A program made the position numbers and the translations under genes. The notes beneath the pieces were generated by a model. It was not told the origin of the DNA. It ran no database searches and was given only the letters and a program-made list of their open reading frames with translations. DNA of 57,597 nucleotides from positions 1 through 57,597 of the forward strand of contig JAMLIT010000022.1 in the NCBI GenBank assembly GCA_023954035.1. The letters run 5' to 3'. This DNA comes from Burkholderiaceae bacterium (GTDB lineage Bacteria > Pseudomonadota > Gammaproteobacteria > Burkholderiales > Burkholderiaceae_C). Numbering within the stretch: position 1 is the first letter of the stretch; each line of letters begins with the position of its first letter. Shown here in pieces: positions 1 to 57,597 of this stretch.

Positions 1-849
1 GTGCGTGAGCACCGCGGCTGCCTGGTGTGGGGCGGCACAGCGCAGCTCTCGCCGGCAGACGACGTATTGATTTCCGTCGAACGGCCACTGTCCATCGACT
101 CGCCGGGCCAGATGGTGGCCTCCATCCTGTCGAAAAAGATCGCTGCGGGCTCCACCCACCTGCTGCTCGACATTCCCGTCGGACCAACCGCCAAAGTGCG
201 CTCCACGGCCGAAGCGCAGCGATTGCGCCGCTTGTTCGAATACGTGGCGCAGCGCCTGGGCCTGGTGCTGGATGTGGTGATTACCGATGGCAGCCAGCCG
301 ATCGGCAATGGCGTAGGCCCGGTGCTGGAGGCGCGCGACGTGATGCGCGTGCTGCAGGGCGACCCGCGTGCACCCACCGATTTGCGCGAAAAATCGCTGC
401 GCCTGGCGGGGCGCATGATCGAGTTTCACCCCGACGTGCGCGGCGGCGCCGGCTACGCCATTGCGCGCGACATTCTCGAATCGGGTAGGGCGCTGGCGCG
501 CATGCAGGCCATCATTGCGGCGCAAGGGGCCCGCGCGTTCGACCCCGAGCACCCGCATTTGGGCCCCTTGCAGTTTGACGTCTGCGCCCCCCTCCCCGGG
601 ACCGTGACCGCCATCGACAACCTGCAGATGGCACGCATTGCCCGTCTTGCCGGCGCGCCAGTTGCGCGCGGTGCGGGTGTGGACCTGCTGTGCAAACTGG
701 GCGCCACCGTCGCGCCGGGCACCGCCCTTTACCGCGTGCACGCCAGCTACCCCGCCGACCTCGAATTCGCGCGCCAGGCCTGCGCGCGCGAAAGCGGTTA
801 CCGAATCGACGGCGCCGTGCCGCCCGGTCCCTCCCTGGAAGAAAATTGA
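1..849 (+). CDS. Thymidine/AMP phosphorylase family protein, archaeal type (5' partial)
   Basis: C-terminal 282 residues of a nucleoside/nucleotide phosphorylase of the pyrimidine phosphorylase superfamily. The run [20 protein letters not shown] is the phosphorylase core, and [17 protein letters not shown] belongs to the C-terminal domain. Family members are about 500 residues, so the frame continues past the left edge and the GTG at base 1 is probably not the start. The closest type appears to be the archaeal-style branch that includes AMP phosphorylase (AMP + phosphate giving adenine and ribose 1,5-bisphosphate), rather than enterobacterial DeoA; that assignment rests on overall look and context. 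A PRPP-synthetase-like gene starts 2 bp after the stop, so the two are almost certainly co-transcribed. Whether the substrate is thymidine, AMP or another NMP cannot be decided here. Confidence 0.82.
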
Positions 850-851
850 CC

Positions 852-1766
852 ATGGACAGTCCCGAAGAACCTGGGGCGTGCCTGCTCCACTTTGCCGATG
901 AGGCGAGCAGCGCAGGCCGCCTGGCCGCTGCCACGGGCCTGCGCCCCCTGGCGATCGAACGCCACCGCTTCCCGGACGGAGAAATCAAGCTGCGCCTGCC
1001 CGTGGACGCCGCCGGGCGCTTGCCCCGACGCGCCGTGCTGCTGCGCAGCTTGCACCAGCCCAACGAAAAGCTGATCGAACTGCTGCTGGCCGCCGAAACT
1101 GCGCGCGCGCTGGGCGTGCAATCGCTCGCCCTGGTGGCGCCGTACCTGGCCTACATGCGCCAGGACATCGCTTTTCAACCCGGTGAAGCGGTGAGCCAGC
1201 GCATCGTCGGCCCGTTTTTGGGGCGATTGTTTGATGCTGTGGTCACTGTGGACCCGCATCTGCACCGCATTGCACGGCTGGACGAGGCCATTCCTGGGCG
1301 CGCCTGCGCCGTGGTCAGCGGCGCGCCGCTGCTGGCCGACTGGATTGCTGCGCAGCGGGAGGCGCCGCTACTGCTCGGGCCGGATGCCGAATCGGCGCAG
1401 TGGGTGGCCCAGGCGGCCGCCCGGCATGTTTTTGAGTCTGCGGTCTGCAGCAAGACGCGCCACGGCGACCGCCAGGTCGCTGTCACGCTGCCCGATGTGT
1501 TCCTGCGTGGGCGCAGCGTGGTTTTGCTGGATGACGTGGCCAGCACCGGCCATACCCTGATCGAGGCGACCCGATTGCTGCGGGCGGCGGGTGCGGCATC
1601 GGTTGACGTGGCCGTGACCCATGCGCTGCTGGCGGACGCCGATCTGGCGGCGCTGCATGCTGCGGGCGTGGGTGCCTTCTGGAGTACCGACTGCGTTGCC
1701 CACCCGAGCAACTGTGTTTATATGGCGCAAACCTTGGGGCGTGCGCTGGGCGAACTGGGCTGGTGA
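852..1766 (+). CDS. Ribose-phosphate pyrophosphokinase-like protein (PRPP synthetase family)
   Basis: 304-residue PRPP synthetase homologue. The PRPP-binding loop VVLLDDVASTGHTL is clear around residue 220, and the segment APYLAYMRQD followed by VTVDPHLHR corresponds to the catalytic region of PRPP synthetases. It looks more like the short archaeal (class III) enzymes than the housekeeping Prs of betaproteobacteria. The ATG at 852 is chosen because it starts 2 bp after the upstream phosphorylase, and an earlier ATG in the same frame would run deep into that gene. Family role: ribose 5-phosphate + ATP giving PRPP + AMP. Together with the phosphorylase it suggests a nucleotide salvage or ribose-phosphate recycling unit. 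It may be a divergent paralogue with another substrate. Confidence 0.85.
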   Translation: MDSPEEPGACLLHFADEASSAGRLAAATGLRPLAIERHRFPDGEIKLRLPVDAAGRLPRRAVLLRSLHQPNEKLIELLLAAETARALGVQSLALVAPYLAYMRQDIAFQPGEAVSQRIVGPFLGRLFDAVVTVDPHLHRIARLDEAIPGRACAVVSGAPLLADWIAAQREAPLLLGPDAESAQWVAQAAARHVFESAVCSKTRHGDRQVAVTLPDVFLRGRSVVLLDDVASTGHTLIEATRLLRAAGAASVDVAVTHALLADADLAALHAAGVGAFWSTDCVAHPSNCVYMAQTLGRALGELGW

Positions 1767-1829
1767 AGGTGCCTGGGGCAGCCACCACACGCGACAATGG
1801 AGCGTTAGAACCCGCGAAGGACCCTTGTT

Positions 1830-2432
1830 ATGTTGCTTGATGCCTCCGAATGCCAGCTGGTGCTGGTGGACTACCAGGAGCGGTTGATGCCGGTCATCCA
1901 CGATGCATCGGCCACCCTGGCCAATGCCTTGCGTCTGGCGCGCCTGGCGCAACTGATGGACGTGCCGGTCTGGGGCACCGAGCAGAACCCCTCGCGCCTG
2001 GGCCCCAACGACGCCCAGTTGCGCGCGCTGTGCAGGGACACCCTTGCGAAAATGCATTTCAGCGCCGCCGAAGAAGGTCTGGGCGAATGGCTTCGCCCGC
2101 CCGCCAAGCCCCCGGCGGGCAATGCACGCAGCCTGCCCAAACACCTGCAGAAAACGGCGCAGCAAGCGCCCGAGCGCAATGCCATCGTCATTGCGGGTTG
2201 TGAGGCCCATGTCTGCCTGTTGCAAACGGCGCTCGGCTTGCTGGAAGACGAGTTCGAGGTCTGGGTCGTGACCGACGCCTGCAGCTCGCGCACCGAACGC
2301 AACCGCGACGCTGCCTACGATCGCCTGGCGGGCGCTGGCGCCGAACTGGTCACGACCGAAATGGTGGCCTTCGAGTGGTTGGCCAGCTGCGAAAACCCGG
2401 TGTTCCGCGAAGCACTCGCGCTCATCAAATAA
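1830..2432 (+). CDS. Isochorismatase-family cysteine hydrolase
   Basis: 200-residue hydrolase with the isochorismatase/nicotinamidase fold. The catalytic triad can be placed: Asp in LVLVDYQ near residue 14, Lys in LAKMHFS near residue 72, and the nucleophile Cys in VIAGCEAHVC near residue 130. The family includes isochorismatases, nicotinamidases and YcaC-like hydrolases of unknown substrate; the short length and lack of a metal-site motif favour the YcaC-like group. The loop rich in Pro and Lys between residues 92 and 112 is unusual. It follows the PRPP-synthetase gene by 63 bp and precedes the DUF2254 gene by 7 bp, so the latter two are probably one transcript. Substrate unknown. Confidence 0.88.
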   Translation: MLLDASECQLVLVDYQERLMPVIHDASATLANALRLARLAQLMDVPVWGTEQNPSRLGPNDAQLRALCRDTLAKMHFSAAEEGLGEWLRPPAKPPAGNARSLPKHLQKTAQQAPERNAIVIAGCEAHVCLLQTALGLLEDEFEVWVVTDACSSRTERNRDAAYDRLAGAGAELVTTEMVAFEWLASCENPVFREALALIK

Positions 2433-2439
2433 GGCGCCC

Positions 2440-3777
2440 ATGGCTGGGCCGGACTTGGCGTCGCTTTCCTCGCTGTTCTCGCGCGATACGCTGCGCTTTG
2501 TGCTGCGCCGCATCCGCGAGCGCCTGTGGGTCAAGCCGCTGTTCATCGGCATCCTTTCGGTCGTCGCGGTGTTCCTGGCCAAGCTCTCGGACCACTATGA
2601 GCAGAGCGACTGGATTCCCGTCATCACGACCGACTCGGTGCAGAGCCTGCTCTCGGTGATGGCGGCCAGCATGCTGCCGATTGCGATGTTCGCCGTGGCG
2701 TCCATGGTGTCGGCGTACTCGTCGGCCAGCAACACCGCCACGCCGCGCAGTTTTCCGCTCGTGATCTCCGACGACGTCTCGCAAAACGCGCTCTCCGCCT
2801 TCATGGGCGCCTTCATTTTCAGCGTCGTGGCCTTGACGGCGTCCAAGAACCAGTATTTCGAGGGCAACGGCCGTTTCACGCTGTTTTCGCTGACACTGCT
2901 GGTCCTTGCCTTCGTGATCTTTACCTTCGTGCGCTGGGTGGACCGCATCGCGCGCCTGGGGCGCCTGGGGACCACCGTCGACCAGGCCGAGCGTGCGACG
3001 GCCGCGGTCATGCGGCGGCGGCGCGATGCGCCCACGCTGGGCGGCGTGCTGCTGCCCGCGGGCAGCCAGCCGGCAGGCGACGCAGTGTTTGCCGACGAGG
3101 TGGGCTACGTCCAGCGCATCGACATGGAAGCGCTACAGGCATTTGCCAAAAAGACCGGAGGGACGGTGGTGGTCCATGCCCTGCCGGGAGCCTTTGCCTT
3201 GCCGGGGCGGGCCTTGGCGTTCTACACCGTCGACCCGGCGCTGCAGGAGGCCGTCGATCCTGGCGCCCTGGTGCGGGCCTTTCGCATTGGCGGCGACCGC
3301 TTGTTTGACGACGACCCGCGCTTTGGGCTGGTGGTTCTGGCGGAGATCGCGGGACGCGCCCTCTCGCCCGCAGTGAACGACCCGGGAACCGCGATCGACA
3401 TCGTGGGCACGCTTACGCGCTTGTTCGTGCTGTGGAATGCTCCTGGTGAAAAGGCGCAGGACGCGCCGCGCTTTGACCGGGTGCACGTGCCCTTGCTGGA
3501 GGTGGCGGCCATGTTTGACGATGCGTTTACGCCGATCGCCCGCGATGGTGCGGCCTGTGTGGAGGTGGGTGTGCGGCTGCAAAAAGCCTTTTTTGCCTTG
3601 GGCCTGTGCGGCGACGATGCCCTGCGGGACGCCGCCTTGCGCCACGCCCGGCTGGCCCTTGCCCGCGCCGAACAGGCGCTCACGCTCCCCGAGGACCTGA
3701 ATACAGTGCGTGATTTCGCCGCGTTTGCGCTGCAGTCCGGACAGGGCCGGACTCGAAGCGCTGGTCGGGCTGGCTGA
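2440..3777 (+). CDS. DUF2254 domain-containing integral membrane protein
   Basis: 445-residue protein with four hydrophobic segments in the first 165 residues (roughly 35-52, 72-94, 115-133 and 145-163) followed by a soluble domain of about 270 residues, the layout of DUF2254 proteins. The conserved stretch AEIAGRALSPAVNDPGTAID near residues 303-322 is a family hallmark. No enzymatic motif is evident and the family role is not established. It starts 7 bp after the hydrolase stop codon, implying translational coupling. The C-terminal soluble half is predicted cytoplasmic, from the even number of membrane spans and an N-terminus carrying several Arg residues. Confidence 0.85.
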   Translation: MAGPDLASLSSLFSRDTLRFVLRRIRERLWVKPLFIGILSVVAVFLAKLSDHYEQSDWIPVITTDSVQSLLSVMAASMLPIAMFAVASMVSAYSSASNTATPRSFPLVISDDVSQNALSAFMGAFIFSVVALTASKNQYFEGNGRFTLFSLTLLVLAFVIFTFVRWVDRIARLGRLGTTVDQAERATAAVMRRRRDAPTLGGVLLPAGSQPAGDAVFADEVGYVQRIDMEALQAFAKKTGGTVVVHALPGAFALPGRALAFYTVDPALQEAVDPGALVRAFRIGGDRLFDDDPRFGLVVLAEIAGRALSPAVNDPGTAIDIVGTLTRLFVLWNAPGEKAQDAPRFDRVHVPLLEVAAMFDDAFTPIARDGAACVEVGVRLQKAFFALGLCGDDALRDAALRHARLALARAEQALTLPEDLNTVRDFAAFALQSGQGRTRSAGRAG

Positions 3778-3828
3778 TTGAGCGTAGGGTGTCGGGGCAC
3801 GCGGGCGCGTCAGCTTGCTGCAAGATCG

Positions 3829-3846
3829 TTATGAATAATTATGAAT
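3829..3846. promoter_or_regulatory. Direct repeat upstream of prpE, possible operator
   Basis: The octamer TTATGAAT occurs twice with 10-bp periodicity (3829-3836 and 3839-3846), one helical turn apart, within the only AT-rich stretch of the 115-bp gap before prpE. This suggests binding of a regulator to one DNA face or part of the promoter. No regulator gene is adjacent, so its identity is open. Confidence 0.35.
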
Positions 3847-3892
3847 GCAAAAGCTGCGCCGCGGCGCAGTGCCTTTCAGTCCAGGAGAGACC

Positions 3893-5788
3893 ATGACCAG
3901 TTATGCCGAGTTTTACCGCCAATCCATCGATCAGCGCGACGACTTCTGGGCCACGCAGGCCCGGCTGGTCGACTGGCAGACCCCGCCGCAGCAGGTCTGC
4001 GACTACAGCCACCCGCCGTTTGCCAAATGGTTCGTGGGCGGCACGACCAACCTGTGCCACAACGCGGTGGATCGGCATCTGGCCGATCGGGGCGAGCAGG
4101 CGGCGCTGGTCGCCATTTCCACCGAGACCGACACCGAGCGCAGCTACAGCTTCCGCGAACTGCATGCCGAGGTGCAGCGCATGGCGGCCAGCCTGTTGGC
4201 GCTGGGCGTCAAGAAGGGCGACCGCGTCCTGATCTACATGCCCATGGTGGCTGAGGCCGCTTTTGCCATGCTGGCCTGCGCGCGCATTGGCGCGCTGCAC
4301 AGCGTGGTGTTTGGTGGTTTTGCCTCCGGGTCGCTGGCCTCGCGCATCGACGACGCCGAGCCCGTGGTCATCGTCAGCGCAGACGCAGGTTCGCGCGGCG
4401 GCAAGGCCGTGGCCTACAAGCCGCTGCTCGACGAGGCGATTCGCCAGGCCCGCCACCAACCCGGCGCGGTGCTGCTGGTCGACCGCGGCCTGGTTCCCAT
4501 GGAGCTGGAGTCCGGCCGGGACCACCTGTGGAACGACTTGCGCGCCGAGCACATGGACGCGCAGGTCCCCTGCGAATGGTTGGCGTCCACGCACCCGAGC
4601 TACACGCTGTACACCAGCGGAACCACGGGCAAGCCCAAGGGCGTGCAGCGCGACACCGGCGGTTACGCCGTGGCGCTGGCGGCCAGCATGAAACACATCT
4701 TCAATGCCCGGGCAGGCCAGACCTTTTTCGCCACCAGCGACATCGGCTGGGTGGTGGGGCATAGCTACATCATTTATGGCCCCTTGATCGCCGGGATGAC
4801 CACGATCATGTACGAGGGCCTGCCCACCCGGCCCGATGCCGGGGTCTGGTGGAGCATCGTCGAGAAATACCAGGTCACGCACATGTTCTCCGCGCCCACC
4901 GCGGTGCGCGTGCTCAAGAAGCAAGATCCGGCCTATCTCAAGAAGTACGACGTCTCCAGTCTCAAGGCGCTTTGGCTGGCGGGCGAGCCGCTGGACGAGC
5001 CCACAGCGCAGTGGATCAGCGATGCGCTGCAAGTGCCCATCATCGACAACTACTGGCAGACGGAAACCGGCTGGCCCATTCTTACGCTTGCCAACGGCAT
5101 CGAGCAGCAGACGACACGCTTTGGCAGCCCGGGCAAAGCCATGTATGGCTACCACGTCAAGCTCATCGACGAGGCCACCGGCCAGGAACTGACCGAACCC
5201 AACCAGAAGGGGGTGGTCGCCATCGAAGGGCCGCTGCCCCCGGGCTGCATGCAAACCGTGTGGCGCGACGACGAGCGCTTTGTCAGCACCTACTGGAGCA
5301 CCATTCCCGGCCGGCAGATCTACAGCACCTTTGACTGGGGCATTCGTGACGCCGACGGCTATTACTTCATCCTGGGCCGCACCGACGATGTGATCAACGT
5401 CGCTGGCCACCGCCTGGGAACGCGCGAGATCGAGGAATCCATTTCATCGCACCCCAACATTGCCGAGGTGGCGGTGGTGGGCGTGGCAGACAACCTCAAG
5501 GGCCAGGTGGCCATGGCGTTCGCCGTGCCGCGCGATGCCACGGGGCTGGAGGACGCGGCCGCGCGCATGAAGCTCGAAGGCGAAGTGATGAAGCAGGTGG
5601 ACAAGCAACTGGGCGCCGTGGCGCGCCCGTCGCGGGTGTTTTTCGTCACTGCCCTGCCCAAGACCCGCAGCGGCAAGCTGCTGCGTCGCGCCCTGCAGGC
5701 GGTCGCCGAGGGGCGCGACCCGGGCGACCTGACCACCATGGAAGACCCCGCGGCGCTGCAGCAGGTGCGCTCCATGGTGGCTGCATAG
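3893..5788 (+). CDS. prpE: Propionyl-CoA synthetase
   Basis: 631-residue acyl-adenylate-forming enzyme: propionate + ATP + CoA giving propionyl-CoA + AMP + PPi. The AMP-binding loop YTSGTTGKPKGVQRDTGGY, the YWQTETGWP motif and the C-terminal catalytic lysine motif KTRSGKLLRRAL are intact. RDTGGY and the length match PrpE rather than acetyl-CoA synthetase. The ATG at 3893 follows the ribosome site AGGAGA (3883-3888); an in-frame ATG 48 bp upstream lacks one. The gene stands alone, with no prpBCD nearby. Its product would feed either a methylcitrate cycle elsewhere or the propionyl-CoA carboxylase encoded at the right end of this window. The stop codon TAG overlaps a dispersed repeat that folds as a terminator. 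Confidence 0.96.
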   Translation: MTSYAEFYRQSIDQRDDFWATQARLVDWQTPPQQVCDYSHPPFAKWFVGGTTNLCHNAVDRHLADRGEQAALVAISTETDTERSYSFRELHAEVQRMAASLLALGVKKGDRVLIYMPMVAEAAFAMLACARIGALHSVVFGGFASGSLASRIDDAEPVVIVSADAGSRGGKAVAYKPLLDEAIRQARHQPGAVLLVDRGLVPMELESGRDHLWNDLRAEHMDAQVPCEWLASTHPSYTLYTSGTTGKPKGVQRDTGGYAVALAASMKHIFNARAGQTFFATSDIGWVVGHSYIIYGPLIAGMTTIMYEGLPTRPDAGVWWSIVEKYQVTHMFSAPTAVRVLKKQDPAYLKKYDVSSLKALWLAGEPLDEPTAQWISDALQVPIIDNYWQTETGWPILTLANGIEQQTTRFGSPGKAMYGYHVKLIDEATGQELTEPNQKGVVAIEGPLPPGCMQTVWRDDERFVSTYWSTIPGRQIYSTFDWGIRDADGYYFILGRTDDVINVAGHRLGTREIEESISSHPNIAEVAVVGVADNLKGQVAMAFAVPRDATGLEDAAARMKLEGEVMKQVDKQLGAVARPSRVFFVTALPKTRSGKLLRRALQAVAEGRDPGDLTTMEDPAALQQVRSMVAA

Positions 5789-5843
5789 CTATCAAAATAA
5801 GAGCTTCCAGCGCTTTCCCAACAAGCGCTGGGGCCTTTTTTAG
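5787..5843. repeat. Dispersed palindromic element, copy 1
   Basis: Copy of the roughly 55-bp family. It begins with GCTATCAAAATA, has the stem described under the terminator, and ends in a T-run. It occupies the whole gap between convergent prpE and the GGDEF/EAL gene, and both stop codons lie inside it. Confidence 0.9.
5807..5841 (+). terminator. Rho-independent terminator formed by repeat copy 1
   Basis: Perfect 9-bp arms CCAGCGCTT (5807-5815) and AAGCGCTGG (5823-5831) with a 7-base loop, followed by GGCC and a run of T. It should stop transcription leaving prpE. In the opposite direction the tail is AAGCTCTTATTTT, a weaker U-tract for the GGDEF/EAL gene. Confidence 0.8.
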
Positions 5844-8773
5844 CCAGATTCCGGACGCAGCCAGGCCCGCGGCGCCTGCCACTGGTGCAGCCAGTCCTGG
5901 AAGGCGGGAGCCGGCATCGGCCGGGCAATGAAGTAGCCCTGGGCCTGGGCGCAGCCCATTTGCAGCAGCATCTGCCCCTGGTCTTCGGTTTCCACGCCCT
6001 CGGCAATCACCTTGTAGCCGAAGGAACGGGCCAGGCCGATGACGCCCTGAACGATGGCCAGGTCCCCCGCCTCGTCCATCATGCCGCTGACGAAGCTCTG
6101 GTCGATCTTGAGCGTGTGCAGCGGCAGACGGCGCAGATAGGTCAGCGACGAGTAGCCGGTGCCAAAATCGTCCAGCGACACCGTAATGCCCAAGGCGCGC
6201 AGCTCGCGCAGGGTCTGCGCCACGCGGTCGAGATGAAACAGCGCCGTCGCCTCGGTGATTTCCAGGTCCAGCAGGTCCACCGGCGCCCGAGGATGGGCCT
6301 GGAGCTGCGCCGACATCCACTGCGCGAAGTCCTTTTGCTGCAGATGCAGGGCCGAGACGTTGATGCTCAGCGGGAACCGCAGCCCGGACTGGCAGAACCC
6401 CTCGATCAGCGAGAGGCCCGCGTCGACCACCCAGGCGCCAAACAGCGTCTCCAGTTCCGTCCCCTCGATAAAAGGCAGGAAGGCCCCGGGCGAGAGCACG
6501 CCGCGTTCGGGGTGGTTCCAGCGCGCCAGGGCTTCGGCCCCCACCAACGTCCCCAGGCGCATGTCGACCTTGGGCTGCAGGTACAGCTCGAACTGGCCGG
6601 CCGCAAGGGCTTCGCGCAAATGCCCCATCTGGGCGCGCATCTGAATCTGCTCGCGCTCCTGCGCCGCATCGAACTCGTGGAAGCGGTTGCGTCCCGCCTG
6701 CTTGGCGGCATACATGGCCTGATCGGCGTGGCGCAGCAAGGTGTCGGCGTCGGCGTCGTCCCGGGGAAACAGCGTGTAGCCTATGCTCGCCGTCACGCCG
6801 ATGGCTTCGCCCTGCAGGATGTAGGGCGCGGAAATGCTGTCCATCAGCCGCGCCAGCGCACGCTGGGCGTCTTCGCTGGAGGACAGCTCGGGCAAAAGAA
6901 TGGCAAATTCATCGCCGCCGAGCCGGGCCACGCAGTCCTGCGGGCGCATGGCGGCGCTCAGGCGCCGGGCGGCGCAACGGAGCAACTCGTCGCCGGTTTC
7001 GTGCCCGAAGCGGTCGTTGACCGGTTTGAATCCGTCGAGGTCCAGATAAGCCACGCCCAGCAACTGGCCGCTGGCTCGCGCCTGGGCCATGGCCTGCGAG
7101 AGCTGCTCGGCCATCAGCACGCGGTTGGGCAGGTCGGTCAGGGCGTCGTAGTGCGCGAGATGCTGGAGCAGGAGCTCCTGCTCGCGCTGGCCGGTCACAT
7201 CGATGGTGACCCCGAGCATGCGGCTTGGCTTGCCATCGGCGCCCCAGGCCACGATCTTGCCCAGGTTGCGCATCCAGCGCTGGCCTTCAAGGGCGCCCGG
7301 CACGGTGGTGATGAGGTCGAATGTGGTCGCCGGCGCGCGCGCGTGGCGCCGCAGCTCGGCATGGATGCGCGCCGCGTCGCTGGAGCCCGCGCATTGGTCA
7401 AAAGGCACAGCGTCCTGCGGCGAAAGGTCCACCCCGCGCATGCGGTGCCAGCGCGCGTCGCCAGTGACCAGGCCGGTGGTGATGTCGCAATCCCACAGGC
7501 CGACCGAAGCGGCTTCGAGCGTGAGGCTGAGCACGGCCTCGCGCTCGCGCATGGCTTCCTCAGAGCGTTTGCGGTCGGTGATGTCGTGCAGCGCAAACAG
7601 CCAGCACTCGGTGCTTCCCAGGGTGATTCTGCGCGTCGATTGCTGCACCGTCAGCGGCGGGCCCACGCGCGGGCGCACCACCGCTTCCACCGGCCGGTCC
7701 TTTTCGCCGCGCAGCGTAGGCTCGAGCACGTTCAGGCGCTCCTGGGTGGTATAGAGCCCCAAATCGATCACCGTGCTGCCTATGGCTTCGGCGCGTGCGA
7801 TGCCGGTCATCGCCTCCCATGCCGGGTTGACGTCGACATACACGCCGTCGGCGCAGCGCGTAATGCCCATGGGGTAGGGCAGCATCTGAAAGACGAGCCG
7901 AAAGCGCTGCTGCGATTCGCGCAGCGCTTGCTCGGCGCGGTGCGCGGCGTCGATGTCCTGGGCCACGCCGCGCATCTTCAGCGTGCGGCCATTTTCACGC
8001 ACCGCCTCGCCATGCACGCGCATCCAGCGCGGGCTGGCGTCGTCCACCCGAAGAATCTGCAGATCGAGCGCCCAAGACTTGCCCTCGCGCAGACCGGCCT
8101 GCAGGGCCGAGCGCAAGGCGGCCCGCCAAGGCGGCGCCACCATTTCCTCGATATAGTCGGACGGAGGCGGGCTGCCGTGGGGCAGGCCATGAATTTCGCA
8201 ACAGACGTTGGTCCAATGCACCAAGTTTCCCGAAGCATCCGCTTCCCATGCGCCCAAACGGGCGATGCGCCCGGCCTGTGTGAGCAGCGCGTTGGCGGCG
8301 AGAAGGTCGTCCTGCACCCGCTTTTCCCGCGTCATGTCATGGAAGACGAAGACCATGCAGGCCTGACCGTCCACCTCGACAGGGCACACCGACATCAGGC
8401 CGGGAACCTTGCGCCCCTGCGCGCGGGCCTTCATGCTCAGTTGATCGACCCTGCCGTCGCGCGCCAGCGCATCGAGCAGGCGCTTGCGTTCGGCGGCAGA
8501 TTCCCAGACTTGCAGTTCCAGCGAGGTGCGTCCCAGGACTTGCTCGCGCGTCAGACCGAGAAACGTGCAAAAGGCAGGATTGACCTCGATGTAGCAGCCA
8601 TCGGACACGCGCGTGATGCCGCAGGGGTCGGGCAGCGCCTGGGAGATGGCGCTGAATTTGGCCTCGGAGCTGAGCAGCGTGCTCAGGCTGCGAACGCTGC
8701 TTTCGTCGACCGCCTCCATCTCGCCGGGCGCCGCGCCGGGCAAGGGATCGTTGCGGGTAAGCGGAAGCGCCAT
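5840..8773 (-). CDS. PAS-PAS-PAS-PAS-GGDEF-EAL cyclic-di-GMP signalling protein
   Basis: 977-residue cytoplasmic sensor with about four PAS domains (approximately residues 38-155, 165-285, 290-405 and 410-535), a GGDEF diguanylate cyclase (about 545-700) and an EAL phosphodiesterase (about 715-960). The cyclase has an intact active site, RLGGDEFAILL, and an inhibitory site RPQD exactly five residues before GGDEF. The EAL half also looks active: GAEALARW, EITEATAL, DDFGTGYSS and EGVE are all present. No membrane segments are seen, so the input is probably intracellular (redox, haem or small molecule through PAS). Both activities could operate, with direction set by the PAS signals. No ribosome site is obvious before the ATG; translation could begin at Met19 instead. 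Confidence 0.93.
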   Translation of the reverse strand: MALPLTRNDPLPGAAPGEMEAVDESSVRSLSTLLSSEAKFSAISQALPDPCGITRVSDGCYIEVNPAFCTFLGLTREQVLGRTSLELQVWESAAERKRLLDALARDGRVDQLSMKARAQGRKVPGLMSVCPVEVDGQACMVFVFHDMTREKRVQDDLLAANALLTQAGRIARLGAWEADASGNLVHWTNVCCEIHGLPHGSPPPSDYIEEMVAPPWRAALRSALQAGLREGKSWALDLQILRVDDASPRWMRVHGEAVRENGRTLKMRGVAQDIDAAHRAEQALRESQQRFRLVFQMLPYPMGITRCADGVYVDVNPAWEAMTGIARAEAIGSTVIDLGLYTTQERLNVLEPTLRGEKDRPVEAVVRPRVGPPLTVQQSTRRITLGSTECWLFALHDITDRKRSEEAMREREAVLSLTLEAASVGLWDCDITTGLVTGDARWHRMRGVDLSPQDAVPFDQCAGSSDAARIHAELRRHARAPATTFDLITTVPGALEGQRWMRNLGKIVAWGADGKPSRMLGVTIDVTGQREQELLLQHLAHYDALTDLPNRVLMAEQLSQAMAQARASGQLLGVAYLDLDGFKPVNDRFGHETGDELLRCAARRLSAAMRPQDCVARLGGDEFAILLPELSSSEDAQRALARLMDSISAPYILQGEAIGVTASIGYTLFPRDDADADTLLRHADQAMYAAKQAGRNRFHEFDAAQEREQIQMRAQMGHLREALAAGQFELYLQPKVDMRLGTLVGAEALARWNHPERGVLSPGAFLPFIEGTELETLFGAWVVDAGLSLIEGFCQSGLRFPLSINVSALHLQQKDFAQWMSAQLQAHPRAPVDLLDLEITEATALFHLDRVAQTLRELRALGITVSLDDFGTGYSSLTYLRRLPLHTLKIDQSFVSGMMDEAGDLAIVQGVIGLARSFGYKVIAEGVETEDQGQMLLQMGCAQAQGYFIARPMPAPAFQDWLHQWQAPRAWLRPESG

Positions 8774-8807
8774 GGGCGCAGTTTAGGCGATCGCGCGCGC
8801 TTTGGCG

Positions 8808-9716
8808 CTACCCGATTCGACGCCCTCCGAGCAGGCCTGTGGAGAGCAATGTGCCCACGACAATGACCACGGCGCAGCCCAGCATCCAGAGGGTCACGGT
8901 CTCACTCAGGAAGACGACGCCGTAGAAAACGGCAAACACCGGCGCTAGAAACGTGACCGCTAGGGCCCGGCTGGGCCCGGCGCGCACGATCAGCCGGAAA
9001 TACAGAATGTAGGCAATGCCCGTGCACAGCACGGCAATGGCGACCACGGCCGCCCAGGCGCGGGGACCCGGCCATTGCTCGGGCCAGGTCAGCACGGTGG
9101 GAACAGCCAGGAAAAGCGCAGCGCCCAACTGGCTGCCGGTGGCGGTGGCCAGGGGGGGCACGTTCATCAGGTAGCGCCGGGCGTAGCTTGCGGCCAGTGC
9201 GTAGCAGGTGGTGGCACCCAGGCAGGCGAGCACCGCCCAGGGCGCCAGATCCGACTTGCCCCCCGCGCCGCCCGGCGCCCGCCAGGCCAGCAGCGCGACG
9301 CCCAGAAACCCGAGCGCCAGCCCCAGGGAACGCAGCCGCCCGATGCGCTCGCCCAGCCATAGCCAGGCGACGATGGCGCCAAACAGCGGCACGGTCGCAT
9401 TCAGAATCGACGCCAGGCCCGTGGTGATGTGCAGCACCGCCCAGGCGTACAGCGCAAACGGAATCGCCGAGTTGATCAGGCCGCCCAGCAGCACCGCCCG
9501 CCAGTGCGTGCGCAGCGCCGGCCACTGCCCTTGTTGCACCAGGATCGGCCAGAGAAACACGGTGGCCAGTGCCACCCGCAGCCCCGCCGTCGGGAACGGC
9601 CCGAACTCCGCTGCGCCCAGGCGCATGAACAGAAACGATGCGCCCCAAAGGCCAGAGAGGAGGAAAAATTCGCCCAACCAGGCCGGCGCGTCCACGGCCG
9701 TTGCCTGGCCGCTCAT
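8808..9716 (-). CDS. EamA (DMT superfamily) transporter
   Basis: 302-residue membrane protein with ten predicted hydrophobic helices arranged as two EamA repeats, the usual size for the drug/metabolite transporter superfamily. The first repeat has WGASFLFMRLGA, the second a similar helix pattern ending in a Gly-rich tail. The ATG at 9716 is preferred because it overlaps the stop of the upstream ogt-like gene by 4 bp (ATGA), indicating translational coupling; an open frame extends further upstream but only as a shadow of ogt. Substrate unknown; members export amino acids or other metabolites. The link to DNA repair genes is probably only co-transcription. Confidence 0.9.
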   Translation of the reverse strand: MSGQATAVDAPAWLGEFFLLSGLWGASFLFMRLGAAEFGPFPTAGLRVALATVFLWPILVQQGQWPALRTHWRAVLLGGLINSAIPFALYAWAVLHITTGLASILNATVPLFGAIVAWLWLGERIGRLRSLGLALGFLGVALLAWRAPGGAGGKSDLAPWAVLACLGATTCYALAASYARRYLMNVPPLATATGSQLGAALFLAVPTVLTWPEQWPGPRAWAAVVAIAVLCTGIAYILYFRLIVRAGPSRALAVTFLAPVFAVFYGVVFLSETVTLWMLGCAVVIVVGTLLSTGLLGGRRIG

Positions 9717-10261
9717 GCCGCCAGGCCCAGGTCTGCGTTCCGCACTTGTCCGGACGGCAGAGCGCCTTCGCTTTGCAGCAGCGCGCGCTTGCGCTCCAGG
9801 CCTGCGGCATAGCCCGTCAGGGCGCCGGCCGCGCCCAGTACGCGGTGGCAGGGCACCACCAGCGAAATCGGGTTGCGCCCCACGGCTGCGCCCACGGCGC
9901 GCACGGCCGCTGGCGCGCCAGCGAGTTGCGCCACCTGGCCGTAGCTGCGCGTCTGGCCCCAGGCAATGCCCAGCAGTGCGCGCCAGACCGCCTGCTGAAA
10001 CGGCGTGCCGCCAGCGAGGTCCAGCGGCAGATCGAAGCACTGGCGCTCGCCCTGAAGCCAATCACCCAGTTGGTCGGCTGCTGCCTGCAGCACGGGGTGA
10101 TCGGCGCTCATCGGCCAGGCGCCAGTGCCGCCCAGCTTCGCCGGCTGGTGCTGCTGGCCTTCAAACCACAGGCCGCACAGGCCGGCAGGCGACGCCGCCA
10201 GACGCACGGGGCCCAAGGGCGTTTCAACGCGGGATTGCACGGTGTCAGGATGGAAATGCAT
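9713..10261 (-). CDS. ogt: Methylated-DNA--protein-cysteine methyltransferase
   Basis: 182-residue suicidal repair protein that transfers the methyl group of O6-methylguanine (and O4-methylthymine) to its own Cys. The active site PCHRV is present near residue 137, preceded by the DNA-binding segment RAVGAAVGRNPISLVV and the helix TPFQQAVWRALLGI. The N-terminal RNase-H-like domain is complete, so this is an Ogt-type protein and not a fragment of Ada. It lies 138 bp downstream of an Ada-AlkA fusion gene on the same strand, forming an alkylation-repair locus, and overlaps the EamA gene by 4 bp. The intervening gap holds a copy of the dispersed repeat. Confidence 0.95.
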   Translation of the reverse strand: MHFHPDTVQSRVETPLGPVRLAASPAGLCGLWFEGQQHQPAKLGGTGAWPMSADHPVLQAAADQLGDWLQGERQCFDLPLDLAGGTPFQQAVWRALLGIAWGQTRSYGQVAQLAGAPAAVRAVGAAVGRNPISLVVPCHRVLGAAGALTGYAAGLERKRALLQSEGALPSGQVRNADLGLAA

Positions 10262-10333
10262 GGAGAGATTCCTGCGGGGTGGTGGGTGCGCCAGACTGCG
10301 GCAAACAGGCAGGAAAGCGCACGAATTATGAAT

Positions 10334-10388
10334 GAAAATGGCCTCTAGCGCTTATTGGGTAAGCGTCAGCAGCTAGTATTGTTATAGC
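10334..10388. repeat. Dispersed palindromic element, copy 2
   Basis: Begins AAAATGGCCTCTAGCGC and continues CTTATTGGGTAAGCG then CAGCAGCTAG, matching copy 9 with substitutions in the right arm. It lies between the Ada-AlkA gene and ogt, where it could attenuate read-through. Confidence 0.85.
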
Positions 10389-10399
10389 AATGAGCGCTG

Positions 10400-11947
10400 T
10401 CATGGCGCCGCTCCGCAGGCCCAGGCGCGCACCACGGCGTAGCTGCGCCAAGGCTTCCAGGCGGCGGAAGCGGCTTCGGCAGCGCGCGCCGGACGGGGGT
10501 CCTGCCGCACGCCCAGCGCCGATTGCAGCGCCACATCGCCGGCGGGAAAAGCGTCGGGCCAGCGCAGCACGCGCATGGCGATGTACTGCGCCGTCCAGTC
10601 GCCAATGCCGGGCAGGGCGCGCAAGTGCGACATCGTTGCCTCCACGTCGGCGCCCGGCTCCAGGCGCAGCTCGCCCGAATCGACTGCCCGCGCCAGCGCC
10701 GCAATCGCCCCCTGGCGCTGGCGCACGATGCCCAGTTGGCCCAGCGCCTCGCCGGGCGCAGCGGCCAGCACGGCAGCGCTGGGAAACAGGTGGCTGAGCG
10801 CTGGCCACGGCGTGGTGATGGGCTCGCCAAAGCGCGCTACCAGCCGGCCCGCCAGCGTGCGCGCCGCCGCCACCGTGATTTGCTGGCCCAGCACGGTGCG
10901 CACGGCCGTCTCGAAACCGTCCCAGGCGCCGGGCACGCGCAGGCCGTCGCCCTCGGGAAAATCCGCATGCAAGCGTTCGTTGATGGCCGCCGGGTCGGCG
11001 TCCAGGTCCAGCATGCTGCGCACGCGGCGCATCACCGCTCCCAGCTGCGGCGCGAGCGTGTCACTTGTCTCCAGCAGCAGCTCGCAGCGCTCCGGGTGAA
11101 AGCGCTCGGCGTGAAAGCGCTCGGCGTGAAAACGCAGCGCGATCCAGCCGCTGCACGCCTGATCGCCGTTGCCCATGCGGACGGTACGCCGCAGCATGGC
11201 AGCGCCGTCGCTTGCATCGACCTGTTCCATGCCGGCAATCTGGCGCGTAGCAAAAAAGCCCAGCAGGGCGGCGGTATCGAGCGGCGGGCGGTAGGCCAGG
11301 CGCAGCAGCATGGTTGCTGCGCCGTCCAGACTCGGCCGAGCGCTGCTGCGGCGCAGTTGCGTCGGGTTCAGCCGGTACTGCCGGGCAAAAGCGTCGTTGA
11401 AGCGCCGCACGCTGCCAAAGCCGCTGGCCAGCGCCACCTGGGTCGCGCTCAAGGTGGTATCGGTCAACAGGTGCTTGGCCGTCAGCAGGCGCTGGGTCTG
11501 CAGGTACTGCAGCGGCGTAATGCCCAGGCGCGCCTCGAAGATGCGCCGCAGGTGCCGGTCGCTCACGCCCAGGCGCTCGGCTAGCTGTGCCACCGGTGCC
11601 GTGCCCTCGGCGCCGCTGGCGATGAGCCGCAGGGCGTGCTGCAACAGAAGGGCGGTGGCGTCCTGCGTGGACCAGGCCAACTGGCCCGGCGCCACCTCGG
11701 GCCGGCAACGCAAACAGGGGCGAAAGCCCGCCTGCTCGGCCTGCGCCGCCAGATCGAAAAAGCGGCAGTTCTCGCGGCGCGGCGTGCGCACGGCGCAAAC
11801 CGGGCGGCAGTAGATGCCGGTGGAGGTGACGCCGGTGAAAAACTGCCCGTCAAACCGTGCATCGCGGGCGCACAGCGCGAGGTAGCGGCCCGCATCGGCG
11901 GGCGGGGCCTGGACGCTGCGCTTTGCAATGGATGAAGGGCGGGGCAT
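10400..11947 (-). CDS. Ada-AlkA fusion: methylphosphotriester sensor/regulator and 3-methyladenine DNA glycosylase
   Basis: 515-residue fusion. Residues about 20-85 are the Ada zinc domain with four Cys (GIYCRPVC, then PCLRCRPE), whose first Cys is the methyl acceptor for phosphotriesters. Residues about 95-190 form an AraC-type helix-turn-helix. The C-terminal half is AlkA: an N-terminal AlkA domain, then the helix-hairpin-helix LPGIGDWTAQYIAMRVL and catalytic Asp in PAGDVALQ. The protein should sense methylation, activate transcription and excise alkylated bases. A tandem RFHAE repeat lies in the AlkA N-terminal domain. The start at 11947 places the Ada domain near the N-terminus; ATG at 11986 is an alternative. 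The gene is divergent from phosphomannomutase. Confidence 0.93.
   Translation of the reverse strand: MPRPSSIAKRSVQAPPADAGRYLALCARDARFDGQFFTGVTSTGIYCRPVCAVRTPRRENCRFFDLAAQAEQAGFRPCLRCRPEVAPGQLAWSTQDATALLLQHALRLIASGAEGTAPVAQLAERLGVSDRHLRRIFEARLGITPLQYLQTQRLLTAKHLLTDTTLSATQVALASGFGSVRRFNDAFARQYRLNPTQLRRSSARPSLDGAATMLLRLAYRPPLDTAALLGFFATRQIAGMEQVDASDGAAMLRRTVRMGNGDQACSGWIALRFHAERFHAERFHPERCELLLETSDTLAPQLGAVMRRVRSMLDLDADPAAINERLHADFPEGDGLRVPGAWDGFETAVRTVLGQQITVAAARTLAGRLVARFGEPITTPWPALSHLFPSAAVLAAAPGEALGQLGIVRQRQGAIAALARAVDSGELRLEPGADVEATMSHLRALPGIGDWTAQYIAMRVLRWPDAFPAGDVALQSALGVRQDPRPARAAEAASAAWKPWRSYAVVRAWACGAAP
11081..11140. repeat. 15-bp tandem repeat inside the Ada-AlkA gene
   Basis: The unit GTGAAAGCGCTCGGC is repeated exactly at 11096-11110 and 11111-11125, with a degenerate unit on each side. 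On the minus strand it encodes RFHAE-RFHAE-RFHPE. As the period is a multiple of three, the frame is unaffected. Confidence 0.85.
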
Positions 11948-12089
11948 GGGCCAATGATAGGGCCGTGCCCGGTGGCTGCTAGCCATTTTCGGACCTGCGG
12001 ATTGGGGCCGGCAGGCGTTCTCAGGGGTGTGGCAGGGCAGGCCCCTACAATCGTTTGCCCCTGCTGCATTGACGAAGAAAGACCACCCC

Positions 12090-13478
12090 GTGCTCCTGTC
12101 TCCCGCCATTTTCAAAGCCTATGACATTCGGGGCGTGGTTCCTGAAACCGTGAACGAGGCAGTGGCCCGTTGTCTGGGCCGGGCTTTTGGCACAGCGGCC
12201 GTGCAGGCCGGCGAGCGCAGTGTGGCCGTGGGACGCGATGGCCGCCTCTCGGGCGCCAACCTGTCGAACGCGCTGATTCTGGGCCTGGCCGAAACCGGCC
12301 TCGACGTGATCGACATCGGCCTATGCACCACGCCCATGCTGTATTTCGCCGCCAGCACGCTGTGCCGCAGTGGCATTCAAATCACCGGCAGCCACAACCC
12401 CAAGGACTACAACGGCTTCAAGATGGTGCTTGCCGGCCGGGCCATCTTTGGTGAAGAGATTCAGGCGCTGCGCCGCACCATCGAAGAGCGCAGCTGGAAG
12501 CTTGCTGCCGGCGGCAGCATGGGCCAGGCCGACGTGCTGCCGGCCTACCGCGAGCGCATTCTGGGTGACGTGAAGCTGGCGCGGCCGATGAAAATTGTGA
12601 TCGACAGCGGCAACGGCATTGCCGGCGCCACGGCTCCCGCCATCTTCCGCGCGCTGGGCTGCGAGGTGACCGAGCTGTTTTCCGAAGTGGACGGCAATTT
12701 CCCCAACCACCACCCCGACCCAAGCAAGCCCGAAAACCTGCGCGATTTGATTTCCGCACTGCAAGCGGGCGACGCCGAGCTGGGCCTGGCCTTTGACGGC
12801 GACGGCGACCGCCTGGGCATCGTGACGCGAAGTGGCGCCAACATCTACCCGGACCGCCAGATGATGCTGTTTGCGCAGGACGTGCTCTCCCGCGTCCCCG
12901 GCGCCCCCATCCTGTTCGACGTGAAGTGCACCCAGCGCCTGGCGCCCGCCATTGAAGCAGCGGGCGGCGTGCCGGTGATGTACAAGACCGGTCACTCGCT
13001 CATCAAGGCGCGCATGAAGGAGCTGGATTCGCCGCTCGGCGGCGAGATGAGCGGGCACATCTTCTTCAAAGAGCGCTGGTACGGCTTTGACGACGGCACC
13101 TACGCCGGCTGCCGCTTGCTCGAAATCCTGAGCCGCAGCCCGGATGCCGGCGCCGTGCTCGAAGCCCTGCCCACCAGCCACTCCACGCCCGAACTGAACG
13201 TGGCCTGCGAGGAGGGCGAGCCGCACCGCGTGACCGCCGCACTGCAAGAGCTTTCCACCAGTGCTTTCGAGGCGCCCGCCGTGGTGAACACCATCGACGG
13301 CCTGCGCGTCGATTGGCCCGATGGTTTTGGCCTGATTCGCGCCAGCAACACCACGCCCGTGCTGGTGCTGCGCTTCGAAGGCCAGACACCCGAAGCGCTG
13401 CATCGCATTGAGACGGACATGCTCGCCCTTCTGCGCCGCGCCAAGCCGGATGCAGCTTTGCAGTCGGCGGCGCACTGA
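12090..13478 (+). CDS. Phosphomannomutase/phosphoglucomutase
   Basis: 462-residue alpha-D-phosphohexomutase (AlgC/ManB type) interconverting mannose or glucose 6- and 1-phosphates for LPS, alginate-like or nucleotide-sugar synthesis. All four family sites are seen: phosphoserine loop TGSHNPKDYNGFK near residue 100, metal loop FDGDGDRLGIV near residue 236, sugar-binding GEMSGHIFF near residue 320, and phosphate-binding RASNTTPVLVLRFE near residue 420. GTG at 12090 is chosen because it follows the purine-rich GAAGAAAG by 8 bases and puts the AYDIRG motif near residue 9, as usual for the family. The next gene, waaA, begins 20 bp later and also serves the envelope. Confidence 0.93.
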   Translation: MLLSPAIFKAYDIRGVVPETVNEAVARCLGRAFGTAAVQAGERSVAVGRDGRLSGANLSNALILGLAETGLDVIDIGLCTTPMLYFAASTLCRSGIQITGSHNPKDYNGFKMVLAGRAIFGEEIQALRRTIEERSWKLAAGGSMGQADVLPAYRERILGDVKLARPMKIVIDSGNGIAGATAPAIFRALGCEVTELFSEVDGNFPNHHPDPSKPENLRDLISALQAGDAELGLAFDGDGDRLGIVTRSGANIYPDRQMMLFAQDVLSRVPGAPILFDVKCTQRLAPAIEAAGGVPVMYKTGHSLIKARMKELDSPLGGEMSGHIFFKERWYGFDDGTYAGCRLLEILSRSPDAGAVLEALPTSHSTPELNVACEEGEPHRVTAALQELSTSAFEAPAVVNTIDGLRVDWPDGFGLIRASNTTPVLVLRFEGQTPEALHRIETDMLALLRRAKPDAALQSAAH

Positions 13479-13498
13479 CACGACACACACAGCCGGCC

Positions 13499-14866
13499 AT
13501 GGCAAGCGCTGCGCTCTGGCTTTACTCCCTCCTGGTCTGGCTGGCCCAGCCGCTGGTGCGCCGCAAACTGCGCCGCCGCGCCCGCGCAGAGAAAGGCTAT
13601 GGCACGGCGGTAGGGGAACGTTTTGGTTACTACGCCCCGCCGCTCGACAGCCTGATGATGCACAGCAGCACCAGCGGGCAGGGCAGTTTTCTGTGGATTC
13701 ACGCCGTCTCGTTGGGCGAAACGCGCGCCGCCGGCATCTTGCTGGCCGAGCTGCGTGCGCAATGGCCCGACATGCGCTTGCTGCTCACCCACGGCACCGC
13801 CACAGGGAGGGCGGAAGGCGAAAAACTGCTTCTGCCCGGCGACGTGCAGGTCTGGCAGCCCTGGGATACGCGCGGTGCGGTGGAGCGCTTTCTGCGGCAG
13901 TTTCATCCGGCCGTCGGCATCTTGATGGAAACCGAGGTCTGGCCGAACCTCGTTGCAGCATGCCAGGCGCGCGGCGTGCCACTGGTGTTGGCGAACGCAC
14001 GCCTGAGCGAAAAATCGCTGGCTTCGGCCCTGCGCATCGCCAGCCTCTCGCGCCCAGCCTACGGTCGCCTGAACGCTGTCTGGGCGCAAACCGACGCCGA
14101 CGCCGAGCGCCTGCGCCAATTGGGCGCCCCCGTGCAGGGCGTGCTGGGCAACCTCAAGTTCGACGCCGAACCCGACGCCGCCCAGCTCGCCCAGGGCCGA
14201 GAATGGCGCGCGGCCAGCGCTCGGCCGGTACTGCTGCTGGCCAGCAGCCGCGAAGGCGAGGAGGCGATGTGGCTGCAAAATTTTATAAAGAATAGGGCCC
14301 CAGCGCAGGCGGGGAAAGCGTTGACAGCTATCAATACAGAAGCAGTTGCAGCGCCTGGCAGCGTGCAATGGCTGATCGTTCCGCGCCATCCGCAGCGCTT
14401 TGACGAGGTCTTTGCCCTGCTCAGCAGCGCCGGCCTGCGCGTTGCCCGCCGCAGCCAATGGGGCCAGCCGCCGCAGGATGCCGATGTCTGGTTGGGTGAC
14501 ACCCTGGGTGAAATGGCGCTGTACTACGGCCTGGCCGACGTGGCACTGCTGGGTGGCAGCTTTGCGCCGCTCGGTGGTCAGAATCTGATCGAGGCAGCGG
14601 CCTGCGGCTGCCCCGTCGTGATGGGGCCCCATACCTTCAACTTTGCCGAGGTCGCCGAGCAGGCCTGCGCGGCAGGCGCCGCCCAGCGCGTGGCCGGCAT
14701 GGCCGAGGGCATGTTGGCCGCAGGCCAATGGGCGCGTGACCGCGCCCGGCTTGCCCTTGGACGCACGCAGGCGCAGGCGTTTTCCACGGCCCACCGGGGC
14801 GCGGCGGCGCGCACGGCAGCCGCCTTGAAGGCATTGCTTGCAACGCGGCCTTCGCGCGCCGGCTAG
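13499..14866 (+). CDS. waaA: 3-deoxy-D-manno-octulosonic acid (Kdo) transferase, with in-frame repeat insertion
   Basis: 455-residue membrane-anchored glycosyltransferase that adds Kdo from CMP-Kdo to lipid A precursor. There is an N-terminal hydrophobic anchor (about 3-20), the catalytic-base segment HAVSLGETRAAG near residue 70, METEVWPN near residue 142, VPRHPQRF near residue 295 and the C-terminal GGSFAPLGGQNLIEAAACG. Homologues are usually about 420-430 residues. The extra 25 or so residues lie at about 258-283 between EGEEAMWLQ and VQWLIVPRHP, exactly where a copy of the dispersed palindromic element sits in the DNA. The insertion is in frame and leaves the motifs intact, so the enzyme, which is normally essential, is probably functional. 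Confidence 0.95.
   Translation: MASAALWLYSLLVWLAQPLVRRKLRRRARAEKGYGTAVGERFGYYAPPLDSLMMHSSTSGQGSFLWIHAVSLGETRAAGILLAELRAQWPDMRLLLTHGTATGRAEGEKLLLPGDVQVWQPWDTRGAVERFLRQFHPAVGILMETEVWPNLVAACQARGVPLVLANARLSEKSLASALRIASLSRPAYGRLNAVWAQTDADAERLRQLGAPVQGVLGNLKFDAEPDAAQLAQGREWRAASARPVLLLASSREGEEAMWLQNFIKNRAPAQAGKALTAINTEAVAAPGSVQWLIVPRHPQRFDEVFALLSSAGLRVARRSQWGQPPQDADVWLGDTLGEMALYYGLADVALLGGSFAPLGGQNLIEAAACGCPVVMGPHTFNFAEVAEQACAAGAAQRVAGMAEGMLAAGQWARDRARLALGRTQAQAFSTAHRGAAARTAAALKALLATRPSRAG
14276..14345 (+). repeat. Dispersed palindromic element, copy 3, inside waaA
   Basis: The run AAAATTTTATAAAG, then GGGCCCCAGCGC, GGGGAAAGCG and ACAGCTATCAATA matches the family head, stem and tail. It is read in frame with waaA, giving NRAPAQAGKALTAINTEAV. 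Confidence 0.9.
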
Positions 14867-14923
14867 TGTGGTGGGTGACACTGCCCACGCGAAAGCGACA
14901 TACTGAGAGAAAGGAAGCTCGCC

Positions 14924-15229
14924 ATGCCCACCTGGTTTTCCCAATCGCTGGGCGATGGGGTTCTGGCCTTCGAGCCCAAGGAGCAATTGCGCGCGCAGTT
15001 TGAGCCCCTGTACTTGGCATCGGGTCGTCCGGCAGACATGGCCGTCTTCACCCGGCACGAATTGGAGGGCCGTTTGCAGTGCGAGGTGATTGCCTATTTC
15101 TCGCCCGCCGCTGCGCACCTGGCGAATGTTGTTGGCGCCAAACCGTGCGACAGGCCGACAACCGGCGATCTCGACCTGTTGGCGGGTGACCCGGCCTGCT
15201 GGGCGGCGTTGTTTCCCGATGCCCCATAG
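14924..15229 (+). CDS. Hypothetical protein, 101 aa
   Basis: Short protein with no family I recognise. The start is supported by the ribosome site GAGAAAGGAAG about 8 bases before the ATG. It is soluble, mildly acidic, with no signal peptide or membrane segment; it begins MPTWFSQSLGDGVLAF and has two Cys near the C-terminus (AKPCDRP and DPACWA). The reading frame has coding-like composition and no good overlapping alternative. It follows waaA by 57 bp, a gap that contains a small GTGGG/CCCAC inverted repeat. Confidence 0.7.
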   Translation: MPTWFSQSLGDGVLAFEPKEQLRAQFEPLYLASGRPADMAVFTRHELEGRLQCEVIAYFSPAAAHLANVVGAKPCDRPTTGDLDLLAGDPACWAALFPDAP

Positions 15230-15337
15230 CGTCCTTGTGCCTGTCCGCGCCCTTCAGACGCCCATGCGGACGTCCGAAGGCGGGCCTGGTTTTCCTTTTT
15301 TTGCAGAGAGCTGCCAAGCCACCGACGCGGTGGCCCC

Positions 15338-16573
15338 ATGAGCCACACTGGCGGTGGTGGGCGCGCCTCGGCCTTGCTGGAGGTGTTTCTCACCTTTTTG
15401 CGCCTGGGGCTGACCTCGTTTGGCGGGCCAGTGGCGCACCTGGCGTATTTCCGCGCCGAACTGGTGGAGCGCCGCCGCTGGCTGGGCGACGCGCGCTACT
15501 CCGAGCTGCTGGCGCTGTGCCAGTTTCTGCCCGGCCCGGCCAGCAGCCAGCTCGGCATGGCGCTGGGCATGACCCGCGCCGGGCTCTGGGGGGCCCTCGC
15601 CGCGTGGCTGGGCTTTACCTTGCCCTCTGCGGCCGCGCTGCTGCTGTTTGCCCAGACCCTGTCGGCCCATCCCACGCTTGCCGCGGCGGGTTGGGTGCAT
15701 GGCCTCAAGGTGGTGGCCGTCGCCGTGGTGGCGCAGGCGGTGTGGGCCATGGCGCGCAGCCTCTGCCCGGACCGGCCACGCGCGGCCTTGGCCATGCTTG
15801 CCGCCCTGCTCACCTTGCTCGCGCCCACGGCGGCTGCCCAACTGGTGGCCTTGCTGCTGTGCGCTTTGCTGGGCCTGGGGTGGTTGCAGGACACAGGGGC
15901 AGGCGCTCGCGCATCGGGCGAAGGCGATGGCACAGAGGCACCAGCGATCGCGGTGTCCCGGTCCCTGGCCATCGTTGCCCTGGTGGTGTTTTTCGCGCTG
16001 TTGCTGGTGCTGCCGCTGTGGGCTGCTGCCACGGGGTCACCGGCGCTCTCGGCCATGAGCGGCGTGTACCGCGCTGGCGCCCTGGTCTTTGGCGGGGGGC
16101 ATGTGGTCTTGCCCTTGCTGGAGGCGAGCGTGGTGCCGGCAGGGCTCGTGTCGCAGGGCGATTTTCTGGCCGGCTACGGCGCAGCGCAGGCCGTGCCGGG
16201 GCCGCTATTCAGTTTTGCCGCCTACCTGGGCGCGCTGCTTCCAGGCGCCATGCATGGCGCAGCAGGCGCACTGCTGCTGCTGTGCGCAATCTTCCTGCCC
16301 GGATTTCTGCTGCTGCTGGGCGCGCTGCCTTTCTGGGAGGTGCTGCGCCAGCGCCAGGGCATGCGCAGGGCGATCGCCGGTGTCAATGCGGGCGTGGTGG
16401 GGCTGCTGCTCAGCGCCTTGTACGACCCGGTCTGGACCGGCGCCATCCACAGCCGGGCCGACGCGGCGCTGGCGCTTGCCGCTTGGGCCTTGCTCAGCCT
16501 TGGGCGGTTGTCGCCGGTCTGGGTGGTGGGGTTTGCGGCTGTGGCCGGGTGGGCACTGGCGAGGTGGACATAA
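15338..16573 (+). CDS. chrA: Chromate transporter, two-domain ChrA
   Basis: 411-residue inner-membrane protein of the CHR superfamily, full length with two homologous halves. The N-terminal half carries the signature FLRLGLTSFGGPVAHLAYFR near residue 20 and LCQFLPGPASSQLG near residue 63. The second half repeats it as GALVFGGGHVVLPLLE and AVPGPLFSFAAYLGALLPG. The family exports chromate using the proton gradient; some members do not confer resistance, so the substrate is inferred. A spacer of about 25 residues rich in Gly, Ala and Glu separates the halves. No chrB regulator is adjacent. There is no clear ribosome site before the ATG at 15338. Confidence 0.92.
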   Translation: MSHTGGGGRASALLEVFLTFLRLGLTSFGGPVAHLAYFRAELVERRRWLGDARYSELLALCQFLPGPASSQLGMALGMTRAGLWGALAAWLGFTLPSAAALLLFAQTLSAHPTLAAAGWVHGLKVVAVAVVAQAVWAMARSLCPDRPRAALAMLAALLTLLAPTAAAQLVALLLCALLGLGWLQDTGAGARASGEGDGTEAPAIAVSRSLAIVALVVFFALLLVLPLWAAATGSPALSAMSGVYRAGALVFGGGHVVLPLLEASVVPAGLVSQGDFLAGYGAAQAVPGPLFSFAAYLGALLPGAMHGAAGALLLLCAIFLPGFLLLLGALPFWEVLRQRQGMRRAIAGVNAGVVGLLLSALYDPVWTGAIHSRADAALALAAWALLSLGRLSPVWVVGFAAVAGWALARWT

Positions 16574-16576
16574 GGA

Positions 16577-16634
16577 AAAAAACCAGAGCCAGCGCATACC
16601 TGTTCTAGGAATATTGCTATCAAAATTGATGAAA
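16577..16634. repeat. Dispersed palindromic element, copy 4 (degenerate)
   Basis: Retains AAAAAAACCAGAGCCAGCGC and the tail TTGCTATCAAAATTGATG, but the right arm has diverged. It fills most of the gap between chrA and the trans-sulfuration gene. Confidence 0.75.
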
Positions 16635-16664
16635 ATGGCACCACCCGCTCCTGAAAGACCTCGC

Positions 16665-17840
16665 ATGACCCACCTTCGCACCCGCGCCGTCCACGCCGGC
16701 CAACACCCCGATCCCGCCAGCGGCGCCATCGCCATGCCGATCACGCAAAGCACGGCTTTTGCCTATGGCAGCCTGGAGCGCGGCGCGGCCATTTTTGCCG
16801 GCGAGGCCGAGGGCTACCGCTACGGCCGCTATGGCAATCCCACCGTGGCCGCGCTGGAAGCCAAGATGGCCGACCTGGAAGGCGCCGAGGCGGCCGTGGC
16901 TTTTGCCAGCGGCACAGCGGCCACGGCCGCCACGGTGCTGGCACTGTTGCAACCCAGAGACGAGCTCGTGTTTCTGGGCCCGCTGTACGGCGGCACCGAA
17001 GGCTTGCTGCGCTCGCTGGGCGAGCGCTGGGGCCTGCGCGTGACCGACGCCACGGCCACCGGCCTGGCGGCCAGCTTGGGCCCCGCCACGCGCATGGTCT
17101 GGGTGGAGCCGCTGACCAACCCCGGCCTGCAAATGCACGACCTGGCCACCGTGGCCGCCACGGCCCATGCCCACGGCGCCATCACGGTGGCCGACAACAC
17201 CTTCTGCACGCCGTGCCTGACGCGCCCGCTGGCGCATGGCATCGACCTGGTGGTGCATTCCATGACCAAGTACCTGGGCGGCCACGGCGACGCCACGGGC
17301 GGGCTGGTGGCGGGCAGGGCGGCCCACATTGCGCAAATCCGCAAGACGGGCCTGGGCCATATCGGCGCCAGCCTGGCCGCGCAAGAGGCTTTTTTGTTCC
17401 TGCGCGGCATCAAGACGCTGCCCCTGCGCATGGGGGCGCACTGCGAAGGGGCGCAGGCCGTAGCTGAGTTTCTTGCCAGCCACCCCGCCGTGCGCACCGT
17501 GCACTACCCCGGCTTGCCCAGCCACCCGCAGCACGCCCTGGCGCTGCGCCAGATGGACGGCGGCTTTGGCGGCATGGTGACCTTGGAACTGGCACGGGGC
17601 GAGCGCTCCGCTGCTGCCGGCGTGCTCAATGCGCTCAAACTTTTCGCTCAGGCCGTATCGCTTGGCGACGTGGACAGCCTGGCCTGCCACCCGGCCAGCA
17701 CCACGCACAGCTTTGTCTCGCCCGAGGCGCGCGCGGCGGCCGGCGTGGGGGAGGGGATGATCCGGCTGAGCGTGGGGATTGAGCATCCGGACGATCTGAT
17801 AGCCGACCTCGACCAGGCGCTGGCAAGCTTGGCCGCGTAG
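16665..17840 (+). CDS. PLP-dependent trans-sulfuration enzyme (cystathionine beta-lyase / gamma-synthase family)
   Basis: 391-residue Cys/Met-metabolism PLP enzyme. The lysine that binds PLP is in SMTKYLGGHGDATGG near residue 204, with YGRYGNPTV near residue 50, the phosphate-binding SGTAA near residue 84, and ADNTFCTPCLTRPL before the lysine. The family includes MetC, MetB, MetZ and methionine gamma-lyase; sequence alone does not separate them. The ATG at 16665 has the ribosome site GAAAGA; an earlier in-frame ATG at 16629 lies in the repeat. The gene stands alone, 153 bp ahead of a redox operon. Confidence 0.9.
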   Translation: MTHLRTRAVHAGQHPDPASGAIAMPITQSTAFAYGSLERGAAIFAGEAEGYRYGRYGNPTVAALEAKMADLEGAEAAVAFASGTAATAATVLALLQPRDELVFLGPLYGGTEGLLRSLGERWGLRVTDATATGLAASLGPATRMVWVEPLTNPGLQMHDLATVAATAHAHGAITVADNTFCTPCLTRPLAHGIDLVVHSMTKYLGGHGDATGGLVAGRAAHIAQIRKTGLGHIGASLAAQEAFLFLRGIKTLPLRMGAHCEGAQAVAEFLASHPAVRTVHYPGLPSHPQHALALRQMDGGFGGMVTLELARGERSAAAGVLNALKLFAQAVSLGDVDSLACHPASTTHSFVSPEARAAAGVGEGMIRLSVGIEHPDDLIADLDQALASLAA

Positions 17841-17993
17841 TTGCCCAAGCCCCTGCTGGTTGGTGCGCTGCGCGCACAGGCGTAGGCTGTCGCCAGCTTT
17901 GCATGGAAGCACCAGGCGCCTGCTTCCTCCTATCTCTTGTGGACCGGGTGCAGAGTGCAAATCAGGGCGCCGCTTCCGACGGAGGAGAAACGC

Positions 17994-19550
17994 ATGAGCG
18001 ATACCCCAACCCCTTTGCTGGGCGACGATTTCGCGGAGGGCATAGCGCTCGAGCGCATTGCCGAAGGCGCCATGCTGCTGGGCCACGCCCACGGCGAGGC
18101 GCTGCTGCTGTCGCGCCACGGCGGCCAACTGTTTGCCGTCGGCGCCACCTGCACGCACTACGGCGGCCCGCTGGCCGAAGGGCTGGTGGTCGGCGACACG
18201 GTGCGCTGCCCCTGGCACCACGCGGCGTTCAGCCTGCGCACCGGCGAGGCGCTGCGCGCGCCGGCCCTGGGGGGCGTCGGTTGTTGGCAGGTGGAGGAGC
18301 GGGGCGGCAAGGCCTACGTCACCGGCAAGCGCATGGCGGGCCCCACATCCCATGCCGCGAAGGCTGGGGCGCCGGAATCCATCGTCATCGTGGGTGGCGG
18401 TACGGCTGGGCAGGCCGCTGCTGAAACGCTGCGCCGCGAAGGCTACGCCGGGCCGGTGACGCTGCTCAGCAGCGACACGCATCTGCCCTGCGATCGACCG
18501 AACCTGTCGAAGAACTTCCTGGCGGGCACGGCTCCTGCCGAGTGGCTTTCGCTGCGGCCGGCAGAGTTTTATCAGGAGCAGAACATCGACGTGCGCCTGG
18601 CGACCCAGGTGGTGGGCATCGACCCCGTTCAGCGCCAGTTGCAACTGGCCGATGGCAGCCACCTCGCCTATGGCGCGCTGCTGCTCGCTACCGGCGCCGA
18701 GCCGGTTCGGCTGGATCTTCCCGGTGCCCATTTGCCGCATGTGCACGTGCTGCGCACGCAGGCCGATGGCGAAGCATTGGCCAAGGCTGCAGAAGGCGCC
18801 CAACGCGCCGTTGTCATTGGCGCGAGCTTCATTGGCCTGGAGGTTGCGGCGTCGCTGCGTGCCCGCAACGTCGAGGTGCACGTGGTGGGGCGCGAGAGCG
18901 TCCTGATGGAAAAGGTGCTGGGGCCGCAGGTGGGCGCCTATCTGAAGAAGCTGCACGAAAAGAACGGTGTGGTGTTTCACCTGGGCACCGACCCGGTCAG
19001 CATCGACGCGCAGGCAGTCAGCTTGCGCAGCGGCGAAACGCTCCCTGCCGACCTGGTGGTGGTGGGTGTTGGCGTGCGCCCGGCACTGGCGCTGGCTGAA
19101 CAAGCCGGTCTGGCCATGGACCGAGGCGTGGCGGTCGATGAATACCTGCAAACCAGCGTGCCCGGCATTTACGCAGCGGGCGATATCGCGCGCTGGCCCG
19201 ACCCGGCCACGGGCGAGCGCATCCGTGTCGAGCACTGGGTGGTGGCTGGCCGCCAGGGCCAGACAGCCGCGCGCAATCTGCTGGGTCAGCGCGAACGCTT
19301 TGACGCCGTCCCCTTCTTCTGGACCGAACAGTACGACTTTGCCCTGGCCTATGTCGGCCACGCCGAGGGCTGGGACGAAGCGCTGATCGACGGCAACCTG
19401 GAGCAGCAGGACTGCCGCATCACTTACCGCCGCGCTGGCAAAGCACAGGCGGTGGCTGTAGTGCACCGCGACTTGGACGGGCTGCGTGCCGAAGTCGAGA
19501 TGGAGCGCGCCATGGCTGGAACAAATGGCATTGCAAAAGCACGGCCATGA
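17994..19550 (+). CDS. Rieske [2Fe-2S] / FAD-dependent NAD(P)H reductase fusion (AIF-L type)
   Basis: 518-residue fusion. The N-terminal Rieske domain (about 10-105) has both ligand motifs, CTHYGG and CPWHH. A pyridine nucleotide-disulfide oxidoreductase domain follows (about 125-500) with FAD loop VIVGGGTAGQAAAETL, NAD loop AVVIGASFIGLEVAASL and the FAD-contacting GIYAAGDIARW. The layout matches AIF-like (AIFM3) and bacterial ferredoxin-reductase-like proteins that pass electrons from NAD(P)H through FAD and the cluster. The start follows a strong GGAGGAGA site. It overlaps DUF488 by 4 bp and heads an operon with two AhpD-like proteins, which suggests redox or peroxide defence. The acceptor is unknown. 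Confidence 0.92.
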   Translation: MSDTPTPLLGDDFAEGIALERIAEGAMLLGHAHGEALLLSRHGGQLFAVGATCTHYGGPLAEGLVVGDTVRCPWHHAAFSLRTGEALRAPALGGVGCWQVEERGGKAYVTGKRMAGPTSHAAKAGAPESIVIVGGGTAGQAAAETLRREGYAGPVTLLSSDTHLPCDRPNLSKNFLAGTAPAEWLSLRPAEFYQEQNIDVRLATQVVGIDPVQRQLQLADGSHLAYGALLLATGAEPVRLDLPGAHLPHVHVLRTQADGEALAKAAEGAQRAVVIGASFIGLEVAASLRARNVEVHVVGRESVLMEKVLGPQVGAYLKKLHEKNGVVFHLGTDPVSIDAQAVSLRSGETLPADLVVVGVGVRPALALAEQAGLAMDRGVAVDEYLQTSVPGIYAAGDIARWPDPATGERIRVEHWVVAGRQGQTAARNLLGQRERFDAVPFFWTEQYDFALAYVGHAEGWDEALIDGNLEQQDCRITYRRAGKAQAVAVVHRDLDGLRAEVEMERAMAGTNGIAKARP

Positions 19551-19933
19551 CGCACCCGGTGCCTGCCAGCCATGTGCTGATCAAGCGCGCCTACGAGCCA
19601 CCTGCGCCGCAAGACGGTGCCCGCATTCTCATCGACCGCCTATGGCCGCGCGGTATCAAGAAGGAAGCCCTGGTGCTGGACCAATGGGCCAAGGAGCTTG
19701 CGCCCAGCACGGCGCTGCGCCAATGGTTTGGGCACGAGCCGGCGCGCTGGGCCGAGTTCCAAAAGCGCTACGCAGTCGAGCTGCAAGCCCAGGCCGAGGC
19801 GCTGGACGCCTTGCGTGCGCGGGCGCGCCACAGCACCGTGACCCTGGTCTATGGCGTACATGACGAAGCCCACAACAACGCGGTCGTGGTGCGCGCCCTG
19901 CTGCTGGCACCCAGCCGCTCGGCGCCGCCTTGA
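19547..19933 (+). CDS. DUF488 family protein
   Basis: 128-residue protein with the DUF488 hallmarks: IDRLWPRGIKKEAL near residue 29, DQWAKELAPSTALRQWFGH near residues 44-62 and TLVYGVHDEAHNNAVVV near residues 98-114. The family is widespread and its activity is not firmly established. The start codon overlaps the stop of the Rieske/FAD gene (ATGA), so translation is coupled. No membrane segment or signal is present. Within this operon it may be an accessory to redox enzymes, which is inference from position only. Confidence 0.88.
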   Translation: MTHPVPASHVLIKRAYEPPAPQDGARILIDRLWPRGIKKEALVLDQWAKELAPSTALRQWFGHEPARWAEFQKRYAVELQAQAEALDALRARARHSTVTLVYGVHDEAHNNAVVVRALLLAPSRSAPP

Positions 19934-19983
19934 GGGGCATGCAAGCCGCCCAACCCAATCCTGTACTTTTTGAGGAGCATTCG

Positions 19984-20451
19984 ATGCAGCAACGCCTTGA
20001 TTACAAACAAGCCGCCCCAGCCGCCTTCCAGGCCATGCTGGGGCTGGAAAACTACGTGCGCCAGTCGGGCCTGGAGCACAGCCTGCTGGAACTGGTGAAG
20101 ACGCGCGTGTCGCAAATCAACGGCTGCGCCTACTGTCTGGACATGCACACCAAGGACGCCCGAGCCGCTGGCGAGACCGAGCAGCGCCTGTACCTGCTGC
20201 CTGCCTGGCGCGAAACCAGTTTCTATTCCGAACGCGAGCGCGCCGCCCTGGCCTGGGCCGAAGCCGTGACGCAACTGGGCCCGCACGGCATTCCCGATGC
20301 GCTGTACGACGAGGTACGCGGCCAATTCGACGAAAAGGCGCTGGTGGACCTGACGCTGGCGACCATTGCCATCAATGGCTGGAACCGCCTGGCGATCCCG
20401 TTTCGCTCGGAGGCCGGAACCTACCAGCCACCCAAGGCCCATGCCGCCTGA
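19984..20451 (+). CDS. Carboxymuconolactone decarboxylase/AhpD-like protein 1
   Basis: 155-residue alkylhydroperoxidase-like protein. The redox motif is NGCAYCLDMH near residue 50, a CxxC followed by His as in AhpD. The length and the segment RERAALAWAEAVTQLG fit the AhpD core subfamily of about 150 residues, some of which reduce peroxides via lipoyl proteins. The ATG at 19984 follows GAGGAG. The gene lies 50 bp downstream of DUF488 and 28 bp upstream of a second, shorter member of the same superfamily. True substrate unknown, but the CxxC makes a thiol-redox role likely rather than lactone decarboxylation. Confidence 0.9.
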   Translation: MQQRLDYKQAAPAAFQAMLGLENYVRQSGLEHSLLELVKTRVSQINGCAYCLDMHTKDARAAGETEQRLYLLPAWRETSFYSERERAALAWAEAVTQLGPHGIPDALYDEVRGQFDEKALVDLTLATIAINGWNRLAIPFRSEAGTYQPPKAHAA

Positions 20452-20479
20452 CCGATCCCGGTTTTGAAAGGAGCTTCCC

Positions 20480-20833
20480 ATGGACGAATCCCTCTACCCC
20501 CACGCTGGCGCCGACATCGCGCGCAAGCGCCGCGAACTGGCGCCGGAGCCGCTCAACGCCTTCAAGGCCTTCAGCGCCGCTGTTTTTGCCGACGGGGCCT
20601 TGCCAGCCAAGACCAAGCAGATCATTGCCGTCGCGGTGGCGCATGTGACGCAGTGCCCATACTGCATTCGCGGGCACACGCAGGCGGCGCTCAAGGCCGG
20701 CGCCACGCAAGCCGAAATCATGGAAGCGATCTGGGTGTCGGCCGAGATGCGCGCCGGCGCTGCCTATGCGCACTCGGCGCTGGCCATCGACACCCTGCTG
20801 CATGCTGATCCACCAGCTGGTGTCAGCGCCTGA
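20480..20833 (+). CDS. Carboxymuconolactone decarboxylase/AhpD-like protein 2
   Basis: 117-residue member of the same superfamily, the size of a single-domain CMD protein. The motif CPYCIRGHTQAA near residue 55 again gives CxxC plus His. A good ribosome site (AAAGGAG) precedes the ATG. It is the last gene of the Rieske/DUF488/AhpD operon and is only distantly similar to the gene before it, so the pair is not a recent duplication. A copy of the dispersed repeat follows the stop codon and could end the transcript against the convergent tolC-like gene. Confidence 0.9.
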   Translation: MDESLYPHAGADIARKRRELAPEPLNAFKAFSAAVFADGALPAKTKQIIAVAVAHVTQCPYCIRGHTQAALKAGATQAEIMEAIWVSAEMRAGAAYAHSALAIDTLLHADPPAGVSA

Positions 20834-20852
20834 GGGGAGCACCAAAGCGGCA

Positions 20853-20913
20853 GGTTGCTATTCAAAATATAGCTTCCTGCGCTTGCTGGTATTGCGCTAA
20901 GGGGCTTTTTTTG
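20853..20913. repeat. Dispersed palindromic element, copy 5
   Basis: TTGCTATTCAAAATATAGC leads into TTCCTGCGCTTGC, then TTGCGCTAAGGGGC and a run of seven T (20906-20912). It separates the AhpD operon from the convergent tolC-like gene. Its right end encodes the last residues (KKAP) and the stop of the latter. Confidence 0.88.
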
Positions 20914-22231
20914 TCAAAAGTTGATCAATGGCCCGCACGGAATCCAGGTCCAGCGTGCCCGCCGCCTGGCGCAGCTTGAGCGTGCCCAGAAGCACGTTGT
21001 AGCGCGCCTGGGCCAGGTCGCGCTGGGTCTGGTAGAGCTGGCTCTGGGCGTTGAGTACGTCGATGTTGATGCGCACGCCCACCTGGTAGCCCAGCTGGTT
21101 GGCTTCGAGCGCGCTCTTGCTGGAGCGTTCGGCGGCTTCCAGGGCTGCGACCTGGCCACGGCCCGATTCCAGGCCGAAGTAGGCGGCGCGGGTGCTCTGG
21201 GCAATGGCGCGGCGTGTGGTTTCCAGATCGGCGCGCGCCTTTTCTTCGAGCGCCAGGGTTTCGCGCACGCGGTTCTGAACGGCAAAGCCGGCAAACAGCG
21301 GCAGGTTGAGTGCCACGCCCACGCTGGCGTTGGTGGTGCGCGAATTCACGCGAGGCGCTGTCACCGTGCCACGCGGGTAGTGGGCGACGCTGTAGCCGGC
21401 TTGCAGGTCCACCGTGGGCAGATGGCCGGTCTCGGCTTTTTGGGTCTCCAGCCGGGCCACGTCAAGGGCGATGGCGGCGGCGCGCACCTGCGGCTGCTCG
21501 CTTTGCGCGGTCTGAACCCAGGCAATGACGCTTTCGGGTGTGGGTTCGGGCAGGCGCGCGGGCTGGGCCAGCGGCACAGGTTCGGCGTTGGGGCGGCCGG
21601 TGACCTGCTCCAGCGCCAGGCGCTTGACGCGCAGATCGTTCTCGGCGGCAATCTCCTGCGCGCGCACCAGGTCAAAGCGTGCTTGCGCCTCGCGCGAATC
21701 GGTGATGGTGGAGGTGCCGACTTCAAAATTGCGCTTGGCGGCAGCCAGTTGCTCGCCCACAGCGGCCTTTTGCGCCTGCACGGAAGCGAGCGTGTCCTGC
21801 GCGGCGAGCACATCGAAATAGGCCTGACTCACGCGCACCAGCAAATCCTGCGTGGCGCCTTCGAGTTGTACGCGCGCCAGGTCCACGCCTCGCTTGCCCT
21901 GCTGGTTGGCAATGGCATTGGCGGGACGAAACAAGGGCTGCGAAGCGCTGATGGCCAGGTTCTGCGTGACTGGGTGCGCGCCGACCGGCGGGCGTGACAC
22001 CTCGGTATCGGCCACCGACCAACCCGCCGACAAGCCCGCGCTGGGCAGCAGGCCGGCGCGCGCCTGGCCGGCGCGGCCCTCGGCGGCGTCGAGCTGGGCG
22101 CGGGCCGATTGCCAGCTCGAATCGATCTCGCTGGCCGACTGCACCAGCTCCAGCAGGCTTTGCGCACGCGCGGGCGCCGCAAACGCGGCTGCCAGAGCCA
22201 GGGACAGGGAGACGAGCCGGATCGGATGCAT
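20897..22231 (-). CDS. TolC-family outer membrane efflux protein
   Basis: 444-residue outer-membrane channel of type I secretion and RND tripartite pumps. A signal peptide is clear (MHPIRLVSLSLALAAAFAAPARAQ, cleaved near residue 23, here given as its two parts joined). Two OEP repeats follow with long coiled-coil helices rich in Ala, Gln, Glu and Arg, such as the segment ending DVLNAQSQLYQTQRDLAQARYN. The length and motifs match TolC and not the lipoprotein NodT group, since no lipobox Cys follows the signal. It ends the efflux operon, 52 bp after the rhodanese gene. The C-terminal KKAP and stop codon come from repeat copy 5. Confidence 0.92.
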   Translation of the reverse strand: MHPIRLVSLSLALAAAFAAPARAQSLLELVQSASEIDSSWQSARAQLDAAEGRAGQARAGLLPSAGLSAGWSVADTEVSRPPVGAHPVTQNLAISASQPLFRPANAIANQQGKRGVDLARVQLEGATQDLLVRVSQAYFDVLAAQDTLASVQAQKAAVGEQLAAAKRNFEVGTSTITDSREAQARFDLVRAQEIAAENDLRVKRLALEQVTGRPNAEPVPLAQPARLPEPTPESVIAWVQTAQSEQPQVRAAAIALDVARLETQKAETGHLPTVDLQAGYSVAHYPRGTVTAPRVNSRTTNASVGVALNLPLFAGFAVQNRVRETLALEEKARADLETTRRAIAQSTRAAYFGLESGRGQVAALEAAERSSKSALEANQLGYQVGVRINIDVLNAQSQLYQTQRDLAQARYNVLLGTLKLRQAAGTLDLDSVRAIDQLLTKKAP

Positions 22232-22283
22232 GAAGTTCTTTCGAGAAGAGCGGTTCGAAAAAGAGAAAACCGAACAATGGGCT

Positions 22284-22625
22284 TCAGTAGCGCGGCACCG
22301 CCGGGTCGCATTCACCCGACCAGGCGTTGATACCGCCCGCAATATTGGCGACGTGAGCAAAGCCGTTGCGTTCCAAAAACAGCGCCACGTTCTGGCTGCG
22401 CGCACCGTGGTGGCACAGGCAGGCGACGGGCTGATCCGGGTCCAGTGCCGCCAGTTGCGCGGGCACACTGGCCATGGGAATGGCACGCAATTCAAAACCG
22501 TCTGCCTGGACGCTGGCCAGCGCCACCTCCCAGGGCTCGCGCACATCGAGCACCAGGGGCGCAGCGTCTGCGCCCTCGGCCGCAAACCACGCCGCCAAGG
22601 CGCTGGGACGAACCTGATCGACCAT
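22284..22625 (-). CDS. Rhodanese-like domain protein
   Basis: 113-residue single-domain sulfurtransferase. The active-site loop CHHGARS near residue 70 supplies the persulfide-forming Cys; LVLDVREPWE near residue 24 is the family N-terminal motif. The loop resembles GlpE/PspE-like cytosolic rhodaneses. No signal peptide. It lies 8 bp downstream of pcm and upstream of tolC, an order often seen in Burkholderiales. Natural sulfur donor and acceptor unknown. Confidence 0.92.
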   Translation of the reverse strand: MVDQVRPSALAAWFAAEGADAAPLVLDVREPWEVALASVQADGFELRAIPMASVPAQLAALDPDQPVACLCHHGARSQNVALFLERNGFAHVANIAGGINAWSGECDPAVPRY

Positions 22626-22633
22626 CGCAGCGC

Positions 22634-23341
22634 TTAGAAGCGAAAGCCCGAAGGCTCGGGGAAGTTGCGCAGACGCGGTGCCACCGTGTCCCAGGGCAGG
22701 GTGGTCTCAAAGCGCTCGCCAAAGCGGCGCACCAGCGTCATGCGCATCATGGGGTCTTCGCCGACGATGGCGGCCAGGCGCCCGCCGTCGCGCAGCAGCG
22801 CGAGCAGTTCCTGCGGGACGGCTGCGACGGAGCCGCTGAGCAGGATGACGTCAAACGGGCCGTCGGGAATGGGACCCGAGCCGTCGCCCACGCGCACCGC
22901 GGCATTGCGCACGCCCGTGCGCTGCAAATTGGTCTGTGCCATCGTGGCCAGTTCGGGTTCGATCTCCAGGCTCACCACCTGATCTGCCAGCTGCGCCAGC
23001 AAGGCGGCCATGTAGCCCGAACCTGCGCCGATCTCCAGCACGCGGTCGTCGGGGCGCAGCAGCAAATCCTGCAGCAGGCGCGCCTCCACCTTGGGTGCCA
23101 GCATGCACTCGCCCTTGCGCACCGCTTCCTCGGCATTGCCACGCAGCGGAATCTCGAAGTCCATGAAGGCGAGGCTGCGGTAGGCCAGCGGCACGAACTC
23201 TTCGCGGCGTACGCGGCCCAGCGCGTCCAGCGTCTGGCCGTCGTAGACGTTCCAGGCGCGGATCTGCTGCTCGATCATGTTGTAGCGCGCCTGCTCCAGC
23301 GCGTCGGATTTGTCAGCCGACGAGTTCAGGGGAAAGTTCAT
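22634..23341 (-). CDS. pcm: Protein-L-isoaspartate O-methyltransferase-like protein
   Basis: 235-residue SAM-dependent methyltransferase of the PCMT family, which repairs isoaspartyl residues. The SAM motif I VLEIGAGSGYMAALLAQLA near residue 104 is intact and is followed by the acidic residue in SLEIEPELA; RAWNVYDGQTLDALGRVRREEFVP near residues 28-51 is the family N-terminal pattern. GGAGACAC before the ATG serves as ribosome site. Compared with E. coli Pcm the N-terminus is longer, as in the betaproteobacterial group that neighbours tolC. It sits 54 bp after the RND pump gene, so it is likely carried on the same transcript. Confidence 0.88.
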   Translation of the reverse strand: MNFPLNSSADKSDALEQARYNMIEQQIRAWNVYDGQTLDALGRVRREEFVPLAYRSLAFMDFEIPLRGNAEEAVRKGECMLAPKVEARLLQDLLLRPDDRVLEIGAGSGYMAALLAQLADQVVSLEIEPELATMAQTNLQRTGVRNAAVRVGDGSGPIPDGPFDVILLSGSVAAVPQELLALLRDGGRLAAIVGEDPMMRMTLVRRFGERFETTLPWDTVAPRLRNFPEPSGFRF

Positions 23342-23395
23342 GGTGTGTCTCCGAAGGGAAGAACAAAAAAGGACATTCAGGGCAAACCCTTGATT

Positions 23396-26300
23396 TTAGG
23401 CGCTGGCCCCGCGCCACTTGCGCCGCAGCCAGACCGCCAGGTCATCCATGTAGCAGTACACGACAGGCACCACCACCAGAGTCAGCAACGACGAAGTGAT
23501 GACGCCGCCGATCACGGCCTGGCCCATGGGGGCGCGCTGCTCCGAGCCTTCGCTCATGGCAAAGGCCAGTGGCAGCATGCCGAAGATCATGGCCAGCGTG
23601 GTCATCAGAATAGGGCGCAGCCGCACGCGTGCGGCCAGCAGCAGCGCCTCGGCGCGCGGCAGCCCGGGCTGCAGCGTGCCGTCTTCGCCCACATGCTCCT
23701 CGCGCGAGCGAATGGCAAAGTCCACCAGCAAGATGGCGTTTTTGGTGACCAGTCCCATCAGCATGACGATGCCGATGATGGAGAACATGGAGAGCGCCGA
23801 GCCAAAAATCAGCAGCGCCAGGACCACACCAATGAGCGTCAGCGGCAGCGCCGTCATCAGTGCCAGGGGCTGCAGAAAGCTTTTGAACTGGCTGGCCAGA
23901 ATCATGTAGATGAACACGATGGCCAGCAGCAGCGCGGAGATGGCGTAGCCAAAGGCCTCGGCCATGTTTTTGGTGGAACCGCCAAACTGGTAGCCGTAGC
24001 CCGGGGGAAAGGTGATGCCTTCCAGCACCTTGCGGATGTCGGCCGAGACTTCCCCGGTGGTTCGGTGGTAGACGTTGGCGCTGATGGCTACTTCGCGCGT
24101 CATGTCGCGCCGGTTGATCTGGTTGGGGCCGGTGGATTCGCGCACCTGCGCCACCTGGCCGAGCCGAACCGTGCGCGTGCCGCCATCGGCGGCCGCCAGG
24201 GTAAAGGGCAGGCGCTCGATCTGCGCCGGTGTGGCGCGTGCCTCGGGCGCCAGGCGCACGTTCACGTCGTAGGTCTGGTCGTCGGGGGCGCGCCAGTTGC
24301 CCACCGTCTGGCCGGCAATCAGGGTGCGCAAGCTTGACGCCACCGAACCGACCGAGAGGCCCAGATCGGACGCCGCGTCGCGCCGCAGGTCCACGGCAAT
24401 CACCGGTTTTTCCGCCTTCAGGCTGGAATCAAGATCGACCAGGCCGGGCACGCGCTTGAGCCCTGCGGTGACCTGGCGGGTCAGGCGCTCGAGCTCCTGC
24501 AGATCCTGGCCCTTGAGCGAAAACTCGATCTGCTTTTGTCCCCCTACGGGATCGAGCAGACCGACGTGCGTCACCGTGATGCCTGCCACCTGGTGCAGAC
24601 GCTCGCGCAGCAAGGCAGACATGACGGCAACGTCGCGCTCGCGCTCCTTGCGGTCGGTCAGGCGCACGTAAATGCTGCCGTAGATCTTGCCGTTGGCGCT
24701 GCCGGTGTTGATCGTCGCCAGGGTGTAGCGCACCTCGGGGAATGAACGCACCACGGCTTGCACCTGGCGCGCCTTGGCCTCGGTGGCCTCCAGGGAGGAG
24801 CCAACCGGCGTGTAGAAATTGATCGTGGTTTCGGAAAAATCGGCTGCGGGAACGAACTCGGTACCCAAAAGCGGCACCATGAAAATGCTCAGCACAAAAA
24901 TGCCCAGGGCCAGCGCCAGGGTTTTGAGCTTGTGCACCAGCGACCAGGCCAGCACCTTCTGGTAACCCTGCGCCAGGCTTTCGGTGGCGTTGTCGAACCA
25001 GCCCGTCACCCGGCCAATGGTGCGGCCGTACCAGCTGCGGTCTTCCACGCGCTTGCCGTGGGCGTGAATGCTGGGGTCTTCCCAGATGGAGGACAGCATG
25101 GGGTCGAGCGTGAAGCTGACAAACATCGAAATCAGCACCGCCGCGACGATGGTGATGCCGAACTCGTGAAAGAACTTGCCGATGATGCCGCCCATGAAAC
25201 CGATGGGCAGAAACACGGCCACGATGGAGAGCGTGGTCGCCAGCACCGCCAGGCCAATCTCCTGCGTGCCCTCCATGGCCGCGGCAAAACTTCCTTTTCC
25301 CATCTGCACGTGGCGCACGATGTTCTCGCGCACCACGATGGCGTCGTCGATCAAGAGGCCCACACACAGGCTGAGTGCCATCAGCGTAATCATGTTGATG
25401 GTGAAGCCAAACCAGTACATGAACAAAAAAGTGCCGATGATGGAAATCGGCAGCGTCAGGCCCGTGATGACCGTCGAACGCCAGGAGTTGAGGAACAAAA
25501 AGACGATCAGCACCGTCAGCGCAGCGCCTTCAATCAAGGTTTCGCGCACGTTTTCCACCGCCACGCGGATGGGGCGCGCGGTGTCGCCAATGGTCTCCAG
25601 TCGCACCCCAGGGGGAAGTTCGGCACGCAGCGCGGCCACGGCTGCGTTCAAGCCGTCGACCACCTCGATGGTGTTCTCGCCCTGGGCCTTCTGTACCGAC
25701 AGCAGCAGCGTGCGCTGGCCGTTGTAGAGCGCCAGGCTCTCGACCTCCTCGGCACCGTCTTCGACCCGCGCGAGCTGCTCGATGCGCACAGGTGCGCCCG
25801 CGCTGGCTTGACCAGCGGCTCCCGATCCTTTTCGGGCGACGATGATGCGGCCGAAATCTTCGGGCCGCTTCATGCGCGCGTCGATCTGCACCACGCGCTC
25901 CTGGTTCAGCGAGCGGATGGCGCCCAGAGGCAGGTCCTGGTTTTCGCTGCGCACCGCATTCACCACCTGCTCAGGCGTGATGCCGAAGGCCTCCAGCGCC
26001 TCGGGCTGCAGGTAGATGTTGATCTCGCGCCGCGTTGCGCCCACCAAATTGACCGCGCCCACGCCCCGCACGTTCTCCAGGCGCTTCCTCAAGATCTGGT
26101 CGGCCCAGGTAGTCAGTGCCAGCGGTGACAGTGGCCGTTCCGCGCCGGCCTCAGGCAGCACGGCCAAGGACCAGACGGCCCGGCTGGCCGGGTCAAAGCG
26201 CAGTACCCGCGGTTCCTTGACCTCGTCGCGCAGCAGCGGGCGCACGATGGCAACCTTCTCGCGCACGTCTTCGGCCGCCTTGCGTCCGTCAATATGCAGC

Positions 26301-26587
26301 TGAAACTCGATGATGATGACCGCGCTGCCCTCGTAGCTGCGCGAAGTCAGGGCGTTGATGCCCGCCACCGAATTGACCGCTTCTTCAATTTTCTTGGTGA
26401 CTTCGCTCTCGACAATTTCGGGCGAGGCGCCGGGGTATTCAGCCGTCACCACCACCACAGGAAAATCGATATCGGGGAACTGGTCGACCTTGAGCCGTTG
26501 GTAGGAAAAAACCCCCAGTACGACGAAGGCGAGCATCACCATCGTGGCGAACACGGGGTTGCGAAGGCTGACTTTGGTGAACCACAT
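23396..26587 (-). CDS. RND efflux pump inner-membrane subunit (HAE-1/AcrB type)
   Basis: 1063-residue resistance-nodulation-division transporter exporting drugs or other hydrophobic compounds with proton antiport. It has the duplicated layout of 6+6 helices and two large periplasmic loops. Proton-relay residues are visible: the Asp pair of LIDDAIVV in TM4 and the Lys of VTKNAILLVDFA in TM10. The N-terminus MWFTKVSLRNPVFATMVMLAF is typical of the MdtB/MdtC/MexW-like branch. It lies 15 bp after the periplasmic adaptor and upstream of pcm, rhodanese and tolC. Regulation is probably by the TetR gene at the head of the operon. Substrates unknown. Confidence 0.95.
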   Translation of the reverse strand: MWFTKVSLRNPVFATMVMLAFVVLGVFSYQRLKVDQFPDIDFPVVVVTAEYPGASPEIVESEVTKKIEEAVNSVAGINALTSRSYEGSAVIIIEFQLHIDGRKAAEDVREKVAIVRPLLRDEVKEPRVLRFDPASRAVWSLAVLPEAGAERPLSPLALTTWADQILRKRLENVRGVGAVNLVGATRREINIYLQPEALEAFGITPEQVVNAVRSENQDLPLGAIRSLNQERVVQIDARMKRPEDFGRIIVARKGSGAAGQASAGAPVRIEQLARVEDGAEEVESLALYNGQRTLLLSVQKAQGENTIEVVDGLNAAVAALRAELPPGVRLETIGDTARPIRVAVENVRETLIEGAALTVLIVFLFLNSWRSTVITGLTLPISIIGTFLFMYWFGFTINMITLMALSLCVGLLIDDAIVVRENIVRHVQMGKGSFAAAMEGTQEIGLAVLATTLSIVAVFLPIGFMGGIIGKFFHEFGITIVAAVLISMFVSFTLDPMLSSIWEDPSIHAHGKRVEDRSWYGRTIGRVTGWFDNATESLAQGYQKVLAWSLVHKLKTLALALGIFVLSIFMVPLLGTEFVPAADFSETTINFYTPVGSSLEATEAKARQVQAVVRSFPEVRYTLATINTGSANGKIYGSIYVRLTDRKERERDVAVMSALLRERLHQVAGITVTHVGLLDPVGGQKQIEFSLKGQDLQELERLTRQVTAGLKRVPGLVDLDSSLKAEKPVIAVDLRRDAASDLGLSVGSVASSLRTLIAGQTVGNWRAPDDQTYDVNVRLAPEARATPAQIERLPFTLAAADGGTRTVRLGQVAQVRESTGPNQINRRDMTREVAISANVYHRTTGEVSADIRKVLEGITFPPGYGYQFGGSTKNMAEAFGYAISALLLAIVFIYMILASQFKSFLQPLALMTALPLTLIGVVLALLIFGSALSMFSIIGIVMLMGLVTKNAILLVDFAIRSREEHVGEDGTLQPGLPRAEALLLAARVRLRPILMTTLAMIFGMLPLAFAMSEGSEQRAPMGQAVIGGVITSSLLTLVVVPVVYCYMDDLAVWLRRKWRGASA

Positions 26588-26602
26588 GGCGACGGCCTGC
26601 GT

Positions 26603-27781
26603 TCAGCGGGTGGCCGAGGCCGTGGGCACCGGCGCGCTGGCGGCTGCGGCAGGGGCATTGGCCGGGAGCTTGAGCGCCGTGCCCGCAGGCAGGGCGCCCA
26701 CGCGCGCCGTCAGAACCTTGCTGCCTTCGGGAACTCCTTGAATTGCCACCCAGGCCACGCCATCAATGGCCACGCGCTTGCCCGTCTGCACGCTGCGATG
26801 CGCCACCTGCCCACCTTGCGCAATTTGTACGTAGGGCTCGGCCTGGTCGGTGCGCACGGCGTCCAGCGGCACAGCAAGCGCCTGCTCGGTGCCGGCGGCA
26901 ATGCTACCCTGTACAAAGACCCCCTGGCGCAGGCCGGGCGGGGCGCCTGCGTGGTCCACGGCAAGGTACACGGGCACGGCGCGTGTGCCCGCTTGCGCGC
27001 TGGGACTGATGCGCGCCACGCGCGCCTGCAGCTTTTGCTGCGTGCCTTCCAGCTCCAAGGTCGCTGTCTGTCCCACCCGCACCTGGGTGGCCTCTGCGGC
27101 GGGCACCAGGGCTTCCACTTCAAGGCGAGACAGGTCCACCACTTCCAGGATGCGCGCCTCGACCCCGACACGTTCGCCGTTTTGCACCAGGCGCTGCGCC
27201 ACCATGCCGTCGATCGGGCTCCTGAGCACCGTGTCGGCCAGCGACTTGCGTGCCACATCGGCGGCCGCCACCGCAGCCTGGTAGGTTGCTTGGGCCGCGT
27301 TGAGGCTGGCCTGTGAGGTCTCCAGCGCCGTTTTTGAAATGAAACCTTGAGCCACCAGCGCCTGGTTGTTGTCGAACTGTTTCTGGCTGATCGCCACCTG
27401 TGCGCGGGCGGCGTCGGCCTGCTGCTGCGCCTGGCGCACGCGCGCCTCGGTTTCGGTCGTGTCGATGCGCGCCACCACCTGACCGGCCTGCACCCGATCG
27501 CCTTCGCGCAAGCTCAATCCCTGCAGTTCACCGGGGACCCGGGCCTTGATCGTGGCCGACTGCACTGCCCGCACGACCCCGGAAATCGGAATGCCCAGAG
27601 TCAGCGTGCGGGGCTGCAAGGCGATGACCTCACCGGGGGCCACGTCCATGACCACCTGCTCGGCGCGCACAGTGCCCGCAGCAGACTGCTGCGCCTTGCG
27701 AGCAGAAATCGCTCGCAGGGCGCCGACGGCGACCACCGCGACGACGATGGCCACGGCCATCCAGGGAATCCAGCGTTTCAT
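26603..27781 (-). CDS. RND periplasmic adaptor (membrane fusion protein)
   Basis: 392-residue MFP linking the pump to TolC. An N-terminal membrane anchor or uncleaved signal occupies residues about 5-25, without a lipobox. Then come a lipoyl half-motif, a coiled-coil hairpin (ARVRQAQQQADAARAQVAISQKQ), the second lipoyl half (VLRSPIDGMVAQRLVQNGERV) and beta-barrel and membrane-proximal domains. The C-terminal tail is rich in Ala and Pro. ATG at 27781 begins 4 bp after the TetR stop, so it is translationally coupled; a purine-rich ribosome site is not obvious. Confidence 0.93.
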   Translation of the reverse strand: MKRWIPWMAVAIVVAVVAVGALRAISARKAQQSAAGTVRAEQVVMDVAPGEVIALQPRTLTLGIPISGVVRAVQSATIKARVPGELQGLSLREGDRVQAGQVVARIDTTETEARVRQAQQQADAARAQVAISQKQFDNNQALVAQGFISKTALETSQASLNAAQATYQAAVAAADVARKSLADTVLRSPIDGMVAQRLVQNGERVGVEARILEVVDLSRLEVEALVPAAEATQVRVGQTATLELEGTQQKLQARVARISPSAQAGTRAVPVYLAVDHAGAPPGLRQGVFVQGSIAAGTEQALAVPLDAVRTDQAEPYVQIAQGGQVAHRSVQTGKRVAIDGVAWVAIQGVPEGSKVLTARVGALPAGTALKLPANAPAAAASAPVPTASATR

Positions 27782-27785
27782 GATG

Positions 27786-28475
27786 TCAGGGAGAGGGAGA
27801 ACGGTGGGCAGCCGGTGCCGTTCGCGCGCACAGACCGTAGAGCAGGCTGTCGATCTGGTGGTCGATAAAGGCCTGGGGATCAAAATCATCTGCATTGGGC
27901 ACGCAGGCACCCATGGAATGCTTGGTGAGCATCAGGAACATCAGCGGTGCAATCACCGCGTGCACCGCATACACCGGGTCGACCGCGCGAAACTCGCCTG
28001 TGGCCATGCCGCGCGCCAGCACCCGGTGAATCAGTTGCTGCGCTGGCTCGATGACTTCGCGCTGGTAGAACTGAGCGATCTCGGGGAAATTGCCCGCCTC
28101 GCACAGCATCAGCTTGGTGATGCCCGAGGCGCGCGTGCTGCCAATGCGTTCCCACCAGGCCTGGTAGCAGGCGCGCAACATCTCACCCGTGCTGCCGGCG
28201 AACTCGTCCATTTGCGTGGACCATTCCTCGAACCGCCCCACGATGCTCTCGCGCACCACGGCCTTGAACAATTCTTCCTTGCTCGGGAAGTACAAGAACA
28301 GGGTGCCCTTGGAGACACCCGCCCGCGCCGCCACCTCCTCCACCCGCGTGGCGGCGTAGCCCTTTTCCACAAACAGGTCGAGCGCAGCCTCCAGCAGCTC
28401 ACCCGGGCGTGCTTCCTTGCGGCGCTCGCGCTTGGGCACTGGCGGGGAGAGGGAGAAGGGGAGGGGCGCAGGCAC
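27786..28475 (-). CDS. TetR/AcrR-family repressor of the RND efflux operon
   Basis: 229-residue regulator. The DNA-binding helix-turn-helix is at about residues 33-78, with VEEVAARAGVSKGTLFLYFPSKEELF. The C-terminal ligand domain is of the AcrR type and has few close motifs. The only suitable start is GTG at 28475, without a good ribosome site. A 22-bp imperfect palindrome lies 8-29 bp upstream, consistent with autorepression and control of the whole six-gene operon. Inducer presumably a pump substrate; this is inference from family and position. Confidence 0.92.
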   Translation of the reverse strand: MPAPLPFSLSPPVPKRERRKEARPGELLEAALDLFVEKGYAATRVEEVAARAGVSKGTLFLYFPSKEELFKAVVRESIVGRFEEWSTQMDEFAGSTGEMLRACYQAWWERIGSTRASGITKLMLCEAGNFPEIAQFYQREVIEPAQQLIHRVLARGMATGEFRAVDPVYAVHAVIAPLMFLMLTKHSMGACVPNADDFDPQAFIDHQIDSLLYGLCARTAPAAHRSPSP

Positions 28476-28482
28476 GATTTAT

Positions 28483-28504
28483 TTACTGACTCACTGGTTA
28501 GTAA
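28483..28504. promoter_or_regulatory. Imperfect palindrome, candidate TetR operator
   Basis: TTACTGACTCA joined to CTGGTTAGTAA: the outer bases TTACT/AGTAA pair exactly, with AC/GT pairs further in. Size and form suit an AcrR-type operator. It lies immediately before the tetR start and would block the efflux operon promoter. Confidence 0.65.
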
Positions 28505-28648
28505 TGTAGCAAAACTACCCAGGCGGGTCAATCATGCAACTGAGGGTTGCGGCTTGAGGGCAATAGCCCCATTCCCGAAAGATCGGCAGAAGTGTTTACG
28601 ATTCCCCCTGACACGCGCTCTGGCGCTCCCACGAAGAGAAAAGGCCCC

Positions 28649-29293
28649 ATGACCGAAGCACGAGACCAGGGTTTTCCGGAGTTTTACGCAAGGGCGCCCG
28701 TGATCACGCTGCGCGACCCGCTCGCCCAGTTTCTGGGCGCAGCCAAAGACGGGCTCATCCAGTACAGCTACACCGACGTGGTGCGCTTGTCAGGCCATTC
28801 CTGCCCCACCGTCGCCGGCGCCTACCTTATGGCCCTGCACGGTCTGCGCGCACTGTATGGGGACGAGACGCCCGTGCGCGGCGATGTCGAGGTCTTCATG
28901 CATGGTGCGCCTGGCAGTGGCGTGACGGGCGTCATCTCATCGGTGGTGCAACTGGTGACTGGCGCCGCTGGCGAGACGGGATTTCCCGGTGCTGGCAGCC
29001 TGGGCCTGTTCGCACGAAAGAACCTGCTGGCTTTTGGTGCCGACGTCGACGGCGTTCTGGGCATGCGCCGCCGCGACACGGGAAAGGCCGTCACGGTGCA
29101 CCACGACAGCGCCATCGTCCCCTGGCCCGAGGAGATGCGGCCGCTGGTCGCCAAGGCATTTTTAGAGCAGGCGAACAGCACAGAGCTGGAGCGCTTTGGC
29201 CAGCTTTGGCAAGAACGGGTGCGACGCATGCTGGTGGACCATGCCGACGACCCGGCGCTGGTGTGGGTGAGCGACTGGCATCCCGCCCGGTGA
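28649..29293 (+). CDS. FmdE-like domain protein
   Basis: 214-residue protein with the FmdE motif SGHSCPTVAGAYLMALHG near residue 50, in which the His and Cys are likely metal ligands. FmdE was named for its place in formylmethanofuran dehydrogenase operons of methanogens, but bacterial members occur without them and have no settled function. The start follows GAAGAGAAAAGG. There is no signal peptide, membrane segment or extra zinc ribbon. It is followed 31 bp later by msrA, which may be co-transcribed. A role in metal or cofactor handling is possible but unsupported. Confidence 0.85.
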   Translation: MTEARDQGFPEFYARAPVITLRDPLAQFLGAAKDGLIQYSYTDVVRLSGHSCPTVAGAYLMALHGLRALYGDETPVRGDVEVFMHGAPGSGVTGVISSVVQLVTGAAGETGFPGAGSLGLFARKNLLAFGADVDGVLGMRRRDTGKAVTVHHDSAIVPWPEEMRPLVAKAFLEQANSTELERFGQLWQERVRRMLVDHADDPALVWVSDWHPAR

Positions 29294-29324
29294 ACCCACA
29301 ACGCATATCAAGGAGATTGACGCA

Positions 29325-29900
29325 ATGGACCACCCAGACAACCAACCCGGTTCCGCCACCGCCGCAACGTCGACCATCACCCTGGCCGGAGGCTGCTTTT
29401 GGTGCACCGAGGCCGTCTTTGACCGCGTGCGCGGCGTGACCGACGTGCAAAGCGGCTACTGCAACGGTCATGTGGCCAACCCCAGCTACGAGCAGGTTTG
29501 CACGGGCAACACCGGCCACGCCGAGGCGGTCCGCGTTCGGTTCGACGAGTCCGTCATCAGCTTGCGCGAGATTTTGGAAATCTTCTTCGCCACGCACGAT
29601 CCGTCGCAGCTCAATCGCCAGGGCAATGATGTTGGGACGCAGTACCGCAGCGGTATCTATTACGACACCGAGGCCCAGGGCGAACTGGCCCGCCAGATGA
29701 TCAAGGAAATGGCGGAGGAGGGCGTTTATGACGCGCCGATCACCACCGAAGTCGCTCCGCTTTCCAACTGGAGCGCCGCCGAGGCCTACCACGACGACTA
29801 CTACGCGCGAAACCCCAACCAGGGATACTGCGCCGCAGTCGTGGGGCCGAAGGTGGCGAAGTTTCGCAAGACGTTTGTGCGGTTCTTGAAGGATGGGTGA
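29325..29900 (+). CDS. msrA: Peptide-methionine (S)-S-oxide reductase
   Basis: 191-residue repair enzyme that reduces the S-epimer of methionine sulfoxide. The catalytic motif GGCFWCTEAVFDRVRGV near residue 24 is intact, as are GYCNGHVANPSYEQVCTGNTGHAEAV (seen in two adjoining pieces) and the C-terminal GYCAAVVGPKVAKFRKTF. Length matches MsrA and there is no MsrB fusion or signal peptide, so it acts in the cytosol. The start follows the ribosome site AAGGAG. Resolving Cys may be that in GYCAAVV. Confidence 0.97.
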   Translation: MDHPDNQPGSATAATSTITLAGGCFWCTEAVFDRVRGVTDVQSGYCNGHVANPSYEQVCTGNTGHAEAVRVRFDESVISLREILEIFFATHDPSQLNRQGNDVGTQYRSGIYYDTEAQGELARQMIKEMAEEGVYDAPITTEVAPLSNWSAAEAYHDDYYARNPNQGYCAAVVGPKVAKFRKTFVRFLKDG

Positions 29901-29919
29901 GGCGAGATTTTTGGGGGAA

Positions 29920-29967
29920 ATTGGGCTCTATCGCTTATTGGGCGGGCGCTGGGAGCTATCAAAACTG
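29920..29967. repeat. Dispersed palindromic element, copy 6 (short)
   Basis: Reads TTGGGCTCTATCGCTTATTG, then GGCGGGCGCTGGGAGC and TATCAAAACTGAC. It lies just behind msrA, in the 215-bp gap before the toxin gene. The rest of that gap holds no gene I can support. Confidence 0.8.
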
Positions 29968-30081
29968 ACTTATTTGAGCTTTCTTCGGCTTTGGTTGCGC
30001 GGTTCTCGCCACTTCCAAATCGCTTTGCGCCATCACCCGTTCAACATCGTAAGGATCCTCGCTTGTGCATCGGTTCTCGGC

Positions 30082-30109
30082 TTGCAGGTTGTAGCCGCGC
30101 GGCTACAAT
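30082..30109 (+). promoter_or_regulatory. Promoter and palindromic operator of the toxin-antitoxin pair
   Basis: A perfect 20-bp palindrome, TTGTAGCCGCGCGGCTACAA, spans 30089-30108. It is framed by a -35 box TTGCAG (30082-30087) and a -10 box TACAAT (30104-30109) with a 16-bp spacer, so the palindrome covers spacer and -10. Transcription would begin at about 30115-30117, practically on the toxin ATG at 30116. Confidence 0.75.
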
Positions 30110-30115
30110 TCATCC

Positions 30116-30436
30116 ATGTACAGCGTCATCGAAACCGAAGCCTTCGCGCGGTGGCTGGGTGGCCTTAAAGATCGCACCACCCGCATGCGGCTGCAGGTTC
30201 GGCTGCGCAAAGCAGCCCTGGGCAATCTCGGGGACCACAAAGGTGTGGGGGACAACGTCTGGGAGATGCGTGAAACCTTTGGGCCGGGCTGGCGCATGTA
30301 CTACGTGATGCAGGGAACGACCCTCATCCTGATGCTCGGAGGTGGCGAAAAATCCACCCAGGAGCGCGACATTGAACGGGCCAAGGCCTTGGCTCTGGAG
30401 TTCCAGAATGAACAAAATCAAGACCCGGCCCTTTGA
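30116..30436 (+). CDS. HigB/RelE-superfamily toxin (HI1419 type)
   Basis: 106-residue toxin of the addiction-module killer group. Characteristic are FARWLGGLKDRTTRMRLQVR near residues 10-29, DNVWEMRETFGPGWRMYYV near residues 46-64 and LLGGGEKSTQ-like LMLGGGEKSTQ near residue 72. The family acts on mRNA or the ribosome. Toxin-first order and overlap with the HTH antitoxin (29 bp) match the HI1419/HI1420 group. There is no ribosome site upstream, and the predicted transcript starts at the ATG, implying leaderless or weak translation of the toxin. Confidence 0.92.
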   Translation: MYSVIETEAFARWLGGLKDRTTRMRLQVRLRKAALGNLGDHKGVGDNVWEMRETFGPGWRMYYVMQGTTLILMLGGGEKSTQERDIERAKALALEFQNEQNQDPAL

Positions 30437-30701
30437 CATGGCTAACTACCTCGGTGACGAGGAGGATGTGGCCGAGTACCTGCGCCAGGTGCTGGAAGAC
30501 GGCGACCCGGCGCTGCTGGCCGCCGCCCTGGGTGATATTGCCAAGGCGCGCGGCATGAGCCAATTGGCGCGTGACACTGGCCTGTCGCGCGAAAGTCTCT
30601 ACAAGAGCTTGTCTGGGGAACGTGCGCCCAGCTCCGATACTCTGTTCAAGGTGCTGCACGCCATGGGGTTCAAGCTCTCCCTGGCGCCGGTCCGGCAATA
30701 A
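30408..30701 (+). CDS. Antitoxin with helix-turn-helix (HI1420 type)
   Basis: 97-residue antitoxin. The DNA-binding domain MSQLARDTGLSRESLYKSLSGERAPSS (about residues 50-76, here a summary of contiguous motif pieces) is of the XRE/lambda-repressor type, and the N-terminal part RPFDMANYLGDEEDVAEYL is the family toxin-binding signature. It starts inside the toxin gene (29-bp overlap), favouring coupled synthesis. It would autorepress through the palindrome at 30089-30108. A strong hairpin without a T-run follows the stop. Confidence 0.93.
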   Translation: MNKIKTRPFDMANYLGDEEDVAEYLRQVLEDGDPALLAAALGDIAKARGMSQLARDTGLSRESLYKSLSGERAPSSDTLFKVLHAMGFKLSLAPVRQ

Positions 30702-30716
30702 GCTGCAGCTCGCTCC

Positions 30717-30740
30717 TGCGTCAGCCAAGAGGCTGACGCA
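30717..30740. terminator. Perfect hairpin after the toxin-antitoxin pair
   Basis: Arms TGCGTCAGCC (30717-30726) and GGCTGACGCA (30731-30740) with loop AAGA. The stem is strong but lacks a T-tract on either side, so it may be a pause or mRNA-stabilising structure and not a full intrinsic terminator. It sits 15 bp before the patatin start. Confidence 0.55.
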
Positions 30741-30754
30741 CCCCACCCGATTCA

Positions 30755-31810
30755 ATGACAAACCGATTTCCCTGCACCCGCCTGACGCACTTTTCGCGCC
30801 CGCTCACGTCTCTGCTCCTGGCCACCCTGGCCGCCTGCAGCAGCACCCCGACCAGTCCACCAGCCGCCGTCCCGGAGGTCACGGGAACCTCGCCTGCGGT
30901 ACCCCCGATCAAGATTGGCATCGCCCTGGGCGGCGGCGCGGCCAAGGGGTTCGCGCATGTCGGCGTCATCAAGATGCTGGAGGCCAATGGCTTTGCGCCG
31001 GCCGTGGTGGCGGGCACCAGCGCGGGCAGTGTGGTGGGGGCGCTGTACGCCAGTGGCATCAATGCCTTTGAGCTGCAGCAAAAGGCCATCGCCATGGACG
31101 AGGCCAATATCCGCGACCTGCAGTGGTCCTCTGGCGGGCTGGTGCTGGGCCAGAAGCTGGAGGATTACGTGAACGAGCAGGTGCACCGCAAGCCCATGGA
31201 GCAACTGGCCAAGCCTTTTGTGGCCGTGGCCACGCGGCTGGAAGACGGCGAGCGCACGGCGTTCTCGCGCGGCAACACGGGGCAGGCGGTGCGGGCTTCG
31301 AGCACCGTTCCGGGCATATTCCAGCCGGTCAGCATTGGCAAATTCCACTATGTGGACGGCGGCGTGGTCAGCCCGGTGCCGGTGGATGCGGCGCGCCAGC
31401 TGGGGGCCGATGTGGTGATTGCCGTGGACATTTCCAGCAAGGCCAGTGGCAAGGCGCCGGGCGACATGCTGGGCACGCTCAACCAGTCGATTGCCATCAT
31501 GGGCCAGAAGCTGGGGCAGGCCGAGCTGGCGCGGGCCGACGTGATCATCCGCCCCAAGGTGCTCGACCTGGGCCCGGTGGATTTCAGCCAGCGGGCGGCA
31601 GCCATCGTCGAGGGCGAAAAGGCCGCGCTGGCGGCCATGCCGCAGATCCGAGCGCGGGTGGCGCATTGGCAGGGCGAACGCGCACAGGCTGCGCGTCTGG
31701 CAAAGGAAAAAGCTGCGGAGGCTGCGCGCAAGGCCTGCTTGGAGAGCCGCTCCCGTCTGAAGAAGCTCGGCGGACTGGTGGGGTTGGACGACCCGTGTTC
31801 CAATCCGTAA
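30755..31810 (+). CDS. Patatin-like phospholipase, lipoprotein
   Basis: 351-residue serine lipid hydrolase. An N-terminal lipoprotein signal ends in LATLAAC (Cys28), followed by a Ser/Thr/Pro-rich linker to about residue 50. The patatin domain has the oxyanion loop LGGGAAKGFAHVG near residue 59, the nucleophile elbow GTSAGS near residue 89 and the catalytic Asp in DGGVVSPVPVD near residue 205. It resembles RssA-type proteins plus a lipid anchor, so it would act on phospholipids at the membrane facing the periplasm. C-terminal residues are rich in Ala, Arg and Lys. No companion genes indicate a substrate. Confidence 0.93.
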   Translation: MTNRFPCTRLTHFSRPLTSLLLATLAACSSTPTSPPAAVPEVTGTSPAVPPIKIGIALGGGAAKGFAHVGVIKMLEANGFAPAVVAGTSAGSVVGALYASGINAFELQQKAIAMDEANIRDLQWSSGGLVLGQKLEDYVNEQVHRKPMEQLAKPFVAVATRLEDGERTAFSRGNTGQAVRASSTVPGIFQPVSIGKFHYVDGGVVSPVPVDAARQLGADVVIAVDISSKASGKAPGDMLGTLNQSIAIMGQKLGQAELARADVIIRPKVLDLGPVDFSQRAAAIVEGEKAALAAMPQIRARVAHWQGERAQAARLAKEKAAEAARKACLESRSRLKKLGGLVGLDDPCSNP

Positions 31811-31906
31811 CAGGCTGTCGCTGCAGGGATTTCTCGCCGTCAAACCCAGGCCAGCGCAATTTCTCGCCTGGCTTGTCGCTGGGCATGCCACGAACGCGTA
31901 GACCTT

Positions 31907-32578
31907 ATGGACACAAAACACCTTCCCATACTCCGGCACGCCGGCATCGTTTTGCTGGTCGCCGGTTTGCTGGACCTGGCTGCGCTGACGTACAGCTTCG
32001 TCCAGGGGCTGGCTTATGTATCGGGTTTGAACCTCTTTGGTGTCGTGGGCGGGGTCTTTTTGATGCGCGGCAGCTTGCAGGCGGCCCTGGTGGTGCGCTG
32101 GCTCGCGGCGTTTTTGCTGGCGGTGCTGCTGGCCACGGTCTTGGTGTTCCCCTTTTTGCAGCCCTTCAGTCTGACCTTTGCCCAGTTGCGCTTGGGCCTG
32201 GGTCCTGGGCCTTTCGCACTTGCGCTCGGGGCATGCGCATTGGCCTTGCTGGCTTGGCTGGTGTGGCAGCTTGGGCGCGAGCCGGTGCGCGCGGCCCGCG
32301 CGACCCGCACACTGCGGGCCTGGAGCATGGCGCCGCCTGCCTTGATGGGCGTGGCGCTCGCGGTGGGACTGGCCGTGGTCGTCGCGGCGCTGCGCAGCGG
32401 ACAAGCCGCTGCCGATGCGCGCATGCTGGCGGCGCAGCGTGTGGGTTCGGACTACAAGTTGCACGTTCGCTCCATCCGCAAACTTCGGGGCGTGGGCGGC
32501 ACCCTCATCTCGGCCGAGGTCACCGCCTGGACCGACAGCGACATCAAGAACCTGCCGGTGCAGTGGCAGGAGCCGTAA
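31907..32578 (+). CDS. Hypothetical membrane protein, 223 aa
   Basis: No family recognised. Four hydrophobic segments are visible (about residues 12-34, 38-75 as one or two spans, 98-118 and 140-160), followed by a C-terminal soluble portion of about 60 residues containing GSDYKLHVRSIRKLRGVGGT. The upstream region to the patatin gene (96 bp) shows no strong ribosome site; the ATG at 31907 is the first good start. Composition is coding-like throughout and no competing frame is convincing. It ends 50 bp before a copy of the repeat that leads to the AEC transporter. Confidence 0.7.
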   Translation: MDTKHLPILRHAGIVLLVAGLLDLAALTYSFVQGLAYVSGLNLFGVVGGVFLMRGSLQAALVVRWLAAFLLAVLLATVLVFPFLQPFSLTFAQLRLGLGPGPFALALGACALALLAWLVWQLGREPVRAARATRTLRAWSMAPPALMGVALAVGLAVVVAALRSGQAAADARMLAAQRVGSDYKLHVRSIRKLRGVGGTLISAEVTAWTDSDIKNLPVQWQEP

Positions 32579-32627
32579 AGCGAGGCGACGGCGCGCGCGG
32601 TGTCCCGGAACATGCTCTGCGCAAAAA

Positions 32628-32690
32628 TTTCTAATAAAAATCAGCTTCAGCGCTTACTGCATATGCGCTGATAGCTGTCATATATATAGC
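32628..32690. repeat. Dispersed palindromic element, copy 7
   Basis: TTCTAATAAAAATCAGC then TTCAGCGCTTACTGC and ATATGCGCTGATAGCTG, ending in CATATATATAGC. It ends only 6 bp before the predicted TTG start of the AEC transporter and therefore fills its 5' leader. Confidence 0.85.
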
Positions 32691-32696
32691 AACGTC

Positions 32697-33650
32697 TTGA
32701 ACTCCCCCGTCTTCGCGTCCCTGGTCCCGGTCGTCCTGTTCATTGCCATCGGCTTTCTCGCCGCGCGCCTGGAGTGGATACGGGCGGCATCGGTCAAAGA
32801 CCTCTCCAACCTGGTTTTCATGGTGCTGACGCCGGCGCTGCTGTTTCGAACCATGAGCACGGTGCGCATTGAAGCGCTGAATTTCGGTCCAGTCGGCATC
32901 TATTTCGCGGCCGCAGCGCTGGTGTTTGCGGCCACGCTGTGGCTGAAGGGGTTCACCACGCTGGCGGCTGCGCGGGCGTTGGCCTATACCTTTGGCAACA
33001 CCATCATGATCGGCGTGCCACTCATCGGCCTGGCCTTTGGCGAAGCCGGATTGGTGACGCTGTTCACCCTGATCTCGGTGCACGCGCTGGTGCTGCTGAC
33101 GGGCGCCACGGTGGTGTTTGAACTGGCTGCCGCGCGCGAGCGCGCCAACACGCCGGGCCAGTCCAAACCGCACATGCTGCGCACGGTGCTGCAGGCGGTC
33201 AAAAACGGCATCCTGCACCCGGTGCCGCTGCCCATCATTGCCGGCCTTGTCTTTGCGCAAACCGGCCTGGTGCTGCCCGCCGTGGTCGACAAACCCCTGC
33301 AACTGCTCGGCCAGGCGCTGGGGCCGCTGGCGCTGTTGCTGGTGGGCGTGACGCTGGCGTTCTCGAAGGTGGGGGCCAACTTCAAGCCCGCGCTGCGCGT
33401 GGCCCTGGTGAAATCCCTGGTTTTCCCGCTGATTTTGGGCAGCCTGGGCATGGCGCTGGGCTTTGGCGGGCCGGCGCTGGCCGTGCTGGTGGTCACCGCG
33501 TCGCTGCCCATTGGCGCGAACGTGTTTCTGTTTGCCCAGCGCTACGACGTGGCCGAGGCCGAGGTGACCGCGAGCATCGCGGTCTCCACGGTGATGGCGC
33601 TGGTGACGCTGCCGGTGGTCATGTTCCTGGCAACGCGGTGGATCGCATGA
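32697..33650 (+). CDS. AEC-family (auxin efflux carrier type) transporter
   Basis: 317-residue inner-membrane permease with about ten helices in two halves, as in the AEC/YfdV family of malate, malonate or auxin-like carriers. FASLVPVVLFIAIGFLAARL begins the first helix, and NTIMIGVPLIGLAFGEAG is the conserved discontinuous-helix motif. The second half has LPIIAGLVFAQTGLVLP and TASLPIGANVFLFAQRYDV. No ATG fits the expected N-terminus; TTG at 32697 gives the best alignment, but no ribosome site exists because a repeat copy immediately precedes it. The gene converges on the SDR gene with 3 bp between stop codons. Confidence 0.88.
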   Translation: MNSPVFASLVPVVLFIAIGFLAARLEWIRAASVKDLSNLVFMVLTPALLFRTMSTVRIEALNFGPVGIYFAAAALVFAATLWLKGFTTLAAARALAYTFGNTIMIGVPLIGLAFGEAGLVTLFTLISVHALVLLTGATVVFELAAARERANTPGQSKPHMLRTVLQAVKNGILHPVPLPIIAGLVFAQTGLVLPAVVDKPLQLLGQALGPLALLLVGVTLAFSKVGANFKPALRVALVKSLVFPLILGSLGMALGFGGPALAVLVVTASLPIGANVFLFAQRYDVAEAEVTASIAVSTVMALVTLPVVMFLATRWIA

Positions 33651-33653
33651 AGG

Positions 33654-34496
33654 TCAATCCAGAAACAGATCGGGCAGGAAGTTGCGGTTGCCCGGCGTGA
33701 CGGCGTAGCGGTCGAAGTCGGTCACGCCATGCGCAGCCAGCACCGCGTCGTCGATGTAGAAGTTGCCGGTGGCACCCGATGTGTCGGTGAGCACGCAGTA
33801 GGCGGCGTCGGCCATGATCTCGGGTGTGCGGCACAGCGCCACATCCATTCCGGGAATCATCTGCATGGCGGCGGTGGCAACGGCGGTGCGCGGCCACAGG
33901 CTGTTGACGCTGATGCCATGGCGCTTGAACTCGCCCGCGTGGCCCAGCGTGCACATGCTCATGCCGTACTTGGCCATGGTGTAGGCCGTGTGGGGCTGGA
34001 ACCAGTGCGTTTGCATGGTGAGCGGCGGCGACATGGTCAGCACCTGCGGATTGCGCCCGGCCCCGGCCGACTTTTTCAGCTCCGGCAGGCAGGCCATGGT
34101 GCACAGGTAGGTGCCGCGCGCGTTGACGCCGTGCATCAGGTCGAAGCGCTTCATGGGCGTGGCTTCGGTGTTGGTGAGGCTGATGGCGCTGGCGTTGTTG
34201 ACCAGAATGTCGATGCCACCGAAGAATTCGACCGCCTTGGCAACCGCTTCAAGCACTGCCGCTTCGTCGCGAATGTCCACCGCCAGCGGCAGGGCGCGCC
34301 CGCCGGTGGCCTCGATCTCGGCGGCGGCGCTGTAGATGGTTCCCGGCAGCTTGGGATTCGTCTCGGTGGTCTTGGCCACGATGACGATGTTGGCACCGTC
34401 GGCGGCGGCGCGCTTGGCAATCGCCAGGCCAATGCCGCGCGAGGCGCCGGTGATGAAAAGGGTTTTGCCTTTGAGTGCGTTGGGGGCGGTTTGCAT
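33654..34496 (-). CDS. SDR-family oxidoreductase (HSDL2-like)
   Basis: 280-residue NAD(P)-dependent short-chain dehydrogenase. Cofactor loop TGASRGIGLAIAKRAAADGA near residue 16, LVNNASAISL near residue 97 and the catalytic pair in YTMAKYG near residue 170 are present. VIVAKTTETNPKLPGTIYSAA after the second strand is characteristic of the hydroxysteroid dehydrogenase-like 2 group. Substrate not known; the group is linked to fatty-acid metabolism. The start has a good AGGAGAC site. It is followed downstream only by convergent AEC. Confidence 0.92.
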   Translation of the reverse strand: MQTAPNALKGKTLFITGASRGIGLAIAKRAAADGANIVIVAKTTETNPKLPGTIYSAAAEIEATGGRALPLAVDIRDEAAVLEAVAKAVEFFGGIDILVNNASAISLTNTEATPMKRFDLMHGVNARGTYLCTMACLPELKKSAGAGRNPQVLTMSPPLTMQTHWFQPHTAYTMAKYGMSMCTLGHAGEFKRHGISVNSLWPRTAVATAAMQMIPGMDVALCRTPEIMADAAYCVLTDTSGATGNFYIDDAVLAAHGVTDFDRYAVTPGNRNFLPDLFLD

Positions 34497-34587
34497 GGTG
34501 TTGTCTCCTGGTCGTGTCGATTGAACGGGCCAAGTTTAGGGGCCAAAAAATGGCCCTTTGACCCAGTTCGCAAGCGGGGAAACCCGC

Positions 34588-35247
34588 TTACGGAGCCAGG
34601 CGTTCGCGTACCCATTCGGCGTCTTTCAGGCGGTAGCGCAGCCGGTCGTGCAGCCGACTCTTGCGCCCTTGCCAGAACTCCCAGCGATCGGCCTTGAGCC
34701 GGTAGCCGCCCCAGTGTGGCGGGCGCGGAGGGTTCAGCAGGTACTGGGCGCCGAATTTGGCGGCGTTGGCCACCAACACGCCCCGGCCCGAGATGACCTC
34801 GCTTTGCGGGCTGGCCCAGGCGCCGATGCGCGAATCGAGCGGGCGGGTTTTGTAGTAGGCGTCGCTTTCGGCGTCGCTCACCTTTTCCACTGCGCCTTCG
34901 ATGCGCACCACCCGTTCCAGCTCCACCCAGTGGAACTGCAGGGCGGCATAGGGGTTGCCGGCCAGTTGCTGGCCCTTGCGGCTCTCGTAGTTGGTGAACC
35001 AGACAATGCCGCGCTCGTCGCAGCCCTTGATGAGCACGATGCGCGTGCTCGGGCGCAGGTCGCTGCCCACGGTGGCCAGCGTCATGGCATTGGGCTCGGG
35101 CAACTGGGCGCTGATGGCTTCGCTCAGCCACTGGCTGAACTGCTGCATGGGGTCAGCGTGCGAGGCGGCTTCGTTCAGCTCGGCGCGCTCGTAGCTTTTG
35201 CGCAGATCGGTGAGGTGGGCTGACAGGGGAGTGGAGGGCGGGTTCAT
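34588..35247 (-). CDS. pdxH: Pyridoxamine 5'-phosphate oxidase
   Basis: 219-residue FMN enzyme oxidising pyridoxine or pyridoxamine 5'-phosphate to PLP. Recognisable parts are the N-terminal [18 protein letters not shown]-binding [20 protein letters not shown] near residues 71-90, [19 protein letters not shown] near residue 120 and the C-terminal [19 protein letters not shown] end. Length is normal. The gene is divergent from the MobA-like gene across 54 bp and precedes the SDR by 91 bp on the same strand. PLP made by this enzyme serves proteins such as the trans-sulfuration enzyme at 16.7 kb. Confidence 0.97.
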
Positions 35248-35301
35248 GGCAGGATTGTGCCGCGCCCAAGCCCCATCCCCATCCCTTGTTGAGCCTTTGC
35301 C

Positions 35302-35880
35302 ATGCCTTCCACTTCACCTGATGCTCCTCTGCCCTGCGTGCTGGTACTGGCCTCGGGCCGAGGCGAGCGGTTTCGCACGTCGGGCGGGCAAGTGCACAAG
35401 CTGGCGGCCATGCTGGAAGATCGCAGCGTGCTGGAGCACACCCTGGCTGCCGTGCGTGCCAGCGGCTTGCCCTGGCACCTGGAAGATGCGGGCCACCCCG
35501 GCATGGGCGATTCCATCGCAGCGGCGGTGCGCGCCACGCCTGAAGCGGCGGGCTGGCTCGTGCTGCCAGGGGATTTGCCCTTGGTGCAGGCGGGCACGCT
35601 GCGCGCGATTGCTGTAACCCTGGCGAGCGGCGCCGAGGTGGTTGCCCCGGTGTTTGGCGGTCAGCGCGGTCATCCAGTGGGTTTTGCGGCAGCCCTGGGG
35701 CCGCAGTTGATGGCACTGACCGGGGAGCAGGGCGCCAGCGTCCTCCTGCGCGCCGCGGCGCAGCGAGGCGCCTTGCTCAGCCTGCCAGTGGAAGACTGCG
35801 GCGTGGTCACCGACATCGACACGCTCGCTGACCTGGAGCGTGCAGCCAGCTTGCTGCGGGCGCGGTGCCAAGCTCGCTGA
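35302..35880 (+). CDS. MobA-like nucleotidyltransferase
   Basis: 192-residue NTP transferase of the MobA/MocA family. The NTP-binding signature near the N-terminus, [11 protein letters not shown], departs from the usual LAAGxGxRxG, but the following Lys in QVHKLAAML and the metal motif LPGDLPLV near residue 95 are kept. GHPVGF near residue 120 and [11 protein letters not shown] near the end are typical of CTP:molybdopterin cytidylyltransferase-like proteins, which mature molybdenum enzymes of the xanthine dehydrogenase type. No molybdoenzyme is nearby, so the exact nucleotide and acceptor are open. Confidence 0.87.
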
Positions 35881-35900
35881 AGCCGCCGCCCAAGCAGTCC

Positions 35901-37214
35901 TCAGAACTGCATCCCCTGAATTGAATGCCGCGCAGATCCGTCGCGCACGCGCACGCCATCGGCCACCAGATCCGACGGAAAAACGACCACCGATTCGCCA
36001 GCCTGGATGCCCGCCGTGACCTCGGCAAACTCAGCGTTGCGGTGGCCCACCTCCAGCCTGCGCAGGCGCGCACGGCCTTCTTCGACGGCAAACGTCTGCC
36101 AAGCGCCAGCGCGGCGGAACAAGGCGCCGGTCGGTATTTGCAGCACCTGATTGCCGGACCAGGTGACGATCGCGGCCTCGATTCGATAGCCCGCACCCAA
36201 AGTGGGCGGCGCAGCGTCGAGGTCGCCGATGACGTTGACGCGTTGCTCCTGCACGCCCAGCGCAGACACCTTGGTGAAAGCGCCGGGCTCGACATAGCGA
36301 ACCTTGCCTGCCAAGGCCGTCGACCCGCCCCAGCCGGTGATCCTGATCGGCTGACCTGCGCGCACCTGCACAGCGTCCTGCGTCAGCACATCCACCACCA
36401 ATTCAAGCGCTTCGCCCTGGCTCAGCTCGAACAAGGGACTGCCCGCCTGCACCACGCGCTCGCTCTCCTCGATCACCTTGAGCACATGGCCGCTGACCGG
36501 CGCGCGAACCATGATCGCACCGGCATCACCGCCCGCAGTGCCTGCGCCGAGCAGGCGCGAGCGTGCGCTTTGTACCTCGGCCCCGGCTGCGACGAGAGAT
36601 GCCTCGGCGCTGGCAACACGGTCCGCCGCAGCCTGGGCTGTCTGCGCATAGGCGTCGCGCGACTCGACACTGACCATGCCCGTGCGAAACAACTCGCTGC
36701 GGCGCGCCGCCTCGGTGCTCGCAAGCCTGGCGCCGCTGGTCGCTTCGGCGAGCACCGCATGCGCCTGGCGCTGCCGCGCCTGCGCCGCTGCAAGCTCGGC
36801 GCGCGCAGTGGCCAGCGAGCGGGCATCGGTCGGGGGCGGCGCGATTTGTGCGAGCACATCGCCGCGCTCGATGCGATCGCCAACGCCAATACTGGTGCGC
36901 AGCAGCCGCCCGCTGATCGAAGCGGCGACGGTGTAGCGCAGTTTGGCGCGCGTCTGCCCCTGGGCCTCGACGGCCTCCGAAAGCGGGCCTTGTGTGGCCT
37001 GGGCAAGCTGCACGTCGATTACCGACGGCTGCAGCATCACGGCGGCCAAGGCAAGAGCCGCCGCGCCGATGCCGGCAATGATCAGCCATTTCTTCCAGCG
37101 GACCGGCTTCGGTTTGGCTGCCTTGCGAACGGCTGGCTTGTTGCTGGGTTTGTCGTCAGGCTTGCCGTTCGGTGCCTCGGTCGTTGCATGGAGTTGCTTG
37201 TGGGTGTCGTTCAT
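35901..37214 (-). CDS. HlyD-type periplasmic adaptor of an ABC exporter
   Basis: 437-residue membrane fusion protein. A Lys/Pro-rich cytoplasmic N-terminus of about 40 residues precedes one membrane helix (about 45-63), a biotinyl-lipoyl half, a coiled-coil stretch (about 130-220) and a second lipoyl half IMVRAPVSGHVLKVIEESER near residue 235. The C-terminal domain includes VVVFPSDLVADGVRVRDG. It starts 7 bp after the FtsX-type permease stop and is the last gene of a three-gene exporter operon, but no outer-membrane channel gene is present. Confidence 0.92.
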   Translation of the reverse strand: MNDTHKQLHATTEAPNGKPDDKPSNKPAVRKAAKPKPVRWKKWLIIAGIGAAALALAAVMLQPSVIDVQLAQATQGPLSEAVEAQGQTRAKLRYTVAASISGRLLRTSIGVGDRIERGDVLAQIAPPPTDARSLATARAELAAAQARQRQAHAVLAEATSGARLASTEAARRSELFRTGMVSVESRDAYAQTAQAAADRVASAEASLVAAGAEVQSARSRLLGAGTAGGDAGAIMVRAPVSGHVLKVIEESERVVQAGSPLFELSQGEALELVVDVLTQDAVQVRAGQPIRITGWGGSTALAGKVRYVEPGAFTKVSALGVQEQRVNVIGDLDAAPPTLGAGYRIEAAIVTWSGNQVLQIPTGALFRRAGAWQTFAVEEGRARLRRLEVGHRNAEFAEVTAGIQAGESVVVFPSDLVADGVRVRDGSARHSIQGMQF

Positions 37215-37221
37215 TGAAAAC

Positions 37222-39582
37222 TCACTCTCGTGTCTTGAGTACGGCGATCAGGTCAAGGCGGTTGATTCGGCGCCGCACCAGGGCCCCGCTGGCCACGGCG
37301 GCGGCGACCACGATCGCCGCCGCCAGCAGGTAGGTCGGGGCGTGGACCACCAGCGGAATGCGGTAGGTATCGGTTTGCAGCGCGGCGACGACCGCATAAG
37401 ACAACCCGTAGCCGAGCAACCACCCGATCGGAATCGCCATCAGCGTGATCAGTGCCTGCTCTCCGAGCAGCAGCATCGCGGCTTCGCTGCGGCGAAACCC
37501 CATCACGCGCAGACTGGCCAGCTCGCGCCCGCGCTCCGACAGCGAAATGCGCGCGCCGTTGTAGATCACCGCGACCGCGATCACGCAGGCGAAACCGAGC
37601 AGGAAACCGACGGCGATGAACAGGGAATCGTCCATCTGTTTCTCGAACGACGCCAGCATCGTGCTCGGCGATGCCACTCCGGCGACAGCTGGGGCAGCCT
37701 TCAGGGTTCGTTCGAGTTGGGGCAGGGCGTCGGCCGCCACCGACAGGTAGGCACCGGAGACCATCACCGGACCGCCGATGGCGCGCTGCAACGCATCACG
37801 GTTCATGGTCGCTGAAACACCGAGCAAGTCGTCGACGATGCCAGCCACCGGCAGCTGCATCCGGCGCCGCTGACCTTCGAGGAACGCGACATCGACCTGG
37901 TCGCCAACCGTCAGATGCAGTTGCCGCGCCAGAATGGCACTGAGCACCAGACCCTCGGCCGGAAGTGGCTGCTCGCCACCCGATGCGCTGACGATACGGC
38001 GCAATCTGCCGTCCGGCGCCAGCCCCTGGATGGCGATTTCCTTCTCGAAATGCCCAGAGCGCAAGCGTGCTGGCGCCAAGCGGTAGGCTTCGACCCGCGT
38101 GACGCCGGGCAGGTTATAAAAGTCGTACGTGACTGCGACGGTGCGCGGCTCGTCGAACGACACCGACAGATCCTCGCGCTGGATGACACGGAACTGCAGG
38201 TCCATCATCCACTGCACGCCATCGAACATGGCCAGACCGATGATCAGGATCGCCACCGAGAAGGACACGCCCAGCGACGACAGCAGCGCCTGCAGTGGCT
38301 TGCGCTGCACGTTGCGCAGCACCATGCGTGCTGACGACGGCAGGGTGCGTGCCAGACCCGAACGCTCCAGCCAGCCCGGCCTGAAGCTCGCCGGTGGCTC
38401 GGGGCGCATCGCCTCAGCCGGCGGCAACAGTGCAGCCCGCCGTACCGCGAGCAGTGCCCCAGCGGCGGCGGCAACCGTGATGGCGGTCGCAATGGCCAGC
38501 AGCAGCGGGCTCAGCTGGTAGTCGAGCTGCGGAAAGTCGAAATAGGCGCCGTACAGATTGACGTAGGCGCTGCCGAGCAGGGTTCCCGCGACGGCGCCGA
38601 TGGCGGCGCCGAAGGCTACGGCGGCCATTGCGAAGAGCAGGTAGTGGATGGCCACCTCCCGGCTGCGGTATCCGAAGGCCTTGAGCACGGCGATTTCGCC
38701 GCGCTGGGTAGCAATCAAGCGCGTCAGCACCAGGTTGAGCAGAAATGCGGCCACGCCCAGGAACACCGCAGGCACGACGGTGCCCATCACCTTGTTGCTG
38801 TCGAGTTCGCCTTGCAGAATCAGGTGCGAAGCCTGGTCCTTGCGCAGGTAGGCGCCCAGGCCGCCATAGGGGTCGAGCAGGGTGTCGATGCGCGACAACA
38901 CGGCTTGCGGGTTCGCCTGTGGGCTCAGCGTGAGCACGGCTTCGTTGAACGCGCCGTCCATGTCGTAGGCCGGTCCCAGCACTTTGCGACCCATCCACAG
39001 CACGCCGTAGCGCTTGTCGTCCGGGTACAGCGCGCCGGGCGGAACGGCATAAGTGTGCTCGGGTGAAATCGCAATGCCGACGATGTCGAGCGTGCGCGCG
39101 CGGCCGTTGATGATGGCGCGCAGCGTGTCGCCCGGCCTGAGTGCGCGAGCGTCGGCGAACTTGCTGCTGATGAGCACCTCGCTCGCAGCCCCTGGCGCGA
39201 GGTAGCGTCCACTGCGAATGCGGATGTCGTTGATCTCGGGGCGCCGCTGCTCGGGCAGCGATACCAGCCGTGCCTGCGCCGGTGCGTCCAGGCCGGGCAG
39301 GTCGAGGGTGGCAAGAAAACTGACACGGGTATCGACATTGGCTACGCCAGGAATCGCCTGGATGCGCTCGCGCAGGCTGTTGGGGGCGCGCTTGAGAGGC
39401 GCCCAGGCGTCGGCAAAGCGTGTCTGTGCGTAGTACGACTGCTGCGCCTGCACCAGTGTGTCGTAGCTGCCGCGCATGGTCAGCACCGTCATGATGCCGG
39501 TGGCCACCACAAGCGCGATCGACGCCATCTGGCCCTTGAGTTGCCAGAGTTCGCGCAGCAGCTTGCTGTGAAGGGTGTTCAT
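37222..39582 (-). CDS. ABC transporter permease, FtsX/MacB-like, two-domain
   Basis: 786-residue permease with two FtsX units. Each has an N-terminal helix, a large periplasmic domain and three closing helices; the first unit ends near residue 380 with AIAVLKAFGYRSREVAIHYL, the second near residue 780 with ELASLRVMGFRRSEAAMLLLGE. The repeated segment with a Phe-Gly-Tyr/Arg-Arg-Ser-type coupling helix touches the ATPase. Some relatives act with adaptor proteins in exporting lipids, peptides or antibiotics. The start lies 89 bp after the ATPase. It may be a LolE-like or MacB-like exporter; the substrate is unknown. Confidence 0.9.
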   Translation of the reverse strand: MNTLHSKLLRELWQLKGQMASIALVVATGIMTVLTMRGSYDTLVQAQQSYYAQTRFADAWAPLKRAPNSLRERIQAIPGVANVDTRVSFLATLDLPGLDAPAQARLVSLPEQRRPEINDIRIRSGRYLAPGAASEVLISSKFADARALRPGDTLRAIINGRARTLDIVGIAISPEHTYAVPPGALYPDDKRYGVLWMGRKVLGPAYDMDGAFNEAVLTLSPQANPQAVLSRIDTLLDPYGGLGAYLRKDQASHLILQGELDSNKVMGTVVPAVFLGVAAFLLNLVLTRLIATQRGEIAVLKAFGYRSREVAIHYLLFAMAAVAFGAAIGAVAGTLLGSAYVNLYGAYFDFPQLDYQLSPLLLAIATAITVAAAAGALLAVRRAALLPPAEAMRPEPPASFRPGWLERSGLARTLPSSARMVLRNVQRKPLQALLSSLGVSFSVAILIIGLAMFDGVQWMMDLQFRVIQREDLSVSFDEPRTVAVTYDFYNLPGVTRVEAYRLAPARLRSGHFEKEIAIQGLAPDGRLRRIVSASGGEQPLPAEGLVLSAILARQLHLTVGDQVDVAFLEGQRRRMQLPVAGIVDDLLGVSATMNRDALQRAIGGPVMVSGAYLSVAADALPQLERTLKAAPAVAGVASPSTMLASFEKQMDDSLFIAVGFLLGFACVIAVAVIYNGARISLSERGRELASLRVMGFRRSEAAMLLLGEQALITLMAIPIGWLLGYGLSYAVVAALQTDTYRIPLVVHAPTYLLAAAIVVAAAVASGALVRRRINRLDLIAVLKTRE

Positions 39583-39671
39583 GTCAGTACCGCCCGGCCG
39601 CTCTGAAGGGACTGATGCGCCCCTCGGGGGGCAGCGAATGCAGTGAGCGTGGGGGCCTATTCACCGCGCCC

Positions 39672-40439
39672 TCACCAGGCGATGTCATCCACGCTGGCGC
39701 GCTGTGCATTGCGCTTGCGCTCGACGATCTCGCCGCTGCTCATGCGCAGCACCGTGTCGCCGAGTGCGCCAATGGCGGCGTTGTGGGTGATGATCGCGAT
39801 CGTCGTGTCGGTCTCTCGATTGACCTGGTCGAGCACGCGCAGCACCAGCTTGCCGGTCTCGGCATCGAGCGCGCCGGTCGGCTCATCGCAGAACAGCACG
39901 TCGGGCCGCTTGGCAATGGCGCGCGCAATCGCCACACGCTGCTGTTCACCGCCGGACAGCTGCGAGGGAAAGTGGTCCAGCCGTTCTTCCAGGCCCACCA
40001 GTGCCAGCGCGTCGTCGGGCGACATCGCATCCTGCGCGATGTCGGTCACGAGCGCCACGTTTTCGCGCGCGGTCAGGCTGGGGATCAGGTTGTAGAACTG
40101 GAACACGAAGCCGATGTGCGCGCGCCGGTATTCAGTCAGCCCGTCGCTGTCAAGCTGGTCCAGTTGAAGATTTCCCTGGCCGTCGACGTAGGTGACGGTG
40201 CCGCTGGTGGCCACATCGAGGCCGCCGAGGATATTGAGCAGCGTCGACTTGCCGCTGCCCGAGGCGCCCAGCAGCACCATCAGTTCGCCAGAATGCAGGT
40301 CGAGATCGACATCGCGCAGCGCATGCACCGTGACCTCGCCCATACCGTAGGACTTGCACAGCCCGCGCGCACGCAGCACGACCGCTGTCGCATCGCAGCA
40401 GCCGGTCCGCCGGGAGCTCACGATCGGGTTGGCATGCAC
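39672..40439 (-). CDS. ABC exporter ATP-binding protein (MacB/LolD type)
   Basis: 255-residue ATPase. Walker [15 protein letters not shown] near residue 59, Q-loop [16 protein letters not shown], signature [16 protein letters not shown] near residue 160, Walker [13 protein letters not shown] and H-loop ITHN are all intact. The EPTGALD and [11 protein letters not shown] forms are those of MacB/LolD-type ATPases acting with FtsX permeases. The N-terminus has extra residues before the first strand and could begin later. It heads the operon with the permease and HlyD-type adaptor. The gap before it (196 bp) holds no gene I can support and probably carries the promoter. Confidence 0.94.
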
Positions 40440-40635
40440 ATCTGCGCGTTCGCCTTGGCGCCTGCGTGCCTGGGTTTGGCTTGCGCGGGCAGCGCGGACT
40501 GCAAAGTGAGGGAGGCCATTGCCTCAGTATGGCATGCACGAACGCCCTCATGCCAGATCGCGCCAGATGGCTGAGCGACGCGGCATGTCGCCAGGCTTGC
40601 GCTGTGCCCCGGACATTGCCCAGGCGCGCGACCGA

Positions 40636-41181
40636 TCACTTGCGCCGGATCACCGCACAGGCCAGGCGTGGGCCGGCGTTGCCGCTGGGCTGGGAGGTGA
40701 AGTCGTCGCGGTCGCGGTGCACGATGAGGCCACGGCCGACGATGTCGTCCATGCCGCTGCCCACGCGGATGCCGCTGATCTTGACATCGATGCGCGCCAC
40801 CCCCTTGGCGTCGGCGTTCAGGCTGGGCAGGTCGCCCGTGTGGTGCTCGGCCCCCATCGCCATGCCGTGCCGCGTGTTGTGCGGGTTGAAGTGTCCGCCC
40901 GCACTGCTGCCATCGCCGCTGGAGCAATCCCCTTTTTCGTGGACATGGAAGCCATGCTCGGAATGGGGCGCCAGGCCCAGGATTTCGCCTTGCACGCGCA
41001 CCGTGTCGCCCATCTGGGTGAAATGCACCATGCCGCGTGTCAGGTTGCCCCGCGTGGGCTCCAATTGGGCGGTGGCGTTCGGGCCCTCCACCTGGCCGGC
41101 CACGCGGGTGTGCATGCCGCCGGCACAGCCCGCAAGAACAAGGGTGGCCGCCACGGCGGCGGTGAGGGGGAAGCGTTGCAT
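40636..41181 (-). CDS. sodC: Cu/Zn superoxide dismutase, lipoprotein
   Basis: 181-residue periplasmic enzyme dismuting superoxide. The N-terminal signal ends in the lipobox VLAGC (Cys19). Copper and zinc ligands are visible: HGFHVHEKGDC, GGHFNPHNTRHG, EHHTGDLPSL and the last copper His in GLIVHRDRDDF. The disulfide pair would be the Cys in GDCSSGDG and that in RLACAVIRRK. The strong AGGAGG site precedes the ATG. The IVHRDRDDF loop differs from the usual IVHAGGDN/D form, so the active-site rim may be altered. It follows nothing obvious in operon. Confidence 0.96.
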   Translation of the reverse strand: MQRFPLTAAVAATLVLAGCAGGMHTRVAGQVEGPNATAQLEPTRGNLTRGMVHFTQMGDTVRVQGEILGLAPHSEHGFHVHEKGDCSSGDGSSAGGHFNPHNTRHGMAMGAEHHTGDLPSLNADAKGVARIDVKISGIRVGSGMDDIVGRGLIVHRDRDDFTSQPSGNAGPRLACAVIRRK

Positions 41182-41338
41182 GAAAACCTCCTACGAAAAA
41201 ACTGGTTTGGGGGCGAAACTGCCGCGCCTCATGCTGGCACGCGTCGCTGAGCGGTGTTGTCAGCGAAAATCGCAACCTGCCGCCGGCGCCACTGGGCTCT
41301 TGCTTGCCGCCTGTCGCGGCCCAGCCCATGCGGTGCCC

Positions 41339-41977
41339 TTATTCGGCGGGGTCTCGGGTGGCCGTGGCTATCAGCCGTTCAAGCACACGGTCATGGATGC
41401 CGACGGCACGCAGGCCTTCGTAGGTGGCGCGGGCGTAGTCCTGGGTGCTGCCGTAGCGCCCCTGGGCCTGCCGAAAGATGCGACGGTACTCCTCCGGTGC
41501 GAGCTCGCCGGTATGGCTCGGGTGCTCGCGCGCCAGTGTGAATGCGAGTGCGCGCACCGTGCCGGCAGGCGTGCGGCAGGGCAGCCAGCGGGGCTGATAG
41601 ACCGGAATCGGCATTTCCCGCTCCCACAGCCTGGCCAGCGTCTGCTCGCCCTGCGCCTCGGCGATGCGAAAGACCATGCCACAGCAACTTCCCCCTGCAA
41701 GAAGGCAGAAGACCAGGCCTGGGCATTCGTGCGTGCCGCGGTTGACGCGGCTCCACATCTTCAGTGCGCGGTGCCAGCCGTGCACGCGCGCCGCGCGCTG
41801 CTCCAGATAGTCGAATTCGGGACGCCAGATGAGCGAGGCATAGCCAAAGACCCAGAGATCGCCCTGGCCACGCCCTCGCAGGCCGCGCCACTCCTGGACG
41901 GTTCGCTCCAGCAGGGAAGGGGGCGCATGTATCACCCCGTCACCGAACGGCAGAGGCCAGGGCCTTCTCCGGGCCAC
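41339..41977 (-). CDS. Gamma-glutamylcyclotransferase, ChaC-like
   Basis: 212-residue ChaC-type enzyme that cleaves glutathione to 5-oxoproline and Cys-Gly. The substrate-binding signature VFGYASLIWRPEF near residue 42 replaces the common GYGSL(I/M)W, and RVHGWHRALKMWSRVNRGTHE follows as in ChaC. CWxMVFRI-like CCGMVFRIAEA lies near residue 98. The start codon appears to be GTG at 41977, with a rather long N-terminus; a later start is possible. A repeat copy lies upstream. It is 157 bp before sodC on the same strand, so both may serve oxidative or thiol balance. Confidence 0.9.
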   Translation of the reverse strand: MARRRPWPLPFGDGVIHAPPSLLERTVQEWRGLRGRGQGDLWVFGYASLIWRPEFDYLEQRAARVHGWHRALKMWSRVNRGTHECPGLVFCLLAGGSCCGMVFRIAEAQGEQTLARLWEREMPIPVYQPRWLPCRTPAGTVRALAFTLAREHPSHTGELAPEEYRRIFRQAQGRYGSTQDYARATYEGLRAVGIHDRVLERLIATATRDPAE

Positions 41978-41993
41978 TCATTTGAGCTAGAAA

Positions 41994-42050
41994 TAACATT
42001 AAAAACCAGTTCTAGCGCTTATTGGTAAAGGAGGACACGCTATCAATTCG
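41994..42050. repeat. Dispersed palindromic element, copy 8 (with altered right arm)
   Basis: AACATTAAAAACCAGTTC and TAGCGCTTATTGGTAAAG match, then GGAGGACACG interrupts before the tail CTATCAATTCGATTG. It separates gloA from the ChaC-like gene. Confidence 0.8.
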
Positions 42051-42074
42051 ATTGCATCGCTGACGCAAACAGGG

Positions 42075-42488
42075 TCAACGTAAGCCGCCTCCTGGGCCCT
42101 CGGCGGGCCGCTCGATCAGCTCGATCTTGTAGCCATCGGGGTCTTCGACAAAGGCAATCACCGTGCGCCCACCCTTCACCGGGCCGGCTTCGCGCGTAAT
42201 TTTTCCGCCGGCGGCGCGGATCTTCTCGCAGGCAGCCGCCGCATCCGGTACGCCCAGGGCGATGTGGCCGTAGGCCGTGCCCATCTCGTAGCGGTCGGTG
42301 TCCCAGTTCCAGGTCAGCTCGATTTCGGCCTGACCGGGGTTGCCGCCGTCAAAACCGAGGAAGGCGAGCGAATACTTGTAATCCGGGTTCTCGGACCGGC
42401 GCAGCAGCTGCATGCCCATCACGTTGGTGTAGAACGCGATGGAGCGCTCAAGATTGCCGACGCGCAGCATGGTGTGGAGGAATCGCAT
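42075..42488 (-). CDS. gloA: Lactoylglutathione lyase (glyoxalase I)
   Basis: 137-residue VOC enzyme turning the methylglyoxal-glutathione hemithioacetal into S-lactoylglutathione. All four metal ligands can be placed as in E. coli GloA: His5 (RFLHTML), Glu in AEIELTWN near residue 56, His in YGHIALGV near residue 74 and Glu in DGYKIELIE near residue 122. The ATG at 42488 gives the canonical N-terminus [20 protein letters not shown]. It is the last gene of the TetR/acyl-CoA dehydrogenase operon (26 bp from the SDR), although it could have its own promoter. Confidence 0.97.
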
Positions 42489-42514
42489 GGCTGCCATTGT
42501 CTCGCAGGATGATT

Positions 42515-43309
42515 TCACACGGGCATGGTGTAGTTCAAGGTCATCCGGCCGCCGTCGACGGTGACGATCTCGCCCGTCACATAGCTGGCCGCATCGCTGG
42601 CAAGCCAGGCCACCACATCGGCAATCTCGGACGGTTCGCCCAGCCGGCCCATGGGCGTACGGCTCATGATTTTTCTCTTGGCCTCATCGCTGGTGAGGAC
42701 CGCCTTGGCCGCCAGCTCGGTGGCAATCGTGCCGGGCGCGACGGCGTTCACACGAATGTTGTGCGGCGCCAGCGCCAGCGCCATTACGCGCGTGAGCTGG
42801 TTGATACCGCCTTTGCTGACGTTGTAGCTGGCAATGTTGGGGATGGCGAGGGTACCGTTGACCGAGCTCATGTTAACGACTGAGCCGCGCCCAGCCTGCG
42901 CCATGGCACGCGCCACCGCCTGGCCCACCAAAAACGCACCCTTGATGTTGACGCGCAGGACAGCGTCAAAATCTTCTTCGGTGACCTCAAGAAAATCGGC
43001 CGCGCGGAAGATGCCGGCATTGTTGACCAGCACATCGACGCGGCCCTTCCAGGCGAGCGCCTGCTGCAGCAGTTGATCCACCTGCGCTTTGTTGCCGACG
43101 TCGCAGTGCACATACCGGCCCGAAAGCTCGGCCGCCAGTGCTTGTCCGCGCGCATCGTCGACATCCGCCAGCACGACATGCGCACCTTCGGCAGCGAAGC
43201 GCCGCACGCAGGCGGCGCCTATGCCTTGCGCAGCGCCCGTCACGAGGCAGACGCGGCCTGCGTGGCCGAAGGAGATGGTGGTCGTTGATCGGGAAGGCGA
43301 TACTGGCAT
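42515..43309 (-). CDS. SDR-family oxidoreductase (FabG-like)
   Basis: 264-residue classical short-chain dehydrogenase. [11 protein letters not shown] near residue 24, DVDDA after strand 2 (Asp favouring NAD), NNAGIFRA near residue 97, Ser in NMSSVNG and YNVSKGG near residue 165 are all present, and [17 protein letters not shown] closes the fold. The enzyme probably oxidises a hydroxy or hydroxyacyl intermediate. It lies 34 bp downstream of the HpaB-family gene, between it and gloA, and likely belongs to the TetR-led operon. Substrate unknown. Confidence 0.93.
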
Positions 43310-43343
43310 GCGCCAATGGTAGCAATGGCGCTCGGCGGGCGCT

Positions 43344-44981
43344 TCAGGACCCTCCAGCCTTTCCGCCGGGCTCCTCGGCGGCCTTGCGCCCCACGGGAAG
43401 CGGCACCATCACGGGCTGGCCCGGCGTGGTGCACCCGGTGTCACAGCAACGTCCCGGCTGGCGGTTGCGGGTGATGGCGCGATCCTCCTGGTGCAGTACA
43501 CCACGCTCCAGCAGCCGTTCCACCAGCTCCACCTTGTTGCCTACGGGGTAGTTGCGCCAGATTTCCTGCTTCATGGCCGCAGGCGAGCCCCCGCCATGCA
43601 GGCTGATGAGCGAGTACCACCCGCCTTGGTAGGAGGCCGTCAGGTCTTCCATGAAGCGCGCCACTTCGATGCGCTTGTCGTAAGGCACGTCGGGGTTGGC
43701 GCGCAGCACCTCGGCCAGCGTGGCGGCAGTAGCAGGGTTGTGATCTTCGTCGGGGCCGGGCAGGGCGACGATGAGGCCGCCGGAGACCTCGTGCGCAAGC
43801 CGGTGCATGTCGTAAATCTGCGTGGCGAGCAGCAGTTTGCCGATGTTGGCGAACACCGGTTCGGGCATGAACGAGCTGCTGTGTGGGTCCTGGGTGGCAA
43901 AGACGCTTGCGGCGACGCCACAGGCGTAAAAGCCTTCGACGATCTTGATCAGTTCCACCATGGGCTCGCGCAAATTGCTCTTCTTGCCGGGGTCGAAGCC
44001 GTTGGCCTCGCACATCAGCGCGGCGGCGCCAATCAACAGGTCGCCAAAGCCTGCGCGCGCGGCAATGCAGCTGTGCCGGTGGTGGGTGGCATAGCTGTAG
44101 GTCAGCACGTGGGTGTGCTCCCACTCGCCTTCATAAAACACCCGCTCCCAAGGCACGAACACCTTGTCGAAAATCACCACCGCCGTTGCTTGCCCGTACT
44201 TGCGCGAGAACAGCGCGTCGCCGTGCTCGAGTTTCTCACCGGGGCGCCCCGCAGGTCGGGAAACCAGGGTGATGCCTTTGGCGTCGATGGGCACGGCGCA
44301 GCACACGGCGAAGTCGGCGTCGCGCTGCGTCATGTTGCGACTGGGCATCACCAGCAGTTCATGCATGTACGGCCCGCCGGTGACGATGGCCTTGGTGCCG
44401 CTGATGACGATGCCCTTGGCATTTCGCTCCACCACGTGGACGTAGGTGTCGGGGTTGGCTTGCTCGTGCGGCTTTTTGCTGCGGTCGCCTTTGGCGTCCG
44501 TCATGGCGATGCCGAGCGACAAGTCGCGGTCCTGCACATCGGCCAGGTAGGCCTTGAAGCGGGCGCGGTGCTCGGTCGAGCCGCGCGCGTCGTCGATATG
44601 CGCCGTCGCCTGCGCCAGCCCGTTGAGCGCGTCGTGCGCCAGGTAGCGCTGGGCGCAGCCCGTTTCCTGGCACAGCACCCGGACCGCTTCGAGCTTGTTG
44701 AGCAAATCACCCGAAGACTCATTCACATGCAGCATGCGGTTGACCACCCGGTTGCGCTCGGACTGGGTGGCCAGCGCGATGGGCGCCATGGCAGGGTCCA
44801 GCGCAAAATCGTAGGTGAAGGCCAGGGCGTTGACGCCCGGTTTGAGCGAAGGTTCGTCGGCAACGCTTTCGACCAAGTGACCATCGACATAGACGACGGG
44901 TTGGTAGCGGCGCAGCGATTCGCGGTACTGGTCGCCGCTCATCAGTTTGGAGCGGGTAGGGGAGGCGGCGGTGGCGTCCAT
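43344..44981 (-). CDS. 4-hydroxyphenylacetate 3-hydroxylase/4-hydroxybutyryl-CoA dehydratase family protein
   Basis: 545-residue flavoprotein of the HpaB/AbfD family with an acyl-CoA-dehydrogenase-like fold. Family landmarks are SGDQYRESLRRYQPVVYVDG near residue 15, GTKAIVTGGPYMHELLVMPSR near residues 195-215 and HHRHSCIAARAGFGDLLIGAA near residue 300. In AbfD a [4Fe-4S] cluster is held by three Cys and a His. Here the equivalents appear as Cys109, Tyr113, His301 and Ala308, so two ligands are absent, with Cys305 nearby. A C-terminal extension of about 45 residues contains CCDTGC, which has no counterpart in AbfD that I recall. Context with an acyl-CoA dehydrogenase and SDR suggests an acyl-CoA substrate. 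Function unresolved. Confidence 0.85.
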   Translation of the reverse strand: MDATAASPTRSKLMSGDQYRESLRRYQPVVYVDGHLVESVADEPSLKPGVNALAFTYDFALDPAMAPIALATQSERNRVVNRMLHVNESSGDLLNKLEAVRVLCQETGCAQRYLAHDALNGLAQATAHIDDARGSTEHRARFKAYLADVQDRDLSLGIAMTDAKGDRSKKPHEQANPDTYVHVVERNAKGIVISGTKAIVTGGPYMHELLVMPSRNMTQRDADFAVCCAVPIDAKGITLVSRPAGRPGEKLEHGDALFSRKYGQATAVVIFDKVFVPWERVFYEGEWEHTHVLTYSYATHHRHSCIAARAGFGDLLIGAAALMCEANGFDPGKKSNLREPMVELIKIVEGFYACGVAASVFATQDPHSSSFMPEPVFANIGKLLLATQIYDMHRLAHEVSGGLIVALPGPDEDHNPATAATLAEVLRANPDVPYDKRIEVARFMEDLTASYQGGWYSLISLHGGGSPAAMKQEIWRNYPVGNKVELVERLLERGVLHQEDRAITRNRQPGRCCDTGCTTPGQPVMVPLPVGRKAAEEPGGKAGGS

Positions 44982-44995
44982 GGTTCAAAGATCCT

Positions 44996-46717
44996 TCATC
45001 GAACCACTTGGGCACGGTCCACGATGGTGTCGGCCTGTGCCTTGCTCACGGACGCGCCCATGCTGCCGAACATCGCGCCCCAGCTGGCTGGCGTGCTGCC
45101 CAGGCGGGTGGTCATGAACGCATCGACCACCTCGGGGGTTGAATGCCGCAGCAGCTCGACGCCCTGGATGGCGCGGGCGAGGGCTTCGCTCGCCGGCCGC
45201 GCCAGGAATTCGTCTTCCAGCATGCCATCCACCAGCGGCGCCAAGTGGGCGGCGAACGCGTCGAACAAAGTGTGCTGGCCGCGCACACTGTGAATTTCTT
45301 CGAGCAGCGCGTCGCGGCAGGTGGGGTCTTTGCGCATGGCGCGGCGCACGTCCATGCACATCATGTTGGCGGCGCCTTCCCAGACGCTGTTGAGCGGCGC
45401 CTCGCGGTAAATGCGCGCCATCGGGTTCTCCTCGATGAAACCATTGCCGCCGTGGCATTGCAGCGCCTCGTTGGCCACTGCGGGCGCACGCGAGCAGTTG
45501 AAGAATTTCGCCATGGGCGTGGCGGCGCGCGCAAAGGCCGTTTGCTGCGCGTCGCGCCCGATGTAGTCGGTCGCCTTTGCCACGCGCAAGGCCAGAAGCG
45601 TTGCCGCTTCCACCTCGACAGCCATGTCGGCCAGCACGTTGGCCATCATCGGCTGGCGGGCCAGCGGGCCACCAAAGGCGGTTCGGGTGGCGCAATGGTT
45701 CAGCGCCAAGGTGAGCGACTGGCGCATCAGGCCCGCCGAACCCACGGCGAAATCCAGGCGGGTCAAATGGGAGTGGGACAGGATTTCCCGCAGGCCAGCA
45801 CCCTCGGCGCCCACGCGGATCGCCAGCGTTCCGCTGTATTCGATTTCGCTTGACGCATTGGATTTGTTGCCGCTCTTGTCCTTCAGCCGCTGGATGAAAA
45901 AGCGGTTGTAGCTGCCGTCCGGAAGGGTGCGCGGCAGGAAGAAACAGGTCACTCCCCCAGCCACCTTGGCCAACGTGAAAAAGCCGTCGGACTGCGGCAC
46001 CGAGCAGAACCATTTGTGGCCAGTCAGTTCGTACCAGTGGGCCATCGCGCCATGGTAGTCCGATGAGTGCGACAGCACCGCCGTGGTCTGCGTCTCGCGC
46101 AAGTCAGAGCCGCCCTGCTTTTCCGTCATGGCGTAGCCGATAACCACCGCCGGTTTTTCGGCGACCTCGCGGCGGCTGAACTCGTACTGCGTGCCGCGCA
46201 CCTTCTCCGCCCAAATTTTGAGCGCCGGCTCGGACTCAAAGCCGGCGTAGGCCGCGTAGGCCATGCCAGTGGGGCAACCGACCCCGTGCTCCACCTGATT
46301 CCATAGGTAAGACTGCACGGCACGCGCGAAATGTGGGTGGGGTGCGGTTGCGTTCCACGCCAGCGAGTGCACCTCGTGCTTCCAGGCCAAGGCCATCAGT
46401 TCGTGCCAGGCCGGGTGAAACTCGACCCAGTCAATGCGGTTGCCGTAGCGGTCGTGCGTTTTGAGTTCGGGCAGGTGCTTGTTCGCGAGGCGCGCAAGCT
46501 CTTGCACATCGGCATCGCCGGCCAGCGCGCCCAGCGCAGACGCTGCAGGCGCCGCCCAGGCAGACTCGCGCGCCATCGCCGCCTTGAGCACCACGTCGCC
46601 GTCGAAGGCGTTAAAGCCTGCAGCGGGCGCTGCCTGGTTTTTCACGAGGTGGGTGGCATACCGATCTGGCGCCGCAGGGGCTGGCTGCAACTGGCTAAGG
46701 GTCAGGGGGGCGTTCAT
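44996..46717 (-). CDS. Acyl-CoA dehydrogenase, AidB-like
   Basis: 573-residue flavoprotein of the long acyl-CoA dehydrogenase branch. The FAD/substrate region GYAMTEKQGGSDLRETQT near residue 195 and the C-terminal stretch CHGGNGFIEENPMARIYREA near residue 435, then NSVWEGAANMMCMDVRRAM, resemble E. coli AidB and isovaleryl-CoA dehydrogenases. AidB-like members either bind DNA and FAD or oxidise acyl-CoAs; the operon context favours an acyl-CoA. The start at 46717 follows AAGGAGA and overlaps the TetR stop by 4 bp. The HpaB-family gene begins 14 bp after its stop. Confidence 0.92.
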   Translation of the reverse strand: MNAPLTLSQLQPAPAAPDRYATHLVKNQAAPAAGFNAFDGDVVLKAAMARESAWAAPAASALGALAGDADVQELARLANKHLPELKTHDRYGNRIDWVEFHPAWHELMALAWKHEVHSLAWNATAPHPHFARAVQSYLWNQVEHGVGCPTGMAYAAYAGFESEPALKIWAEKVRGTQYEFSRREVAEKPAVVIGYAMTEKQGGSDLRETQTTAVLSHSSDYHGAMAHWYELTGHKWFCSVPQSDGFFTLAKVAGGVTCFFLPRTLPDGSYNRFFIQRLKDKSGNKSNASSEIEYSGTLAIRVGAEGAGLREILSHSHLTRLDFAVGSAGLMRQSLTLALNHCATRTAFGGPLARQPMMANVLADMAVEVEAATLLALRVAKATDYIGRDAQQTAFARAATPMAKFFNCSRAPAVANEALQCHGGNGFIEENPMARIYREAPLNSVWEGAANMMCMDVRRAMRKDPTCRDALLEEIHSVRGQHTLFDAFAAHLAPLVDGMLEDEFLARPASEALARAIQGVELLRHSTPEVVDAFMTTRLGSTPASWGAMFGSMGASVSKAQADTIVDRAQVVR

Positions 46718-47406
46718 GCGTGTCTCCTTCGGGTTGCATTTTGGGGTTGCGAAAGCTTCATAACCTGACCGGGCGCCGCTGCAATGGCAGCGCAACAGAT
46801 GTCGGCAATGTCGCCAGCCAACGCGCCGACGGCGCTGGCGCCGTGCGCCAAAGCGGGACCGAAATCCGTGTTGAGCGGAGACAGCGGGCCAATCAGGCCT
46901 TCCATAAAGCCGCCCACGATGACGGTGGCGGCGGTGTTTGGATCGACGTTGGCACGGAAGTCCCCGGCCTCCTGGCCTGCGCGCACGATGCGCGCGATTT
47001 GTTCGCTGATGGCGTGCCGATACGTCAGGCGGGCCTGGTTGATTTCTGCCTCGCATGGCTCGGCAATCAGCGCATAAGCCAGTCGGCGATTGCGCATGGC
47101 GCGGATGACGAAGGCGCTCACTCCGGCGTGCAGCCGCTCCATCGCCGTTCCCGGGCCATCGGCGATGGCCTGGAGAACGTCGACCTCGCGCTGAGACACT
47201 GCGGACAGCACTTCAACGCACAGGTGTACTTTCGAGGGGAAATGGCGGTACACCGTCCCCGTCGCCACTCCAGCGGCTGCAGCAACGTGGCTAACCTGCG
47301 CCGCGGACCAGCCGCCTTCACCCACCAGGCCACGGGCGGCCGCGAGGATGCAGTGGCGGTTGTCGGCCAAACGCAGAGCAACGCGGGGTGTTCGTCGGTA
47401 GGCCAT
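46714..47406 (-). CDS. TetR-family transcriptional regulator
   Basis: 230-residue regulator. The helix-turn-helix lies near residues 20-65 with AAQVSHVAAAAGVATGTVYRHFPSKVHLCVEVL. The C-terminal ligand domain has YRHAISEQIARIVRAGQEAGDFRANVDP, typical of FadR/TetR groups that sense acyl-CoAs. The ATG at 47406 is preferred over a TTG at 47427. It overlaps the acyl-CoA dehydrogenase gene by 4 bp and heads the operon ending in gloA, so it probably represses that operon with itself. No good ribosome site is seen. Confidence 0.92.
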   Translation of the reverse strand: MAYRRTPRVALRLADNRHCILAAARGLVGEGGWSAAQVSHVAAAAGVATGTVYRHFPSKVHLCVEVLSAVSQREVDVLQAIADGPGTAMERLHAGVSAFVIRAMRNRRLAYALIAEPCEAEINQARLTYRHAISEQIARIVRAGQEAGDFRANVDPNTAATVIVGGFMEGLIGPLSPLNTDFGPALAHGASAVGALAGDIADICCAAIAAAPGQVMKLSQPQNATRRRHA

Positions 47407-47505
47407 AAGAAATGAATAGTCGTTCAAAGGTTGAATTTTGATTCATTGCTTGAGCCAGGACAACCGGTAATCGCCTCAGACAAACCATCCCCGAGCCACG
47501 ACCCG

Positions 47506-47559
47506 TTGACTTTAGTCGATACGATGTATATTATGTTAACTCTTAGCGATTTCTGTCAA
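47506..47559. promoter_or_regulatory. Overlapping opposed promoters upstream of the TetR operon
   Basis: Minus strand: TTGACA at 47559-47554 and CATAAT at 47535-47530, spacer 18 bp, start near 47523; this suits the TetR operon. Plus strand: TTGACT at 47506-47511 and TATTAT at 47529-47534, spacer 17 bp. A small inverted repeat GACT-TT-AGTC (47508-47517) is a possible operator. The surrounding 190-bp gap has no supported gene. Confidence 0.5.
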
Positions 47560-47598
47560 ACGTCCCGATGAAGGACACGGCTCTGTCTCGACGCTTGA

Positions 47599-48576
47599 TC
47601 AACCATGCAGGGCTCCGCCGCAACTGCTGCCTTGGCCTGCGGTGCAGCCATAGCAATGGTCCGCCACCCGAATGCGCTGGCCGCGCGGGTCAGAGCGCAG
47701 CAGGTCGCGCAGATGGGCGCGCGGCGCCATGGTGTCGCGTTCACCGGGATGCAGCGCCAGTCCCAGTTGCTGATTGAAGTCGCAGTCGTACAAATGGCCC
47801 TGCCAGTCGACGCTGATCTGGCTGCGGCACATCACGCCGGCCAGGTTGTCCTCCTGGTAGCTGTCGCGCAGCAATTGCATGTAACGATTGAATTGGCCCT
47901 TGGAAATCAGCATGGAGCCAAAGCGCTGGATCGGCATGTTGGCCAGCACGTAAAGCTGGTGGAACACGATGCCAAAGCGTTGCGCCAGCTCGCGCTCGTA
48001 GTCGGCCTGCAACTGGGCCTGCGCAGGCGGAAGGCTGGGGCCTTGCGGGTTGTAGACCAGGTTCAGCCCCAGCGCGGAGCCAGGACAGCCATAGCCCAGG
48101 GCATTGAGCGCCTGCAAGCCGGCAATGCTCTTGTCGAATACGCCCTTTCCACGCTGGCGGTCGACGTTGTCCACCGAATAGCAAGGCAGCGAGGCCACCA
48201 CCTCCACGCCGTGCGCCGCCAGGAACGGTGCAAGGTCTTCTTGTCCGGGCTCAAAAAGAATGGTCAGATTGCAGCGGTCGATCACGTGCACGCCCTGCGC
48301 GCGGGCCGCCCGCACCAGGTCGCGAAACCGCCGATGGAGTTCCGGCGCACCGCCAGTAAGGTCCAGGGTCTTGATCTTTTGTGCTTCAAGCACCTGCAGA
48401 ATGAGTTCGATGTTGGCGTCGTCCATCATTTCGGTGCGGTGGGGTCCCGCATCGACGTGGCAATGCTGGCAACTCTGGTTGCATTGGTAGCCCAGGTTGA
48501 CCTGCAGCGTCGTCAGGCTCTCACGTTGCAGGGCGGGGAAATCGGTAGCTTGTAGCAGCGGAAGTGTGGCGTGCAT
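47599..48576 (-). CDS. arsS: Radical SAM protein, ArsS-like (arsenosugar biosynthesis family)
   Basis: 325-residue radical SAM enzyme. The cluster motif is CNQSCQHCHVDAGPHRTE near residue 31 (CxxxCxxC), and LDLTGGAPELHRRFRDLV near residue 75 is the SAM/GGE-like region. A second Cys-rich domain includes MCRSQISVDWQGHLYDCDFNQQLG (in two pieces) and the C-terminal HCYGCTAGQGSSCGG. This is the pattern of ArsS/radical SAM Cys-rich proteins, some of which carry selenocysteine in place of Cys near the end; here all are Cys codons. The proposed role is adding the 5'-deoxyadenosyl group to dimethylarsenic. No ArsM gene is adjacent, so the substrate is inferred. Confidence 0.87.
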   Translation of the reverse strand: MHATLPLLQATDFPALQRESLTTLQVNLGYQCNQSCQHCHVDAGPHRTEMMDDANIELILQVLEAQKIKTLDLTGGAPELHRRFRDLVRAARAQGVHVIDRCNLTILFEPGQEDLAPFLAAHGVEVVASLPCYSVDNVDRQRGKGVFDKSIAGLQALNALGYGCPGSALGLNLVYNPQGPSLPPAQAQLQADYERELAQRFGIVFHQLYVLANMPIQRFGSMLISKGQFNRYMQLLRDSYQEDNLAGVMCRSQISVDWQGHLYDCDFNQQLGLALHPGERDTMAPRAHLRDLLRSDPRGQRIRVADHCYGCTAGQGSSCGGALHG

Positions 48577-48646
48577 GGTCGATGGAAAAAGGTCCAAAGC
48601 AGTGCACCATGTTTTGCAACTTTGCGCAAACAAGGGTTCTTTTTTG

Positions 48647-49774
48647 TCAGCCAGCGGGCTTTGAACCGGACTTGGCGAGGCTATGGCGCCGCACAAAGCC
48701 TTGATCGATGTGATTCTTCCAGCGCCAAACCCAGCGCCCCTGCGCCGACAGACCACCCCACGAGGCAATGGCCTGACGTGGCCCGCAGGCGAGCAGGTAC
48801 AGCGTGTGTCTGCGCGGCACATAGGACCGCAGTGCCGCCCCCGTGATCGCTGCGCGCAGGTTGTGCGCCAAGACTGGGCCTGCGCGCACGGCGTGCACGC
48901 CCGATTTCTGCAACATCAGATCGTTGCGTGCGCAGGTGTCTCCCGCGGCAAAGACCTGCAAGTGCGAGCTGCTGCGGTGGTCGGCGCCCACCTGCACAAA
49001 GCCCGCAGCGTCGAGATTGAGGCCCGACGATTCCAGCCACGCATGTGCCTGCGCGCCGGTGGCGGCAATCACACAATCGGCTGGCAGCAGCTGGCCATCG
49101 GCCAGCCGCACCCCGTCCTGATGCCCTTCTGCGCGCTGGAAATGCAAGTTCAGACGCGCCGCCTGGGCGCAGCGCAGCGCCCGCTGCTGGACGGACGGGG
49201 CATGGCCCGCAAGCATTCCCGATTCCGACGCCACCAGGTGAACGCTGGCGGTGCAGGAAGCGCCGCGCAGTGCGTATGCAGCGGCCAGGGCGACTTCCAG
49301 TCCCGCAGCGCCCCCACCCACCACCACCAGACAAAAGCCGGCGCGCGCCTGCGCCGCCTGCAGCACGTCGGGCCACCGGGCAAAGAACGCATCCAGAGGC
49401 TTGATCGGCAACAGCTTGTCGCCCAGCGCCTGCAAGGCAGAAACCTCCGTGGCGCTGCCTACGTCCAGCGACAGCAGGTCGTAAGCCAGGCGCCCGCCGT
49501 CGCCAAGTTCCAGTGTCCGGGCGTCCGCGCGAAGCTGTCTCACAGGCGCCTGTATCAGGCGGGCGCCGGCGCGCGCCGCCAGGGCAGCCAGATCGATGCG
49601 GCATTGCGCCTGCGCGTAGTGGCCCGCCAGCCAGCCTGGCAACATGCCCGAGTAGTACTGGTAGCGGGAGGGTGTGGCGAGTACCAGCTCCAGGTTGGCA
49701 ACAGGCGCCTTGGCAAAGTGTTCGAGCACCGCCAGATGCGCGTGCCCTCCTCCGGCCAGAACCAGCCGTTTCAT
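48647..49774 (-). CDS. FAD-dependent pyridine nucleotide-disulfide oxidoreductase (NDH-2/SelD-N-terminal type)
   Basis: 375-residue flavoprotein. FAD loop VLAGGGHAHLAVLEHFAKAP is at the very N-terminus, PSRYQYYSGMLPGWLAG follows, the NAD-loop VVVGGGAAGLEVALAAAYAL lies near residue 156 and VFAAGDTCARND near residue 283. The GGGHAHL N-terminus and YSGMLPG are typical of the group that in other bacteria is fused to selenophosphate synthetase SelD; here there is no SelD part. It lies upstream of arsS on the same strand (70 bp), so the two are likely one operon and may share a selenium/arsenic or thiol role. Electron acceptor unknown. Confidence 0.9.
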   Translation of the reverse strand: MKRLVLAGGGHAHLAVLEHFAKAPVANLELVLATPSRYQYYSGMLPGWLAGHYAQAQCRIDLAALAARAGARLIQAPVRQLRADARTLELGDGGRLAYDLLSLDVGSATEVSALQALGDKLLPIKPLDAFFARWPDVLQAAQARAGFCLVVVGGGAAGLEVALAAAYALRGASCTASVHLVASESGMLAGHAPSVQQRALRCAQAARLNLHFQRAEGHQDGVRLADGQLLPADCVIAATGAQAHAWLESSGLNLDAAGFVQVGADHRSSSHLQVFAAGDTCARNDLMLQKSGVHAVRAGPVLAHNLRAAITGAALRSYVPRRHTLYLLACGPRQAIASWGGLSAQGRWVWRWKNHIDQGFVRRHSLAKSGSKPAG

Positions 49775-49834
49775 GCGCAGGCCCGCTGCGTCTGGGATGA
49801 TGCGGGCTGGCTCATGCGATGAAGAAAGGCGAAC

Positions 49835-50701
49835 ATGGACAAAGCGCTGGTAGGTGTCATCGGGGGAAGCGGACTTTATGCGATGGATTCGCTGCAAGAC
49901 GTGCAGGAGCTGCGCATCGACACGCCGTTTGGCCCACCCTCGGACGCCATCATGACAGGCCGGGTCGATGGTGTGGCTGTGGCGTTTCTGGCGCGCCATG
50001 GGCGCGGCCACAAGCTGATCCCCTCGGAGGTGCCCTACCGCGCCAATGTATTTGCGATGAAGACTTTGGGGGTGCGGTATTTGATTTCGCTCTCGGCCGT
50101 CGGATCGCTTCGCCAAGACCTGCGCCCGCTGGACATGGTGCTGCCAGACCAGTTCATCGACCTGACCCGGCGGCGCGAATCCACGTTTTTTGGCGACGGC
50201 GCCGTCGCCCACGTCTCCATGGCGCAGCCCGTGTGCCCGCTGTTGACCGACGTGCTGGCCCGGGCGGTTCAAGCCGCGGGCTTGCCGCAGGAGCAGCGCC
50301 TGCACCGCGGCGGCAGCTACGTCTGCATCGAGGGCCCGCAGTTTTCGACCATGGCCGAATCACATTGGTACCGCAGCATGGGGGCCAGCGTCATCGGCAT
50401 GACCAACATGCCCGAGGCGAAGCTGGCGCGCGAGGCGCAGATTGCTTATGCCAGCCTGGCCATGGTCACCGACTACGACTGCTGGAACCCGCGCGCGCCG
50501 CATGTCACATCGGATTTCGCGCTGGCCAATCTGCTGAAAAACGCCGGCCATGCCCAGCAGATCTCGCGCGCTGCCGTGCAGCTGCTCGGTGCCGAACGCC
50601 CTGCATCGGACGCCCATACTGCCCTGGCGGCGGCGCTGATCAGCCAGCCCCAGCACTTGCAGGGCCCGATCCGCGAACGGGTGGAGACCTTGCTGGCTTG
50701 A
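49835..50701 (+). CDS. 5'-methylthioadenosine / methylthioinosine phosphorylase
   Basis: 288-residue type-2 purine nucleoside phosphorylase. GVIGGSGLYAM near residue 7, phosphate-binding RHGRGHKLIPSEVPYRANV near residues 54-72, LSAVGSL near residue 89, and EGPQFSTMAESHWYRSMGASVIGMTNMPEAKLARE (seen as adjoining motifs) near residue 170 are all family features. It cleaves methylthioadenosine (or deaminated methylthioinosine in the Pseudomonas type) in methionine salvage. A GAAGAAAGG site precedes the ATG. It is divergent from the FAD oxidoreductase across 60 bp. Choice between MTA and MTI as substrate needs the substrate loop compared with known enzymes. Confidence 0.94.
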   Translation: MDKALVGVIGGSGLYAMDSLQDVQELRIDTPFGPPSDAIMTGRVDGVAVAFLARHGRGHKLIPSEVPYRANVFAMKTLGVRYLISLSAVGSLRQDLRPLDMVLPDQFIDLTRRRESTFFGDGAVAHVSMAQPVCPLLTDVLARAVQAAGLPQEQRLHRGGSYVCIEGPQFSTMAESHWYRSMGASVIGMTNMPEAKLAREAQIAYASLAMVTDYDCWNPRAPHVTSDFALANLLKNAGHAQQISRAAVQLLGAERPASDAHTALAAALISQPQHLQGPIRERVETLLA

Positions 50702-50753
50702 TGGACCGACGCACGCCCCGCCCGCATCGTCGCCCATTGGAGAACGCGCCGAA

Positions 50754-51104
50754 CTACGCTGCCTCGTCGCCGCGCGCAAAGATCGCTTGCTGGTTTTTGA
50801 CTGAGCGCTCGTACTGGCGCGCAATGTTGTCGCAGACCAGATCGCACAGCGCATACACAGACGCATCGGCGATGCGGTAGTACACGCTGGTTCCCCGGCT
50901 CTCGCGGGTGACGAAACCCTGCTGCGTCATCAAACTGAGGTGGCGCGAGACATTGGCCGCCGTATAGCCGCAGAGCTGGGCCAGCTCGCCGACGTTGTGC
51001 TCACCCTCGCGCAGCAGGTTCAGGATGCGCAGGCGCGTGGGCTCGGCCAGCGTCTGGAAGTAGGACGCGACTTGCTGAATGGCTTCGGGGGGCAGGTTTT
51101 TCAT
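50754..51104 (-). CDS. ArsR/SmtB-family regulator, thiol-sensor candidate
   Basis: 116-residue winged-helix regulator. The fold is covered by FQTLAEPTRLRILNLLREGEHNVGELAQL and the recognition helix AANVSRHLSLM, with wing FVTRESRGTSVYYRI. The classical metal motif ELCVCDL is absent. Three Cys remain: Cys45 before the recognition helix, and Cys87 and Cys91 in the last helix (ALCDLVCDN). A Cys near the recognition helix together with one in the C-terminal helix is the arrangement of the sulfide/persulfide sensors BigR and SqrR. The divergent neighbours (DUF2892, OsmC) fit that role. Metal sensing by other means is possible. Confidence 0.93.
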   Translation of the reverse strand: MKNLPPEAIQQVASYFQTLAEPTRLRILNLLREGEHNVGELAQLCGYTAANVSRHLSLMTQQGFVTRESRGTSVYYRIADASVYALCDLVCDNIARQYERSVKNQQAIFARGDEAA

Positions 51105-51170
51105 GGCGTGGACTCGCGTGGATCGGGGGACCGCGTACCGCCGCCCCCGAATGCTGGCATAATACAGCAA

Positions 51171-51199
51171 TTGACTATTTAGTTGTTTGGCTAAATAAT
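51171..51199 (+). promoter_or_regulatory. Promoter with inverted-repeat operator for the DUF2892/OsmC unit
   Basis: Arms TATTTAG (51176-51182) and CTAAATA (51191-51197) with 8-base spacing form an ArsR-type operator. A -35 TTGACT (51171-51176) and -10 AATAAT (51194-51199) with 17-bp spacing flank it. A second inverted repeat TGCTG/CAGCA (51152-51156, 51165-51169) lies closer to the divergent regulator. Confidence 0.7.
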
Positions 51200-51229
51200 C
51201 AGTTTTCGTAACAAAACTGTGGAGTCATC

Positions 51230-51439
51230 ATGAAATCCTGGCAACTCGTGCGCCTGCTCGCGGGCGTCTTCATCCTCCTGTCTTTGGCCTTGGGCATTCC
51301 GGGAAGTCCCGTGTTCGTCAGCCAATGGTTCCTGGCGTTCACGGCTTTCGTCGGCGCCAACCTGCTGCAAAGTGCGCTGACCCACTGGTGCCTGCTTGAA
51401 ACCATGCTGCGCAAGGCGGGCATACAACCTGGCTGCTGA
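51230..51439 (+). CDS. DUF2892 (YgaP-type transmembrane) small protein 1
   Basis: 69-residue protein with two membrane segments (about 7-24 and 29-48) forming the DUF2892 module. The C-terminal HWCLLETMLRKAGIQPGC contains two Cys; relatives often carry a conserved Cys pair in the C-terminal CP.E/CPL stretch. This module forms the membrane part of E. coli YgaP, a rhodanese that is controlled by the ArsR-family protein YgaV, and occurs in BigR operons. Start ATG follows a GGAGTC site. It is the first gene of the unit divergent from the ArsR regulator. Confidence 0.88.
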   Translation: MKSWQLVRLLAGVFILLSLALGIPGSPVFVSQWFLAFTAFVGANLLQSALTHWCLLETMLRKAGIQPGC

Positions 51440-51495
51440 GCGAAGGCTTGCGCCATTGCAGGCTTTTGAGATATTTCAATGGAAAGGACTCTGGC

Positions 51496-51942
51496 ATGAG
51501 TGACAACCTGGTGCAGATCACCCTGCGGCAACAGAAGGACTACCAGTTCGACGTGGATTTTGGTGGCGGTATCCCCATCCTGGCCGCCGACGAACCAGCG
51601 CCGCTGGGAAGCGGCATAGGCCCTTCTCCCGTGCAGTTGCTTGCCGCTGCGGTCGGCAACTGCCTGTCAGATTCCTTGTTGTTCGCCCTGCGCAAGTTCA
51701 AGCAGGCACCCGAGCCACTGGAATGCACGGTGTCGGCCGAAGTGGGCCGCAACGAAGAAAAGCGCCTGCGCGTGCTCAAGATGACGGCGGTTTTGCGCCT
51801 GGGCGTGGCTGCTGCGTCCCTGCAGCACCTGGACCGCGTGCTGGACCAATTTGAAGCGTATTGCACTGTGACGCAAAGCGTCGGCCAGGGCATTGCCATC
51901 GAGTTGCAGGTGTTCGACGCCGAGGGCGTGCGCCTGAAATGA
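51496..51942 (+). CDS. OsmC-family protein
   Basis: 148-residue OsmC/Ohr-type protein. One active-site Cys is in AAVGNCLSDSLLFAL near residue 56, the other in YCTVTQSV near residue 121, the two-Cys arrangement of hydroperoxide reductases. The Arg that activates Cys in Ohr is less certain. Length and motifs fit the OsmC rather than Ohr branch. A GGAAAGGA site precedes the ATG at 51496. It sits between two DUF2892 genes, 57 bp after the first and 45 bp before the second, so it probably serves as persulfide or organic peroxide reductase in this stress unit. Confidence 0.92.
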   Translation: MSDNLVQITLRQQKDYQFDVDFGGGIPILAADEPAPLGSGIGPSPVQLLAAAVGNCLSDSLLFALRKFKQAPEPLECTVSAEVGRNEEKRLRVLKMTAVLRLGVAAASLQHLDRVLDQFEAYCTVTQSVGQGIAIELQVFDAEGVRLK

Positions 51943-51944
51943 AT

Positions 51945-51962
51945 CCCCCCCGTCCCGGGGGG
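51945..51962. other. C/G-run hairpin between osmC and the second DUF2892 gene
   Basis: CCCCCC paired with GGGGGG around GTCCC gives a six-base-pair GC stem just after the OsmC stop. It lacks a T-tract, so it may stabilise the upstream message or attenuate expression of the last gene. Confidence 0.5.
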
Positions 51963-51986
51963 CCGTTTCAACGAAAGGAAAATGAA

Positions 51987-52181
51987 ATGACGCTCAATGT
52001 AGGAAGTTGGGATCGCGTGCTGCGCGTGCTGGTGGGCTTGGTGCTGATCGCCCTGGCCGCCACCGGCACAGTGGGCTTGTGGGGCTGGATCGGCGTGATT
52101 CCCGTGGCCACCGGACTGTTTGGTTTTTGTCCGGCGTATTCGCTGCTGGGAATCAAGACCTGTCCGATGAAAAAACACTGA
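51987..52181 (+). CDS. DUF2892 (YgaP-type transmembrane) small protein 2
   Basis: 64-residue DUF2892 protein. Two membrane helices (about 10-28 and 32-48) are followed by FGFCPAYSLLGIKTCPMKKH, in which FGFCPAY-LLGIKTCP is the canonical Cys pair of the family. The start is the ATG at 51987 after GAAAGGA. It resembles the first DUF2892 protein only in layout, so they are paralogues or separately acquired. Transcription ends in the repeat copy that follows directly. The Cys pair may take part in persulfide or thiol chemistry in the membrane, which is inference. Confidence 0.93.
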   Translation: MTLNVGSWDRVLRVLVGLVLIALAATGTVGLWGWIGVIPVATGLFGFCPAYSLLGIKTCPMKKH

Positions 52182-52192
52182 AAAGTTGAGAT

Positions 52193-52247
52193 AAAAATGG
52201 CTGCTAGCGCTTATTTGGTAAGCGCTAGCAGCTATTTTTTTGATAGT
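52193..52247. repeat. Dispersed palindromic element, copy 9 (near-perfect; terminator)
   Basis: Best preserved copy. Arms of 14 bases pair exactly (52200-52213, GCTGCTAGCGCTTA, with 52219-52232) and the stem can extend through A/T pairs to 52193 and 52239, followed by TTTTTTTGATAG. It should act as a bidirectional terminator between DUF2892 and the convergent VOC gene. Confidence 0.93.
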
Positions 52248-52287
52248 CTCCGCAGAATGTTCAAAGGGCTGCGCGGCTTGCGCGCAG

Positions 52288-52758
52288 TCAACTCAGGGCG
52301 GCGATAATGTCCGGCGGCGCCTGCACAAGCTCGATCAGCACGCCCTCCCCCGCAATCGGGAATTCGTCGTTGGACTTGGGGTGCAGAAAGCAGATGTCGT
52401 AGCCGGCCGCGCCCTTGCGCACGCCCCCGGGCGCAAAACGCACGCCCTGCGCGGTGAGCCACTGCACGGCCTTGGGCAGGTCGTCGATCCACAGGCCGAC
52501 GTGGTTGAGCGGCGTCGTGTGGACAGCGGGTTTCTTCTCGGGGTCCAGCGGCTGCATCAAGTCGACTTCGACGCGGGTGGCGCCCTTGCCCATGGTGCAA
52601 ATGTCTTCGTCCACGTTCTCGCGTTCGCTTTTGAAGCTGCCTGTCATCTCCAGGCCCAGCATGTCGATCCAGAGCTTTTGCAAGCGCGTTTTGTCGGCGC
52701 CGCCAATGGCGATCTGCTGGATGCCCAGAACTTTGAACGGACGGGGCGTGCGCATCAT
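52288..52758 (-). CDS. VOC-family protein, methylmalonyl-CoA epimerase candidate
   Basis: 156-residue vicinal-oxygen-chelate protein. [18 protein letters not shown] near residue 85 and [18 protein letters not shown] near the end are close to methylmalonyl-CoA epimerase patterns. Metal ligands appear as Gln in VEVDLMQP, His in NHVGLW and Glu in LIELVQ, but the usual first His is Gln in GIQQIAIGG. Position supports the assignment: the start codon overlaps pccA (ATGA) in an operon with pccB and meaB. The reaction would convert the (S)- to the (R)-methylmalonyl-CoA used by the mutase. A glyoxalase or other VOC role remains possible. Confidence 0.82.
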
Positions 52759-54803
52759 GCGAACTCCAGAATGACCTGGTCGACCGTGAGCGACTCGCCC
52801 TTGCCGGCCACCAGTTTGGCCACCACACCATCCTGGGTAGCCAGCAGCACGTTTTCCATCTTCATGGCTTCGATCACGGCGAGCTTTTCACCTGCCTGTA
52901 CTTTCTGGCCTTCTTGTACCGCGATGTGCACCAGCAAACCGGGCATGGGCGAGAGCAGGAACTTGGAGAGGTCTGGCGGCGCTTTGTACGGCATCAGGGC
53001 GTGCAGGCGCGCGCCCAAGGGGGAGAGCACCAAGGCTTCGACTTGCGTGCCGTTGTGTGCAATGCGCAGGGCCAGCGGGTTCTTGCCCGCACCGCGCTCG
53101 ACCTGCGCGGTGAAGCCCTGCCCGTTGCAACTGCCCTGCACACGGACTTGGCCCAAGGTGGCAGTGCTCTCAATTTTGTAGCTTTTGTCGCCCACACGCA
53201 CTGCGCTAGAGCCCGATTTATCTTCAAAATCGGTCACCTCCACGGGATACTGCTGATGCCGGCCCTCGGCGCCCAGCACCACCACCACGAAAGCTTCGCC
53301 CACTTTGACTTCGTGCCCCGCCAACTGCCCGCTGATGCCCGAGGCGCGCGCGCGGTAACGCCGGTGCATGAAGGCGGCGAGCGCCACCAGGAATAGCGGG
53401 TCGTCGTGCGGCACGTCTTCGGCGACAAAGCCGTGGGCGTAATGCTCGGCAATGAAGCCCGTGTTGAATTGACCCGAGACAAAGCGCGGGTGGGCCAGCA
53501 GCGCCGCCTGGAACGGAATGCTGCTGCTGATGCCGCGGATGACGAAGCCATTGAGTGCGGCGCGCATCTTGTGGATGGCGTCGTTCCGGTCCACGCCGTG
53601 CACGATGAGCTTGGCAATCATGGAGTCGTAGTACATCGGGATTTCGCCGCCCTCGTACACGCCGGTGTCCACGCGCACGCCGTGCTTTTTCTCCGGTTCC
53701 GACTGGAACATGGTTTCCTCGGGCGGCTGGAAGCGCACGAGCCGGCCTGTGGACGGCAGAAAATTGCGAAAAGGGTCTTCGGCGTTGATGCGGCATTCGA
53801 TGGCCCAGCCGTCGCGCTTGACGTCCTGCTGGGTGAGCGGGAGCTTTTCGCCCGCTGCCACGCGGATCATCAGCTCCACCAGATCGAGGCCGGTGATGCA
53901 TTCCGTCACCGGGTGCTCCACCTGCAGGCGGGTGTTCATCTCCAGGAAATAGAAGTCCTGGTCCTTGCCGACGACAAACTCCACCGTGCCCGCGCTCTGG
54001 TATTTCACGGCCTTGGCCAGTTGCACGGCCTGCTCGCCCATGGCCTTGCGGGTGGCGTCGCTGATGAAGGGGCTGGGCGCCTCTTCGATCACCTTCTGGT
54101 GGCGGCGCTGGATGGAGCATTCGCGCTCGTTCAGATAAACGACGTTGCCGTGGCTGTCGCCCACCACCTGGATTTCGATGTGGCGCGGTTCCTGCACAAA
54201 CTTCTCGATGAAGATGCGGTCATCGCCAAAGCTGCTCATGGCTTCGTTCTGGCAGGCGGTAAAGCCCTCGAACGCTTCCTTGTCGTTGAAGGCCACGCGC
54301 AGGCCCTTGCCACCGCCGCCGGCCGAGGCCTTGATCATCACGGGGTAGCCAATGCCCTTGGCGATCTCCACCGCCTGTTCGGCACCGGCAATCGCGTCGT
54401 TGTAGCCGGGAATGGTGTTGACCTTGGCCTCGTTGGCCAGCTTCTTGGACGCAATCTTGTCGCCCATGGCCGCAATCGAATGCGCCTTGGGGCCGATGAA
54501 GGCAATGCCCTCTTCCTCGCAGCGCCGGGCAAAAGCTTCATTCTCGGAAAGGAATCCGTAGCCGGGGTGCACGGCCTGCGCGCCGGTCTGCTTGCAGGCC
54601 TGAATGATTTTTTCGGCCAGCAGGTACGACTCACGCGAAGGCGCAGGGCCCAGGCGCACGGCCTCGTCGGCCAGCTTGACGTGGCGTGCTTCCTTGTCGG
54701 CGTCGGAATAGACGGCGACGGTGGCGATGCCCATTTTCTTGGCCGTTGCGATCACCCTACACGCTATTTCGCCCCGGTTCGCGATCAGGATTTTGGTAAA
54801 CAT
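52755..54803 (-). CDS. pccA: Propionyl/acyl-CoA carboxylase alpha subunit (biotin carboxylase + BCCP)
   Basis: 682-residue subunit that carboxylates biotin with ATP and bicarbonate. Biotin carboxylase domain: [18 protein letters not shown] at the N-terminus, ATP-grasp [17 protein letters not shown] near residue 160, [18 protein letters not shown] near residue 230, and [16 protein letters not shown] near residue 286. A linker/BT domain follows, then biotinyl carrier with EAMKMEN near residue 650. AAGGAG precedes the ATG at 54803. The family includes acetyl-, propionyl- and methylcrotonyl-CoA carboxylases; meaB and the VOC gene in the operon favour propionyl-CoA. A short copy of its own 5' end lies immediately upstream. 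Confidence 0.94.
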
Positions 54804-54814
54804 TCGTCGACTCC

Positions 54815-54955
54815 TTATGCGATGGGATGGCGTGTAGAAGCCCGCTGCGCGGGCTGCGGCACGCAATTTATAGAAACGTCCGATGCGGGGGCGTTTTGCT
54901 TCGCCTGGCCGTGTGCCAGGACACTGCGGTTGGCGATAAGAATCTTGGTGAACAT
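54815..54955 (-). pseudogene. 46-codon remnant duplicating the pccA start
   Basis: Open frame on the minus strand whose first ten codons read [10 protein letters not shown], exactly the pccA N-terminus, with synonymous differences (for example ATTCTTATC in place of ATCCTGATC). It then diverges into unrelated residues (SVLAHGQAKQ onward) and ends in TAA overlapping the pccA ribosome site. Its ATG overlaps the cupin stop (TGATG), so it is placed for coupled translation. It looks like a truncated partial duplication, or possibly a leader peptide. Absence of GEIACR shows it cannot be functional as carboxylase. Confidence 0.75.
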
Positions 54956-55262
54956 CACACACTTCCTTCTTTTTCAATCACGAGAATACGGGCTTCGCCT
55001 TGGGGATGCGCAACGTGCTCGGTGCCCCGCTCGGCATAAAAAACATCACCCGTGTTGAGCAAGGCGATGTGCTCCTGACCCGCACTGCGGTAGTGCATCG
55101 CAACGGCGCCGTCCAGCACGGCGAAGACTTCGTCGCCGTCGTTGACATGCCACTTGTAGGGCTGATCGGTCCAGTGCAATTTGACGCTGATGCCTTGCAT
55201 ACTGGCGATAGGCAGACTGCCCCAAGCCTTTTCTGCAGTGAAAGCACTGCTGCGGATGTGCT

Positions 55263-55266
<4 letters not shown>
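54955..55266 (-). CDS. Cupin-domain protein
   Basis: 103-residue single-cupin protein. [23 protein letters not shown] near residues 27-49 gives His and Glu metal ligands, and [15 protein letters not shown] near residues 72-86 the second motif. It resembles small AraC-less cupins of unknown role. The ATG at 55266 overlaps the pccB stop by 4 bp, so it belongs to the carboxylase operon; a longer N-terminal frame reaching into pccB is unlikely. It separates pccB from the pccA remnant and pccA, an unusual position for a cupin. Function in the pathway unknown. Confidence 0.9.
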
Positions 55267-56795
<1,529 letters not shown>

Positions 56796-56825
56796 GGTCG
56801 TCCTTTGAGTGAGCTTGTGTTGGGT

Positions 56826-56882
56826 AGTTTGCTACTTATTCAATAGCTGTAAGCGCTTGTCCTGATTGCGCTGAAAGCAGAT
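56826..56882 (-). repeat. Dispersed palindromic element, copy 10, overlapping the meaB 3' end
   Basis: Read on the minus strand it gives TTTCAGCGCAATCAGGAC, AAGCGCTTACAGCTATTG and AATAAGTAGC, corresponding to waaA copy 3. It encodes the last residues of MeaB and its stop codon at 56836. Confidence 0.88.
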
Positions 56883-57597
56883 TTCTTGCTGCGGTGGAGG
56901 CTGCAATGCGCCCTGCGGCCACGTCCTGCTGCAATTGCGGCAAAAGGGCGCGCACCTGCGGGTGCTGGCGAAACGCCTGCTTGAGACCGGCGTCGATGCG
57001 CTCCCACATCCAGGCCAGGGCCTGTTTTTCGCGCCGCGTGGCCAGACGGCCATTGGCCGTTTGCAGCTCGCGGTACTGCGAAACAGCATCCCAAAAACCA
57101 TCGACGCCCTGCCCCAGCAGCGCGCTGATTTGCAGCACCTTGGGGTGCCAGAGCGCCTTGTCGTGGCGGGAATGCTCCGGGTTGCCCTGCTGGCTGAGAA
57201 TGCGCAGGCTCGAAGTAATTTGCGCATCGGCCCGCATGGCGGCATGGGGGTCGAGGTCGGCCTTGTTGATCACCACCAGGTCGGCGATCTCCATCACGCC
57301 CTTCTTGATGGCCTGCAGGTCGTCGCCCGCATTGGGCAACTGCAGCAGGACAAACATGTCCGTCATGCTGGCGGCGGCCGTCTCGGACTGGCCCACACCC
57401 ACGGTCTCCACAATCACCACGTCGTAGCCGGCCGCCTCGCACACCAGCATGGCCTCGCGCGTCTTCTCGGCAACGCCGCCCAGGGTCCCGCTGCTGGGGC
57501 TGGGGCGGATGAAGGCCTGCTCGTGCACAGAGAGATGTTCCATACGCGTCTTGTCACCCAGGATGGACCCACCCGACACCGTGCTCGAAGGGTCGAT
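56836..57597 (-). CDS. meaB: Methylmalonyl-CoA mutase-associated GTPase MeaB (5' partial)
   Basis: Residues of a G3E-type P-loop GTPase that protects and reloads adenosylcobalamin in methylmalonyl-CoA mutase. The visible part runs from IDPSSTVSGGSILGDKTRM (switch region) through VETVGVGQSE, NKADLD (G4) and a long C-terminal helical domain. MeaB proteins are about 330 residues, so the N-terminal part with Walker A lies beyond the right edge; the GTG near 57579 is internal. The last dozen residues, SAQSGQALTAIE, come from a repeat copy. The upstream gene is expected to be methylmalonyl-CoA mutase. Downstream lie pccB, pccA and the epimerase-like gene, making a complete propionyl-CoA to succinyl-CoA unit. 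Confidence 0.94.
   Translation of the reverse strand: MDPSSTVSGGSILGDKTRMEHLSVHEQAFIRPSPSSGTLGGVAEKTREAMLVCEAAGYDVVIVETVGVGQSETAAASMTDMFVLLQLPNAGDDLQAIKKGVMEIADLVVINKADLDPHAAMRADAQITSSLRILSQQGNPEHSRHDKALWHPKVLQISALLGQGVDGFWDAVSQYRELQTANGRLATRREKQALAWMWERIDAGLKQAFRQHPQVRALLPQLQQDVAAGRIAASTAARNLLSAQSGQALTAIE

Follow-up and report, generated by a model that had tools for sequence, protein, structure and literature searches.

The window, i.e. the whole stretch of DNA analysed here (57,597 nt), carries the waaA gene, and a copy of a palindromic element lies inside its reading frame:

13499..14866, plus strand: waaA (3-deoxy-D-manno-octulosonic acid transferase), 455 aa; Pfam PF04413, E = 2.9e-58
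14277..14345, plus strand: full-length 69-nt palindromic element in waaA, codons about 260–283, located with a covariance model

Related palindromic copies elsewhere in the window were first seen by a repeat search, and a 69-position covariance model was built from 21 copies, none of them from waaA; five of them lie in the window and the others elsewhere in the genome, one of these proving to be in purK. The consensus of these 21 copies is AAAATTTTnAnTnAAATTGGCCTCTAGCGCTTATTnnGnAAGCGCTnGCAGCTATnAATTnnATAGCAA. With this model, which has no waaA copy in its building set, the element in waaA was matched without gaps over positions 1–69 (38.0 bits, E = 1.3e-5), and the reading frame runs through it unbroken with zero stop codons. 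Thus the two basic statements of the initial annotation, that waaA holds a full repeat copy and that this copy brings no stop and keeps the frame, were both borne out. Its figure of ∼25 added residues was too high, since the segment from GEE to RHP has 46 residues in the window and 32–33 in near relatives without the insert (L016–L018), a net gain of about 14.

A structure model of WaaA was built from 35 WaaA proteins (mean pLDDT 86.4), and the closest solved structure is that of Aquifex aeolicus WaaA (2xci, TM 0.59/0.73). In the predicted structure, the element codons 260–283 cover the end of a helix (254–264) and a low-confidence stretch (268–286) that precedes a strand (290–293) of the C-terminal domain. 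The insert is thus probably a flexible loop.

At E < 0.01 the model finds 10 sites in the window (11 rows, one being an opposite-strand duplicate), and the window copies have 33–49% GC. No window match was obtained in Rfam at gathering scores. Copies other than that in waaA are:

5786..5853, minus strand: element copy over the ends of two convergent genes, 57.7 bits
10322..10390, plus strand: element copy outside the examined Pfam-supported ORFs, 75.2 bits, used in the model
20855..20923, minus strand: element copy overlapping the 3′ end of the OEP efflux ORF (20897–22585), 40.1 bits
29905..29973, plus strand: element copy outside the examined Pfam-supported ORFs, 55.2 bits, used in the model
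32624..32692, plus strand: element copy near the 5′ part of the Mem_trans ORF, 62.8 bits, used in the model
41989..42057, plus strand: element copy directly flanking the ChaC ORF on its start side, 49.8 bits, used in the model
52181..52249, plus strand: element copy, terminator-like stem with a T run, 74.4 bits, used in the model, also in G003
53164..53232, minus strand: in-frame element in the propionyl/acetyl-CoA carboxylase alpha subunit (pccA), BT domain, 32.2 bits
56829..56887, minus strand: element positions 11–69 over the 3′ end of the MeaB ORF (56836–57579), 26.4 bits, also in G003

The element at 5786–5853 fills the gap between its two genes and covers both gene ends (AMP-binding ORF end at 5788, GGDEF/EAL ORF end at 5840). 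In the carboxylase alpha subunit, recognized by PF18140 and biotin carboxylase domains, the frame is open through the element, which is present in G003 and was not found in G025. A recoding test that is biased in favour of such copies also speaks for this coding copy, the second in the window. In the whole draft genome (G000), all 150 scored candidates match the element model (1444 in a first look). A core pattern with at most one mismatch occurs 155 times in the genome versus once for the reversed control. A separate search pattern with a 7-nt spacer gave 481/490 versus 94/96 for the control, and its version with a 9-nt spacer was wrong (128 versus 56–65).

Element-like spelling of waaA among relatives

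By WaaA, the nearest named relative of the genome is Simplicispira hankyongi (91%). A genus search gave a WaaA match in 22 of 26 genomes, and 16 of the 20 same-genus loci that cover the site carry the insert (L001–L015 and L023), so homologues often do not run straight through the site as had been supposed. The four loci without insert are L016–L018 and L022, the WaaA of the last being only 39% identical and perhaps no ortholog; it is the sole WaaA match of the element-rich genome G006, in which waaA may have been replaced. Since the element is present in other genomes (L002–L005), it is not a sequencing error. For the wider family, 293 of 299 genomes gave a WaaA match, and the loci taken were the best matches to the window WaaA (from 126 of these 293 genomes, and the 80 best named loci), a sample in which close relatives are over-represented.

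In the recoding test, 202 distinct waaA genes from 230 loci were used; five loci without the motif (L019, L020, L021, L024 and L304) were left out and 23 were dropped as identical over segment and flanks. Each insert was scored with a waaA-free matrix and compared with 300 synonymous recodings using the gene's own codons, and it was called element-like if it scored −5 or more and none of the 300 recodings reached its score. In this sample, which is biased to close relatives, 121 of the 202 genes were element-like, 18 were long and below this criterion, some narrowly, and 63 were short. The corresponding numbers for the 126 other-genus loci are 61, 15 and 50, and the named carriers include Simplicispira, Acidovorax, Diaphorobacter and Extensimonas. 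Median GC3 of the 121 element-like genes is 0.45 inside the element (5–95% range 0.31–0.61) and 0.86 in the flanks (0.73–0.94), and it is lower inside than in the flanks in every one of the 121. Among 103 strong waaA copies, the third codon position at column 52, in an alanine codon, is T with a frequency of 0.99, and that at column 64 is A with a frequency of 0.98. Judged by this spelling, the waaA element remains element-like as DNA, at synonymous positions too, to a degree well in excess of what the protein calls for. There is practically no chance that the segment is an ordinary protein loop of biased composition that resembles the repeat by accident, for although WaaA homologues vary in loop length, this idea is refuted by E = 1.3e-5 with an independent model and by 121 genes in which 0 of 300 recodings reach the score.

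Preservation of the hairpin itself was rejected, as the two innermost stem pairs form in only 0.37 and 0.46 of waaA copies versus 1.0 and 0.95 of the model copies. Long stems of other spelling were seen in the single waaA copies L053 and L061. Three loci of the g123 genus (L082, L097 and L098) have a waaA segment of insert length in ordinary codons (34–90 of 300 recodings reach the score, GC3 0.93–0.96), and their genomes have no model match.

In 94 of the 121 element-like genes the element begins at one common offset, 22. On a tree of the 202 waaA genes, 30 state changes are needed, 12 of them forced by starred branches, so the element may have been gained repeatedly at this one site. Aligned relatives have related sequence or none at the site, and not the unrelated sequence of equal length that an ancestral loop was expected to leave in all of them. 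The insert is no peculiarity of one gene or one genome: it is common to many genera, and copies lie in other genes too.

Other coding copies and the genome-wide repeat population

The purK gene of G000 holds a strong element copy (69.3 bits, itself a member of the model). Of 52 purK loci tried, 51 were taken in (L390 was unmatched), and the corresponding segment has 38 residues in 50 of these 51 and 41 in L382, whether it is element-like or not. PurK proteins of the solved structures 4izo, 4e4t and 10bm, which we take to be from Burkholderia, align without gaps at the element site and show little likeness there. With a protein matrix of the element's frame, 12 PurKs, most of them with ordinary codons, score from −9.1 to 17.7, and the background best is about 6.7 (208,353 windows, seven element-translation-like windows having been set aside by eye). 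The high-scoring PurKs may be former element carriers. The element may also have arisen in purK, or have met there the gene that already matched it best. In the purK loci L321–L344 and L371–L398 the natural PurK peptide was seen to resemble the element's frame. In four genomes (G009:C1:2738635-2739873, G021:C199, G044:C19 and G075:C34) the PurK match comes in two pieces with a short extra stretch, located around residues 128–146 in G009 and G021, which is possibly a second in-frame element.

In pbpC of the genome, a copy in reverse orientation lies in a linker. The pbpC of G015:C459 (L368) has a linker much longer than that of its relatives; the beginning of this linker is element-like, and a GTDA motif recurs in it. 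Of 234 elements sampled in stretches from seven lineage sets, 20 lie in coding-like frames by a GC3 heuristic, at least one of them (L430) in a spurious-looking frame; they include metG in two genera, tilS and folP, as named by Pfam and by eye. Pfam gave a domain in 7 of 10 coding-element segments, not always across the element. The two metG elements (L437:16165 and L471:18388) sit in the same linker of a likely methionyl-tRNA synthetase in two genera. Leaving L430 aside, all 19 coding copies score above 500 recodings, in a test biased in their favour, as these copies were chosen by element score and included in the scoring matrices.

How far the coding copies go along with the rest of the repeats was seen first within the genus, where 23 of 26 genomes have 90–150 matches among 150 scored candidates and the remaining three, G001, G016 and G022, have 0, 0 and 1. 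These three have no waaA insert and their purK is in ordinary codons (24–162 of 300 recodings reach the score, with a matrix that has one purK copy among its 21 rows); the pbpC linker is short in both genomes of the three that were checked. The region syntenic to the window holds zero elements in 58 kb of G001 and 49 kb of G022, and 8–13 elements in G025, G003, G009 and G010. In a WaaA+PurK tree of 41 genomes, from which the element columns were excluded, G001, G016 and G022 form a supported clade nested within element-rich genomes, and the enclosing clade has a support of 97, its other 17 members all being element-rich. One nested clade of the genus has thus lost the repeats, and its waaA, purK and pbpC copies are gone or in ordinary codons. 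Further lineages free of elements are G147/G239/G308, G043/G171, G105 and G117.

The 41 genomes are those with both waaA and purK loci at hand, and ‘rich’ here means as few as 3 matches. For the three traits of repeats, waaA and purK, 28 of them are all positive, 8 all negative and 5 mixed; an independent-pairs sign test has five pairs, too few to reach significance. Among the 126 other-genus loci, an element-like waaA is found in 51 of the 57 genomes that have 3 or more model matches, in 4 of 11 with 1–2 matches and in 6 of 58 without a match, these counts coming from 17 scored candidates per genome and a model from one genus, so that other dialects are under-counted. The six element-like waaA genes without a model match are those of G255, G188, G157, G079, G193 and G270; G079 has one element in 200 kb, and all six genomes may hold repeats of another dialect or be recent losses. 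Conversely, in the genomes with at least 3 matches whose waaA is not element-like, five have a short segment and one is long and below the criterion. The presence of coding copies is therefore linked to that of repeats in the genome at large, though not without exceptions.

Position and dialect of the repeats

The window elements at 5786, 10322, 20855 and 32624 have same-site counterparts in G025, G003, G009 and G010, and those at 29905 and 41989 have counterparts in G025 and G003 and none in G009 or G010. The mean identity of the counterparts to the window elements is 0.83 in G025, 0.77 in G003, 0.63 in G009 and 0.62 in G010, and that of paralogous element pairs is 0.58 (SD 0.07, 242 pairs). 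Orthologous intergenic copies in G009 and G010 are thus slightly above paralogues (0.62–0.63 versus 0.58), which indicates that homogenisation is incomplete. Between the window and its nearest relative G025, the elements at 5786 and 32624 are only 0.61 and 0.67 identical within mapped flanks of 86–93%, as if copies had been exchanged.

The sampled genomes spell their repeats differently. In G202 the stem reads AGCCCTT..AAGGGCT, and the waaA copy of G202 reads AGCCCAT..ATGGGCT. In a dialect test with six sets of genomic copies (the G079 set, with its one element, was dropped), the mean fit of waaA copies to their own set was the highest of 720 relabellings. Ranked singly, 15 of 27 waaA copies fit their own set best, as was the case in 8 of the 10 genomes for which a set from the genome itself or from its genus was available. 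The g1 set still contained one waaA copy, that of G010; removing it changes none of these three figures. By sequence comparison, then, the spelling of a waaA copy is like that of the repeats in its genus. Shared ancestry, or phylogenetic closeness, and base composition may contribute to this fit.

Proposed maintenance of the repeats and comparison with known systems

On balance, and by a narrow preference, we favour the reading that the waaA segment, a coding-resident copy of repeats widespread in Comamonadaceae, is kept by a candidate sequence-specific DNA process. The element would have entered or arisen in waaA once, before the genera split, and would later have been lost several times; it would be tolerated there by adding a flexible loop to the C-terminal domain of WaaA. 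The candidate process would act on coding and non-coding copies alike, most likely as repeat-to-repeat gene conversion or as a drive through biased import or recombination, similar to that of DNA uptake sequences; we infer that it is this process, not a need of WaaA for the loop, that keeps the waaA element. Once the population is lost, coding copies would in time be deleted or changed to ordinary codons. A bolder version, which we put forward tentatively and at less than even chance, has the 69-nt repeats of the Comamonadaceae evolving in concert in coding and non-coding positions and rewriting housekeeping genes in lineage dialects, with purK as a possible origin; it would span the almost length-neutral purK copy, the net gain in waaA and a putative DNA-level drive.

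We regard it as unlikely that each copy, those in genes among them, is a functional DNA site under selection, for example one to which a regulatory or nucleoid protein binds, or an intergenic terminator. In its favour, all four relatives have a copy at four orthologous intergenic positions (G009 and G010 having mapped flanks 73–87% identical), orthologous copies are slightly more alike than paralogous ones, copies inside and outside coding sequence are conserved in similar columns, and the copy at 52181..52249 is terminator-like. Against these stand the decayed stem of the waaA copies, with inner pairs at 0.37 and 0.46 versus 1.0 and 0.95, a whole clade without elements, and 2 of 5 further window sites at which mapped parts of G009 or G010 have no copy.

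Still less probable, in our estimate, is a plain selfish insertion, RPE- or MITE-like, in which one ancestral jump into waaA was followed by inheritance only, with no maintenance. A single waaA site and register with a net gain in length would follow from it, as would a palindromic repeat in hundreds of copies and the persistence of some waaA copies where few repeats remain. It is weakened by the recoding test, in which synonymous sites are element-like across genera, and by the purK copy almost without change of length; moreover, copies follow dialects and, in one clade, disappear together with the other repeats.

REP elements maintained by a Y1 transposase (REP/RAYT) are a very improbable explanation. 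In the cited part of one study (PMC3733652), REPs are small palindromes, mostly intergenic, some in ORFs and some between convergent genes, and the present element is likewise palindromic, dispersed and partly intragenic; however, its consensus, read by eye, has no GTAG or CGTC tag, and Y1 transposases do not track the repeats, Y1_Tnp being present in the element-free G001, G016 and G022 and not found in the element-rich G011. On this presence and absence, a RAYT was rejected as the maintainer.

Returning to the favoured reading of a DNA-level process, the behaviour of the element may be likened to that of Rickettsia palindromic elements (RPEs) combined with an uptake-sequence-like drive. RPEs are described in the cited part of PMC10969869 as palindromes of ∼150 bp found in Rickettsia in frame inside unrelated protein genes, with products presumed functional, and the element shares this habit through in-frame, stop-free copies in waaA and pccA of the window and in purK and pbpC of the genome. 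It differs from them in its length of 69 nt and its Comamonadaceae host, and further in retention at synonymous sites, dialects, genome-wide loss and a length-neutral overlay in purK. The initial comparison with an RPE-like repeat tolerated within a protein therefore holds for an in-frame, stop-free copy in a loop, but not for the idea that it is merely an insertion.

DNA uptake sequences of Neisseriaceae have, as given in the cited part of PMC3630211, many copies in and between genes, inverted pairs at terminators and lineage dialects. The element is likewise over-represented inside and outside genes, with inverted pairs at terminators and lineage dialects, the points of likeness being copy distribution and dialects; unlike an uptake sequence, it is a 69-nt degenerate palindrome and not a short word, and in waaA it brings a net gain of sequence. 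By analogy, RPEs would be the nearest known system in behaviour and uptake sequence dialects the nearest in evolution.

A literature search for the element in Comamonadaceae gave BRE as the sole candidate and no other description. According to the cited part of PMC3110155, BREs occur in Polaromonas, Acidovorax, Delftia and other Comamonadaceae, some wholly in coding sequence, with a full length of 75–91 bp, a mean of 69% GC in Bordetella and at most 29 copies per genome. The family and the occasional place within coding sequence are shared, whereas 69 nt, 33–49% GC and well over a hundred copies set the element apart from BRE as described there; with length, GC and copy number as the terms of comparison, it may still be identical with the BRE of Comamonadaceae.

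Rickettsia is the best-known source of palindromes in protein-coding sequence, and the usual view, in the cited part of PMC10969869, is that they are junk tolerated by proteins. Coding-resident elements are found here in housekeeping genes across the group, cultured strains of Simplicispira and Acidovorax among them, and the pattern suggests that some process holds coding DNA close to the repeat consensus over the time in which genera diverge. The nested element-free clade and several other element-free lineages are natural controls for repeat maintenance, and with such controls the question of how dispersed repeats are maintained becomes testable.
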